44,883 nt of DNA from a virus. The DNA is taken from positions 1 to 44,883 of IMG/VR virus record IMGVR_UViG_3300042691_012537; one strand, given 5' to 3'. The position numbers and the translations under genes were made by a program. Below are positions 1 to 44,883 of the stretch, piece by piece. A model generated the notes under the pieces. It was not told where the DNA came from. It ran no database searches and saw only the letters and a list, made by a program, of their open reading frames with translations. Within the stretch, counting starts at the first letter, position 1, and each line of letters opens with the position of its first letter.

Positions 1-1860
1 ATTTTGAGCAGCAAAAGCATTGGGATCAAAGCGATTTACTGCCTTAGCATAGCCTGCAGGAGTGGCCATTACCCAGCCTTCTTGCCCGGGATGCTCTAGA
101 TCTGCTTGACGCAAGATGTCCATCTTTAAATCGTGCAACAATAAGAATGCAGTAAATGCCGCTGCCAATGCAGGTGTATTTGAGCTAGGACTTTCTAAGT
201 ATTCTACAATGTTGCGGAACTTACTGGGTGTTACTTTGCGTTGCAACCATTCGCCGAACTCGGGCAATAGTGTATTAGGATTCAATGGAGTACCAACCTT
301 GGTGTTGATATAGTCCACACATAACTTGGCAAGGTCAGTGATCCGGTGTGCTCGTAGTTCTGTAGGATTAAACAGAGTAGAGATGGCAGCACCATCTGTG
401 CGAATCAACTGTTTGAGTTGTTTTACTTTGGCAGGTTCCGCAGACAGTGCCGAGGGCGTCGCAGGACGCTCTAACATCAAGCCCGGAACTTCGTTAAATG
501 CTACACCTTTGAGAGGCTGACGTGCATCTCCTGCATCCGAGTACATGCTATGTACAGCGATACCAATATCACTGTTTCCAATGCGTTGCCCTAAGTTACT
601 TCGAGCTGGAATTTTATACTCAATAGTGTTAGGTTGAAACACATAATTGCCTGCGATTTCTGGGGGTGTGTTTGCGTACAGCAAATCACCTTTGACATAG
701 CCACGGAAGTTGGGAGGTAAACTAGCTTCTAGTACAGGGAACAACTTTGTGTACAAGTTAATAATGCCAGTGCGATCGCCTTTTCTGGTGTTTTGAATCT
801 GTGCCATCATTTGAGGACTAGTAGCAAGGCCATCGTAGCCCTTGGCTTCAAATCCTGATCCGTCAGTTAACACAAACTCGCCTGTGGAGGGTTTACGACC
901 CCAGATTATAGCAGGCATACCGTCCCATTTGGCAGTGGTGGTTTTTGCAGGTGATTCAGTGGCATGCTTGACAATTTCTAGTGCTCGCTGAATGCCAGCT
1001 GTGCCTTCTCGAAATACCCAGTCTTCAAGATGTTCAATGCCCTTGGCACGGCCACCTACACTGGCCTGTTCAGCTTCCAGTATGGGTTGCATGCCTTGAT
1101 TTACAATACGATCCCGCAGGCGTCCCAGGAATCCAGCATCGCTTTCCCGCACAGATGTTTGAGGTTCTTTGAGACCTTGTTTGGCCAAATAGTCGCGGAA
1201 ATCTCGAAGCATAGCATCACTGTCGGGGTTGTTGGCCAAGGCAGCGTAAATGCTTTCCACACTCTTGAGATTGTTTCTGTTGTAACCTCGCCCTAGAACC
1301 CATTGAGCAAATTGATCAGGATTTGTGCTGATCACTTCATTGGTTGTTCGATTGAGTACGCCGTTACTGCCTACTTTGAGTCCATGATGTTTGGCCATGC
1401 TGGACCATAGCACAGCACGGTTCATGCCTTTGTATTCGGTATTGTCTGCGCCACCGTAGTAGAACTGTCCCCAATCCAAGTCGGGGAAGAACATAAAATC
1501 TGTTTGAACAAAACCACGATCTGGATCACCAGCAATGGGAGTTCGAAAATGCACTTCTCCTGCCTTGCGAACATATTCGCGAGGATCTTGTCCTTGACTT
1601 TGCACAAACTGTGTGAGCGTGGCAGCAAGTTGATCCTTGGTAATTTTGTTGGCATCCACACCAAGGTCGAGATCGCCCGAAGTAGGCTTGCGCCCGGTTG
1701 ATCCTAGTTGACGTTCTTCAGGAAACTTTAAACCTGTGACTTGTTCAACCCAGGCAATGGTTGCAGGTACGTCAGCTTGGTTGATGCGTTGTGTCAGCGG
1801 CTCACCGTCTTTGCTCTTGAATACGTTACCACCTTCCAACAAAGTTTTCAATAACTTCAT
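1..1860 (-). CDS. Nucleotidyltransferase plus ligase-like fusion protein (3' end outside window)
   Basis: The frame is open from the ATG at 1860 to the window edge, giving at least 620 residues; the C-terminus is missing. Residues 53-69 carry a Pol-beta-superfamily signature: G53-S54, then D63-x-D65, with D121 in a hydrophobic strand as a candidate third carboxylate. Around residue 311 there is a K-W-D-G sequence, resembling motif I (KxDG) of ATP-dependent DNA/RNA ligases and capping enzymes. It is followed by V-K-G-D-L near 389-393, which resembles ligase motif III. Known families with these motifs transfer nucleotides; a combined enzyme is my inference. The N-terminus (LLEGG) also resembles a prohead-protease site. 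The start overlaps the upstream stop as ATGA, so the two genes are translationally coupled. Product and substrate are unknown. Confidence 0.75.
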   Translation of the reverse strand, partial: MKLLKTLLEGGNVFKSKDGEPLTQRINQADVPATIAWVEQVTGLKFPEERQLGSTGRKPTSGDLDLGVDANKITKDQLAATLTQFVQSQGQDPREYVRKAGEVHFRTPIAGDPDRGFVQTDFMFFPDLDWGQFYYGGADNTEYKGMNRAVLWSSMAKHHGLKVGSNGVLNRTTNEVISTNPDQFAQWVLGRGYNRNNLKSVESIYAALANNPDSDAMLRDFRDYLAKQGLKEPQTSVRESDAGFLGRLRDRIVNQGMQPILEAEQASVGGRAKGIEHLEDWVFREGTAGIQRALEIVKHATESPAKTTTAKWDGMPAIIWGRKPSTGEFVLTDGSGFEAKGYDGLATSPQMMAQIQNTRKGDRTGIINLYTKLFPVLEASLPPNFRGYVKGDLLYANTPPEIAGNYVFQPNTIEYKIPARSNLGQRIGNSDIGIAVHSMYSDAGDARQPLKGVAFNEVPGLMLERPATPSALSAEPAKVKQLKQLIRTDGAAISTLFNPTELRAHRITDLAKLCVDYINTKVGTPLNPNTLLPEFGEWLQRKVTPSKFRNIVEYLESPSSNTPALAAAFTAFLLLHDLKMDILRQADLEHPGQEGWVMATPAGYAKAVNRFDPNAFAAQN

Positions 1861-2591
1861 GGCTTGCCACCTGCCTGCTGTTGTAAACTCTGCATGGCTT
1901 GAGCATGCACAGGATCTTTGGCATTAAAGGGTTGTCCATTTACCAGCCAATTTCCACGTGTGTCTTGCGTGAGTTTTATCTGCCCTTTTTGTTGTGTTTG
2001 GCCGCCACTGCTACGGGGATCAAACTGTGAAATCTGTTTAGCAGGAGCAATGCCATCTCGAACAATGTCAGTCCAGGCAGCAGCCAGTTGTGGGGTGTTG
2101 TTGCCAGGCTTGACTGTGGCGTTCATTACAGCGTCAATGCCTTTGTCAATGGCTTCTTTTGCTGCATCGGCAGCCCCTTTAACTGTGGGGTCATCGCCTA
2201 CTGAATTAGGCAAGCCAGCATAATCTGCGTTGGGCCCAATGGAATTGTTGACCAAAGTCACCAGCTGCGGTTTGATTGCGTTAAAGCTGGCTGGGCTCAT
2301 TGCACTGAGATTGGTAGTTGGATTACCAGCTGCATCCTTGGTCCTGCTCATGAACTCTTGCACAGCTTGAGCCCAAGCAGCTTGTAGTTGTGTGGCCAGT
2401 GGCCCTACCAGTGCTTGATTGGCCTTGAAGGCTGCCATCCTAGAATTGGCGCCAGAGCCAGCTGGATCAAAAGCAGGGCTACCGGTTTGGCTCTGTACAA
2501 ACTTGTTGAATCCAGCCTTGGCAATGCCACTGGCTAGTGCACCAACAATTTCGTTAACTCTTTTTGGCTGAGTTATTTCAAAGATTTGCAT
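1857..2591 (-). CDS. Hypothetical protein, possible capsid-interior or virion protein
   Basis: 244 residues with no recognised catalytic motif. The protein is rich in Ala, Gln, Asn and Pro, with a mostly helical-looking first 200 residues. The C-terminal 40 residues look like a small beta unit (K-L-T-Q-D then N-W-L-V-N-G-Q-P-F). The N-terminus M-Q-I-F-E-I-T resembles the short capsid-targeting peptides of T4 internal proteins. It lies between an 86-aa gene (14-base overlap) and the nucleotidyltransferase/ligase-like gene (ATGA overlap), so the three are probably one late operon. A structural or packaged role is inferred only from this context. Confidence 0.7.
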   Translation of the reverse strand: MQIFEITQPKRVNEIVGALASGIAKAGFNKFVQSQTGSPAFDPAGSGANSRMAAFKANQALVGPLATQLQAAWAQAVQEFMSRTKDAAGNPTTNLSAMSPASFNAIKPQLVTLVNNSIGPNADYAGLPNSVGDDPTVKGAADAAKEAIDKGIDAVMNATVKPGNNTPQLAAAWTDIVRDGIAPAKQISQFDPRSSGGQTQQKGQIKLTQDTRGNWLVNGQPFNAKDPVHAQAMQSLQQQAGGKP

Positions 2592-2838
2592 CTGTTTTCC
2601 TTACGCTGCGATTGAATTTGCCAGCATCTTTTGTTCTTATTGCATTTAACAATTTTCTTGTGAGATTTTCTGCTTGGTCAGCAGGAAACTCAGCTTCTAT
2701 TTGTTCTACTAAGCGAATAGCAGAAGCGATCACGTTGCTGGCACGATTTTCAATGATCAAGCGACGATCGCGCTGAGCATATTTTTTGTCGTACAAGCCA
2801 TCTAATTCTTCTAAGATGCTGCGAGTTTTTTTCTGCAT
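2578..2838 (-). CDS. Small charged hypothetical protein
   Basis: 86 residues, strongly charged and predicted helical, with many Arg, Lys and Glu (E-E-L-D-G-L-Y near the start, R-K-L-L-N-A-I-R near 60). No known domain is recognised. The ATG at 2838 follows a GCTAAATA late-promoter-like box by 18 bases, with AAAGGTCC between them as a possible ribosome site. It is the first gene of a minus-strand operon and diverges from the fibre gene at 2915. It resembles short conserved proteins of T4-like marine phages, but I cannot name the family. Confidence 0.7.
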   Translation of the reverse strand: MQKKTRSILEELDGLYDKKYAQRDRRLIIENRASNVIASAIRLVEQIEAEFPADQAENLTRKLLNAIRTKDAGKFNRSVRKTDANL

Positions 2839-2856
2839 TGTTTAGGACCTTTGGAT

Positions 2857-2864
2857 TATTTAGC
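2857..2864 (-). promoter_or_regulatory. T4-like late promoter box GCTAAATA
   Basis: On the minus strand the octamer is GCTAAATA, close to the T4 late consensus TATAAATA. It lies 18 bases before the ATG at 2838. The identical octamer occurs before the gene at 37124. Confidence 0.55.
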
Positions 2865-2878
2865 GGGTTTCCAGTTCT

Positions 2879-2886
2879 AATAAATA
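2879..2886 (+). promoter_or_regulatory. T4-like late promoter box AATAAATA
   Basis: AATAAATA differs from the T4 late octamer at one position. It lies 28 bases before the fibre ATG at 2915, and a ribosome site (AAAGGAAAA) follows in the leader. With the minus-strand box at 2857-2864 it forms a divergent late promoter pair. Confidence 0.6.
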
Positions 2887-2914
2887 TCTAAATGCGTATC
2901 GCAAAGGAAAACTT

Positions 2915-4786
2915 ATGACCAGTCAGATCAACCCAACAGCAATCAATGATCAATATCCTGTGGCTGCCCAGCCCAACAATACCCAAGGATTCAGAGATAA
3001 TTTCGCCGGCACTAAAACTAATTTTGAATATGCCGCAGAAGAAATCACAGAGCTTCAAACCAAATCAATTTTAAACGCTGCCTTGGACAATGGATCTTCT
3101 CTGAGTACACAAAACAACATGTTGGGTGCGCCTTTGATTGGCGCTAAGATACGTAATTTTAGTGCTGATTCAGTGAACATTGCAACCACTTCGGGCCCAA
3201 TTATATTAGATTATAGTCAAGGACATTATCAGCGTATTGCAACCACAGGCAACATTAACTTAGGCTTTAGTAACTTTGCGCCTTCAGGTAGTTTTAGCAG
3301 CATACGAGTACAGGTCATTGTTGATGCTGTTGGCCGTACCATGGCTCTTAGCCCTTACGTAACGCTAGGCACAGACGGCATTCAGGGCTATGCCAGTGGT
3401 ACTATTACTTTTGCCGAAGCAGGCACTTATCAATTTGGGTTTACAACATCTGACTCAGGCGCCACTATCACAATTCAGGATTTAAATCGCCCATTGAGTG
3501 ATTACACCAATCCTGTGACAATTGCCAGCACCGAGCCTAGTATCAGCATTACCTCAGGTGCGCTGGTAGTTGCTGGCGGTGTTGGCGTTGCTGGTAATCT
3601 TTATGTGGACGGCAACATTGTTGGAAACTTTGTAGCCACCACTCAAACATTTGCCGGTAACTTAACTGGTGGAAATCTATTGACCAGTGGCATAATGAGT
3701 GCCACAGGCAATGTCTCTGGCGGTAACATTAGAACCACAGGGCAAGTTTCAGCCACAGGCAACGTTACTGGAGCTTATATCATCGGTGATGGTAGTCAAT
3801 TGACCAATATCACTGTGTCCGGTGGATCAGCCATTGTCAACGGAACCAGTAATGTAAGAGCAATTGCCAACAGTAATATCACTATTGGAATTGGCGGATC
3901 AAACGTTGCTGTATGGGCCAACACAGGTGGTTTTGTAACTGGTTTAATCAGCGCCACAGGTAACATCACTGGCGGCAACCTTAGGACTGCTGGACAAGTT
4001 TCAGCCACAGGCAACATCACTGGCGGTAACATTCTAGCAGGTTCGGGAGTTGGAGTTGGCGGCGATGTTGGAGTTGGCGGCATTATATTTGCAAATGGCA
4101 ACATCAACACCAACACCTCATTCAACGCTGTTGGCAATATTGTTGGTTCTTATTTCATTGGCAACGGAGCATTTTTATCAGGCCTGTCTAGTACTTCAAG
4201 AATCACAGCAGGTACCACAGAATTGGGCGTTTCTACCCCAAGTGGTAATATTCAGGCAACCGTTGGAGGCACAGCAAACATAGCCGTAATTTCCACGCAA
4301 GGTATAGATATCACTGGAAACGTAACAGCCTCTGCTAACTTAGAAGGTGTTGGTGTCAGTGTCACTGGCAACGTCACTGGTGGCAATCTACGCAGCAACG
4401 GTTTGATCAGTGCTGCTGGTAACATCACTGGCGGTAACATTGCAGGTACTGGCAATGTATCGTTGGTTGGCAACGTGATTGCTGGAAACTTGACCACTGG
4501 TGCACAAATGGTTGCACTTGGCAACGTCACTGGCGGTAACATTGTTACCAACGGTCAGGTGCGCTCTTTCAACGGTACTGCTGTTTCAGCAGGAGGCACA
4601 GCTGGAGCAGGATACGTATTTTCAACTACTGCAAACTTTGGTGTATTCTTTGGATCAGGTGCACCAACATTGGCCGCAGCCAAAGGATCATTGTACCTAC
4701 GCAGTGACGGTACTACCACCAACGATCGCATGTACGTAAACACCAATGGCTCTACTACCTGGACCGCAGTAATTACTGCAAGTTAA
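2915..4786 (+). CDS. Gly/Asn-repeat tail fibre or whisker-like structural protein
   Basis: 623 residues. The N-terminus has the Q-G-F-R-D-N-F pattern typical of cyanophage T4-like virion proteins, followed by a helical stretch near residues 25-50. Residues 180-230 are a linker, then about 300 residues hold repeated G-N-[VI]-T-G-G-N units separated by short variable segments, as expected for a beta-helical fibre shaft. The C-terminus (G-S-L-Y-L-R-S-D-G then M-Y-V-N-T-N-G) matches common fibre tips. The AAAGGAAAA ribosome site fixes the start. A terminator hairpin follows 28 bases after the stop, inside the convergent radical SAM gene, whose end it overlaps by 14 bases. A host-recognition role is likely but inferred. 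Confidence 0.85.
   Translation: MTSQINPTAINDQYPVAAQPNNTQGFRDNFAGTKTNFEYAAEEITELQTKSILNAALDNGSSLSTQNNMLGAPLIGAKIRNFSADSVNIATTSGPIILDYSQGHYQRIATTGNINLGFSNFAPSGSFSSIRVQVIVDAVGRTMALSPYVTLGTDGIQGYASGTITFAEAGTYQFGFTTSDSGATITIQDLNRPLSDYTNPVTIASTEPSISITSGALVVAGGVGVAGNLYVDGNIVGNFVATTQTFAGNLTGGNLLTSGIMSATGNVSGGNIRTTGQVSATGNVTGAYIIGDGSQLTNITVSGGSAIVNGTSNVRAIANSNITIGIGGSNVAVWANTGGFVTGLISATGNITGGNLRTAGQVSATGNITGGNILAGSGVGVGGDVGVGGIIFANGNINTNTSFNAVGNIVGSYFIGNGAFLSGLSSTSRITAGTTELGVSTPSGNIQATVGGTANIAVISTQGIDITGNVTASANLEGVGVSVTGNVTGGNLRSNGLISAAGNITGGNIAGTGNVSLVGNVIAGNLTTGAQMVALGNVTGGNIVTNGQVRSFNGTAVSAGGTAGAGYVFSTTANFGVFFGSGAPTLAAAKGSLYLRSDGTTTNDRMYVNTNGSTTWTAVITAS
3646..4551 (+). repeat. Degenerate repeats encoding G-N-[VI]-T-G-G-N units
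   Basis: Sequences close to ggcaacgtcactggcggtaa recur within the fibre gene, for example near 3700, 3755, 3960, 4010, 4370, 4420 and 4520. They encode the fibre-shaft repeats. Such units can recombine in and out and change fibre length. Confidence 0.7.
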
Positions 4787-5963
4787 TCAATTCCCAAAAT
4801 TCAGGGAAAGTACTAGCTAGATCTTGTTGTCGCAACAGATCTAGCTTTTTTGTTGACTCAAGAAATTTGTCCCACTGCTGTGGCTGATTTTCCAAAGGCA
4901 TGTCCATGAAATCCATGATGCTAGTGATTTGCCAGTTGGGCTGTTGTGATTCAAGTTGACTACGTATTGTTTGTTTGACTGTGTCTGGCAGTGCTCGAAC
5001 ATTGAGATAGTGTGGATGATGCACCATGTTAAAAAACACAGGAATTTCTCGATCGCAGAAATACTGTTGTATTTGCATCACGTATAAAATGTTCAAAGCA
5101 CACACTGTAACACAGATGTGCATTTTAATGTTGGGGCTGGTTCTGACCAACTGTCGATAACGCAATACGTTCTTTTCAACTGTGCTCCACGTTTCACCAT
5201 ATCGAATATAATCAAAGTGTGGTCCAATACCATCTATGCTAATATCAATGTTTACTGATTTAAACTGTTTGATGATATCAATGTACTCAGGATTCCAAAT
5301 GGTACCATTGGTATTGATATGCAACCCTTGATCTCGGCATCGACCGCTGTCAACACTCTGTTGCAAAATATGAAATACTTTGTCCAACAACATAGGCTCA
5401 GCACCGTAGATGTCATAGTACTCTACATCAGTGAACCAGGTTGCTAGATCTGTCCATAGCTGTGTGTTTTCGTCGCTGTAGCTGCTGCGAATTCTGCCCC
5501 AGGAAGCTAGATATTTCTTATAGTCTGGTTCCCATTTTTGAGCTTCAATTTCCCAGTAGTCGCGATACCATTTGCTAGAAACCTCAGGCCAGCATGTTCT
5601 GCAGGCTAAATTGCAGGTGTTACCAGGTTTAAGGTCCACCAGTTGTGGCTTGTGACCTGTGATCACTAGATCTTTAAATTGTTCATTGGCCACTTGTCTG
5701 CGGCTGCTTCTTCCTGCTGCTTCTTCATTCCAGCAAGCACTGCAATTTGGATGTTGGATCCCTTGTTCTAGATCTCGCTTTATCTCATAGCGTGTAGAAC
5801 TGTTCCAAGCCTGTTCCATAGTATGTGTATCAAGAAAAATTTCCTGACCTTCTGGGTCTCGTAGATAAGTTTGACTGTGACAACACAGCAGGCACCGTCC
5901 TGAATTGTGTAATGCAATCCCAGAATCTGCCCAAACACAATATAAACCTTTGTCTTTTTCCAT
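4773..5963 (-). CDS. Radical SAM enzyme with N-terminal twitch-like cysteine cluster (copy 1)
   Basis: 396 residues. C117-x3-C121-x2-C124 is the radical SAM [4Fe-4S] site. Y-G-A-E-P at 186-190 replaces the usual G-G-E-P SAM-binding motif. Before the core, C9, C24/C27/C28, C74 and C77 match the SPASM/twitch type of auxiliary-cluster ligands, here placed N-terminally. The family cleaves S-adenosylmethionine to a 5'-deoxyadenosyl radical; SPASM/twitch members often modify peptides, but the substrate here is unknown. The ATG at 5963 has a good ribosome site (AAAGGA). The gene diverges from the oxygenase-like gene at 5989 and ends 14 bases inside the fibre gene. Two relatives occur at 27455 and 39449. 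Confidence 0.88.
   Translation of the reverse strand: MEKDKGLYCVWADSGIALHNSGRCLLCCHSQTYLRDPEGQEIFLDTHTMEQAWNSSTRYEIKRDLEQGIQHPNCSACWNEEAAGRSSRRQVANEQFKDLVITGHKPQLVDLKPGNTCNLACRTCWPEVSSKWYRDYWEIEAQKWEPDYKKYLASWGRIRSSYSDENTQLWTDLATWFTDVEYYDIYGAEPMLLDKVFHILQQSVDSGRCRDQGLHINTNGTIWNPEYIDIIKQFKSVNIDISIDGIGPHFDYIRYGETWSTVEKNVLRYRQLVRTSPNIKMHICVTVCALNILYVMQIQQYFCDREIPVFFNMVHHPHYLNVRALPDTVKQTIRSQLESQQPNWQITSIMDFMDMPLENQPQQWDKFLESTKKLDLLRQQDLASTFPEFWELINLQ
4815..4851 (+). terminator. Rho-independent terminator of the fibre gene
   Basis: The arms AGCTAGATCT (4815-4824) and AGATCTAGCT (4837-4846) pair perfectly. An inner GTTG/CAAC extension with one bulged T closes on a TCG loop. A run of T (4846-4851) follows on the plus strand. 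The hairpin lies within the coding sequence of the opposing radical SAM gene. Confidence 0.8.
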
Positions 5964-5982
5964 GATGTCCTTTGATTAAACC

Positions 5983-5989
5983 TTAAATA
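5983..5989 (+). promoter_or_regulatory. Possible late promoter box TTAAATA
   Basis: TTAAATA ends on the first base of the upstream ATG (5989) and lies 8 bases before the second in-frame ATG (5998). If it is a real late promoter, translation should begin at 5998 with almost no leader. Confidence 0.35.
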
Positions 5990-6648
5990 TGTATGATATG
6001 TCAGAACTTACTACAATTTTTACTCCCATTAGATATCTGGTCAGCAAACTGCATTTAAAAATGCCCTGGACCTACGAAGAAGTCGTTGCTGAACTTGAAA
6101 CAGAAGATTGGAAGCCGCATGGAGAAGTTGCTCCTGTAGGGCACAATCCATGGCCTGGAATGCGTTACAAAGTTCTACGCCCTCGTGAAGAAAACAAAAA
6201 GCTAGTAGCAATCAGCAGATATTTTAACAGTCTCAAATTCAAACAACAAGTAGTTGACTGGATGTATGACAATTATCCAGGCACCGACGTGGCCTGGGGC
6301 ATGGACCGTGACACCATGTTTCGACAAAGTCAAACGCACATTGAGTTTACTCGTGACATGCCAGGCTTTGTCAACGCACTACACACAGACTATCGCAAAC
6401 TGATTGCCACTGGCATGGTCTACTTCAGCAATCACGACACTGAAGATCTCAGCAGTTATTTCTACAAATCAGAAAACCGAGATGAACCTGTGCGTATGAC
6501 CACTGAGTTTGGCGACGGTTGGTGGCACCAAAATGGTAATTACACCTGGCACGAAGGATGGAATCGTACTGATCAGGTGCGCTACAGTGGACTTCTAGGG
6601 CTTACTATATACACCAGCGACGCACCTGTTTGGCCAGGGCAGAATTAA
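5989..6648 (+). CDS. Probable Fe(II)/2-oxoglutarate-dependent oxygenase-fold protein
   Basis: 219 residues from the ATG at 5989; the ATG at 5998 (M-S-E-L-T-T) is the more likely start because a TTAAATA box overlaps the first. The order H132-x-D134, H188, R198 fits the double-stranded beta-helix oxygenase facial triad plus the 2-oxoglutarate-binding Arg, with normal spacing (54 and 10 residues). T-G-M-V-Y-F after H-x-D and the final strand L-L-G-L-T-I-Y agree with that fold. Substrate is unknown; phage members of this superfamily are common and mostly uncharacterised. It diverges from radical SAM copy 1 and overlaps the helicase stop by 4 bases. Confidence 0.6.
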   Translation: MYDMSELTTIFTPIRYLVSKLHLKMPWTYEEVVAELETEDWKPHGEVAPVGHNPWPGMRYKVLRPREENKKLVAISRYFNSLKFKQQVVDWMYDNYPGTDVAWGMDRDTMFRQSQTHIEFTRDMPGFVNALHTDYRKLIATGMVYFSNHDTEDLSSYFYKSENRDEPVRMTTEFGDGWWHQNGNYTWHEGWNRTDQVRYSGLLGLTIYTSDAPVWPGQN

Positions 6649-8099
6649 CCTGTTTTTATCTGTCCCAGTAACTGTTTGAGTTTGGCTGTTTGTACATCAG
6701 CGGTTACTTTAGGAACGTCACTTGAGTGAACCATTGGTTTTTCCCATGCGTGTGTGCCTGTGGGTTTCTCCCACTTAGTTGGCGAATCTTCCGATGGCGC
6801 TACTGTGCTTTTGGCCTTGATTGAATCCATGATACTGGGCTTTACTCCACCACGGAAATTGTCTTGTTCGTCGCCGCCTGCATCGGTAATACGCATAGTG
6901 TTAATATCGTATTCAAGATCGATTTTCTGTCCTACACCTGTTGAACTACGACTTTTCATACATTGAATCTGATACTTGCCTCGCTCTTTCATAGCCCGGC
7001 TCGTGAAAATACCAAATACATTGTCCGCTGTATTGATCTTACTAATACCACCACTAATATGACTGTGATCAAATTCAATCTCCTCCACAGCTGATCGATT
7101 CAATTGCGATGCGGTCACAAGCAATATGCCCAGTTCTTTGGCCAAGTTACGCAGTTCTTCACTCACATACTTGTCTTTGACAAACAGATCGTTGGGACTG
7201 ACTTTGGCGCTGACAGGCATCAACAAGTCCAAATAGTCAACCATCATGAAGTCAACTCGGTGTCCTGTTTTGATTTGATATTCTTTTAAGAATGCACGAA
7301 TGTCATTGATGTTGCTTTGTGCTGGCAATGCTTTGACTTGATAGCTACCTGCCTTCTTGCCTACCATTTTGACTTTAAGGGCTGCTGTTGATTTGTCTCG
7401 ACGAATATCTTTAGTTGACATATCTGTCAACATAGCTGCCGTACGCAGACCAGTGAGTTCCTCACTGAGTTCTAGCGAAACATAAACACCATGCAAGCCC
7501 TGTTGTACCCAGTTCAGTGCAATGTTCATCATCACAAGACTCTTGCCTGATCCTGAGCCACCTGCAAAGATGTTGAGTTCGCCGCGACTAAACCCACCAT
7601 ACAGCAGTCTATCCACTTGTGGCCAACCTGTTGATACTTGTCCGCCTGCATCAAAGTACTTGGTAAACATACCCTCAGGATCGGCCCAAAAATCTGTGCC
7701 AAGATCCTTGGTTAAAGAAATTTGTACTGCATCTTTAATCAATTTTTCTACAGGCTCAAACTCACCTTTTTCCAACAGATCTGCACTTTTAAGAATTGCA
7801 CGTTCAAGTTCTTGGCGCTTGGTAAACGCTTCAAACTCAGTCATAAACCAATCATAGTGTCCTTCATTCAAGTCAGGCACTGATTGTAATTTAATTCCTG
7901 TGGCCGCTGTGATCTGTGCACGATCAGGCAACGTGCTGTATTTGGCACTGTGTTCTTTGATAAACTCCGCTGCTCGGCGTATGCTTTTATCAAAGTTGTC
8001 TGGGTTATAAATGTTCTGCACACGCACATAGCTCTGTGCATCTTCCAACATCATTTCCAGGAACAGGCGCTGTACGTCAACTCCGTAGTCTTTTAACAA
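6645..8099 (-). CDS. 41: Replicative DNA helicase, T4 gp41 type
   Basis: 484 residues, a DnaB/RecA-fold helicase expected to unwind DNA at the phage fork with the primase. Walker A is GGSGSGKS at 180-187. Walker B is M-M-V-D-Y-L-D-L at 285-292. An L-E-L-S-E-E segment near 210 holds a likely catalytic Glu. Residues 1-150 form the helical N-terminal domain. The C-terminal 80 residues are a polar tail (K-W-E-K-P repeats). Length is close to T4 gp41 (475). The start overlaps the end of the primase gene by 23 bases, so helicase and primase are co-expressed, as expected for a primosome. Confidence 0.95.
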   Translation of the reverse strand: MLKDYGVDVQRLFLEMMLEDAQSYVRVQNIYNPDNFDKSIRRAAEFIKEHSAKYSTLPDRAQITAATGIKLQSVPDLNEGHYDWFMTEFEAFTKRQELERAILKSADLLEKGEFEPVEKLIKDAVQISLTKDLGTDFWADPEGMFTKYFDAGGQVSTGWPQVDRLLYGGFSRGELNIFAGGSGSGKSLVMMNIALNWVQQGLHGVYVSLELSEELTGLRTAAMLTDMSTKDIRRDKSTAALKVKMVGKKAGSYQVKALPAQSNINDIRAFLKEYQIKTGHRVDFMMVDYLDLLMPVSAKVSPNDLFVKDKYVSEELRNLAKELGILLVTASQLNRSAVEEIEFDHSHISGGISKINTADNVFGIFTSRAMKERGKYQIQCMKSRSSTGVGQKIDLEYDINTMRITDAGGDEQDNFRGGVKPSIMDSIKAKSTVAPSEDSPTKWEKPTGTHAWEKPMVHSSDVPKVTADVQTAKLKQLLGQIKTG

Positions 8100-9060
8100 G
8101 TTGTTTCTTCCTTAATTCTATTTTGATTCTGCTGGTTTCTCTAGCTTGAAGTATAGTTAGCAAAGTTCCAAGTCGTCCATACTTCTTTACTGCATCATTT
8201 ACATCTTTGCAATCTTCCCAGTTGGGTATGCTTACTGCCCAGCCCAGTTCTACGGCGCGGTCAATCAAGTCCAACCCTGCTTGGTCTTGGTCGGGCACCA
8301 CAGTGATTTCTCGTCCTAGACCACGGATCATTCTAGCCTGTGCATCACTGATTTCATTGTGCATGACTGCTAGGCCGCCAATACTGAGTGCATCAAATAT
8401 GCCTTCGGTCACAATCACATGTTGCCAGTCTGGATGCTGTAAGTCAGTGCCGAACACATACCCTGGCTGCACATCAGAAATAAATTTAGGAATCTTGTTG
8501 TCAATAAATCTTGAAGTGTAGCCTACAATTTTGTTTTCGTGTGTGAACGGCACAATTACACAAGGTCTGGTCCAGTGAACTCCATCGGTGCGGATAGGAG
8601 TCATCATGGGAAAGTCTTCAGGTACACGTCGATCACGAATGTAGTCCCAGTACCTAGGATGTTCCTGTGTGATCAATTCACTGCCCGGTGGCAGCTCACG
8701 TTCTTCAAAATCAATGCCTTGTAATACACTGAACACACGTTGTCGGTCTTCTACAATGCCGTAGATACTACGATGGCGTAAACTTTCCAAGTTAGCCAGT
8801 TCAATATCTCGTTCAGGCACACCCAGCCAACTCAAGAGCCTACGGGCCTTGAAGCTCACAGAGCGGCCAAGGATAAAGCTGGCGGTGTAGCCGCAATTGA
8901 AACAGTGATAGCTCCAGCCTTGTTCGTTTGTTTTGATTCCGCCTCGTTGACGTCGGTCTGGGCTGTTGCCGTTGTGATGACAACATGGAGCGTTGAAACT
9001 GACCCACCCACTGGGACTGGCTTTGCGTTTTGCAGGTAGGTATTGAACAATATCAAGCAT
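8077..9060 (-). CDS. 61: DNA primase, T4 gp61 type
   Basis: 327 residues. The N-terminal zinc-binding region has C26-C27-H28-H29 followed by C53-x2-C56 (CHC2-like). The TOPRIM domain has E219-G220 (V-T-E-G-I-F-D-A) and D257-x-D259 (V-V-P-D-Q-D-Q-A-G), the metal-binding acidic residues. It makes RNA primers for the lagging strand and works with the gp41 helicase encoded just downstream. Length is close to T4 gp61 (342). A perfect TATAAT lies only 6 bases before the ATG, so the transcript may start at or near the start codon. Otherwise no ribosome site is visible. Confidence 0.93.
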   Translation of the reverse strand: MLDIVQYLPAKRKASPSGWVSFNAPCCHHNGNSPDRRQRGGIKTNEQGWSYHCFNCGYTASFILGRSVSFKARRLLSWLGVPERDIELANLESLRHRSIYGIVEDRQRVFSVLQGIDFEERELPPGSELITQEHPRYWDYIRDRRVPEDFPMMTPIRTDGVHWTRPCVIVPFTHENKIVGYTSRFIDNKIPKFISDVQPGYVFGTDLQHPDWQHVIVTEGIFDALSIGGLAVMHNEISDAQARMIRGLGREITVVPDQDQAGLDLIDRAVELGWAVSIPNWEDCKDVNDAVKKYGRLGTLLTILQARETSRIKIELRKKQLVKRLRS

Positions 9061-9076
9061 CTGCTTATTATAGCAG
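9061..9076 (-). promoter_or_regulatory. Extended -10 promoter inside a palindrome, before the primase gene
   Basis: On the minus strand, CTGCTATAATAAGCAG contains TGCTATAAT, an extended -10 (TATAAT at 9067-9072). The outer CTGCT and AGCAG arms form an inverted repeat. No good -35 at 17 bases is seen. The -10 ends 6 bases before the ATG, so the message would be leaderless or nearly so. The palindrome could be an operator. Confidence 0.5.
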
Positions 9077-9084
9077 AGTTTGTA

Positions 9085-10155
9085 TCAACGGTACATCAAA
9101 TTGGTCACTGTACCATTGTTAATGATAACATTGGCCATGAGCGTGTTACCAAAAGTAATAGGCAGATATCCAGAGCCGCCATCGATCACAGTTATTGGCC
9201 CACAGGTGCCATCGCTGGCCAAACTAGCCACAGCCCGTGCGCCGGCACCGTTGCCTACAATAACAACATTGGGCGGAGCAACATAGTTGCTGCCTGGGTT
9301 GTTGAGAGTAATTCCTGTGACTACTCCGTTGACCACTGTGGCACTGGCCTGCGCACCCCATCCCTGACTTTGGTTAAACGACAAACGAAGCAAGGGGTGG
9401 AACCCTGCTACATTAAGATAGACTGTACTGGTCTCGTCAAAATACTGTGTAGAATCTGTAACGTTGTACCAGGGCGACTCGTAGTCTTCGGCTGCTTGCG
9501 CTTTGATTGTTCCTGTGAAATGGGTGAGTTCCATTTTAAACGTGGTCAAACTAGCACCCAAGGTAGGTATATGACTGCTGTAAAACTCAGTCTGTTGCAA
9601 ATAATTCAATGGTTGCGGAGTCAGTGCCCAGTCTGGCCAACCCGAAGGTGGATTTGCTGGCCAGGAAGTAGGACCATAGATAGTGGGTATGGTCAAATTT
9701 ACACTGTCTTGAAACTGCGGAAACACTGAGTCCACAATGTTGGCATCGCCGCGGGCACCTGAATTGTCATCTACAAACACAGCCTGTACATAGTTTCCAG
9801 CTGATCGTTGGATGCTGTAACTGGCCGGTTGTGCCAGCAGGTTAATAGTATCGGTAGTGTTTAACACTACTTTGACACGTCCAGTGCTGGCACTGAGTAC
9901 TTCCATGTCCTTGGACAGCAACAGTTCATTGCCGTTTTGACCGATTAGACGGAATACAAAATTGCTGCCAGTGATGTTTACTGGCTTTTGATCTTGATTG
10001 ATGAATTCAAACAAAAGCACGTTGTCCACGCCCTTGTTTATGGTTAAATATTTTGCGTACACTGGGTCATACCTCACAGTAAAGTAACCACCACTGGTGT
10101 CAACTAACAAAACTCTGGTTATCTGCTGGTATAAGTAAACGGTGGTTGAATACAT
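9085..10155 (-). CDS. Virion structural protein, baseplate or fibre type
   Basis: 356 residues from the ATG at 10155, chosen because GAGG lies 8 bases upstream and an ATAAATA late box precedes it; the frame is open further upstream but only as a shadow of the divergent gene. Residues 1-130 resemble the N-terminal beta domain of upper-baseplate/BppU-like proteins (G-V-D-N-V-L-L-F-E-F then D-Q-K-P-V-N-I-T-G). The middle has many aromatic residues. The last 100 residues contain repeated G-S-N-Y / G-S-G-Y beta turns with N-G-V-V-T-G-I and N-G-T-V-T-N-L, as in phage fibre and adhesin domains. It lies immediately upstream of the primase promoter. Confidence 0.75.
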   Translation of the reverse strand: MYSTTVYLYQQITRVLLVDTSGGYFTVRYDPVYAKYLTINKGVDNVLLFEFINQDQKPVNITGSNFVFRLIGQNGNELLLSKDMEVLSASTGRVKVVLNTTDTINLLAQPASYSIQRSAGNYVQAVFVDDNSGARGDANIVDSVFPQFQDSVNLTIPTIYGPTSWPANPPSGWPDWALTPQPLNYLQQTEFYSSHIPTLGASLTTFKMELTHFTGTIKAQAAEDYESPWYNVTDSTQYFDETSTVYLNVAGFHPLLRLSFNQSQGWGAQASATVVNGVVTGITLNNPGSNYVAPPNVVIVGNGAGARAVASLASDGTCGPITVIDGGSGYLPITFGNTLMANVIINNGTVTNLMYR

Positions 10156-10171
10156 GGTGATCCTCAAATAA

Positions 10172-10179
10172 TATTTATG
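10172..10179 (-). promoter_or_regulatory. T4-like late promoter box CATAAATA
   Basis: CATAAATA on the minus strand lies 16 bases before the ATG at 10155, with the GAGG ribosome site between. It overlaps the start codon of the divergent gene at 10177, so late expression of one gene could interfere with the other. Confidence 0.6.
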
Positions 10180-10554
10180 GGCAGTGATATCTTTGCAAAA
10201 TTGGCTGAAAAATACCCTTTCATAACGCTGTGCGTCTATGCTAACAACGAATACGTAGGGGTAGTACAAAACAGAGACGACTCTGTTACAACAATCTACG
10301 ACTTTGGGGCTATTGTTAGCCAGCAAGACAAGATGATGTTTCTAGATTTAGCTACTACTTGGTGGTGGGAAAGCAATCGTAGTATACCCATAAACATATT
10401 CTTACGCGGAGATTGGGACAGATTCCGACATACCCTACGCACATTCAGTAACAAAGATTTAGAAATTATTCACGGACCTGTTTGCAGTCTCAGCGATATT
10501 ACCCGTAAAAAGGTCAAACGCAAGAGTATTACCCTGGTCAAACGTCTTGGTTGA
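10177..10554 (+). CDS. Conserved small T4-like marine phage protein of unknown function
   Basis: 125 residues. The patterns Y-V-G-V-V-Q-N, W-W-W-E-S-N-R, I-P-I-N-I-F-L and H-G-P match, from memory, a protein widely conserved in T4-like cyanophages and pelagiphages; its function is not known to me. The C-terminus is strongly basic (K-K-V-K-R-K-S-I-T-L-V-K-R), suggesting nucleic acid or acidic-partner binding. It is the only plus-strand gene in this part, diverges from the structural gene at 10155, and its last 17 bases overlap the end of the polymerase-like gene. Confidence 0.85.
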   Translation: MGSDIFAKLAEKYPFITLCVYANNEYVGVVQNRDDSVTTIYDFGAIVSQQDKMMFLDLATTWWWESNRSIPINIFLRGDWDRFRHTLRTFSNKDLEIIHGPVCSLSDITRKKVKRKSITLVKRLG

Positions 10555-11098
10555 GAAGATTCATATGCAGTGCTACCAAGGCTGCGTAACTGATCGCATG
10601 TGCCTTTTTGAATGTGTATCCCCGACTAGTATCTCCATCCCACACTGACGCAAACACTTCTGCCCAGGGTTGCCGTTGTAGGTGTGCTTTACCTGGACGA
10701 ATAATTGATATAAAAGCAGCCAGTCTTGGTATGCTGTCTGGCTTCATTTCTTTTAACAAATCATAGTAATTGCCCACGTGCGCCAACTGGCCGACCCAGT
10801 GCGCATCAGTCCACAGTCGACTCCAAGGAGGAGTTGCTGCCAACATAGCTTCATAGTGTTCAGGACTCTGAATCAAGCTGTACACACTCATGTTCAGGAA
10901 GTCCAGCTTGAAGTAGCCACGTTGTTCTGCTGTTTCATAATCAATGGCCGCACACTGGTTCACCGGATCTTGCGGAATGTCAGTGACATACACTCCCGAA
11001 TTGTGCCGTCGCCCATCGCTTTGTCGTGCGGCTGTGTGCTGAATCAAATTCAGCACAGCATTTCGGTCAGCAAAGTCCAAGTCAATATCTGCGCTCAT
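10538..11098 (-). CDS. Miniature C-family DNA polymerase (Pol III alpha)-like protein
   Basis: 186 residues. The sequence begins with A-D-I-D-L-D-F-A-D-R, like the PDxDxDF palm motif of bacterial Pol III alpha that carries two catalytic Asp. F-K-L-D-F-L-N-M at 63-70 matches the K-x-D-F-L-G-L motif with the third catalytic Asp (D66). I-I-R-P-G-K at 132-137 recalls the R-P-G segment, and G-Y-T-F-K-K-A-H-A-I-S-Y-A at 160-172 recalls the conserved G-x-x-F-N-K-S-H-x-x-x-Y motif. All occur in the correct order in about half the usual distance, without PHP, fingers or OB domains. Whether it polymerises DNA is unknown. ATGA overlap couples it to the upstream gene. Confidence 0.6.
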   Translation of the reverse strand: MSADIDLDFADRNAVLNLIQHTAARQSDGRRHNSGVYVTDIPQDPVNQCAAIDYETAEQRGYFKLDFLNMSVYSLIQSPEHYEAMLAATPPWSRLWTDAHWVGQLAHVGNYYDLLKEMKPDSIPRLAAFISIIRPGKAHLQRQPWAEVFASVWDGDTSRGYTFKKAHAISYAALVALHMNLLNQDV

Positions 11099-11442
11099 TT
11101 TGTATCACACAATGCCATGGCTATCTTTAGTGCATCTTCGGCTCGATCACGTGCCAGCAAAGCATCTGCTACCGTGGGGTGTGTTCGAGCTAACGCTTGC
11201 ATACGCTCTTCCTCGACCATTTTAGTTTGTGCCCATTGTATAATTTCTCTAGTCTCGTTGTCTAGCTCAATTTGCGGATAACTAGATGTCATGGGCAACC
11301 ATGAGCTGCCATCATACACTTCAATATTGTTACCGTTGTACCGTACCATGCCGGCACTGGGTCGACTCATGTCTACGTAAGGTGAATTGTACACATTGCC
11401 TGCAATGTGTATTCCTTGTCCGCCTGTGATATTTCTAATCAT
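11095..11442 (-). CDS. Conserved small phage protein, N-terminal structural-like motif
   Basis: 115 residues. Residues 1-52 (G-G-Q-G-I-H-I-A-G, M-V-R-Y-N-G-N, V-Y-D-G-S-S-W) resemble fibre-tip or virion-associated modules of T4-like marine phages. Residues 55-115 are helical and charged (R-E-I-I-Q-W-A-Q-T-K-M, then A-L-L-A-R-D-R-A-E-D-A-L). The function is not known. It overlaps the polymerase-like gene by ATGA and follows the zinc-finger gene by 1 base, so it lies in the operon running from 13642 to 10538. Confidence 0.75.
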   Translation of the reverse strand: MIRNITGGQGIHIAGNVYNSPYVDMSRPSAGMVRYNGNNIEVYDGSSWLPMTSSYPQIELDNETREIIQWAQTKMVEEERMQALARTHPTVADALLARDRAEDALKIAMALCDTK

Positions 11443-11443
11443 A

Positions 11444-12148
11444 TTACCATCCTGCTTGAGTTAGTATTTCTTGAGCATACAGTTTATCTTTGGGGTGCTC
11501 TTTGAATTTCTTTTGCCATACATCAGAATTGATATAGGGCCATACTATTGCCAGTTGTTCTGTGTTGAGCTCACCTAGAAATTTCTGACCAGACTCAGAA
11601 TTATAAATGGCCCACGGACTGACACGACCGCTTGTTATTGCATAACATATAGCATTGGAATTGCCATAACGCAAACAGTCATGTGCTGGATGCCCTGTTT
11701 TCTCGTTCCAGTCCATGCTGTATTCTATTGATCTAGCTAGCGCATCGTCCACTGCTTCAGTTGGCAAGTAATACTGAAGATACTCTGTGTAGATCTGATC
11801 GCTGCACCAGCGGTCAATCTTTTTGTTTTGTTTTAATAACCAGTCCATAAAACGCGGCGGGTTGATTACTCGTGTATCTACACAGTAGCGTCCAAATTTT
11901 ACAAAGGCCTTGTAATAAGCACTGTCAGCAAAGTCATCGAATGTCTTGGCTGCCGAAGGTTGTAGTGTACGATAAAATAGTAAAAATGCATGGAGGCCTA
12001 ATTGAACTCCACGCTCGCTCTTTTCTAATCTACGTCTCTTGCGTTCACACATGTGCACCAGTACACTGCTTTCGCGTACAAATGTCTTGTTACAAAACTC
12101 GCAGACAAATTTATTTTGTGTCTGTTCCATGCTTGCGCAAATACTCAT
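11444..12148 (-). CDS. Hypothetical protein with N-terminal C2HC zinc-finger-like motif
   Basis: 234 residues. C-E-F-C (16-19) followed by H-M-C at 32-34 and a basic run (E-R-K-R-R-R) looks like a small C2HC zinc finger, which suggests nucleic acid binding. The remaining 190 residues contain conserved-looking aromatic segments (Y-Y-K-A-F-V-K-F-G-R-Y, F-M-D-W-L-L-K) but no known catalytic site. I recall similar proteins in T4-like cyanophages without a known function. The ATG at 12130 (M-E-Q-T-Q-N-K-F) is an alternative start that would put the finger closer to the N-terminus. The gene overlaps the preceding gene by 38 (or 20) bases. Confidence 0.75.
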   Translation of the reverse strand: MSICASMEQTQNKFVCEFCNKTFVRESSVLVHMCERKRRRLEKSERGVQLGLHAFLLFYRTLQPSAAKTFDDFADSAYYKAFVKFGRYCVDTRVINPPRFMDWLLKQNKKIDRWCSDQIYTEYLQYYLPTEAVDDALARSIEYSMDWNEKTGHPAHDCLRYGNSNAICYAITSGRVSPWAIYNSESGQKFLGELNTEQLAIVWPYINSDVWQKKFKEHPKDKLYAQEILTQAGW

Positions 12149-12560
12149 CTAATTCTTTTTTGGTTGTAATGGTAGCCAATAGATCTAGTTCGTCACTTTT
12201 GTAATTCGGGAATAGTTCAGCCAGTTGTTTACGAACAGCACCACTACCTTCTTTCTTTTTAGGCGAGATCCAATTGTGTTTGAACGCACCCATGTCAGGA
12301 CTCACTGTGGTGGCCATGAGCCATTGCAATTTTTTATGGCGTGTGGAGTTGAAACTAAAAAAGTGTTTGTTCAGTCTTTCGTTGGTTGAAATCACATAGA
12401 ACTCCTGTAAGTCACGCGATCCTTCCACGCAACTTCCCCAACGGATCATCAGGAACGGAGCAAACTTTTTGCGTTCTTCATCTGTAAGCTCGTCGTAGAA
12501 GTCTCGATTCTTGCGATCAAATTGTCGCATCTCGTTGGCAATGTTTAGTTTGTCACTCAT
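12111..12560 (-). CDS. Possible clamp-loader small subunit (gp62-like)
   Basis: 149 residues. The order helical N-terminus, F-A-P-F-L-M-I-R-W, H-K-K-L-Q-W-L-M-A and basic S-P-K-K-K resembles proteins called clamp-loader small subunit in T4-like cyanophages; T4 gp62 has a comparable H-F-N-Y-L-M-A-A segment. This call is from memory of the family and is tentative: no gp44 or gp45 gene is in the window to confirm it. ATGA overlap with the upstream 81-aa gene. A TATAAT 14 bases before the ATG may add an internal promoter. Confidence 0.45.
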   Translation of the reverse strand: MSDKLNIANEMRQFDRKNRDFYDELTDEERKKFAPFLMIRWGSCVEGSRDLQEFYVISTNERLNKHFFSFNSTRHKKLQWLMATTVSPDMGAFKHNWISPKKKEGSGAVRKQLAELFPNYKSDELDLLATITTKKELDEYLRKHGTDTK

Positions 12561-12802
12561 GGGGTTTTCTTTAAATTATACAACACAAACAACTGATCCA
12601 GCAACTCACGCATAGCCGGATCTGTTTCGCACATGGTCAGAACATGGTTTATTTCGCTGCGATATCCTCGCATGGCTAGGCCTGAATCGTTGTTGTCGGC
12701 CCACCCTACCATTCGTCGCTTGGTTTCGCCAAACTTACGAGCATAGATTCGATTGTCCACTCGCTCGTAGATGTAAGTTGCACCAGGAGTTAGATTGCCC
12801 AT
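12557..12802 (-). CDS. Conserved small phage protein of unknown function
   Basis: 81 residues. The start N-L-T-P-G-A-T-Y-I-Y-E-R-V and the end (helical, L-L-D-Q-L-F-V-L-Y-N-L) are shared with short proteins found in many T4-like marine phages, as far as I recall. No catalytic motif is visible. It starts on the last base of the cupin stop codon (TAATG) and overlaps the next gene by ATGA, so it is translated as part of the 13642-10538 operon. Confidence 0.8.
   Translation of the reverse strand: MGNLTPGATYIYERVDNRIYARKFGETKRRMVGWADNNDSGLAMRGYRSEINHVLTMCETDPAMRELLDQLFVLYNLKKTP
12575..12604 (-). promoter_or_regulatory. Possible internal sigma70 promoter
   Basis: TTGCTG (12599-12604), an 18-base spacer and a perfect TATAAT (12575-12580) on the minus strand. 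It lies within the 3' end of the 81-aa gene and 14 bases before the ATG at 12560. Confidence 0.4.
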
Positions 12803-13137
12803 TAGTGATTCCGTTTGCCATCAAACACACAGTTGAATATCAAGTTCTGTTCGCCGTCGTTGATTACTCTATGAAATGCGCCATCGGGAATCAGGATAAT
12901 GTCGCCGGCATTGACTCTGAACTTTTGTTCATTTACTATCATCATACCTGTGCCTTTTACAAAGAAGTAAACTTCTTCTTGTCCCTCATGACTATGGCCA
13001 CGTGTGGCCTGTCCTCGATACAGTTTGGTTGAACTCAGCACAAGATTGTTCAAGGTCTTGTTGTCTTTCAACAAGTAGGTTTCGTTGTCTTTGACTATTT
13101 CTCCACCAACGTCGTTCACAGTATATTTCAAGTTCAT
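12802..13137 (-). CDS. Single-domain cupin protein
   Basis: 111 residues with both cupin motifs. Motif 1 is R-G-H-S-H-E-G-Q-E-E-V-Y-F-F-V-K-G-T-G (two His and a Glu as metal ligands), about residues 46-64. Motif 2 is I-P-D-G-A-F-H-R-V-I-N-D with the third His, about 86-97. Single-domain cupins bind a divalent metal and may be isomerases, dioxygenases or sugar-binding proteins. Nothing here fixes the substrate. Given the surface-glycan island it could act on a nucleotide sugar, but that is only inference. It sits in an operon of otherwise unknown proteins. Confidence 0.85.
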   Translation of the reverse strand: MNLKYTVNDVGGEIVKDNETYLLKDNKTLNNLVLSSTKLYRGQATRGHSHEGQEEVYFFVKGTGMMIVNEQKFRVNAGDIILIPDGAFHRVINDGEQNLIFNCVFDGKRNH

Positions 13138-13141
13138 AAGA

Positions 13142-13642
13142 TCACCATGCTTTGTTGTAGTCTACAATTTCGCAGTTGCGACTGACGTCTTTGACAAAGT
13201 AAACGCATTCAGGATTGTCGCCGTCAGTAATTGGCACCGCTAACAATTGTCCATTTTTTAACTTTGGTGCATACCAAGACACTTCGTGATAGACATCTAA
13301 GATTTCAATGTCAGGAAAACTAGGTCTAAAACTACTAAGTGGGTTGAATTGGAATACCTTGAACCCACGGTCATTGATTGAAGTTAATGGTAACACTTCA
13401 AGATCACCCATGTCGGGTTCTCCTATCAGGACCTGCCAGTCCATGGGCATACGAATAGTATGTTCTCCAATGCGTAACACCAGAGCTGGCGAATTAAAAC
13501 TTTCTAAAAATATTAGAGGAATAAAATAATAGTCTGGTTCAGCAGGATTAGAGTTGTCTAATATGCTGAAACGCATGTCGTCTATTTCTTCAGGAAGATG
13601 ATCTAGATCGTAGGTTTGATTGTCAAGTGTAAGAATTCTCAT
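13142..13642 (-). CDS. Conserved T4-like marine phage protein of unknown function
   Basis: 166 residues. The segments F-N-P-L-S-S-F-R-P-S-F-P-D-I-E-I, W-Y-A-P-K-L-K-N-G-Q-L-L-A-V-P and C-V-Y-F-V-K-D closely match a protein I recall as conserved across T4-like cyanophages, always of unknown function. It looks like a compact beta-rich domain. It is the first gene of the operon and has a sigma70-type promoter whose -10 ends only 6 bases before the ATG, so the message may be leaderless. Confidence 0.85.
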   Translation of the reverse strand: MRILTLDNQTYDLDHLPEEIDDMRFSILDNSNPAEPDYYFIPLIFLESFNSPALVLRIGEHTIRMPMDWQVLIGEPDMGDLEVLPLTSINDRGFKVFQFNPLSSFRPSFPDIEILDVYHEVSWYAPKLKNGQLLAVPITDGDNPECVYFVKDVSRNCEIVDYNKAW

Positions 13643-13648
13643 ATCATT

Positions 13649-13677
13649 ATTTTACAGGTTCCTATACATAAAGTCAA
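13649..13677 (-). promoter_or_regulatory. Sigma70 promoter placed for a leaderless start
   Basis: TTGACT (13672-13677), a 17-base spacer and TAAAAT (13649-13654) on the minus strand, followed by 6 bases and the ATG at 13642. The intergenic region is only 49 bases and must also serve the divergent gene at 13692, where TATAGT (13681-13686) lies 5 bases before its ATG without a clear -35. Confidence 0.6.
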
Positions 13678-13691
13678 CTATATAGTATAGT

Positions 13692-14459
13692 ATGATTACC
13701 AAAACATCAATTTATTATCAAGAAGATCTTGCACCAGCATTTGAATTGTCACCGTTTTTATCGCATGGCACCTGCACAGTATGCAACAAAAACACAGAGT
13801 TTGCAATTGACTCTGATTATCCTGACTTGTTTATGACCTACCGGGAAAGTGCTAGATGTGTGCAATGCAATCTAATAGCCAGACAACGTGTGGTCATGAC
13901 TGCTGTAAAACTTTTTGCTCAGCCTGGAAATGTTGTTTACTTACAAGAACAAGTGACCAGCAGCTATGAATGGGCGGTAAAAAATCTCACTGAGTGTACT
14001 GTAATTGGCAGCGAGTATGTGCCCAATGGCGGTCCGCCTGACATACGCCACGAGAATGTCGAAAGTTTGTCATTTGCTGATGCTAGCACGGATATTATTG
14101 TGAGTCAAGATGTATTCGAACATGTGGCCAATCCCTGGCAAGGGTTTGCTGAATGTTATAGAGTGCTTATTCCTGGTGGCCGTATGTTTATGACCATTCC
14201 CTTTGCCGGCGATCCTGCTCATCTTACTGTTGATCGTGTGAAACAAGGACTACCTGATCGTTATCACGGCAATCCACTCAACGACCAAGGTAGTCTAGTG
14301 TATTCAGATTTTGGCTGGGATCTAGTGAGACGACTAAAAAAAATCGGCTTTGCAGTAGAAATGTCTGTGTATCGTTGTAGTGAACTGGGCTGGGCTAGTC
14401 CTATACTGCTGTTCGAGTTGATCAAGCCAGTTTCATCCAATCCAGTCGTTCCTGTGTGA
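13692..14459 (+). CDS. Class I SAM-dependent methyltransferase with zinc-ribbon N-terminus
   Basis: 255 residues. The N-terminus has C-T-V-C (28-31) and C-V-Q-C (57-60), a likely zinc ribbon. The catalytic part matches methyltransferase type 11: V-E-S-L-S-F-A-D-A-S-T-D-I-I-V-S-Q-D near 120-138 followed by V-F-E-H-V-A-N-P and an I-P-G-G-R-M-F-M-T-I-P-F strand. The usual G-x-G-x-G loop is replaced by a weaker segment. Similar enzymes occur in polysaccharide gene clusters; O-methylation of a surface sugar is an inference. The last 38 bases overlap the uvsW 3' end. Confidence 0.8.
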   Translation: MITKTSIYYQEDLAPAFELSPFLSHGTCTVCNKNTEFAIDSDYPDLFMTYRESARCVQCNLIARQRVVMTAVKLFAQPGNVVYLQEQVTSSYEWAVKNLTECTVIGSEYVPNGGPPDIRHENVESLSFADASTDIIVSQDVFEHVANPWQGFAECYRVLIPGGRMFMTIPFAGDPAHLTVDRVKQGLPDRYHGNPLNDQGSLVYSDFGWDLVRRLKKIGFAVEMSVYRCSELGWASPILLFELIKPVSSNPVVPV

Positions 14460-15891
14460 AAGGATAATTGGCTTCTTTGTAGTAGGCTTTGCGCTTGGTC
14501 AAGTGGCGTTTAGCAAACTTGCAAGTGCTAGTTACATCCCAGATCTCCACATGATCTTTATCTTCCGCCTTACGTATGCCACGGCCAATCGACTGAATGA
14601 CTCTAGTAAAACTCTTACCAGACTCAACCATAACCAAATTAAAAATACGGGGGATGTTAATACCAACAGCAGCCACCCCATATGTTGCCACAATGATTTT
14701 ATCTGTTGCTTCAGCCACTTCATCATATTCGCTTTGTCTATCTTTGGATTTTGTTGCGCCCGACACAAACACCGCCCGGTCCCCTAGTCTTTCAACCAAG
14801 GCATGTCCAGCAGCCACACGATCCACCAGCACCAAGGTATTGCCTGTTTCGTTTACTTGACGGACCAATGCCGCTATAGCATCCAGTCGGCCTGACTCTT
14901 CCAGCAAATACTTTAGTTCTTTTTGATAGTCTGCAAACTCCACATGATCCATTAGTTGCACAATGTTGACGTGACACTGCGCTAACACTCCTTGCTGTTG
15001 TAATTCGTTGGCCGACAGTCTACCTATCACAGGACCCAAGCTAACCAACAGTGCTTGGCTTTCGAACTTTTCTTTTGGCACAGTACCTGTTAAACCCCAA
15101 CGAATTGGCACTTGCGCCATTACACTGGTCAGCAGGGTTTTTAATGCATCTGCTTTGGCCATGTGTACTTCATCTACCATGACACATACCACACCCTCAA
15201 TAAAATCCTGTATGGTGCAATCGCCTACACCGGCTTTGGTGTTCTTCAACAGCACATTGAGACTTTGCCAGGTACATATGGTATGTGTACGACCCCACTC
15301 TTTGCGATCACCAAAATATACACCAACATCCAGGCCCAAGTTTACATAATCCCGTTCAGTCTGGCGCACAAGATCTTTGTTGGGCACAATAACAATTGAT
15401 CTACCATGTGCTTCCACTGCGGCACTCAGCGTAGCAGTCATAATTGTTTTGCCGGCGCCTGTGGCCACTTCTTGTATGCACTGCGGATTTTGTAGGAAGT
15501 TATTGATGATTTCAACTTGATAATCACGCAACATCACAGGCTGCCCCTCAGCAGGATGTCCTTTGGGCCAGGTCTTGTGAGCCCAGGTAAGCTCTTCCAC
15601 TACATTAAAATCAAATGTATTAGAATATGTACGTTGGTCATCTAGCTCGATATCGTAGTCGTACTGTTCTAAAATAGGAATGATTTCGGGCAGTAAGTTT
15701 GTGTATGTAGATCCACCTAGTTGGAAGTAACTGACTTTGCCGTCCCATCGTCCTAGGCGTACTGCTGGAAGATACCTTGCATAAGGCACATCATATTTGA
15801 AGGTGTTTACTAATTTCTTACGACAGTCTAGATCCAGACCTTCAATCTTGATGTTGACTTCGTCACGTATTTGTATTGTGCATTGTTTCAT
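14422..15891 (-). CDS. uvsW: UvsW-type recombination DNA helicase
   Basis: 489 residues, superfamily 2. Walker A is A-T-G-A-G-K-T at 143-149; the DEAD-type box is D-E-V-H at 240-243; motif III is G-L-T-G-T near 275; motif VI is Q-S-I-G-R-G-I-R-K near 440. The N-terminal 100 residues match the substrate-recognition region of T4 UvsW, as does the length (T4 UvsW is 503). T4 UvsW branch-migrates recombination intermediates, regresses forks and unwinds R-loops at origins, switching replication to the recombination mode. The unknown gene upstream is coupled by ATGA. Confidence 0.93.
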   Translation of the reverse strand: MKQCTIQIRDEVNIKIEGLDLDCRKKLVNTFKYDVPYARYLPAVRLGRWDGKVSYFQLGGSTYTNLLPEIIPILEQYDYDIELDDQRTYSNTFDFNVVEELTWAHKTWPKGHPAEGQPVMLRDYQVEIINNFLQNPQCIQEVATGAGKTIMTATLSAAVEAHGRSIVIVPNKDLVRQTERDYVNLGLDVGVYFGDRKEWGRTHTICTWQSLNVLLKNTKAGVGDCTIQDFIEGVVCVMVDEVHMAKADALKTLLTSVMAQVPIRWGLTGTVPKEKFESQALLVSLGPVIGRLSANELQQQGVLAQCHVNIVQLMDHVEFADYQKELKYLLEESGRLDAIAALVRQVNETGNTLVLVDRVAAGHALVERLGDRAVFVSGATKSKDRQSEYDEVAEATDKIIVATYGVAAVGINIPRIFNLVMVESGKSFTRVIQSIGRGIRKAEDKDHVEIWDVTSTCKFAKRHLTKRKAYYKEANYPFTQERLDWMKLA

Positions 15892-16751
15892 TCTAATGTT
15901 ACTTTTGTTACATGCTGGCGCTGGGCAATTTCGGCTAGTAAGGTACTGCGTGACACCGTCTCGACCAGCTGGGCAAGAGGGAAACGCAATGGTAGTGCTC
16001 TTGTATTATACACGTTTTCTATGCCACGAGCAAGGAAAAATTCTTGGTGTTCCTGTATGTATTTTGCCATGCTGGGTGTTTTAGACTCTAGGTCTTGATT
16101 GTAAAATGCCACATTGAAATCGGCACTGTAGTGATCAAATGGACGGAACGCATCGTCGCCAATGTATTGGTCATTGTCGTGCGCAAGGTCTTCTACAGTC
16201 TTGCCTATCTCAGCATAGTTCAAATACACAGTGCCAAATCGTATTTTCATTGTGCCATGTTGTCGTTGTAGCACAGGATCCAATTGTTGTGTCTTGGGCA
16301 TGCCGTACCAGGTACACACAAACCTATGTGGGTTAGTACCCAGTACACTTTCACATCTATGCACTGCTATGTTTAAAGAAGCCAAGGCCTCACGAACTGG
16401 CACTGGCGCACGATGCCAGAATCTTGTGTTTTGTTGATCTAACAGTCCGTGATACTGCTCAAAGATATTGTGCAGATAGTTCAAACAATTTTGATCAAAT
16501 GTAAATGGATGCCGTATGATGTACTCATAGGAGTTTATGGTTTCAATGCATTGTTTAATCATGTCAATAGCACGGGCAGTTTCCTCTGCAGGAGTGCCGA
16601 ATCCATAAAATCTATCTGGATGATCTAGAGGCCACGCATCGCGCTGACTCATACGTTCTAGCCATAGCTCAGTTATGGGATTGGCTAGCAGTTGGAATCG
16701 TAGTGTTAAAGGGGAGTCATGGCCTAACTCAATAAGCAAGTGTTGAGGCAT
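15888..16751 (-). CDS. Hypothetical protein upstream of uvsW
   Basis: 287 residues from the ATG at 16751; the ATG at 16775 is rejected because the -10 box of a consensus promoter lies between the two. No known domain is recognised. The middle carries conserved-looking motifs (R-F-V-C-T-W-Y-G-M-P, then T-M-K-I-R-F-G-T-V-Y-L-N-Y-A-E-I-G-K-T), followed by F-R-P-F-D-H-Y-S-A-D-F-N-V-A-F-Y. The alternating helices and beta strands look like a folded enzyme or binding protein. It is co-transcribed with uvsW (ATGA overlap), so a role in DNA replication or timing is possible. No ribosome site precedes the start; the transcript may be leaderless. Confidence 0.75.
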   Translation of the reverse strand: MPQHLLIELGHDSPLTLRFQLLANPITELWLERMSQRDAWPLDHPDRFYGFGTPAEETARAIDMIKQCIETINSYEYIIRHPFTFDQNCLNYLHNIFEQYHGLLDQQNTRFWHRAPVPVREALASLNIAVHRCESVLGTNPHRFVCTWYGMPKTQQLDPVLQRQHGTMKIRFGTVYLNYAEIGKTVEDLAHDNDQYIGDDAFRPFDHYSADFNVAFYNQDLESKTPSMAKYIQEHQEFFLARGIENVYNTRALPLRFPLAQLVETVSRSTLLAEIAQRQHVTKVTLE

Positions 16752-16756
16752 ATACA

Positions 16757-16785
16757 AGTATATAGCACAATACAATTGAAGTCAA
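16757..16785 (-). promoter_or_regulatory. Consensus sigma70 promoter for the 15888-16751 gene and uvsW
   Basis: TTGACT (16780-16785), an exact 17-base spacer and TATACT (16757-16762). The -10 is followed by 5 bases and the ATG. The -35 overlaps the T-run of the terminator immediately upstream, forming a terminator-promoter cassette. Confidence 0.75.
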
Positions 16786-16815
16786 AAAAGCAGGTACCTT
16801 TTTAGGGGTACCTGC
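16784..16815 (-). terminator. Rho-independent terminator after the small-gene operon
   Basis: Perfect 9-bp stem GCAGGTACC (16790-16798) with GGTACCTGC (16807-16815), an 8-base loop, and six T on the minus strand (16784-16789). It ends transcription from the AAA+ ATPase operon. Confidence 0.85.
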
Positions 16816-16822
16816 TGTAAAG

Positions 16823-16854
16823 CCTGGGCCGGAGCCAACCGTATAGTGCCCAGG
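16823..16854. other. Short inverted repeat in the 3' untranslated region
   Basis: CCTGGGC (16823-16829) pairs with GCCCAGG (16848-16854) across an 18-base loop. It lies between the stop of the 34-aa gene and the terminator. It may stabilise the mRNA 3' end; no further function can be assigned. Confidence 0.4.
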
Positions 16855-16869
16855 AAAAAAGGAAATGAA

Positions 16870-16974
16870 CTACCTCACCACTACCACTTGAAAACCTTGT
16901 TGCTGTTGTTCGTCTGCTTCATCTTTGGTATCCACAGCAAACAAAAACAACTCACCATCATAAATTTTGTACAT
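16870..16974 (-). CDS. Very small protein, 34 residues
   Basis: It encodes M-Y-K-I-Y-D-G-E-L-F-L-F-A-V-D and then a Gln/Glu run ending V-V-V-V-R. A strong ribosome site (AAGGAA, 6 bases before the ATG) supports it as a real gene. It is the last cistron of the operon headed by the AAA+ ATPase, followed by a hairpin and a terminator. It looks soluble, forming a beta hairpin with a short polar helix. No family recognised. Confidence 0.7.
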   Translation of the reverse strand: MYKIYDGELFLFAVDTKDEADEQQQQGFQVVVVR

Positions 16975-16982
16975 AGTGTTCC

Positions 16983-17135
16983 TTAAAAAATAGCATTTGC
17001 GGCTGCCGCGGCATTCCAGGCGCTGAACACAATGTTCATCCAGCCCAACCCGTTGTGACCTGCTTCAAAATCTCGTTTGGCCCATTTAAGCATGAGCCAG
17101 GCAAGAAAAATATTTAAAATAGTCCAACCACTCAT
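16983..17135 (-). CDS. Small membrane protein, 50 residues
   Basis: The N-terminal half (W-T-I-L-N-I-F-L-A-W-L-M-L) is a likely transmembrane segment, followed by basic residues (K-W-A-K-R). The C-terminal half (G-W-M-N-I-V-F-S-A-W-N-A-A-A-A-A) is amphipathic or a second membrane segment. Its start overlaps the preceding small gene as ATGA, so the two are translated together. A holin-like, antiholin-like or membrane-takeover role is possible but unsupported beyond topology. Confidence 0.7.
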   Translation of the reverse strand: MSGWTILNIFLAWLMLKWAKRDFEAGHNGLGWMNIVFSAWNAAAAANAIF

Positions 17136-17239
17136 GCTATCACCGCAATCAAAAATATAAACAAAGCCACAACAGGGTGTCCAAACAACAAGGCCATCAT
17201 GGCAAGTATAGTGCCAAAGAAAGCCTTGTCGGAGCCCAT
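17132..17239 (-). CDS. Very small hydrophobic protein, 35 residues
   Basis: After M-G-S-D-K the whole protein is hydrophobic (T-I-L-A-M-M-A-L-L-F, a G-H-P break, then V-V-A-L-F-I-F-L-I-A-V-I-A). That fits one or two short membrane spans. The start codon overlaps the stop of the AAA+ ATPase gene (TAATG) and its stop overlaps the next start (ATGA), which strongly supports coupled translation with the ATPase. Confidence 0.7.
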   Translation of the reverse strand: MGSDKAFFGTILAMMALLFGHPVVALFIFLIAVIA

Positions 17240-18261
17240 TAAGCTGCCTTCATGCAAGTTGTCTCTGACATGCGCTTCCAGTTGTTAGGGAAGCTCTTGC
17301 GCAGGTCTGCAATCTTGAGCGCCATGCGCAAGGATACCTCACGCAACCGATCTTTGTTGGCATGCATAAAGTCAATAATGTCGTCTTGTGCATACTCGTT
17401 AAAGTCGTAGTCGGCAAACAACACACCGTCTTTGGCAATCTGTTTGATACGCAAGAGCTTGTCACGCATGGTGTCCAAGGTCAAGTCCAGATAGTGGCAA
17501 CGACTTTGCAAGGCGTCCAAGTGGTCACGCAATTTTTGCGACTTCATCTTGTCGAACTTCAAGTTAGTGATGAAGATAACGCTACCTTTGAACTCAAAGC
17601 GGTCTGGGATACCCTCACGGCGCAGGGCACTGCTCTCTGACAACCAGCTAATAGTACGCTTCTTACCTGAGTCCAAGGCACCCTTGAGCAAGTTAAGAGC
17701 AACGTCATCCAACAAGATGCTGTCACAGTCGTCAAACACAACCACACAATTGGCGTCACTGTACTTGTACAGAGTCTGGTACAGACCAATGGGGGTTGCT
17801 GAGCCTTTGACTACCTCAGCACGGAGGCGCTTGCCTGCCAGCTTGTCAAACATTGTGGCCTTGTCAATTTCTTGCTCAACGCCAAAGCTCTTGCCCACGC
17901 CAGGAGGGCCGCTCACAATCATAGCACGGATGTCACCACTCACTGTGGCCTTTGTCATCTCGTGCAGGATGTCAAAACGCTCACGGATACGATCCATGGC
18001 CTCGTCGTCTGTCTCGACTACTGTGGGCTTCTCAAAATGTACTGTATTGTCTTGCATGGCATCTCCTGTTACATATTCAAAATCTTGGATGGAATCTACT
18101 TTGATACGCACGGTATCTGGGCAGTTGGGGAAGTTACCATCATTCTTGACAGTAACATAATTGCCTTTGGCGCCTGAGGCATAGCCTGACACCAAAGTAA
18201 AAGCAATATTGCGGACGGGCTTGTTACGATACTTACCCTTAATGATACGAATGGCACTCAT
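17239..18261 (-). CDS. AAA+ ATPase, early gene
   Basis: 340 residues. Walker A is GPPGVGKS at 118-125 and Walker B is V-V-V-F-D-D-C-D at 173-180. A sensor-1-like segment V-I-F-I-T-N-L follows and an arginine-rich H-Y-L-D-L-T stretch lies near 265. The first 80 residues form a small beta domain typical of phage AAA proteins of unknown role. It is not the T4 clamp loader (no SRC motif in the usual place). Such ATPases remodel proteins or nucleic acids; the target is unknown. Strong ribosome site (AAGGAG) and an early sigma70 promoter. It heads an operon with three tiny genes, two of them encoding membrane proteins. Confidence 0.88.
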   Translation of the reverse strand: MSAIRIIKGKYRNKPVRNIAFTLVSGYASGAKGNYVTVKNDGNFPNCPDTVRIKVDSIQDFEYVTGDAMQDNTVHFEKPTVVETDDEAMDRIRERFDILHEMTKATVSGDIRAMIVSGPPGVGKSFGVEQEIDKATMFDKLAGKRLRAEVVKGSATPIGLYQTLYKYSDANCVVVFDDCDSILLDDVALNLLKGALDSGKKRTISWLSESSALRREGIPDRFEFKGSVIFITNLKFDKMKSQKLRDHLDALQSRCHYLDLTLDTMRDKLLRIKQIAKDGVLFADYDFNEYAQDDIIDFMHANKDRLREVSLRMALKIADLRKSFPNNWKRMSETTCMKAA

Positions 18262-18291
18262 GGTTGGCTCCTTGTTGTGCGTTAAAATTAA

Positions 18292-18320
18292 ATTATAGCA
18301 GATGTTGAATTAAGCGTCAA
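18292..18320 (-). promoter_or_regulatory. Early sigma70 promoter of the AAA+ operon
   Basis: TTGACG (18315-18320), a 17-base spacer ending TGC, and TATAAT (18292-18297). The -35 overlaps the last codons of the upstream gene. The leader contains AAGGAGCC before the ATG. One of four near-identical promoters. Confidence 0.85.
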
Positions 18321-18711
18321 CCTTGACAGCCTCAATTCCAAACTGTTCGAGCAACACGGCTCGGCAGGCATCTACGGTGCGTTTAGTTACCACTACCTTG
18401 CCGCCCATGAATCCCACATAGAGATTTCGGTGTGTTACAAACTTGATCTCACCATCGGCACCTGTGTGCTTTTGACGAGCGGCAGGTTTGGCTGTCGCTG
18501 TCTTGGCAGGTGCCTTTGCAGGCTTTTCTGCTTTGGCAGGCACTGCCGCAGGCACTGGTGCTACCAGCTTAGGTGCGGCATTGACAGACCCATGCTTCTT
18601 GTCATACTTGGCAATCTGCTCTGGAGTCATGCCCCAAGTGGCTAACAGACGTTTGACTTCTGTACCGGGCAGTTGATTCCAGTGGATGATTTTGTCGGTC
18701 CAGTTCTGCAT
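18310..18711 (-). CDS. Small early protein with Ala/Pro/Lys linker
   Basis: 133 residues in three parts: a helical N-terminus (W-N-Q-L-P-G-T-E-V-K-R-L-L-A-T-W-G-M-T-P), a low-complexity linker (A-P-V-P-A-A-V-P-A-K-A-E-K-P) at about 50-85, and a C-terminal beta/alpha domain (N-L-Y-V-G-F-M-G-G-K-V-V-V-T-K) with a final helix. No known family. An early promoter and AAAAGGAGCC ribosome site precede it. Small early phage proteins often redirect host functions, but nothing here shows the target. Confidence 0.8.
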   Translation of the reverse strand: MQNWTDKIIHWNQLPGTEVKRLLATWGMTPEQIAKYDKKHGSVNAAPKLVAPVPAAVPAKAEKPAKAPAKTATAKPAARQKHTGADGEIKFVTHRNLYVGFMGGKVVVTKRTVDACRAVLLEQFGIEAVKVDA

Positions 18712-18739
18712 TGTGGCTCCTTTTAGTTACTATACAAGT

Positions 18740-18768
18740 ATTATAACAAATTGGCAATTATTGGTCAA
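18740..18768 (-). promoter_or_regulatory. Early sigma70 promoter of the 133-aa gene
   Basis: TTGACC (18763-18768), a 17-base spacer and TATAAT (18740-18745). It follows the stop of the 59-aa gene by 5 bases. An AAAAGGAGCC ribosome site is in the leader. Confidence 0.85.
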
Positions 18769-18773
18769 CCGTT

Positions 18774-18953
18774 TTACGCAGAAGCAAACAACTTGCCCAT
18801 TTCGCGGAAAACTACACGGCTTGCACGAAGCTGGTCAAATGTGAGATCGTCCTCACCGCTGTCTTGCATCTGTTGCAGGGTTTCCAGCAGTCCGGGCAAG
18901 GCCCAATCTTTTTGGTATTGCTGGACAACTTGCATGGCTTGTTCGAAGTTCAT
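18774..18953 (-). CDS. Small acidic helical protein, 59 residues
   Basis: It reads M-N-F-E-Q-A-M-Q-V-V-Q-Q-Y-Q-K and ends G-K-L-F-A-S-A. It is predicted almost wholly helical with an acidic centre (S-G-E-D-D-L). No known family. The ATG at 18953 is preceded by AAAGGAGCCAC and by its own early promoter, and a terminator isolates it from the gene before. These signals make it a convincing gene despite its size. Confidence 0.8.
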   Translation of the reverse strand: MNFEQAMQVVQQYQKDWALPGLLETLQQMQDSGEDDLTFDQLRASRVVFREMGKLFASA

Positions 18954-18984
18954 TTGTGGCTCCTTTGTTTCTTACTATGCTTAT

Positions 18985-19013
18985 ATTATAGCAAAATGGG
19001 AATATTCGGTCAA
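18985..19013 (-). promoter_or_regulatory. Early sigma70 promoter of the 59-aa gene
   Basis: TTGACC (19008-19013), a 17-base spacer ending TTTTGC, and TATAAT (18985-18990). The TGC before the -10 gives an extended -10. A stem-loop terminator sits directly upstream. Confidence 0.85.
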
Positions 19014-19019
19014 CCAGCT

Positions 19020-19044
19020 AAAACTGCTGAAATTTTCAGCAGTT
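19020..19044 (-). terminator. Stem-loop terminator between small early genes
   Basis: Perfect 10-bp stem AACTGCTGAA / TTCAGCAGTT (19022-19031 with 19035-19044), a 3-base loop, and T-rich flanks on both strands. On the minus strand it ends the 69-aa gene and is followed at once by the next promoter, as in T4-type promoter-early-stem-loop cassettes. Confidence 0.75.
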
Positions 19045-19065
19045 TTTGTGGTATTTTTGCAACAT

Positions 19066-19275
19066 TTAGCCGTTGCGACGGGCTAACAGACGTACAAAGT
19101 CTTGTTGCAATTCTGCAACATCTTCGTTTGACACATAGAAGTCAGTGGTAGGATCGTAGTACTCGCCTGCTTTGGGATCGTAGTACAGAACCTGACCGTT
19201 GGGGTAGTGGAAAGGACCTTCTAAGCCCTTGCGTGGACCGTATTCCTTGTTGTGCTTGAAAACGATGTAGCTCAT
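19066..19275 (-). CDS. Small early protein, 69 residues
   Basis: Rich in Tyr, Gly and Pro in its first half (Y-G-P-R-K-G-L-E-G-P-F-H-Y-P-N-G, then Y-Y-D-P repeated twice). It ends in an acidic-then-basic helix (N-E-D-V-A-E-L-Q-Q-D-F-V-R-L-L-A-R-R). No known family. An early promoter and AAAGGAGCCACC ribosome site precede it, and a stem-loop terminator follows, so it is a monocistronic early unit. Confidence 0.8.
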   Translation of the reverse strand: MSYIVFKHNKEYGPRKGLEGPFHYPNGQVLYYDPKAGEYYDPTTDFYVSNEDVAELQQDFVRLLARRNG

Positions 19276-19301
19276 GGTGGCTCCTTTGTTGCTATGTTGT
19301 T

Positions 19302-19330
19302 ATTATAGCAAATTGGGTATTTTGGGTCAA
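19302..19330 (-). promoter_or_regulatory. Early sigma70 promoter of the 69-aa gene
   Basis: TTGACC (19325-19330), a 17-base spacer ending TTTGC and TATAAT (19302-19307). It begins right after the stop codon of the glycosyltransferase gene. Spacer and flanks resemble the promoter at 18985-19013. Confidence 0.85.
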
Positions 19331-19334
19331 CCTT

Positions 19335-20075
19335 TTATTGCCACAGATCTTGTACTACTTTTTCGTTAATTTCGTGCGGTTTTGGGTGCCCGTGAAAAAC
19401 TAATACTGAAGTACGCGGGTCAATGTTGATGCCTGCGCCCGGTATCTTGTGACGACGCCGAGGAAAATCATACCCGCCGTCCACACACTGCCAGCGCCAA
19501 CTTTGAAACTGCCAGTCTGGCATGAGTCTGTAGCGGTTAACTCCCAGTTGATGTTGTATGTAATCTTGATCACCTGGGTAGCGGCGCATAGTGGTAGCCA
19601 AGTCTTTGGTGTTGAATTCGTCCCATAACCAGCTTACATTGGGCACATTAAACCACATCACACTGCTGTTAAGTCCTTGTTTGGTTGGCGTTTGCAAATA
19701 ACGAAAATCTCTAATAGCCCAGAGATAATTGAGATCTAATTTTGTGATCCAATCAATTTCACGCACAATCACAGTGTCAAGATCAAAGTACAGTAAATTG
19801 CCATTGAACAAATCTCGGTTGAACAACTGTAGCTTGTACCACCACGATTTCTTGGGCCCTGATACTCCGGGCCATTCTTCCAGGCAGTGCTTGACCATGT
19901 GCGGCGGAACTGATCTATGATGTTCAGTATACACATGTAATCTAATACCGCCAGGACGCACACGCTCCAACATGTTGTGCAGTTTTTCAACATACTGCCA
20001 ATCATATCCTGTGCCGTGTATCACACAAGCACAGTCAATTATGTCGTCAGTGCGCTCTCTAATCTTTTTAACCAT
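19335..20075 (-). CDS. GT-A-type glycosyltransferase (GT8-like)
   Basis: 246 residues. Y-F-D-L-D-T-V-I-V near 96-104 contains the D-x-D metal and nucleotide-sugar motif. W-W-Y-K-L-Q-L-F-N before it, P-G-D-Q-D-Y-I near 167 and the terminal F-H-G-H-P-K-P-H are typical of bacterial and phage GT8-related enzymes, which move a sugar from a nucleotide donor. Donor and acceptor are unknown. No signal peptide, so cytoplasmic. It overlaps the preceding gene by 37 bases and is the last gene of the glycan island on this strand. Confidence 0.8.
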   Translation of the reverse strand: MVKKIRERTDDIIDCACVIHGTGYDWQYVEKLHNMLERVRPGGIRLHVYTEHHRSVPPHMVKHCLEEWPGVSGPKKSWWYKLQLFNRDLFNGNLLYFDLDTVIVREIDWITKLDLNYLWAIRDFRYLQTPTKQGLNSSVMWFNVPNVSWLWDEFNTKDLATTMRRYPGDQDYIQHQLGVNRYRLMPDWQFQSWRWQCVDGGYDFPRRRHKIPGAGINIDPRTSVLVFHGHPKPHEINEKVVQDLWQ

Positions 20076-20890
20076 AGGCCTCTTTCTATTTCTTCCACAG
20101 TGTATTCAGTGTGACATATTTCAGTCAGCCACTGATCACGATCCACTGTGTAGGGCTGTTCAATATTGTCCAGGCTCACGCCCACTGGATAAGCCAAACT
20201 GGTACTGTCGACCACGGGACGAACTCCAGCAATAGCGGCTTGTACGCCAGGTCCTGAATTGTAATTGACCACAGCATGACAATCAAAATGCATGTCAAAG
20301 CTGTCATAGGTATTTGCAATCTTTTGCGGATGTTCTATGTTCACACCTGGTGGTAATGGGAACAAAGGTGTACGACAACGTGGGTGCGGTCTTATTAAGA
20401 TAGGACGATCTGTGTGGGTGCGCAATTTGGTTAGGGTATTGCGCACCCATTCAGTCATGTTGGTAATGTGTTCAACCTGCAGGCTGCGAGCATGCTGCAT
20501 GGCCAAGATCACATGCGGCCGGGGTTTTATTTTTTGTGCCAGACTGATCTTTAATCGTTGCGGTCTGCCCCAGTCTAGATTTTCTGTGTGCCCATAATAA
20601 CCCTGTGCAGTGATATTGTTCACTGCAATTTTCCAAGTGTTGCCACGATACAGTGCGCCAATTTCCACAATGATTACAGGTTTGTTTTCCCTGCGGTAGT
20701 GTTCGTATACTTCACGATTTTTGCTCATGCGTCCGTGGAACAACGCCGACCAAATAATGACTGCGTCACTGTGCATGCTATTTTCTTGTGTTTGAATTCC
20801 ACGTGCCTGTAGACTGTCTAACACAGCACTCATGACTGGTCCAGAATTAAGAGCACACTGCAAAGGAAAATAGGCTATGTTTTTGATCAT
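20039..20890 (-). CDS. GT-B-like capsule-type glycosyltransferase (paralogue 1)
   Basis: 283 residues from the ATG at 20890 (a TTG four codons upstream is unlikely). R-P-I-L-I-R-P-H-P-R near 162-171 and V-V-N-Y-N-S-G-P-G-V-Q-A-A-I-A-G-V-R-P-V near 207-226 resemble the C-terminal donor domain of capsule polysaccharide (KpsC/KpsS-like) transferases. There the N-S and small-residue loop bind the nucleotide sugar. Three relatives lie at 21693, 23654 and 24573. It diverges from the gene at 20902 with only 11 bases between the start codons. Family assignment is by motif only. Confidence 0.6.
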   Translation of the reverse strand: MIKNIAYFPLQCALNSGPVMSAVLDSLQARGIQTQENSMHSDAVIIWSALFHGRMSKNREVYEHYRRENKPVIIVEIGALYRGNTWKIAVNNITAQGYYGHTENLDWGRPQRLKISLAQKIKPRPHVILAMQHARSLQVEHITNMTEWVRNTLTKLRTHTDRPILIRPHPRCRTPLFPLPPGVNIEHPQKIANTYDSFDMHFDCHAVVNYNSGPGVQAAIAGVRPVVDSTSLAYPVGVSLDNIEQPYTVDRDQWLTEICHTEYTVEEIERGLWLKRLESALTT

Positions 20891-20895
20891 AAGTA
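20888..20895 (+). promoter_or_regulatory. Possible late promoter box CATAAGTA
   Basis: CATAAGTA is followed by 6 bases and the ATG at 20902. A similar AATAAGTA lies 5 bases before the ATG at 31906. It overlaps the divergent start codon at 20890. Evidence is positional only. Confidence 0.3.
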
Positions 20896-20901
20896 TCAAC
20901 A

Positions 20902-21696
20902 ATGAAATACACAGTAGTTACCACATTTAATGCAGCCGGCTACGAGAAGTATGGACGCAGAATGATCCAGACCTTTTTGCAAACCTGGCCAACCACAGTA
21001 GAATTACAGGTCTACGCCGAAGGCTGCACAGTCACAGAGTCTGCGCCCAATTTGCGAGTGTTTGATCTAGAAGCTGCCAGTGCTGAATTAGTGGCATTCA
21101 AGACTCGTTGGCGTGGTGTGCCCAAGGCCAATGGCGATGTGTCAGCAGATCCTGTGCGTGCCAAAAGAAAAGATTCAGGCAAAGGATTTAAATGGGACGC
21201 TGTGCGTTTTGCACACAAGGTCTATGCTATATTTGCCGCTGCTCGAACCACACACGACTGGTTGATTTGGATGGATGCGGACATGGTATGTCACAGCAAC
21301 ATCACTGAACAGCGCATTGCACAACTGTGTCCAGATGATCGTGAACTTTGCTTTTTGGGGCGACGTGGCAAATTCAGCGAGTGCGGGCTGTATGCTATCA
21401 ATCTTGCCAGTCAGAATGGGCAGCGTTTTGTGCAACGTTTTCAAGAAGCCTACGATCATGACAGAATATTCTACTATGCAGAATGGCACGACAGTTATGT
21501 ATTTGACGAAATAAGAAAAATAGTGGCTTGTGCTGAATTAGATTGGAGCAGCCATTTGATCACAGGCGAAGGCCATCCCTTGATCAATTCAGAGTGGGGT
21601 GCTTACTTGGACCATTTAAAAGGTGCTAGAAAAAACACAGGGCGCAGCCTGGCCACTGATTTAAAAGTGCAACGTCAAGAACAATATTGGTCATGA
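20902..21696 (+). CDS. GT-A-like glycosyltransferase
   Basis: 264 residues. T-F-N-A-A-G-Y-E-K-Y-G-R-R-M at the N-terminus and W-L-I-W-M-D-A-D-M-V near 122-131, with its D-x-D, mark a nucleotide-diphospho-sugar transferase fold. E-C-G-L-Y-A-I-N follows as expected for the acceptor side, and D-S-Y-V-F-D near 198 is conserved-looking. The product is probably a glycan added to a surface polymer. It heads a plus-strand set of four genes (20902-23666) joined by short overlaps. No Shine-Dalgarno is visible. Confidence 0.72.
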   Translation: MKYTVVTTFNAAGYEKYGRRMIQTFLQTWPTTVELQVYAEGCTVTESAPNLRVFDLEAASAELVAFKTRWRGVPKANGDVSADPVRAKRKDSGKGFKWDAVRFAHKVYAIFAAARTTHDWLIWMDADMVCHSNITEQRIAQLCPDDRELCFLGRRGKFSECGLYAINLASQNGQRFVQRFQEAYDHDRIFYYAEWHDSYVFDEIRKIVACAELDWSSHLITGEGHPLINSEWGAYLDHLKGARKNTGRSLATDLKVQRQEQYWS

Positions 21697-22475
21697 TATT
21701 TCTCAATAAAAACAGCAACGACGAATATGTAGAAATGTTTGCCCGCGGCTGTGGTGCCAAGCCTACTGCACTGGAAACCTGGCGCTACGAAGATAGCACA
21801 GATCCTTTGCTGATTCGTGGCATAATGAAGCACAAAATAATCAAACGCTGTTGGACAGATCGCAGAGAATTTCTGTACATGGATTCTGGATACTTTGGCA
21901 ACAGAGTCAGCAGACAAAATCCCAACGGTTGGAAACTGTGGCATAGAATTGTGCCCAACAATTTGCAACACGGAGATATTGTTGCTCGACCTGCTGATCG
22001 CTGGGAACAGCATGGGATTGAACTCAAGCCCTGGCAGTCAGGGCGTAAAATATTGATTGCAGCGCCAGACGAAAAGCCCTGCAAGTTTTATGGAATAGAA
22101 CTAGAAGAGTGGCTAGCAAACACAGTGGCCGCCATCAAGCGCCACACAGACCGTCCTGTGGAAATACGTCAGCGCACAAAAAATCGACAGGCCAGAGTGG
22201 CCAATGCATTTGAACATGCACTAGCAGATGTACACGCTGTAGTCACATTCAACAGCATAGCAGCCACAGAAGCCATAATACAAGGTGTTCCTGCATTTGT
22301 GTTGGCACCCAGTAATGCTGCCCTGCCTGTGGCCAGCACAGATTTAAGCACAATAGATAACCCACGACTAGCAGATAGATCAACAGTTGAGGCCTGGGCA
22401 CATCATTTGGCTTATGGACAGTTTCATATTAGCGAGCTCCAATCCGGGCTTGCAAAGGAGATATTAAATGTATGA
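21693..22475 (+). CDS. GT-B-like transferase (paralogue 2)
   Basis: 260 residues from the ATG at 21693, which overlaps the previous stop as ATGA. Landmarks are M-D-S-G-Y-F-G-N near 55, L-E-E-W-L-A-N-T, R-P-V-E-I-R-Q-R and V-T-F-N-S-I-A-A-T-E-A-I-I-Q-G-V-P-A-F. It is clearly a sister of the minus-strand gene at 24573, sharing all of these and the ending L-A-Y-x-Q-F. The N-S-I-A-A-T-E-A loop and following hydrophobic strand resemble the donor-binding region of capsule transferases. Substrate unknown. Confidence 0.6.
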   Translation: MIFLNKNSNDEYVEMFARGCGAKPTALETWRYEDSTDPLLIRGIMKHKIIKRCWTDRREFLYMDSGYFGNRVSRQNPNGWKLWHRIVPNNLQHGDIVARPADRWEQHGIELKPWQSGRKILIAAPDEKPCKFYGIELEEWLANTVAAIKRHTDRPVEIRQRTKNRQARVANAFEHALADVHAVVTFNSIAATEAIIQGVPAFVLAPSNAALPVASTDLSTIDNPRLADRSTVEAWAHHLAYGQFHISELQSGLAKEILNV

Positions 22476-23115
22476 ATTTCAAGGTTGGTGGTTTCCAGAC
22501 ATGGAAGACCATTTCCCAAAAATGATCAACAAAAGCATCAGCAAAGGTGGTCCTGCTGAATATCAATATCAGGTACGCGACCGTAGCTTGCGCTATGTTA
22601 AAAACAATCGCGTGGCCCTGGACATTGGCGCCAACGTAGGCTTGTGGAGCCGCAGCCTGGTCAAACACTTTGATCAAGTCATAGCCTTTGAACCTGTGGC
22701 TATGTTTCGGGACTGCTTGAGCAAAAACGTTGTAGCAGAGAACCTGACTGTGCGCACAGAAGCACTAGGCGATCGCGACCAACAAGTCACAATGGTGCTA
22801 ACTGAAGGCAACACAGGACACACTCACATTGATCCCAATGCACAAGGCGGCGAAACCACTGTGATACGCCTGGATAACTTGAAGTTAGAAAAAGTGGACT
22901 ACATCAAAATTGACTGCGAAGGTTACGAGTATCGTGTGTTGTATGGTGCGCAGGACACAATTCGTCGTTGCAGACCCATTGTTGTTGTGGAACAAAAGCC
23001 GCACGAAATGTATACCAAGGACTACGGACAACACGCTGCCATAGGCTTGTTGCAAGACTGGGGCATGGTTCGACTGGATCAAGTAAAAGATGATTGGATC
23101 ATGGGATGGCAATAA
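22468..23115 (+). CDS. FkbM-family methyltransferase
   Basis: 215 residues. D-I-G-A-N-V-G (52-58) is the SAM-binding loop; A-F-E-P-V follows in the second strand. V-D-Y-I-K-I-D-C-E-G-Y-E and L-Y-G-A near 145-165, then R-P-I-V-V-V-E, are the FkbM signature. FkbM enzymes O-methylate sugars and polyketides, here most likely a surface glycan. Good ribosome site (AAAGGAG, 7 bases before the ATG). The first 8 bases overlap the previous gene. Confidence 0.9.
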   Translation: MYEFQGWWFPDMEDHFPKMINKSISKGGPAEYQYQVRDRSLRYVKNNRVALDIGANVGLWSRSLVKHFDQVIAFEPVAMFRDCLSKNVVAENLTVRTEALGDRDQQVTMVLTEGNTGHTHIDPNAQGGETTVIRLDNLKLEKVDYIKIDCEGYEYRVLYGAQDTIRRCRPIVVVEQKPHEMYTKDYGQHAAIGLLQDWGMVRLDQVKDDWIMGWQ

Positions 23116-23666
23116 TAGATCAAGCATACCAGCAACAGCTGGATCAACTGCACAAAGGTGGCAAGTTCGACAATGGCTACAAAAGCTATCCTATTGTCAA
23201 AGACTTTTTAACACAATATCAACCCACCAGCTTGCTGGATTTTGGCTGCGGACAAGGTGGCTTGATTCGTGCCATACAAGAACAACATCCTAGCATATTC
23301 TGTGAAGGCTATGATCCGGGCAATCATCAGTTCCGTCAGTTGCCCAAACGCAGTTATGACGCTGTGATTAGCACAGATGCAATAGAGCACATTGAACCTG
23401 CGTACTTGGACGAAACACTACGCATCATTGACAGCAAAATTCAACGCTGTGGCTGTTTTAGAATTGCCTGCTATCCTGCCAAGAAAAACTTGCCGGATGG
23501 GCGTAATGCACATTTGATTGTAGAACTTCCTGAATGGTGGCGTGACAAAATATTGTCTACAATGAATGTGGATATTGTGTGGGAAAAGATCAAAGTAGTA
23601 GACAAAACTGCAACGTGGCCGCACGTGAAAGGCCACAACTATGATGTAATTGTTCAGCGCAAGTAA
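23106..23666 (+). CDS. Class I SAM-dependent methyltransferase
   Basis: 186 residues from the ATG at 23106; a TTG at 23094 is less likely. L-L-D-F-G-C-G-Q-G-G-L near 43-53 is motif I, and A-V-I-S-T-D-A-I-E-H-I-E near 88-100 is the motif-IV region. The end (H-V-K-G-H-N-Y-D-V-I) is short, so the enzyme is compact. The substrate is probably a sugar or lipid-linked intermediate of the island, inferred from neighbours. It overlaps the FkbM gene by 10 bases and the convergent gene at 23654 by 13. Confidence 0.82.
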   Translation: MAIIDQAYQQQLDQLHKGGKFDNGYKSYPIVKDFLTQYQPTSLLDFGCGQGGLIRAIQEQHPSIFCEGYDPGNHQFRQLPKRSYDAVISTDAIEHIEPAYLDETLRIIDSKIQRCGCFRIACYPAKKNLPDGRNAHLIVELPEWWRDKILSTMNVDIVWEKIKVVDKTATWPHVKGHNYDVIVQRK

Positions 23667-24583
23667 GGCAAGAACTTTTGATAGATGCGCCCTTCTCTCG
23701 CATCTTGATCACTCCAGTGTGCAGCCGCTAGGTCATTGATCCATTGGCTGCGATCAAACTGTTGTGGTTGTTCGATTCGAGTGATATCTTTGTTGGCCAC
23801 TGCCCAACTCACACAGCTGGAATCATCAGCAAACACAGGAACTCCAGAACATGCTGCTGCCACGCTGGCGCTGCTGTTGAAAAACACTGCGGCATGAGCA
23901 TTTGCTAGATTGTCCAACAGTGTGCTGGTTCTTGGGTCAACTACTGTAATGCCAAGATTCACATGGTGTCGTGATTGATACTTCACAAAGTCTCTAGCTT
24001 CATAAGAACCCGGATGTGGTCTGATCAATATTGGCCTTTTGCTGTATTGGCGTATTTGCCCAATTTTTTGTTCCAGCCAAACCAAAGGATCCAGTGTTTT
24101 CATTGCGAATCCGCCATCTCGTTGCATGCACACCAGCACATGCCCACGTTTGCTACCGGTATAGGGCAAGAGATCCACATTCAGGCTGGCACGTATTTCG
24201 TTCCATTTGTCCGGCGTGCTGTTGCGATTGGCATATTCTGCTTTGTCGTAGAACGGTCCGCCGAGACTGTATCGCAAATAGGTGCCAGTGTTGTCCAGGT
24301 ACTTGAAACAGCTGGCATCTATGCACATGGTGTGGCTGCCACGACGAGCCTGTTCAGCAATGATTTGTTTGCGCAAGGTAATGTTGGGTCCACCAGTGTT
24401 GGTTGTTGCCCACCCCAGGATCACTGCCAGTTTAGCAGGGCGATATTGACAGTCCCATTCCACCCGCACAGGATCGCCTGACTGTTTTACACCTTCAGCA
24501 AAGCTCTCCAAACACTGTATCTTCCTGGCATGCTTGCGAGGGTTAGCTACAGAACTAACATACACTACAACATCATTGGCCAT
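23654..24583 (-). CDS. GT-B-like capsule-type glycosyltransferase (paralogue 3)
   Basis: 309 residues from the ATG at 24583 (M-A-N-D-V-V-V-Y-V-S-S). R-P-I-L-I-R-P-H-P-G near 183-192 and A-V-F-F-N-S-S-A-S-V-A-A-A-C-S-G-V-P-V-F match paralogue 1 at 20039 (R-P-I-L-I-R-P-H-P shared exactly) and resemble KpsC/KpsS-type donor sites. C-I-D-A-S-C-F and R-Y-S-L-G-G-P-F-Y occur in the first half. A role in capsule or LPS modification is inferred. It overlaps the gene upstream by 11 bases. Confidence 0.6.
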   Translation of the reverse strand: MANDVVVYVSSVANPRKHARKIQCLESFAEGVKQSGDPVRVEWDCQYRPAKLAVILGWATTNTGGPNITLRKQIIAEQARRGSHTMCIDASCFKYLDNTGTYLRYSLGGPFYDKAEYANRNSTPDKWNEIRASLNVDLLPYTGSKRGHVLVCMQRDGGFAMKTLDPLVWLEQKIGQIRQYSKRPILIRPHPGSYEARDFVKYQSRHHVNLGITVVDPRTSTLLDNLANAHAAVFFNSSASVAAACSGVPVFADDSSCVSWAVANKDITRIEQPQQFDRSQWINDLAAAHWSDQDAREGRIYQKFLPYLR

Positions 24584-25547
24584 TGAGAATCCGCCATGCT
24601 GTGCCATCACGCATTTCGGGTTCTGTAAACTGACAATAGGCCAGGTGTGCAGCCCAAAGATTTACTTCGTCCAAAGTTGGAATGTATGGCTTTTCTATTT
24701 CTGACAATTGTTTACTGCACAACGGAGCGGCTGCATTGGGTCCCAGTGTAATAGCAGGTTTGCCCAGCAACAGTGCTTCAGTGGCCGCAATACTTGAAAA
24801 TGTAACCAAACAATGTACGTCCTGCTCTAACGCCATGGCCATAGTATCGGTGCTCTGTCGCACACTACGGCTTTGCTTTTCACGCACAACAATAGGACGA
24901 TCAGTATGTTTTTTAATTTCTGCTTGTGTGTCTATTAACCACTGCTCAAGATTGATGTTGTAGAGATTCAGCAACTTTTGACTAGGCGGGGCTAGCAGAA
25001 TGTTGGTGCCTCGACGAAACTTGATGGGTTGTACGCCAGTGGCTTCTAGTCTGTCCCTGGGCCTATCAATAATAGGGCCAAAATACTGTACATCGTTTTT
25101 GGTAATACGGTGAAAGGTTTTCTTTTTTCCGTTGCCAAAATAGCCTGTGTCCATGTAGTAGAAGTCCCGACCACTGGTACGGCATGCAGCTATCTCTTTG
25201 CGCTTGGTAATACCGCGCAGTATCACAGGAGTCATTGCTTGTTCTTCTCGACTCCAGGTACTGATGCGGCCACCAGACCCTTGAATAAAACTTTGTAAGA
25301 TAGGATCGTACATGTGACCTTTTTCTGAAAATTTAAAATCTTTGCCATCGCTAGCAACTGCGGCACAAGCCCCGGTATTGAGTGCAGCTATTCTAGCGGC
25401 AATGTCTTCTACACTTTGTCCGTAGTACTCACCAGAAGGGTCCACTCTGTATTTTAATATGTCACGGAAGATAGCGGCTATCTCGGGTGTTACCATGTCT
25501 AGTTCATGGCGGGTCAAGGGCACTAGATCATCGTTTTCTTCACTCAT
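24573..25547 (-). CDS. GT-B-like transferase (paralogue 4)
   Basis: 324 residues from the ATG at 25547, which forms ATGA with the previous stop. It shares M-D-T-G-Y-F-G-N, F-H-R-I-T, L-E-Q-W-L-I-D-T, R-P-I-V-V-R-E, T-F-S-S-I-A-A-T-E-A-L-L-L-G-K-P-A-I and L-A-Y-C-Q-F with the plus-strand gene at 21693. It is longer at the N-terminus by about 65 residues, including an acidic start (E-E-N-D-D) and a helical domain. The two look like an inverted duplication that has diverged. Confidence 0.6.
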   Translation of the reverse strand: MSEENDDLVPLTRHELDMVTPEIAAIFRDILKYRVDPSGEYYGQSVEDIAARIAALNTGACAAVASDGKDFKFSEKGHMYDPILQSFIQGSGGRISTWSREEQAMTPVILRGITKRKEIAACRTSGRDFYYMDTGYFGNGKKKTFHRITKNDVQYFGPIIDRPRDRLEATGVQPIKFRRGTNILLAPPSQKLLNLYNINLEQWLIDTQAEIKKHTDRPIVVREKQSRSVRQSTDTMAMALEQDVHCLVTFSSIAATEALLLGKPAITLGPNAAAPLCSKQLSEIEKPYIPTLDEVNLWAAHLAYCQFTEPEMRDGTAWRILNGQ

Positions 25548-26224
25548 AATCTTTGCTGGCAATATTCAGTAAGTATTCGTTCTCTGTGCCACTCGTTGCC
25601 TTGTGGAGTATCAGCAAACTCCTGAAAGCATGGCGTGCCAAGTGTGTAGTGCAGTAACTTGGCGTCGGCATTTGGCCCGTATTCATCAGGCAACCAGTTC
25701 CATTCAGGTGGGAGTTCGCCCACACGCTCATCATCCAGCCAAGTAAACCTGTGTAGTTCAGCACCGGTTGCTTTTTGCACAAACTCGGGAGTGAGTTTGC
25801 GATTGGGAAAACTGTTGCAGTTCCAGAGTATGACACTTGACCAGTTCTTGCGTGGATAATCTTCGTTCTTGGACCCTAGATACTTCTCAGTCATTCGAGT
25901 TTTGTAGTCATGCTTGACCACCATGACATCATTATAGGGATTTTGCAAGTCCCATAATTCAGCAATGTCCCCACGTACAATCATGTCGCCGTCTATAAAG
26001 ATAGCCCATCCTGTGTACTCCATCAAGTGAGGCACCAAGAAACGTGTGTAGATAAAATGATTTGAGCCGTCTGTGTGCGTTTCTGAATAGTCCCGAAACA
26101 GATTAAGTGCCACAGGCACAATAGCAACAGGTCTAGAACTGTTGCGAATGATTGAATTCACACAGGTATGATATGCTATGGCTTCTCTAGGATCATATCC
26201 TACAAATACAGGAATAGCTTTCAT
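25544..26224 (-). CDS. GT-A-type glycosyltransferase (GT8-like)
   Basis: 226 residues. F-V-G-Y-D-P-R-E at the N-terminus, I-F-I-D-G-D-M-I-V with D-x-D near 75, N-W-S-S-V-I-L-W-N-C near 127, and L-H-Y-T-L-G-T-P-C-F near 190 are all family landmarks. The last provides the His that binds the donor pyrophosphate. It is coupled by ATGA on both sides: to the cytidylyltransferase-cupin gene before and to paralogue 4 after. The likely role is adding a hexose to a surface polymer. Confidence 0.85.
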   Translation of the reverse strand: MKAIPVFVGYDPREAIAYHTCVNSIIRNSSRPVAIVPVALNLFRDYSETHTDGSNHFIYTRFLVPHLMEYTGWAIFIDGDMIVRGDIAELWDLQNPYNDVMVVKHDYKTRMTEKYLGSKNEDYPRKNWSSVILWNCNSFPNRKLTPEFVQKATGAELHRFTWLDDERVGELPPEWNWLPDEYGPNADAKLLHYTLGTPCFQEFADTPQGNEWHRERILTEYCQQRL

Positions 26225-26979
26225 TTACGCTCAATGTCCTCTTCCACACAATCTTCGCCGTACTGAATTTCAATTAACTTGAGTGGTTGATTGGTTTCAT
26301 TGCACAACTGATGCCACTCACCAAGTTTGATCCAGGTGTGTTGGTGTCGCGCTGGACTAGCCATCAAGTCATAATCAGTGCTGTGTGGATCCACTGTGTA
26401 TACTGTGGCTTCACCTTCAGCAACAAACCAAAACTCTGCACGTTTTTCGTGCCGTTGCATGCTCAAGCATGTCTTGGGATTTACTGTGAGTTCTTTGAGT
26501 TTGGTGTTGGCACCCACTTCGTGTAACACTCGATAGTAACCCCAAGTGCGTTCAGTGCGCGGTTTCTTCCAGTCCTCAAGAATCCAGCTGGAGCTGTTCT
26601 TCTTGTCATGTCCCCCAACACCAAACACAAACTCAACGTCGGGCACTGACATTTCAGGAATGTTTTCCTGTGTGCGATCTCCGCCGTTGGCAAAAATGAT
26701 TTCAGCATTGGGATGTCGTGCTTTTACCATACGGATAGCATCACAACTGGACCCATCGTCGTCGTTGTAAACCACAACTTCGTCAACCACTGCAAGATTG
26801 CCAACAATGGCCATGCGCTCTTGCAAAGGCATGAAAGGCCTACCTTTTTTACGGGTAAGCCATTCATCAGAGTTAAGTCCTACTATCAGTCTATCACCCA
26901 GTGTTCGGGCAGCTTTGAAATAGGCAATGTGTCCAGAGTGCAGGGGATCAAATCCCCCAGTAACTATAACAATTTTCAT
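26221..26979 (-). CDS. Cytidylyltransferase fused to a ManC-type cupin domain
   Basis: 252 residues in two domains. Residues 1-140 are a RfaE/TagD-type cytidylyltransferase: G-G-F-D-P-L-H-S-G-H at 8-17 (the HxGH site) and N-S-S-S-W at 128-132 (like R-x-S-S-T). Residues 145-252 match the C-terminal cupin of mannose-1-phosphate guanylyltransferase/phosphomannose isomerases: W-G-Y-Y, L-S-M-Q-R-H-E-K-R-A-E-F-W, I-E-I-Q-Y-G-E and E-E-D-I-E-R. A CDP-activated sugar or polyol with an isomerase step is inferred. It heads a six-gene minus-strand island. A late-like AGTAAATA box lies 5 bases before the ATG. Confidence 0.85.
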   Translation of the reverse strand: MKIVIVTGGFDPLHSGHIAYFKAARTLGDRLIVGLNSDEWLTRKKGRPFMPLQERMAIVGNLAVVDEVVVYNDDDGSSCDAIRMVKARHPNAEIIFANGGDRTQENIPEMSVPDVEFVFGVGGHDKKNSSSWILEDWKKPRTERTWGYYRVLHEVGANTKLKELTVNPKTCLSMQRHEKRAEFWFVAEGEATVYTVDPHSTDYDLMASPARHQHTWIKLGEWHQLCNETNQPLKLIEIQYGEDCVEEDIERK

Positions 26980-26984
26980 ATTGC

Positions 26985-26992
26985 TATTTACT
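26985..26992 (-). promoter_or_regulatory. Late promoter-like box AGTAAATA
   Basis: AGTAAATA on the minus strand is followed by GCAAT and the ATG at 26979. The same octamer occurs 5 bases before the ATG at 33278. Confidence 0.5.
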
Positions 26993-27002
26993 GGCAGTGC
27001 TG

Positions 27003-27455
27003 TTACACGGTAATATCTTCCATGCCAGCTGTGCGTAATCTAGTGATATGACCCAGCTGCCATTGCTTGGTTTCTAGGCCTTTCATGATACCCAACCAGC
27101 GGTTACGCAATAACGCCACTTCGTTGATAATGGTTTCAAAATCAACCACTTCGTCTTCGCCATCAGCATACTTTTCAGCATCTCGACTAGTTAATGCTCT
27201 AGCATAGCTTTCAAGGTACTTTTGAAAATGTTTACGACGAATTTTGCGCAGTTGTATGTTGAGATAATTTAGCACAGCCTCAATTTCTTGTAGTTGGTTA
27301 AATCTGTGCTCCGTATGTCCCGGTAGTTCTTTAAGAGCACGTTCAACTAACCCACCAATTCTACAATCGCGTTTGGCATCTTCTAGCTCACGTTCATAGT
27401 GAGCAATAAAATCAGGAATCGCCCCAAGATCAGCAACAACTTTACTGTACCACAT
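27003..27455 (-). CDS. uvsY: UvsY recombination mediator
   Basis: 150 residues, close to T4 UvsY (137). It is helical and basic, with R-R-K-H-F-Q-K-Y-L-E-S-Y in the middle and I-N-E-V-A-L-L-R-N-R-W-L-G-I-M-K-G-L then H-I-T-R-L-R-T at the end, matching the C-terminal pattern of UvsY. UvsY helps the UvsX recombinase displace gp32 from ssDNA. All three partners are encoded in this operon (uvsX at 28952, gp32 at 30762), which supports the call. It overlaps the previous radical SAM gene as TAATG. Confidence 0.75.
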   Translation of the reverse strand: MWYSKVVADLGAIPDFIAHYERELEDAKRDCRIGGLVERALKELPGHTEHRFNQLQEIEAVLNYLNIQLRKIRRKHFQKYLESYARALTSRDAEKYADGEDEVVDFETIINEVALLRNRWLGIMKGLETKQWQLGHITRLRTAGMEDITV

Positions 27456-28714
27456 TATATGTTTTTCTCATTGAAATATTGATTTATTTCTGGCCAAAGC
27501 TTTTTCCAATCAGTGCCGCGCCGTTGATCAATTGTGTCTAATGTTTGTTTTAGCATGTGCAATCGATCAATTTCGACAGTACCAGCAGCCGCAAGAGCTG
27601 CAATACCTTCCAGACGTTTTCGAGACTCAATGTCCCAGTCTGTAGCAATAGGAAATTCAGTTATCAGTTGATCAAACTGATGTTGAAAAAACTCACCACC
27701 AAAAATTTGAGGATGATATATTTTCTCAAGTCCGCTGTCAACCAAGTGATAATCCTGCAGAATTTTAGGATTGATTTTTTTATACTCTGCAATTCTTTGT
27801 TGCAGATCAATAGCAGTTTTCATTGTTAATGAGGTTATTACTTGATGTACTGACAATGCCATCCACCGATGCTGCATTAACGATTCAAAATTGCGCTGCC
27901 AATTTTGTAAATTCAACCCATAGCGAACAAACTCTGCTTGATCGCCCCAGCAGTCTAAACTAGCAGACACATGAACTTGTTTGATTTTTCTTTTAACTGT
28001 GAGATCTCGACCAGCATCAATAAACCGTTGCAGGGTTTCTGCATTGCAGTTGAGATTTGTGTTTATTGCAAGCTCAAGATTTTTATTGTCAAGGCTGTAT
28101 AAGATCTCTAAGATTTGCCAGAATTCATTTTGCAACAAAGGCTCGCCACCGAGTATACTGAGCCTTGACAACTTTGATCCATTGTTTTTTAACCAATCAA
28201 GATATAGTGAAAAAAGCTGATCACGATCTGGAGATTTATTCACAGATTCTATGCCCAACGGGTATGGTCCAAACTTTTTAAGTTCTTGGTTTAACTTGGA
28301 ACTAAACACTGGCAAACAATATACACATGCTAGATCGCAGGTATTGTTTAGATAAATTTCGCTGATGCGAGGTGTAACATCTAGGTTATCAGTAGCAAAA
28401 TCAACAGGGGTCAATCCTGAAATTTGATTGTGGTGCAGGCGGTCGCTAACGCCGCCTGCTTGCTCTATGTCTTGGCAGTATTCACAACCGCGTCCCGACG
28501 GCCATTTGCCTTGCAGCATAAGGCGTCGATCATCAAGAACTTCAGGAGTATTGTGAAATGAATCAAAAGTTTCTGGGGTCACTTCGACAGGAGAAACTCT
28601 ATGACAACTTGACGACTTGCCATTGTAGAGTCTTAGAGTATTCCAACCCCATTTAAGCACACATGCAGATGCATTGTGAATAGGAAAAACGCTGTTATTC
28701 CCATTCTTCGTCAT
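27455..28714 (-). CDS. Radical SAM enzyme with N-terminal twitch-like cysteine cluster (copy 2)
   Basis: 419 residues from the ATG at 28714 (M-T-K-N-G-N-N); the longer frame to 28894 is rejected because it is a Thr-rich shadow of the acidic gene. C126-x3-C130-x2-C133 is the radical SAM site and L-G-G-E-P at 188-192 the SAM-binding motif. C18, C37, C77 and C80 precede it, in the same order as the four N-terminal cysteine positions of copies 1 and 3. It lies between uvsY and uvsX, an odd place for a metabolic enzyme. Substrate unknown. Confidence 0.88.
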   Translation of the reverse strand: MTKNGNNSVFPIHNASACVLKWGWNTLRLYNGKSSSCHRVSPVEVTPETFDSFHNTPEVLDDRRLMLQGKWPSGRGCEYCQDIEQAGGVSDRLHHNQISGLTPVDFATDNLDVTPRISEIYLNNTCDLACVYCLPVFSSKLNQELKKFGPYPLGIESVNKSPDRDQLFSLYLDWLKNNGSKLSRLSILGGEPLLQNEFWQILEILYSLDNKNLELAINTNLNCNAETLQRFIDAGRDLTVKRKIKQVHVSASLDCWGDQAEFVRYGLNLQNWQRNFESLMQHRWMALSVHQVITSLTMKTAIDLQQRIAEYKKINPKILQDYHLVDSGLEKIYHPQIFGGEFFQHQFDQLITEFPIATDWDIESRKRLEGIAALAAAGTVEIDRLHMLKQTLDTIDQRRGTDWKKLWPEINQYFNEKNI

Positions 28715-28952
28715 TGTATTCACTGTCTTCGTCGTACTCTTCTTCTTGTTCGTAGTCCTTGTCGTTGTCAAGGTAACTAGTGAGAGCACGTTTAACATCC
28801 GAATCGTGTTTGAAGACATCTCGAATGTCTTCGGGATCTTCGTCGTTGTCAATGAGAATCGATACCAACGTTTCCGCGGCTTCTGTTCTATCAACGGTGT
28901 TAACGTAGCGTTTTAGCTCACCCCAAATTTCGCTAGCGATATGTGAATGCAT
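28695..28952 (-). CDS. Small acidic protein next to uvsX
   Basis: 85 residues. The first 60 form a helical domain (W-G-E-L-K-R-Y-V-N-T-V-D-R-T-E-A-A-E). The last 20 are almost all Asp, Glu, Tyr and Asn, a DNA-mimic-like acidic tail. Similar proteins occur beside uvsX in T4-like marine phages, as I recall. The first base shares the TAATG junction with the uvsX stop, and the last 20 bases overlap the radical SAM start. It may bind a recombination or replication protein, but that is inference. Confidence 0.8.
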   Translation of the reverse strand: MHSHIASEIWGELKRYVNTVDRTEAAETLVSILIDNDEDPEDIRDVFKHDSDVKRALTSYLDNDKDYEQEEEYDEDSEYNDEEWE

Positions 28953-30013
28953 TAGACCTCCTCGTTGTCAGCTTCGCTGGTACTTACCTTGTCTGCTTGA
29001 TTGGCAAAATCTGCCATGATCTTGTCAAGACAACCGTCTTCGTTGGCTTCCCAAGCTTTACGGAACTGTTTGATAATTTCACCGTCTGATGTAACAAACA
29101 TCAATCGGTTACCGTCTTTTTTCAGCATGCCTTTCTTTTCAGCCAAGTCAACAAGACCACTGTAAGGGCTCATGCCTTGTTCATAAGGAATTTTAACTTG
29201 CACACCTTCAAATGGTTTGGCATAGCGAGTTTTCATAACCTTGCATGCACTTCGAATGCCCATGACGTCTGTGACTTTGTTGCCATCCTCATCTTCTTTG
29301 AGTTTGAGTTTGCGCATGGCCACAACAATTGAGCTAGCGTAAATGAAACCTTGACCGCCTGAGATTTTGTCGTCTGGGTCAAACATGTCTTGTGAAGCGT
29401 ATGTATGATTAGTACATACCAAGCCAACGTTGTAGCTACCGAACATATTGACACAATTGCGAACCAAGGCTGTGAGTGCTTTGGGCTTGCGACCTAAGTC
29501 ACCTTTCATTTCGCCTGCTTCAAACTGATTAACGTCTGTGGGAGTCAACAACATACCCAGGCTGTCGATTACAAACATGACTTTAGGGCGCTCACCGTCG
29601 GGCAGAGCCTTGTAATCACTCATGAATGTAGCAATGGTCTTGGCCACATCATCGATCATGGCCATACTCAGCTTCAGCAATTTGCTTTCGTCTGTGCTTA
29701 CACCAAGTGCGTGTAGCCAGGCTTCGTCAAGAGCGTTTTCTGAGTCAATCAGCACAACATAGATGCCTTGTTCTTGTGCGTGTTTGATAATGTTGCCTGA
29801 GCAGATGTAACTTTTACCTGCGCCGGATTCTCCAGCAAACACAGTAACCTTGCCTAGTGGAACGCCTTTGTTGAAGTCTCCACTGATTAGATAATTCAGT
29901 GCATAGTTGCCTGTTGAGATCCAATCTGTAGGATCATTAAAGCCGATACTAAGGCCGTCAATGCTCTTAGTGATTTCCTTGCGGAATTTTGAAATGTCAA
30001 ATGGTTTACCCAT
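28952..30013 (-). CDS. uvsX: UvsX recombinase (RecA/Rad51 family)
   Basis: 353 residues from the ATG at 30013 (M-G-K-P-F-D-I-S), which has AAGGA upstream; a TTG two codons earlier is less likely. Walker A is G-E-S-G-A-G-K-S at 61-68. V-V-L-I-D-S-E-N-A-L-D follows, and M-F-V-I-D-S-L-G-M-L is Walker B near 147-157. I-S-G-G-Q-G-F is in the L2/DNA-binding region. The acidic C-terminus resembles T4 UvsX (391 aa). It forms filaments on ssDNA and drives strand invasion for recombination-dependent replication. Confidence 0.95.
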   Translation of the reverse strand: MGKPFDISKFRKEITKSIDGLSIGFNDPTDWISTGNYALNYLISGDFNKGVPLGKVTVFAGESGAGKSYICSGNIIKHAQEQGIYVVLIDSENALDEAWLHALGVSTDESKLLKLSMAMIDDVAKTIATFMSDYKALPDGERPKVMFVIDSLGMLLTPTDVNQFEAGEMKGDLGRKPKALTALVRNCVNMFGSYNVGLVCTNHTYASQDMFDPDDKISGGQGFIYASSIVVAMRKLKLKEDEDGNKVTDVMGIRSACKVMKTRYAKPFEGVQVKIPYEQGMSPYSGLVDLAEKKGMLKKDGNRLMFVTSDGEIIKQFRKAWEANEDGCLDKIMADFANQADKVSTSEADNEEV

Positions 30014-30015
30014 GA

Positions 30016-30762
30016 TCAATCCTTAAACAATTTTATATAATCTACTGTATTAGTAGGAAAGAATTTTAATCTGCGCGGTTGCTCATAAAATCTTTTATTG
30101 GTTTTTTGCATTACCAACATATGACACATCGCTGTTTCAAAAAAATCAAGATCAACTGCGTATTCCTTTCCGTCGGTAACATCAGTTGATATTTTAACAC
30201 ACTTTTCAATAGTGTTAAAGTATTCTTGGTTAGACTCTGCAACAATGTGACAAAAATCTTCAACCTTTTCATCCACAGGGTGCAGTCCACACTCTTTCAA
30301 AAACAACGACACAGCGGCCGGGCTATTCCAAAAACTTGTTATGTCAAGCACGTGGTCAGCATCTGCAAACCAACCTTCAGACTGATGTACTTTGTCCAAC
30401 AATGTGTTAGATAATACTTCAATCTGTTCTTGAATAGTAACTCCATCTTGACGTAGAATCACAGGTTTGTTGAACTCAGGAATAGCCTTTTTCCACTTTT
30501 TTAATCCCATCAATATAATCAATAGCCTACCAAACGTACTAAACGAACTTGAACTAATGATTGTATTGCCTGCTGCTCTTTCTTTGACCATATCAATATC
30601 TGGATGTTTTACTTGATAGAATCTAGAAAGAGGATAGTGATGATGTAAGTTGTTGCCCTTAACAAAAGAAGGAAACGCAGAGTTTCCTTCTTTTGTACAA
30701 CAGTCCATTAGAGCTGTTACTGTATGCCCTAATGCACCGTTGTGGTAGCAAAAAGCAAGCAT
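30016..30762 (-). CDS. Hypothetical protein between gp32 and uvsX
   Basis: 248 residues, not recognised. H-N-G-A-L-G-H-T-V-T-A-L-M near 7-19 looks like a nucleotide- or cofactor-binding turn but lacks a Walker lysine. S-S-S-S-F-S-T-F-G-R follows near 70. The C-terminal half is helical with D-L-D-F-F-E-T-A-M-C-H-M. No membrane segment. It starts on the last base of the gp32 stop (TAATG) and ends 2 bases before the uvsX start, so it is made with both. Function unknown; an enzyme of small-molecule or glycan transfer is one possibility. Confidence 0.8.
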   Translation of the reverse strand: MLAFCYHNGALGHTVTALMDCCTKEGNSAFPSFVKGNNLHHHYPLSRFYQVKHPDIDMVKERAAGNTIISSSSFSTFGRLLIILMGLKKWKKAIPEFNKPVILRQDGVTIQEQIEVLSNTLLDKVHQSEGWFADADHVLDITSFWNSPAAVSLFLKECGLHPVDEKVEDFCHIVAESNQEYFNTIEKCVKISTDVTDGKEYAVDLDFFETAMCHMLVMQKTNKRFYEQPRRLKFFPTNTVDYIKLFKD

Positions 30763-31757
30763 TACTTGGTTTGACGGCTACGGATCATGGCCAAAATGTC
30801 TTGTGCATTTTGTGTTGCCTTGGGTGCTGCAATCGGTGCAGCGGCTGCTTCAGCGGCGTCTTCTTCCCATGGTGCTGCTTCTGCTGCCGGAGCAGGAGTT
30901 GCTGTACGTGCCACAGGTGCAGGTGCTGCTGGTGCTGCGGCTTCGTCTGTGCTGCCGCCTTGAGGAGCGCCAACTCCGGCTGGGCGGAAGTACTGACCCC
31001 AACGCTCTGTGTCGTAAGGCTGACCATCTACTGATGCTTCAAACATCTCTTTGATCACTTTGAGTTCAACATCGCCTGGCTTCTTGGGCAGGAACGTACT
31101 CAAATCAAACAAGCCATGTTTTTCGACAGCGGCTTGCTCGTCTTCAGTGAGTGCTGACTCTTTACGTGCCCACTTGCTTCCGTTGTAGTCAGCGAAACCG
31201 CCCTTGCTGCCTTTGCTGATGCGGAAGTCCAAGCCACGCAGATAATCTGTGGGCAGTTCTTCCAGTTCAGGATCCATCAACGCACCTTTGATGGTGGTAA
31301 AGATCTGAGGACCAATAATGAACTTACGGATTGGGTTTTCAGGAGTTGTATCATCGCTGAGTGGATTCTCGCGAACAAAACCTTGGAAGATGTAGCTACG
31401 CTTCTTCCAGTATTTGCGACCCATGTCTTCAAGGCTCTTGTCCTTGAACCAGGTACGCACCTCTGTCAAGATAGGGCAGGTCTCGCCCCACATTTCCACG
31501 CAAGGTACTTGAACCATAACTTGCTTGGAGTCCATTTCGCCTTTGACGCCGTTGAAGGGTAGACGAATCATTGCTCGTTCTTGCCAGAAGAAAGTGTTCT
31601 TAGGATTGCCATCTGGGAGGAAGCGCAGTGTGGCGCTTTGGCCTTCTTCCATATTCCAGTGTGGGTAGATTGATCGGTCACCGCCTCCGGTGCTACCTTC
31701 TTTGCCTTTGTTTTCTGCTGCCTGTAAACGTGCGCGGATTTCTGCTAATGATGCCAT
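30762..31757 (-). CDS. 32: Single-stranded DNA-binding protein, T4 gp32 type
   Basis: 331 residues (T4 gp32 is 301). A short N-terminal basic/helical segment (L-A-E-I-R-A-R-L-Q) serves cooperativity. The OB core contains S-I-Y-P-H-W-N, a V-P-C-V-E-M-W-G-E-T-C motif that keeps two cysteines of the zinc site, and W-F-K-D-K. A long Ala/Pro linker and an acidic patch (W-E-E-D-A-A-E) precede the C-terminal helix, the usual docking tail for partner proteins. It coats ssDNA at the fork and in recombination. AAAGG ribosome site; it heads the minus-strand operon to uvsY. Confidence 0.93.
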   Translation of the reverse strand: MASLAEIRARLQAAENKGKEGSTGGGDRSIYPHWNMEEGQSATLRFLPDGNPKNTFFWQERAMIRLPFNGVKGEMDSKQVMVQVPCVEMWGETCPILTEVRTWFKDKSLEDMGRKYWKKRSYIFQGFVRENPLSDDTTPENPIRKFIIGPQIFTTIKGALMDPELEELPTDYLRGLDFRISKGSKGGFADYNGSKWARKESALTEDEQAAVEKHGLFDLSTFLPKKPGDVELKVIKEMFEASVDGQPYDTERWGQYFRPAGVGAPQGGSTDEAAAPAAPAPVARTATPAPAAEAAPWEEDAAEAAAAPIAAPKATQNAQDILAMIRSRQTK

Positions 31758-31905
31758 AGTATTTTACCTTTCTAAAGTTGCCTATGTTATATGCCTATCT
31801 AATAATTTAGATGTTTAGTTGCCTGTGCATACAAGTTGTATTGTACGCGAATGTATTTAGTATCACAATACAAAAGGCAAAGTTTTTTGTTCAATAAGTA
31901 CTGTG
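31758..31905. other. Divergent control region between gp32 and the 31906 gene
   Basis: 148 bases of AT-rich sequence without a gene. On the minus strand a long leader ends in AGAAAGG before gp32; TATAAC-like boxes occur without a proper -35. On the plus strand AATAAGTA (31893-31900) lies 5 bases before the ATG at 31906. No repeated operator is certain. Confidence 0.5.
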
Positions 31906-33246
31906 ATGGACAACAATCCTTTTTATGTCTACGACACGCATGACTGTGTGTGGACCAGCAATCCTGAATTTAAAAATTTAACCGAATGGTTTGTGTGGGA
32001 CCCGCATACCTGGTGGGAGTATGCCTATGCATTGTCGCAGGGTGTGGAGTTCTTCCCAAACGCAGAAATATATCGCGGCGTACGGCCACCTGGTCCAGGA
32101 GAGATTGACTTTGGCAACGACAAACGAAAAAAAGTTGCTATCTTGTTTTACGAACATGTTAGACGACATCTTGCATCTGGACAGGTATCTGACTCTGGTC
32201 CCATTGAGGACTACCCAAATGAGATTGTAAACACAGCATTGAACTGGGCTGACATTGTTATTACCTACAGTACAGAACCACTGCAAAATTGGTGGCCTCG
32301 TATCTACGGAGACATCAACTATGCGGTACACCATGACAAAATCAAATGTGTGTTTGCCAGCCACATGCCCTATACTGATCCGCCACCTGATCGTTTTTAT
32401 ACAGATCAATTGAGTTTCTTCAGCATGGTTGCCACAGCTAACCAATACAAAGATATAACCGAAGTCACTGTGCCATTTAGGAAATACATGTTTGATATCT
32501 TGATGGGTACAGTGAAGACCAGTCGTTTGTATTTGATGTATCGATTGCTAGAATCTGACTTCATGGATCAATGCTTGATCAATTTGCAGCCCAGCCCACA
32601 CGGCGACGATGTCAGCAGATTGCGAACTGTTGACCCGCAAGGCTTCAAAACACACGGACTTATTCAACGTTTTCAAAGTCCTGCACTGGCGGACCTAGAA
32701 GAACCTGTGATTGCCAAATTCAAAGAACAAACCAAAGATCTCGATGCAAGAGGACAATACAGTGTGAATCTTGTGCACCGTCCAGATTTTGGTGTGCCTG
32801 GGGACAATGTATCAATGAGTTGCATTGTGCCTTGGGGAGTGTATCAATCCAGCTGGTACAGTGTTGTTTGCGAGACTGCGGATTTTGGTAATGTAACTTT
32901 TTTGTCTGAAAAAACAGCCAAGTGTTTGTTTGCAAAACGTGTCTTTATTATGTTCGGGGGCCGTGGTCTTTTACGTAGGCTACGCAATCTAGGATTCCGC
33001 ACGTTTCACGGAGACATCATTGACGAAAGGTACGACGACGAGCCTGATAATTCCAAACGCTATGCCCTAGCCTGGCAACAAATAGTAAAACTACAGCACA
33101 CAGATGGACCTCGTCGGGTGTACGATCATTTCAAAGAAGTACTAGAGCACAACCATCAAATGATGTTGGCTTTGCCTAAACAACAACTCAAGAACATTCA
33201 ACAATTTATTCACGCTCCTTTTGCTCTAGAGCAAACAAAAATATAA
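31906..33246 (+). CDS. Large glycosyltransferase-like phage protein
   Basis: 446 residues from the ATG at 31906; a GTG just upstream is possible. The C-terminal third has F-L-S-E-K-T-A-K-C-L-F-A-K-R-V-F-I-M-F-G-G, resembling the donor-binding part of alpha-1,3-fucosyltransferases (GT10) and related phage proteins. It is followed by L-G-F-R-T-F and the I-I-D-E-R-Y-D box. The N-terminal part has no recognised motif and is rich in Trp and Tyr. A glycosyltransferase role is plausible but not proven. It diverges from gp32 and is followed by the oxygenase-like gene. Confidence 0.6.
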   Translation: MDNNPFYVYDTHDCVWTSNPEFKNLTEWFVWDPHTWWEYAYALSQGVEFFPNAEIYRGVRPPGPGEIDFGNDKRKKVAILFYEHVRRHLASGQVSDSGPIEDYPNEIVNTALNWADIVITYSTEPLQNWWPRIYGDINYAVHHDKIKCVFASHMPYTDPPPDRFYTDQLSFFSMVATANQYKDITEVTVPFRKYMFDILMGTVKTSRLYLMYRLLESDFMDQCLINLQPSPHGDDVSRLRTVDPQGFKTHGLIQRFQSPALADLEEPVIAKFKEQTKDLDARGQYSVNLVHRPDFGVPGDNVSMSCIVPWGVYQSSWYSVVCETADFGNVTFLSEKTAKCLFAKRVFIMFGGRGLLRRLRNLGFRTFHGDIIDERYDDEPDNSKRYALAWQQIVKLQHTDGPRRVYDHFKEVLEHNHQMMLALPKQQLKNIQQFIHAPFALEQTKI

Positions 33247-33264
33247 AAAACTCAGAGATTTATT

Positions 33265-33272
33265 AGTAAATA
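33265..33272 (+). promoter_or_regulatory. Late promoter-like box AGTAAATA
   Basis: AGTAAATA is followed by CCATT and the ATG at 33278. This is the same octamer and the same 5-base distance as before the ATG at 26979 on the other strand. Confidence 0.5.
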
Positions 33273-33277
33273 CCATT

Positions 33278-33817
33278 ATGACTATTCACCATATCTACGA
33301 TACTGCCTCTGAAGTCACCTCTGTTGCCAGCAACCTATGGAGTGTAAAAGACTGCTTTGCTGAAGACACATTTCAACAGTTGGCTACCACACATTTGAAT
33401 CATGTGGATGCCTGGCACCGACACGCTGACTGCCTGGAGTATCGACTACAACTCACACCTGAGTCTCCTACGCTAAAACGACTGCAGGACATGGCTCCCA
33501 AAATTATGCCTGAGCTAGAAAAAATCACTGGGATCAAGCTAATGCCTGCAGAGTGTAAAATGTGGCTGGATTTGAGTAACTGGCATTGTCCTTATCACTC
33601 AGATGCTGAATTGCTGGTTGTAACTTATCAAGTGTACCTGTGGACACATGGCGATGTGCATGGCACTGAATTCACGCATAGTGATCCACGCACAAGGATT
33701 GATTTTGTGCCCAACACAGGCTATATCAATTTAAACACTGACTGCAAAGAACACCACGTAGACACTATCACAGGCACACGGTTAAGTGCTTGCTGGCAGT
33801 TCCGCGCCAAAGTGTAA
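33278..33817 (+). CDS. Fe(II)/2-oxoglutarate-dependent oxygenase-fold protein
   Basis: 179 residues. Y-H-S-D-A (H107, D109), E-H-H-V-D (H159/H160) and R168 give the facial triad and 2-oxoglutarate Arg with usual spacing. V-V-T-Y-Q-V-Y-L-W and G-T-E-F follow the first motif, and F-V-P-N-T-G-Y-I-N-L lies before the distal His. This is the clearest oxygenase of the three in the window. Substrate unknown; protein, peptide or nucleic-acid hydroxylation are all possible. Its last 36 bases overlap the 3' end of the convergent relative at 33782. Confidence 0.78.
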   Translation: MTIHHIYDTASEVTSVASNLWSVKDCFAEDTFQQLATTHLNHVDAWHRHADCLEYRLQLTPESPTLKRLQDMAPKIMPELEKITGIKLMPAECKMWLDLSNWHCPYHSDAELLVVTYQVYLWTHGDVHGTEFTHSDPRTRIDFVPNTGYINLNTDCKEHHVDTITGTRLSACWQFRAKV

Positions 33818-34363
33818 GTTCACTGTTTCACGCACCGAGTTAGGTGCAACTTCGTATGCCGTTCCAAAGAACGTTCTAGGTTGATTGATCATTAACCAAG
33901 CTTCGTTGGGGCGGTATTTTATTTTGACCAAATCTTCAGGCTGGAATTCAGAAATGTCTGCGTAGTCAGCAGGGTGCTCTGCGTTCACAGTCAGGTTGTT
34001 GCAAAACACACTGCTCATTTCAGGAGCAGGTTCTGTGCCCATGAACACCTGTATAAAACATTTGATGTCTGGATGCAATCTATGCATCATGATTTGACTG
34101 CCTGATAAATCAATGCTAGAGTAAATCACTTGCTGTTGTACAGCGTAGCCTGTTAGTTGTTTGATCTGAGCAGGTGCTTGTGCTAGTGCAGACTCTAATG
34201 TATTATTAGACCCCCAAGGTGTTAACAATCTGTTGGGATACTGTGTGGTCCATTTTTGTTCAGGGCTTCGATAACTGCGGCACACAGAATCAAAGTCCAA
34301 GAAAAAGTCTGGCAGGCGCCAGACTGTGGGAAGGATTTGTTGGGCATTACTAAAATTTAGCAT
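33782..34363 (-). CDS. Oxygenase-fold protein lacking the distal histidine
   Basis: 193 residues. H97-P-D99 and R178 match the 2-oxoglutarate oxygenase pattern (H-P-D-I-K-C-F-I-Q-V-F-M, then V-R-E-T-V-N-L-H-F). However, F-F-G occupies the place where the distal H-G is expected (about 165-167). It may be inactive, use another ligand, or bind a partner. It is encoded tail-to-tail with the intact enzyme at 33278. A TTTAAATA box lies 5 bases before the ATG. Confidence 0.6.
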   Translation of the reverse strand: MLNFSNAQQILPTVWRLPDFFLDFDSVCRSYRSPEQKWTTQYPNRLLTPWGSNNTLESALAQAPAQIKQLTGYAVQQQVIYSSIDLSGSQIMMHRLHPDIKCFIQVFMGTEPAPEMSSVFCNNLTVNAEHPADYADISEFQPEDLVKIKYRPNEAWLMINQPRTFFGTAYEVAPNSVRETVNLHFGAELPAST

Positions 34364-34368
34364 GCCTA

Positions 34369-34376
34369 TATTTAAA
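34369..34376 (-). promoter_or_regulatory. Late promoter-like box TTTAAATA
   Basis: TTTAAATA on the minus strand is followed by TAGGC and the ATG at 34363. It fills the short gap after the stop of the 915-aa gene. Confidence 0.45.
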
Positions 34377-37124
34377 TCACTTGATCATGGCTAGACTTTT
34401 TATTCTAGCCAGCAATGCATCATCAGACTTGCTTTCGTAGTATGCACCTGTAATCGCACCGTTGTAGTTGATAGGGTCATCATTGCCTTCTTCTAGACCT
34501 ACATTGCCCGGTTGTGCTCCGTTGGCTACACGCCATGCATCGTCAAATGATCGATATGTAGAGTCTTGACGGTCAATTGTTCTGTCAGAACCATCTTGCG
34601 TCCAGCCACCGGGCAACTTTGTCCAAGTTCTGCCTTTGGCGTCTTTGATTTGCGGTTTTATTTTAGGTGGTACATCCACTATGCCATTGAACTTTTGTAG
34701 TGTGTTCACATCAACGTTGCTCTTGATACCTTGAACACCTCCAGGTGCCGCAGGTGCTGCGGCTTGTGGAGCAGGTGCTGGGTTAGCTGCCGCGGGCTTT
34801 GCTACTGGTGTAATTTTCTTAGTCATGTCCAGAGTGCCGCCCTTTTTTACCGTGCCCGGACCCGCCTTTAGACCCGACTTTGCAACAGTCAGTGGTTTGC
34901 CAGTGTTTGGATCATATCCTTGCGGGGCAGCCGCAATTCTTGCTTGGGTGGCTGCATTAGGAACTACCGGAGCAGGTGCTGCCGCTGTAGCAGGTGCTGC
35001 CGCAGGTGCTGCCGCAGGTGCTGCCGCAGGTGCTGCCGCAGGTGCTGCCGCAGGTTTTGCAAACATACTTTTGACTTTGTTGACTGCATTGCCAATAACA
35101 CCTTCGTCAACTTCATCTTCGGGCTTGCCGTACAAGTATGTAACAGTTCCCATTGGACTGATAACGTGAGTAACATCATAACCTTCATCGTCAAACCGAG
35201 CCAGTAACTTTTTAGCACCAACAACTTCATAACGTTCAGGTTTATATTCGTGAACTAGTTCGTCACCGTCCATGATTCTCCAGATGTCGTTGCGTAGATA
35301 GTAGTGTTTGTCTCTACCGTCATCATCGCCTTCACCTATAACTGGAGCCATACCGCCTGCAACTGTGCCCATTTCATACATGCTACCACATTCGGCAAGA
35401 CCGTGTTCAGGACAGTATTCACCTTCTGTGGTCATGTTACATGAGCCCTCGCCTAACACAGCGGCAGCGTCAGTTTCAAATGTAGCCACAGGATCAGCTT
35501 CTCCTAGTGCACGAAAGCCCATGCCGCCTAGATCTTGATCTAAACGCTGTGACACCCACTCATAGGGATCGCCGTCACGAGCTTTGGCTACGCCATAGGG
35601 AATTTCTCCGCGATCGCTGTAGTAGTCAAACAGTGCTTCATACAAGTCACTGTCTAACTCGCCACCTTTGCGGAACTGATTTACTTCAAATTTGAAACGA
35701 TCTAAAATGTGACCAAGTGTTTCTCCTGCTTCGTCAAGTATTTGAGCTTCAGTTACAACGCCAGCAAGTTTTAGAATACGAGCAAAGTCTTCTGCTACAC
35801 TTTGTTGCGGAGCAGGTGCAGGGGCAGGTGCAGCAGCATCGGGTGCAGCAGCATCGGGTGCAGCAGCCATGGTATCTTCGGCGCCAGCAGGCGAAATGCC
35901 TTCAGTTTCAATACCCAACTCACGCAGTCTGTTCATGACTTCTGTATCGTTCCATGCATTAGCTCTAGGGTCACGTTGAGCTAGATCACCAAGACGATCA
36001 AACAACTCATCATCACCTATTAGATCATACAACTGTTCAGTGGCATTGGTAGCATCTGGGCCCACAATGAGTTCTTTGCCCATGAGCTCTTTTAATTTGG
36101 CAACTTGTTCAGGAGTTTCGGGCAAGCTCCACGTGCCTTCGACCAGTTGGTTCATCCAAGATTCAAAAATGTCTGCTTCTTTCATAGTATTTCCTTGTTG
36201 CTGTATTCGAGCCAATAACGGTAGTGCAGCTTCGATACGTGTGTCTAGAGTTTGTTCAATGAACATGGTCTTGATATCTTCTACCAAGCTTTCTTGTTCT
36301 TGAACATCCAGCGGGTGCCAGCTTTCAAAATAGGTTTTATAACCGCGGCTGTTGCCAAGATGTTTTATACTTTCTTGCAGCTTGGCATAGTAGTGTTGTG
36401 CTTGTTCAACAATTTGTTGAGTCACGCCTTCCATCACACGATGGCCAGCAGCACGATTAAAACGGCTCAGCACTTTCATTTCTGTGACTATTTCACAGAT
36501 ATGATTGCCGCGAACATCATAGGGCTTGCCACCTTGACGAACATGTTCAAGCATGGCCCGAGAACCTGACATATTTGTAAATGGTAGCTTGAAACGTTCG
36601 CCGTCGGCTGTTTCAATAAAAACGCTTTCAACATATCGGAATCGTGCGTCATTTTCGCCTAGGGTCCGATTGTGTTTGATCATGAGACGAGCCTCAGTGG
36701 GCTCGCCAGTGTAACTTATTTTACGTGTACCGTAGTAACCTTCAAACAAGCCTTCTTTGATGGCAGCAATGCCTGCTTGTACACGTTTGAGTTTGCCAAT
36801 GTCCATCAACGTACCGCTCCAGCGATTACGATTGGCAAGATCCATGAGTTGTTGCTGAAAGTCAAAAAATTCTGAACGATCATCTGTGTCTTCGATGGTT
36901 TTACCTAGGTTATCGCCGTACATGATATACATTTCGTTGTCGCTGCCTAGGACAACTACCATGGTGCCATAGTTTTTGCCTGAGCCAGAAACATAGTCAA
37001 AGCTGAATGTTTTGGCGTTTTCTGCGTCTGCAGGCCGGCCATCTTTGCCCAGCATTTCAGGGTGAAAATCGCGGGTGTCTAACAAGTCTGCTAGTTTTTG
37101 TTCAAGATTAAGTTCTGTGGTCAT
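34377..37124 (-). CDS. Large virion or prohead-associated protein with Ala/Pro repeats
   Basis: 915 residues. Residues 1-330 form a folded region with conserved-looking segments (E-G-Y-Y-G-T-R-K-I-S-Y, then R-V-M-E-G-V-T-Q-Q-I-V). Ala/Pro-rich linkers near 425-445, 690-720 and 765-790 separate further small domains. Several hydrophobic-x-Glu-Gly sites (V-L-G-E-G, V-I-G-E-G, V-D-E-G, L-E-E-G) resemble prohead-protease cleavage sites. C-P-E-H-G-L-A-E-C near 590 may bind metal. Related large proteins are encoded by T4-like cyanophages. A packaged or core role is inferred. A GCTAAATA late box precedes it; the terminase stop lies inside that box. Confidence 0.75.
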   Translation of the reverse strand: MTTELNLEQKLADLLDTRDFHPEMLGKDGRPADAENAKTFSFDYVSGSGKNYGTMVVVLGSDNEMYIMYGDNLGKTIEDTDDRSEFFDFQQQLMDLANRNRWSGTLMDIGKLKRVQAGIAAIKEGLFEGYYGTRKISYTGEPTEARLMIKHNRTLGENDARFRYVESVFIETADGERFKLPFTNMSGSRAMLEHVRQGGKPYDVRGNHICEIVTEMKVLSRFNRAAGHRVMEGVTQQIVEQAQHYYAKLQESIKHLGNSRGYKTYFESWHPLDVQEQESLVEDIKTMFIEQTLDTRIEAALPLLARIQQQGNTMKEADIFESWMNQLVEGTWSLPETPEQVAKLKELMGKELIVGPDATNATEQLYDLIGDDELFDRLGDLAQRDPRANAWNDTEVMNRLRELGIETEGISPAGAEDTMAAAPDAAAPDAAAPAPAPAPQQSVAEDFARILKLAGVVTEAQILDEAGETLGHILDRFKFEVNQFRKGGELDSDLYEALFDYYSDRGEIPYGVAKARDGDPYEWVSQRLDQDLGGMGFRALGEADPVATFETDAAAVLGEGSCNMTTEGEYCPEHGLAECGSMYEMGTVAGGMAPVIGEGDDDGRDKHYYLRNDIWRIMDGDELVHEYKPERYEVVGAKKLLARFDDEGYDVTHVISPMGTVTYLYGKPEDEVDEGVIGNAVNKVKSMFAKPAAAPAAAPAAAPAAAPAAAPATAAAPAPVVPNAATQARIAAAPQGYDPNTGKPLTVAKSGLKAGPGTVKKGGTLDMTKKITPVAKPAAANPAPAPQAAAPAAPGGVQGIKSNVDVNTLQKFNGIVDVPPKIKPQIKDAKGRTWTKLPGGWTQDGSDRTIDRQDSTYRSFDDAWRVANGAQPGNVGLEEGNDDPINYNGAITGAYYESKSDDALLARIKSLAMIK
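34972..35049. repeat. 12-base tandem repeat in the 915-aa gene
   Basis: gcaggtgctgcc occurs five times without a break at 34990-35049, and once more at 34972-34983. It encodes a P-A-A-A linker on the minus strand. Copy number is likely to vary by slippage. Confidence 0.9.
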
Positions 37125-37131
37125 AGCAGTG

Positions 37132-37139
37132 TATTTAGC
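37132..37139 (-). promoter_or_regulatory. T4-like late promoter box GCTAAATA
   Basis: GCTAAATA on the minus strand, identical to the box at 2857-2864, lies 7 bases before the ATG at 37124. It overlaps the stop codon of the terminase gene. Confidence 0.55.
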
Positions 37140-38718
37140 GCATCATAGCAATGAATGGCATAGGTTCAATGATGTTGTCCCCATGATCTTTAAGGTGTGA
37201 ATCCAGCTCTTGATGATAGGTCTGCAACAGCATCAGCATACGAGTGGCCAGCAGTGTACCCATTACCAAATCGTCTGTTTCGCCAGGTTTGGCTGCATAG
37301 CTGTTGCCTAGAGCCACAAAGTTTTTGAGTTCGCTGATCAAGGGTTTGCTGTACAGTTTCATGCGCCCTGACTCCACGAGAATTTTAAACTTGTTGCAGG
37401 CCACAATCTTGCTTTTGTTTGTGGTGGTGAATCCCTTGCGGATTCTACGGCCGTTTTGGCCTTGCACACTGTTGTCACTGAGAAAATAACCAGGAATGTT
37501 TTCTTCGCCGTATTCGTTGATGGAGATCAAGGCTGCTTCGCCCAGGGTGTTGTTTTCCACACTGTAGTAGATTTTTTTGTCGTCTCGTACCACTGCATGC
37601 AGTTCTTTCACAATGTCTACCATGATCTTGATCTGTGTGGGCACATCTGTTTTGTTGTGTCGCCATTCAGCCACTTGTTCCGTGGTATCTGCTTCAAACA
37701 CCTGTATGGCAGCAGGATCGCCGCCGGTGCCCAGGCTAGGGTCCAGGGCCACAATGTATATCTTGTCTGCTTGTATGGGACGATACCAGCGCACCTGTCC
37801 AGTTTTGCTTGTGGGTTCTACGCCTTCAAGATCCAGCAGTTTCAAGGGCGAAATCAAGGTCTCATCGTTGATAACGAATTCGCAGTCCATTTCTCGACGG
37901 AATCGTTCTTCTCCTAGTTGTGCCCGTTGTTCTTCGGCCCAGGTGTCATCACGATCTGGATGTTCTCGCCAGAATGCACGGAATGCACGGAATCCATTGA
38001 TGCCCAAGCCGTTGGGTCTAGGGTTACCGTACTCGTCTTCAATTTTGTTGGCGCCTTTCCAGATCAGGGCAAACTGATCTTCGTCTGAGTTGGGGGTGCT
38101 AGTAATAATAGCTTTACCACCTGTGCTGAGTGTGGGTGTGATAGAAGTCCAGAACTCTTTGGCAATGGTGGGTCGCACGAACGCAAATTCGTCTAGATAC
38201 AGCAAGGTAATCGACATACCTCGACCAGTGTTTTCAGTAGTAGTCTGACTTACAATACGTGATCCGTTGTCAAACTCCAGACTACCTTTGTTGTAGCTGG
38301 TAGCACCTGCACGGATATGATTGGGGCACAACTCATAAGCATATCTTATACGTTGCATAATTTCCTGTGCGCCTAGGTACTTGTGTGCTGCCACAAGAAT
38401 AGTAGCGTCGGGTACAAACATAGCATACCACAACAGGTAGCCGGCTGCTGATGTTGACTTACCGGTTTGTCGCGGCATCAGGGAAATTGAGAACCTGCTG
38501 TTGTGATAGTTTTCAATCAGTCGCTTTTGGTATTCAAACGACTGGTACAGCATCTTGCCACGTGTGGGGTGCTGAATGTAAAAAAAGTGATCCATGAAGT
38601 ACATGGGCCCAGTCACAGGGTCAGCACACTTCATGAATTCTTCAATTTCTTGTTGAGTATATGTTTCTCTACGATGCGGTGCTTTTACCAGTACTGTATC
38701 TAATCCAGGTTTTAACAT
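37135..38718 (-). CDS. 17: Large terminase subunit, T4 gp17 type
   Basis: 527 residues (T4 gp17 is 610). The ATPase has Walker A M-P-R-Q-T-G-K-S-T at 81-89 and Walker B L-L-Y-L-D-E at 172-177, with the coupling motif S-T-P-N near 207. The RNase H-fold nuclease begins V-A-L-D-P-S-L-G-T-G-G-D with D326 as the first catalytic Asp, and ends near E-T-D-D-L-V. It cuts concatemeric DNA and pumps it into the prohead. No small terminase gene is seen in the window. The 7-base overlap with the SGNH gene links it to the radical SAM/SGNH operon. Confidence 0.95.
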   Translation of the reverse strand: MLKPGLDTVLVKAPHRRETYTQQEIEEFMKCADPVTGPMYFMDHFFYIQHPTRGKMLYQSFEYQKRLIENYHNSRFSISLMPRQTGKSTSAAGYLLWYAMFVPDATILVAAHKYLGAQEIMQRIRYAYELCPNHIRAGATSYNKGSLEFDNGSRIVSQTTTENTGRGMSITLLYLDEFAFVRPTIAKEFWTSITPTLSTGGKAIITSTPNSDEDQFALIWKGANKIEDEYGNPRPNGLGINGFRAFRAFWREHPDRDDTWAEEQRAQLGEERFRREMDCEFVINDETLISPLKLLDLEGVEPTSKTGQVRWYRPIQADKIYIVALDPSLGTGGDPAAIQVFEADTTEQVAEWRHNKTDVPTQIKIMVDIVKELHAVVRDDKKIYYSVENNTLGEAALISINEYGEENIPGYFLSDNSVQGQNGRRIRKGFTTTNKSKIVACNKFKILVESGRMKLYSKPLISELKNFVALGNSYAAKPGETDDLVMGTLLATRMLMLLQTYHQELDSHLKDHGDNIIEPMPFIAMMR

Positions 38719-39452
38719 AATTTTTCTACATCCTTTGCAACTACCTGCGCAAATGCTCGATTATTTAACCTACCTGGATGCAATAAGTCACGACCTAAAT
38801 CTATCTGCTTTTCGTCCCTAATCAGTGTACAATAAGCATCAGGTGCATATACAATCAAAGGAATATTGTGTTGTAAACAAATGCTGCGAATTGCTTCACG
38901 ATTTTTTTCTGCGGCCAAGTTTAAATTTTCTTCATTTAGCAACAATTCTTTAATGTAAGTACCGGACCAATTTTTGTAATCGTATGCCCAATTTAACACT
39001 AAGGGAGCATGAGATTGCGACGAAATTATTTCTGTTCTATTGTATCTAGGCTCAAGGTACACTACAAACTTAGGTAATAGCTTTGGCACGTAATGTTTTG
39101 CAACTCTAAAACAAGTGTCCCCGGCGGCACCAGCAATTCCAAGGTTCCAACAATGCAATTTAATTTCTTGTGAAACAGCAGTAGTCCATCTGTCTTGTAC
39201 GTTAACTCCGGTTCCTTGTGTAAAACTGCAACCAATGGCCATCCAATTTGATCTAGAATCAAACTCGTCAACTCTAAACCCTTCACTGTTAAACGTATAC
39301 TCAATGTCAACGTCAACCCAGCCAAATAGATTCAACAGTCGCGCATGTTCTGTGTTGGCCAAGTGTTTGTTGTAGGCTTCTTCGGAGTCAGGACTCAACC
39401 ACTTGATTGTTGTACCTGCATGTTTGCTCCATTGATGTAGTGGCGCTGTCAT
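38712..39452 (-). CDS. SGNH/GDSL-type hydrolase
   Basis: 246 residues. A-I-G-C-S-F-T-Q-G near 72-80 is block I with the nucleophile S76. N-L-G-I-A-G-A-A-G-D near 103-112 is block II-like. D222-L-L-H225 is the D-x-x-H dyad. SGNH enzymes cleave acyl esters, commonly O-acetyl groups of capsule or O-antigen. There is no signal peptide, so it may act in the cytoplasm or on the virion. The start overlaps the radical SAM stop as ATGA, so the pair is co-translated. Confidence 0.85.
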   Translation of the reverse strand: MTAPLHQWSKHAGTTIKWLSPDSEEAYNKHLANTEHARLLNLFGWVDVDIEYTFNSEGFRVDEFDSRSNWMAIGCSFTQGTGVNVQDRWTTAVSQEIKLHCWNLGIAGAAGDTCFRVAKHYVPKLLPKFVVYLEPRYNRTEIISSQSHAPLVLNWAYDYKNWSGTYIKELLLNEENLNLAAEKNREAIRSICLQHNIPLIVYAPDAYCTLIRDEKQIDLGRDLLHPGRLNNRAFAQVVAKDVEKLC

Positions 39453-40588
39453 TTTATCAAACTCGCAAACTCAGGCCACAGTTTCTCAAACTGCCCAGCT
39501 TGATCAGGGTGGTATTGAGTTTCAATCTCTTGGATATGCTTGGCCAACTTGCGAGCCACGGCAGGCTTTGATTCTGTCACTGCTTGATAGTTACGCAATG
39601 CCTGGTCAAGGAAGCCACGGTCAGCAGGTGTAGCAAGTCCTGAAGCATAAAAGCGTTCAATTTCTTCAGCAGCCGGCTTGGCGACTTCTGGCCCATGCAA
39701 GAACGGATCAAGATAGTCTGGTTGAAACAAGTTCTGCCATAACACACTCACACCCTGATCTGCTGCAAACTGTCTAAACTCTGTGATCCTTGTAGCATTG
39801 TAGATGTTGTACACTGCATGAATGCCGCCCCAGTGCCCTTGTTTGAACAAGTCTTTGACAATAGCAAGGTTATGTAACACTTGGTCCCACTTACCGCCAT
39901 AACGCACATATTCAAAACGATCACCTGTGTTGTCAAAGCTCATTGACCAGCCAACTTTCTTGCGCTGTGCTAGCTTGCGGAAAATTTTATTTTTCTCAAG
40001 ATCCACGTTCATGTTGGTAATCAGTGTGACTGTGCAATCTTCAGGGATAACATCCAACAAGCGTTCGTTCTCAGGAAGCAACAATGGCTCGCCACCAACA
40101 AGTGCAACGTCTCGAATGTGTGCTTTATGCTCTTCCAAGAAGTCACACACCTGTTCATAGTAGGGACGACTACCAGACTTGAATGGAATGCCTTTGAGTG
40201 CAGACCATTTGGAGCTTGCCCACTCTGAACAATAGTTACAGCTTAGGTTACAGGTGGTATTCCAGCGCACGTCTACAATTACAGGATAGTGATAGTGTTC
40301 ACCAGCTGTGGCATAGTCAAAGTTGGGATTGGTATCGTTGTGCCACTTGCGTTCAGAGTCTGCACCAAAACGTTCGGCCTGTACACAGTTACTACAGTAC
40401 TTGTGTGCTCGCCCTTGCGACATTTCACTGCGTATTTGTTTCAGGAGATCCGAGTCCAAGATCTCTGTAATAGTGTGATCATTGAGGTTGCCCAGCATGT
40501 TGGGGTCACCTGCACAACAGGTTTTGACATCGCCACGTGGATTGATATGCAGCCCACGCCAAGGGGCTGCGCAAAAGAAATTGGTCAT
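39449..40588 (-). CDS. Radical SAM enzyme with N-terminal twitch-like cysteine cluster (copy 3)
   Basis: 379 residues. C113-x3-C117-x2-C120 (C-N-L-S-C-N-Y-C) is the radical SAM site and V-G-G-E-P at 164-168 the SAM motif. The N-terminus (C6, C24/C25, C65, C68) has the clearest twitch-like pattern of the three copies: C-A-A-P-W at the start, G-D-V-K-T-C-C after a G-rich turn, then C-x2-C. The start has a CGTAAATA box only 4 bases upstream. The SGNH hydrolase follows directly with ATGA coupling. Confidence 0.9.
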   Translation of the reverse strand: MTNFFCAAPWRGLHINPRGDVKTCCAGDPNMLGNLNDHTITEILDSDLLKQIRSEMSQGRAHKYCSNCVQAERFGADSERKWHNDTNPNFDYATAGEHYHYPVIVDVRWNTTCNLSCNYCSEWASSKWSALKGIPFKSGSRPYYEQVCDFLEEHKAHIRDVALVGGEPLLLPENERLLDVIPEDCTVTLITNMNVDLEKNKIFRKLAQRKKVGWSMSFDNTGDRFEYVRYGGKWDQVLHNLAIVKDLFKQGHWGGIHAVYNIYNATRITEFRQFAADQGVSVLWQNLFQPDYLDPFLHGPEVAKPAAEEIERFYASGLATPADRGFLDQALRNYQAVTESKPAVARKLAKHIQEIETQYHPDQAGQFEKLWPEFASLIK

Positions 40589-40602
40589 CCCGTATTTACG
40601 GG
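40589..40602 (-). promoter_or_regulatory. Late promoter-like box CGTAAATA within a palindrome
   Basis: CGTAAATA (40593-40600 on the minus strand) lies 4 bases before the ATG at 40588. It is part of a perfect inverted repeat CCCGTA-TT-TACGGG that could form a hairpin or a protein site. Confidence 0.45.
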
Positions 40603-40606
40603 CAGG

Positions 40607-41044
40607 TCATTGGCACCAAGATGTTTTGGCTTCGCCGTAATACTCACGGGCGAATCCGTTGGCAATCAGCATGCCACGCAGGCTTTGGCCATTCAGTAGC
40701 ACATCGCCCAGCACACGGCCGCCATACTTGTCCCAGTCCATGAGCACAATTTGACGCTTTTGTGAGTTGGCAACGGCTTGTTTGGTAAATGCTGAGGCTG
40801 CTTCGCCACGTTGTGCTTCACTTGGGCACATTGCTCTATGTCCTTTTTCAGGAGTGTCTACACCAAACACACGAATGCTGAGTTCAGATTTGAGTGGTGC
40901 TGGCAGCCAAGTGGCTTGAATACCTACTGTGTCTCCATCAATCACTCGTGTGATCACAGCGTCATAAACAACACCAGGTTTTTGTTTGGGTTGTGCTAGT
41001 ACTAGACAAGGCACTAAGAGTAAGAGTGTTAAGAGTTTTTTCAT
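40607..41044 (-). CDS. Secreted thermonuclease (staphylococcal-nuclease family)
   Basis: 145 residues with a signal peptide (M-K-K-L-L-T-L-L-L-L-V-P-C-L-V-L-A, cleavage likely after A17). The nuclease core keeps all catalytic positions: I-D-G-D-T (metal Asp), R-V-F-G-V-D-T-P-E (Arg, Asp, Thr, Glu) and D-K-Y-G-G-R (second Arg). It should hydrolyse DNA or RNA in the periplasm or outside the cell. It follows the fibre-like gene by 12 bases and precedes radical SAM copy 3. Phage use could be nutrient recycling or blocking rival DNA entry; that is inference. Confidence 0.9.
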   Translation of the reverse strand: MKKLLTLLLLVPCLVLAQPKQKPGVVYDAVITRVIDGDTVGIQATWLPAPLKSELSIRVFGVDTPEKGHRAMCPSEAQRGEAASAFTKQAVANSQKRQIVLMDWDKYGGRVLGDVLLNGQSLRGMLIANGFAREYYGEAKTSWCQ

Positions 41045-41056
41045 TTTGTTTTCTTG

Positions 41057-42649
41057 TTAGTTTGTGAGTTCTTGCCAACCAAATTTGTATAGTACATCAC
41101 CGTTGGTTTGAGTATAGGCCACGCACAGTGTAAGGCTTTCAGGATTGCCGTTGACATCGCGTGCCAACTGCAAACGTTTGGCTACATCTTCACCAATATT
41201 GACTTCATCCCTGGAACTGCTGAGTCCTTGATACACCACTGTGCCATCTGTGATTACGTTGCTGGTTTTCACTGTTTGAACCACAGAGTTTGGCACATTG
41301 CTCCAGGTCACATTACCAATGTTGGCACCTTGTACCAATTGGAACTCGCCATATCTCACATCCAACAACAAGAGGCCAATTTGACTGGGCAGCACCACAG
41401 CATCAGGATAGGCAGGATTGAGCCTGATGCTGGCCAAAGCCACAAGTGTGTTGGCTGAAGATATTCTAGTTATACTGGTATTGTTGGTCACATACTGGAC
41501 CTTGGTGCTGGGACTAAACCCACCTTCACTGATCACAGTTGAGCAGATCTGCTTCATGGTTCTTGAACCAGCGGTGTTGGCAGTGTTGGTTATTTCGTAT
41601 CTGGGATTCAGCGTGGCCGAAGTCATGTACACTGTGGTATTACCAGCTTGGTTAGCATGCTGGAATCGATGACACACAATAAATTCGCCATTGATGACAA
41701 ATCCTGCTCGCACGTTGCCCACACCCAACCACTCAATGTCACACCAGAATATTTGTGTGAGTTCAGGGTTGAGGTTGATGCCAGATGGGTTGGGGGCGGC
41801 ACCTGTTTTCAATGTGTCGCCGTTCCAGGCTGTTTGTGCTATGCGTTCTTCTACCACAACACCAGTGGTGCTGCTGCGGATGACCAAGTAAAGATCTTCG
41901 CCATCTGCTTCAAAATACACACCATTCTTGTCTGTGAAATAGCCCACACGCTGGCGACAACCCACAGCACGATCAGCAAAACAAAACGAACCCATGAACA
42001 ACAGGCTCTTGCCCGGCTGATAGGCCTGTGTAAATCTTGCTTGTGTGATCACACTTGAACCATTGGCAGCAGTCACTGCCATGTTGTGTGAGCTTTCATT
42101 GGCTACATAAGTGTAAGTGCCGCCAGTGGCCGTGACATTGCTGAACTGCCCACCATTGATGTACATGTTCTGGCTATCAAACAAGGTGTAGGGTTCGCTT
42201 ACACGCATGCGACCAAACGCATCAAGATTGGTTCCAGTGATTATGGCGTTGACATTTCCACCAGTGATATTGGCGTTGACATTACCATCCACTGTGATTG
42301 ATCCGCCACCATCTACCACTGTGACATTGGCTGTGATTCCAGCAAGATTGCCACTGAGAGTAGAAACCACGTTGCCAGTAACTGCGGCGTTGACATTGCC
42401 TGTGACTACCCAAGGACTAGTGCCTTGGTACACTGTGACATTGCCAGATTCTACAGTGACTGGCATGGTGTTGCCTGTAAGATCAATATTTCCTATTGAT
42501 CCAATAGCAACGTTGCCTACCGACACGTTGCCAATAATGGCTGCATTTGTTCTGATAAAAACATTGCCAGTCGCTTCGTCAAGCTCCAGGGCTTGATTGA
42601 TATTCCGTAGATACCACGGTGCTACTTGAGTTGGGTCTGGGATTGCCAT
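41057..42649 (-). CDS. Virion structural protein with N-terminal GNV repeats
   Basis: 530 residues. The first 140 hold G-N-V and G-N-[LI] repeats like a beta-helical stalk. They are followed by D-A-F-G-R-M-R-V-S-E-P-Y-T-L-F-D-S-Q, a motif I recall from fibre or virion proteins of many large phages. The rest is a beta-rich domain with C-R-Q-R-V-G-Y-F-T and I-N-G-E-F-I-V-C-H-R-F. It may be a fibre, a decoration or a baseplate-attached protein. TAATG coupling to the preceding paralogue gene places it in the late operon from 44883. Confidence 0.82.
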   Translation of the reverse strand: MAIPDPTQVAPWYLRNINQALELDEATGNVFIRTNAAIIGNVSVGNVAIGSIGNIDLTGNTMPVTVESGNVTVYQGTSPWVVTGNVNAAVTGNVVSTLSGNLAGITANVTVVDGGGSITVDGNVNANITGGNVNAIITGTNLDAFGRMRVSEPYTLFDSQNMYINGGQFSNVTATGGTYTYVANESSHNMAVTAANGSSVITQARFTQAYQPGKSLLFMGSFCFADRAVGCRQRVGYFTDKNGVYFEADGEDLYLVIRSSTTGVVVEERIAQTAWNGDTLKTGAAPNPSGINLNPELTQIFWCDIEWLGVGNVRAGFVINGEFIVCHRFQHANQAGNTTVYMTSATLNPRYEITNTANTAGSRTMKQICSTVISEGGFSPSTKVQYVTNNTSITRISSANTLVALASIRLNPAYPDAVVLPSQIGLLLLDVRYGEFQLVQGANIGNVTWSNVPNSVVQTVKTSNVITDGTVVYQGLSSSRDEVNIGEDVAKRLQLARDVNGNPESLTLCVAYTQTNGDVLYKFGWQELTN

Positions 42650-43032
42650 TATTTGTATCCTTTAAAGCTGTTTAAAGGACTTTTAGTTGCCACGAAGTTG
42701 GGTTCTTCACTGGCTGCTGTGCTCACTGGCTTTTTGCCGCCAGGCGTCTTGGTCATTTTTAATGCGGCATCAATCACAGGATCAACATTGTTGTTGAAAC
42801 CCACAATCACAGCATGTTCGCCAAAGGCAGTTTCTGCTGACCACTCTGGGCGAAATTCATTCACATCGTCTGCTGCTTGATCGCTTCTGGCACGAGCCAT
42901 TGCAACACCAAAACGATAGTTTTTATACGGGTCTGACGCACTCAGCCCGGGAAGCACAAATGTGTTCTTCATGGGTTCTTTGGTTTCTGGGGGCAAGTCA
43001 GCCTGCTCAGTGACGAATTCACGTGCTCGCAT
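42649..43032 (-). CDS. Probable capsid-interior protein, paralogue A
   Basis: 127 residues. M-R-A-R-E-F-V-T-E closely resembles the capsid-targeting peptide of T4 internal proteins (M-K-T-Y-Q-E-F-I-A-E in IPIII), which directs them into the prohead and is cut off by the gp21 protease after Glu. The core has Y-R-F-G-V-A-M-A-R-A and H-A-V-I-V-G-F-N-N-N. The end is S-P-L-N-S-F-K-G-Y-K, shared with paralogue B. The function beyond packaging is unknown. Stop and start overlap the neighbours. Confidence 0.7.
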   Translation of the reverse strand: MRAREFVTEQADLPPETKEPMKNTFVLPGLSASDPYKNYRFGVAMARARSDQAADDVNEFRPEWSAETAFGEHAVIVGFNNNVDPVIDAALKMTKTPGGKKPVSTAASEEPNFVATKSPLNSFKGYK

Positions 43033-43397
43033 CAGTAGCCTTTGAAGCCTTGCACGGGGCTTTGAGTGTTGGTACTAGCTAGTTCTTCACTGTCAAGGTC
43101 GCCTGAATTTAGGTCGGTATATTCAGCACCAGCTGCTTTGAATGCCTGTTTCAGCATGTCGTGTTCAACTCTGGTGTATGGATAGGCACCACGTTTTTTT
43201 CCTATCCAACTTTTTTCATCCATATCCAGTATATCGCCTGATCCGTCAGCCATGGCCACTGCCATCATCACACGATTCAGAGTGTAGTCACTGTTGGCAC
43301 GTTCGCCGTCACTGAACAGGGTCAACCCTACAGTGGCAGCTTGACGACGTTTTCCAATCTTGCCGTCTCGCTCAGTGATAAACTCTTGTGCTCGCAT
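43032..43397 (-). CDS. Probable capsid-interior protein, paralogue B
   Basis: 121 residues. M-R-A-Q-E-F-I-T-E matches the T4 capsid-targeting peptide as in paralogue A. The core (N-R-V-M-M-A-V-A-M-A-D-G, then H-D-M-L-K-Q-A-F-K-A-A-G) aligns loosely with A, and the end is S-P-V-Q-G-F-K-G-Y. A tandem duplication with divergence is likely. Each gene overlaps the next by one base. Confidence 0.7.
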   Translation of the reverse strand: MRAQEFITERDGKIGKRRQAATVGLTLFSDGERANSDYTLNRVMMAVAMADGSGDILDMDEKSWIGKKRGAYPYTRVEHDMLKQAFKAAGAEYTDLNSGDLDSEELASTNTQSPVQGFKGY

Positions 43398-43687
43398 TAG
43401 CTGCCTGCGCCGATCACACCTGCTGTAGCAGAGCTTGCTGTGCCCAGTTCTAGTGCAGTAAAAGGTGTTCCAGTCACAGTGACTCGATTGCCTGCGCCAG
43501 CATACACTTCAAACACAGTGTTTGCAGGTATGGCGATTGGTGCACTATAAATGTTGCCTGCTGCCGCAGCACTACCCAGCGACACTGCAAACGACTGATA
43601 AGTTACAGCATTGGCTGCTGTGGAAATTTGCAGCTTGTCAGTGTAGACCACAGCATTGGCCAAACTGGTGTATACATTGGCTGGCAT
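43397..43687 (-). CDS. Small beta-rich virion protein
   Basis: 96 residues, rich in Ala, Val, Thr and Gly (N-I-Y-S-A-P-I-A-I-P-A-N-T-V-F-E-V-Y-A-G-A-G), with no charged helix. It looks like a small beta-sandwich, decoration or cement type. TAATG overlaps on both ends link it to the 56-aa gene and paralogue B. No family recognised. Confidence 0.75.
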   Translation of the reverse strand: MPANVYTSLANAVVYTDKLQISTAANAVTYQSFAVSLGSAAAAGNIYSAPIAIPANTVFEVYAGAGNRVTVTGTPFTALELGTASSATAGVIGAGS

Positions 43688-43857
43688 TATTTGGCATCCT
43701 TGTTGGGTTGTGACACCACAGGTTGGTACAACTCACGAGTTTGGTACAGCACGCCTGGTATTTCCACAGGTGTTTGACGTCCTGTTTGTGGTGCTGGAGC
43801 ATGTGGATTCAACACTGGCACAGTGGTCAATACTGATTCTTTAAGAATTTTACTCAT
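43687..43857 (-). CDS. Small Pro-rich virion-region protein, 56 residues
   Basis: It reads M-S-K-I-L-K-E-S-V-L-T-T-V-P-V and ends with P-V-V-S-Q-P-N-K-D-A-K; nine prolines suggest an extended chain. The ribosome site AAAGGA and the TAATG junction with the 96-aa gene make it a convincing gene despite its size. It may bridge larger virion proteins, but nothing proves that. Confidence 0.7.
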   Translation of the reverse strand: MSKILKESVLTTVPVLNPHAPAPQTGRQTPVEIPGVLYQTRELYQPVVSQPNKDAK

Positions 43858-43861
43858 GATA

Positions 43862-44883
43862 TTATCCTTTGTATGCTCGCCATTGGTTAGTTAAACCAAA
43901 AATGCTTTCTTGAACTTTTTCCATGTCACCATCACCGTCGAGGTCAGCTTCTTTTTTACCAGCAGCACGGGCCTTGGCTAAGTTACCAGTAAACTTGTTG
44001 CCTTCTTCTACATCATCTTCGTCGACTTTTTTGGCTTCTTTGATTCCGGCCATTTCCATCATGCGTTTGATAGCATCTTCTTCGGCTTCAGCATAGCTGT
44101 GTTGACGATCATCTTGACTGGCCAACACAGGAACTGTGCTTTGTCCTGTTGACTTGGGGCCATTCAAGCCGCCACTGTATTCTAATGCATTGCCTTCTTC
44201 AGTGTTGGTAGGATAGTCAGGTTGATTCATATCAACTTCGTCTACTTTTTCGTCGCTGCAACCGCAGCCTGGTTGACCGCAACCGCAGGCTGACTTATAG
44301 CCACCGCCACCATAGCCTTCGCTGTCGTTGCCGCCAAGACCTGCATTTTTCAACAGTTCTGCTAACTTGACTGCATCATCGTCACTGGCAGTAATGGTCA
44401 AACTTTTACCGCCTTCGGTGCTGTTGCTCATGTTAATACTCATGCTTTCGTTGAGCGTAGCGTCAAGGCGACTCATGCTTTCAGCAATCATTTCTTCAAG
44501 ATCGCGGTTCATGCTGTCATAGATGCCTTTGCCATAGCTGAAACCACTGCTTGCGGTAGGTGTACCCGAGCCGCCGGCTTCTTCAGTTTTTTCTTTCTTC
44601 TTGGGAGCCTTCTCAGGCAAGCCTTTGTGCTTGGTAGCAGCAAAGTCTTCTGCGTCTTTCTTGCCCATGCTCTTGGCAACTTTAGCAACTTCTTTGCTCG
44701 GGGCTTTTTCGCCCTTTTGCGTTGCATGGACCATGCCCATGAACTTTTGTTGCTTTTTGCTTACAGCTTTTTCGTCAAGCTCTTCTTCTCTAACTTGTGC
44801 GTCACCTGATTGTTGATTTTTAATCAGGGTCATTGCTGCATACAACACAGACTCTAACCGGCTAGCAAAACCTTGTGGGAATT
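43862..44883 (-). CDS. Virion or prohead-core protein (5' end outside window)
   Basis: The frame runs open to the window edge, so the true start lies beyond it; the GTG at 44848 is probably internal. K-K-Q-Q-K-F-M-G-M-V-H-A then K-E-V-A-K-V-A-K-S-M and T-K-H-K-G-L-P-E-K are landmarks I recall from T4-like cyanophage structural proteins. A Cys-rich G-C-G-Q-P-G-C-G-C turn near residue 200 (counted from that GTG) could bind metal. V-E-E-G-N and T-E-E-G-N look like prohead-protease sites. The C-terminus is W-R-A-Y-K-G. Confidence 0.75.
   Translation of the reverse strand, partial: FPQGFASRLESVLYAAMTLIKNQQSGDAQVREEELDEKAVSKKQQKFMGMVHATQKGEKAPSKEVAKVAKSMGKKDAEDFAATKHKGLPEKAPKKKEKTEEAGGSGTPTASSGFSYGKGIYDSMNRDLEEMIAESMSRLDATLNESMSINMSNSTEGGKSLTITASDDDAVKLAELLKNAGLGGNDSEGYGGGGYKSACGCGQPGCGCSDEKVDEVDMNQPDYPTNTEEGNALEYSGGLNGPKSTGQSTVPVLASQDDRQHSYAEAEEDAIKRMMEMAGIKEAKKVDEDDVEEGNKFTGNLAKARAAGKKEADLDGDGDMEKVQESIFGLTNQWRAYKG

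Follow-up and report, generated by a model that had tools for sequence, protein, structure and literature searches.

A small protein of a T4-type phage is the Asp-bearing part of a split minimal DNA polymerase III alpha, with a putative partner encoded far away

A 186-residue protein encoded on the minus strand at 10538..11098 of a viral DNA fragment of 44,883 nucleotides (IMG/VR record IMGVR_UViG_3300042691_012537, hereafter the window) is a true homologue of the C-family DNA polymerases, that is, of bacterial Pol III alpha, and its gene is a working one under strong purifying selection. We refer to this protein, which bears the metal-site residues D4/D6 and D66 of a split minimal DNA polymerase III alpha, as the C-unit, and to a second protein encoded elsewhere in related genomes as the N-unit; both halves are contained in PHROGs (phrog_11778 and phrog_11127, respectively). 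We consider it likely that the two constitute a noncovalent two-protein minimal Pol III alpha that serves as an accessory nucleotidyltransferase or DNA polymerase. Split minimal Pol III is already known as a kind, having been described by Iyer et al. 2021 (PMC7824862) in the T4-like jumbo-phage group 2.2 beside a B-family polymerase, and the C-unit is a further member of it; thus, a C-family protein in a T4-type phage is not unexpected, unlike what an earlier sequence-only reading of this DNA had supposed.

The C-unit reading frame runs from an ATG at 11098 to a stop codon ending at 10538, and frame 1 of the plus strand of the same segment (10538-11098) is closed by stops. Its start codon overlaps the stop codon of an upstream minus-strand gene (11095..11442; ATGA), for which no family match was found and to which the C-unit is probably translationally coupled. 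The 3' end of the C-unit is overlapped by 17 bp by a convergent plus-strand gene (10177..10554) encoding a conserved protein of unknown function (phrog_11637; 125 aa, motif WWWESNRxIPIN).

Four motifs of Pol III alpha had been noticed in the C-unit, and they are indeed present and collinear with E. coli DnaE: A-D-I-D-L-D-F (residues 3-9), F-K-L-D-F-L (63-68), I-I-R-P-G (132-136), and G-Y-T-F-K-K-A-H-x-x-x-Y (160-171) correspond to DnaE 399-406, 552-558, 637-642, and 753-764. The DIDLD core of the first (residues 4-8; 11075..11089, minus strand) contains the first two metal-site Asp residues and is aligned with E. coli 401-405, the FKLDFL motif (10895..10912, minus strand) contains the third and is aligned with K553/D555, and the remnants of the fingers (residues 132-171; 10586..10705, minus strand) comprise IIRPGK (132-137) and FKKAHAISY (163-171), which are collinear with E. 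coli 637-642 and 756-764. All three catalytic-Asp motifs claimed earlier can be recognized, with D4, D6, and D66 aligned with E. coli D401, D403, and D555, which are established as the catalytic aspartates of that polymerase. C-unit residues 1-23, 30-76, 92-139, and 155-182 could be aligned to DnaE 397-421, 508-565, 597-644, and 748-775; these segments were picked using HMM alignments as a guide, and their shuffle z-scores were 3.7, 6.6, 8.8, and 5.0, respectively. When E. coli DnaE was compared with all translations of the window, the C-unit ranked first (blastp E=0.025). At the level of sequence, the likeness of these motifs to Pol III alpha is more than would be given by chance.

Searches with profiles and with the predicted fold gave the same assignment. 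The phrog_11778 family, annotated as DNA polymerase, matched residues 3-184 of the 186 (E=3.8e-51), and a profile built from 64 relatives retrieved nine sequences from PDB at E<=10, all of them Pol III alpha (best E=0.004). A phmmer search of PDB with the single C-unit sequence found no Pol III, implying that single-sequence similarity alone is weak and that profiles and fold are needed; the Pfam finger model scored 12.7 bits on the C-unit, under its cut-off of 22. The AlphaFold2 model of the C-unit was confident (pLDDT 93.8, pTM 0.85), and a Foldseek search of PDB matched it to the Pol III palm, with ranks 1-15 all being Pol III alpha or PolC (top probability 1.00) and the first unrelated match having a probability of 0.04. 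The TM-scores of 0.4-0.6 are moderate, in line with the absence of large insertions from this protein. In a comparison with predicted viral proteins, the best matches that carry a name were Pol III-type DNA polymerases. The C-family homology proposed from the sequence was thus borne out.

One of the options that the sequence-only reading had offered was that the C-unit is a relic, the remains of a once complete Pol III alpha gene or a piece of one in decay. Such an origin might be suggested by its length, which is about one sixth of that of Pol III alpha (186 vs 1160 aa) and not half as had been stated. However, pairwise dN/dS values against seven relatives were 0.03-0.11, the length is kept at 184-219 aa among 64 non-redundant members, and gene order is conserved across distantly related jumbo phages. 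Decay is ruled out by the first two of these observations, and we give it practically no probability. The Asp residues whose conservation had been put up for checking, D4, D6, D8, and D66, are invariant in 137/137 relatives, as are H32, G35, K64, R134, P135, K137, W153, F163, H167, Y171, and N180.

The C-unit starts only a few residues from the DxD motif, and hence it lacks the portion of the palm that binds the nucleotide and bears the GRGS motif. This part is found in the N-unit, which was detected independently by a PF07733 search of related large records. The N-unit covers a region similar to E. coli alpha about 278-393, including the GRGS motif, and GxGRGS is invariant in 73/73 N-units. 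Its profile matched only Pol III alpha in PDB (E=4e-4, residues 322-393), and Pol III alpha occupied Foldseek ranks 1-8 for its model, the confidence of which was only moderate (pTM 0.65). The N-unit ends just ahead of the point matching the C-unit start, placing the split between FERFLN (388-393) and MPDFDVDF (399-406) of E. coli, and each unit of the pair has about 200 residues. The C-unit is accordingly not the self-contained minimal enzyme that had been suggested as the alternative to a relic, considering that the GRGS half of the palm is supplied by another protein, whose gene lies at a distance of tens to hundreds of kb. The N-unit is absent from the 44.9-kb window, which is a fragment; the nearest long relative (G001, with a C-unit 94.5% identical) carries it at a distance of about 87 kb. 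Distances between the two genes range from about 30 to over 200 kb; in the data seen they were never adjacent or fused, and no fetched locus held both. One polymerase sequence divided over two distant genes is reminiscent of cyanobacterial DnaE, whose halves are joined by protein trans-splicing, and the C-unit might then belong to a split-intein polymerase. However, no tail as long as an intein is present on either half, since N-units end within a few residues of EFL and C-units start within a few residues of the DxD motif; this explanation is thereby ruled out, and the chance that it is correct appears negligible.

Both units have nearly the same distribution. Among annotated phages, 90 records carry the C-unit and 93 carry the N-unit, the host counts being almost equal, and more than 500 loci of each were found in IMG/VR. 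In a set of 24 large phage records, 23 contained the C-unit, 23 the N-unit, and 22 both; each of the other two records is a metagenome contig, one of 222 kb and one of 262 kb, and may not be complete. All seven named phages checked (7/7) have both units. By comparison, 84,980 cellular genomes yielded only 11 matches, all on metagenome-assembled contigs and probably representing binned phage DNA. A B-family polymerase was present in 23/24 of the large phage records, including G001; none was recognized among the window ORFs read, the window being a fragment. This polymerase is of the T4 gp43 type and is encoded in related genomes carrying the C-unit, to which it is not homologous, the catalytic folds being unrelated. 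That these genomes also encode a full B-family polymerase, and that the C-unit is small and lacks processivity domains, would fit a catalytically dead subunit with a structural or regulatory task, such as an adaptor for the clamp or the primase that descends from Pol III. Nevertheless, the metal-site Asp residues and GRGS are invariant across very divergent homologues, which would be unexpected had catalysis been lost, and we regard a dead subunit as improbable.

The gene order around the C-unit is shared by distant phages. In the window, it runs from a UvsW-like helicase (14422..15891, minus strand), which bounds the conserved neighborhood, through the C-unit, the convergent small gene, and a large virion-type gene to a T4 gp61-like DNA primase (8077..9060, minus strand) and a DnaB-like/gp41 replicative helicase (6645..8099, minus strand). 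The same order was observed in 121Q and RaK2 and, without UvsW, in Phosso, PA5oct, Atu_ph07, and Vibrio phage 2.275; in these four phages UvsW lies outside the stretch read or is unnamed, and some primase and helicase genes are unnamed in the records. The convergent small gene occupies the matching place in all six phages, with sequences compared for Atu_ph07 and Vibrio. The T4-type nature of the window phage, proposed earlier, is confirmed by genes for gp41, gp61, UvsX, UvsW, and terminase. In 121Q, Atu_ph07, and SCTP-2, the N-unit gene is close to that of the gp44 clamp loader. We also noticed that the RefSeq CDS of Atu_ph07 gp074 (3067-3561 in locus L094) starts too far downstream in the open frame (2986-3561), so that the DIDIDF motif is lost; translation probably begins at 2986.

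In the mechanism that we favor, the C-unit would be the catalytic, Asp-bearing part and would bind the separately encoded N-unit without covalent joining, so that a Pol beta-type palm would be rebuilt in which the N-unit may bind the incoming nucleotide by its triphosphate and Asp4, Asp6, and Asp66 of the C-unit may hold two metal ions. The pair might function as a low-processivity accessory enzyme in a T4-like replisome whose main polymerase would be the B-family enzyme, and gap or primer extension and repair are candidate jobs. Heterodimer formation, catalysis, and a biological role of this sort are what we infer as most likely from the homology, the conserved active site, the selective constraint, the co-occurrence of the two genes with each other and with the B-family polymerase, and the shared neighborhoods.

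It speaks against this mechanism that two elements of Pol III have no counterpart in the pair, namely the thumb (about 426-507 in E. coli numbering) and a conserved segment of the fingers (about 645-750) in which the motifs YQEQVM (686-691) and GADMLRRAMGKK (704-715) lie; templated synthesis is therefore uncertain. A search of the 24 large records for a third piece with fingers (PF17657) detected only the C-unit itself, weakly, and a separate polymerase on one contig. Considering that the thumb and the finger segment are missing and that no other recognizable protein supplies them, a serious rival is that the pair has nucleotidyltransferase activity without being a templated polymerase, for example as an enzyme performing template-independent end modification on a Pol III palm; none of the metal-site and GRGS residues has been lost. 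On the other hand, the finger remnants that are invariant and typical of Pol III (RP, K, F-K-x-x-H, and Y) have been retained and the C-unit gene sits among replication genes, and we hold this rival to be rather unlikely. A broader proposition, that the halves have a non-Pol III activity (template-independent or very short-patch addition) or else represent an early C-family form as Iyer et al. propose, is put forward here only tentatively. The separate polymerase mentioned above is a 557-aa single-chain, PHP-less C-family enzyme (L310:3750-5423, minus strand) encoded beside the split pair on the 337-kb contig G013.

The pair shares with the system of Iyer et al. the two-gene division, the motifs, the companion B-family polymerase, and the phage group (relatives of RaK2, 121Q, PBECO4, PA5oct, and Atu_ph07); it differs in sequence only, the C-unit being 34-44% identical to those of isolated phages and its lineage being known from IMG/VR metagenome contigs. 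As in bacterial DnaE, the metal-site Asp residues of the palm are followed by the finger motifs RPG and FxKxH in an unchanged order, with GRGS also present on the partner N-unit. Unlike DnaE, it consists of two proteins and lacks the central finger segment as well as the PHP, thumb, beta-binding, OB, and tau-binding domains. PHP-less single-chain phage C-family polymerases, such as the 557-aa protein, are also small and share the catalytic motifs, whereas they are made of one chain and retain the thumb and the full finger region. Iyer et al. (PMC7824862) suggested that the split enzyme may work together with the family B polymerase and that it may serve as a model of an ancestral form. No experimental follow-up or biochemical test of split Pol III was found among the open-access papers covered, and a 2024 paper on a Sinorhizobium jumbo phage merely lists two Pol III subunits. 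The present analysis adds a larger census, residue-level conservation of both halves, a measurement of selection, a confident model of the C-unit, and an extension of gene-order conservation to its lineage. If the proposed mechanism is true, it would show how little of a bacterial replicase catalysis needs: a Pol III core reduced to two proteins, each some 200 residues long, and maintained by strong selection in a very large set of giant phages in which a B-family polymerase is already present. The question whether the C family arose from separate pieces would be touched as well, and the paired genes and invariant residues make a biochemical test straightforward.

Several other genes of the window were observed. 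Three radical SAM proteins are encoded at 4773-5963, 27455-28894, and 39449-40588 (minus strand), one of which has a SPASM domain; the match at 27455-28894 falls under the Pfam cut-off. A minus-strand gene at 26221-26979 encodes a cytidylyltransferase-like domain fused with a cupin/mannose-6-phosphate isomerase-type domain, and the run of genes at about 19-27 kb resembles, by eye, sugar- or capsule-modifying genes.
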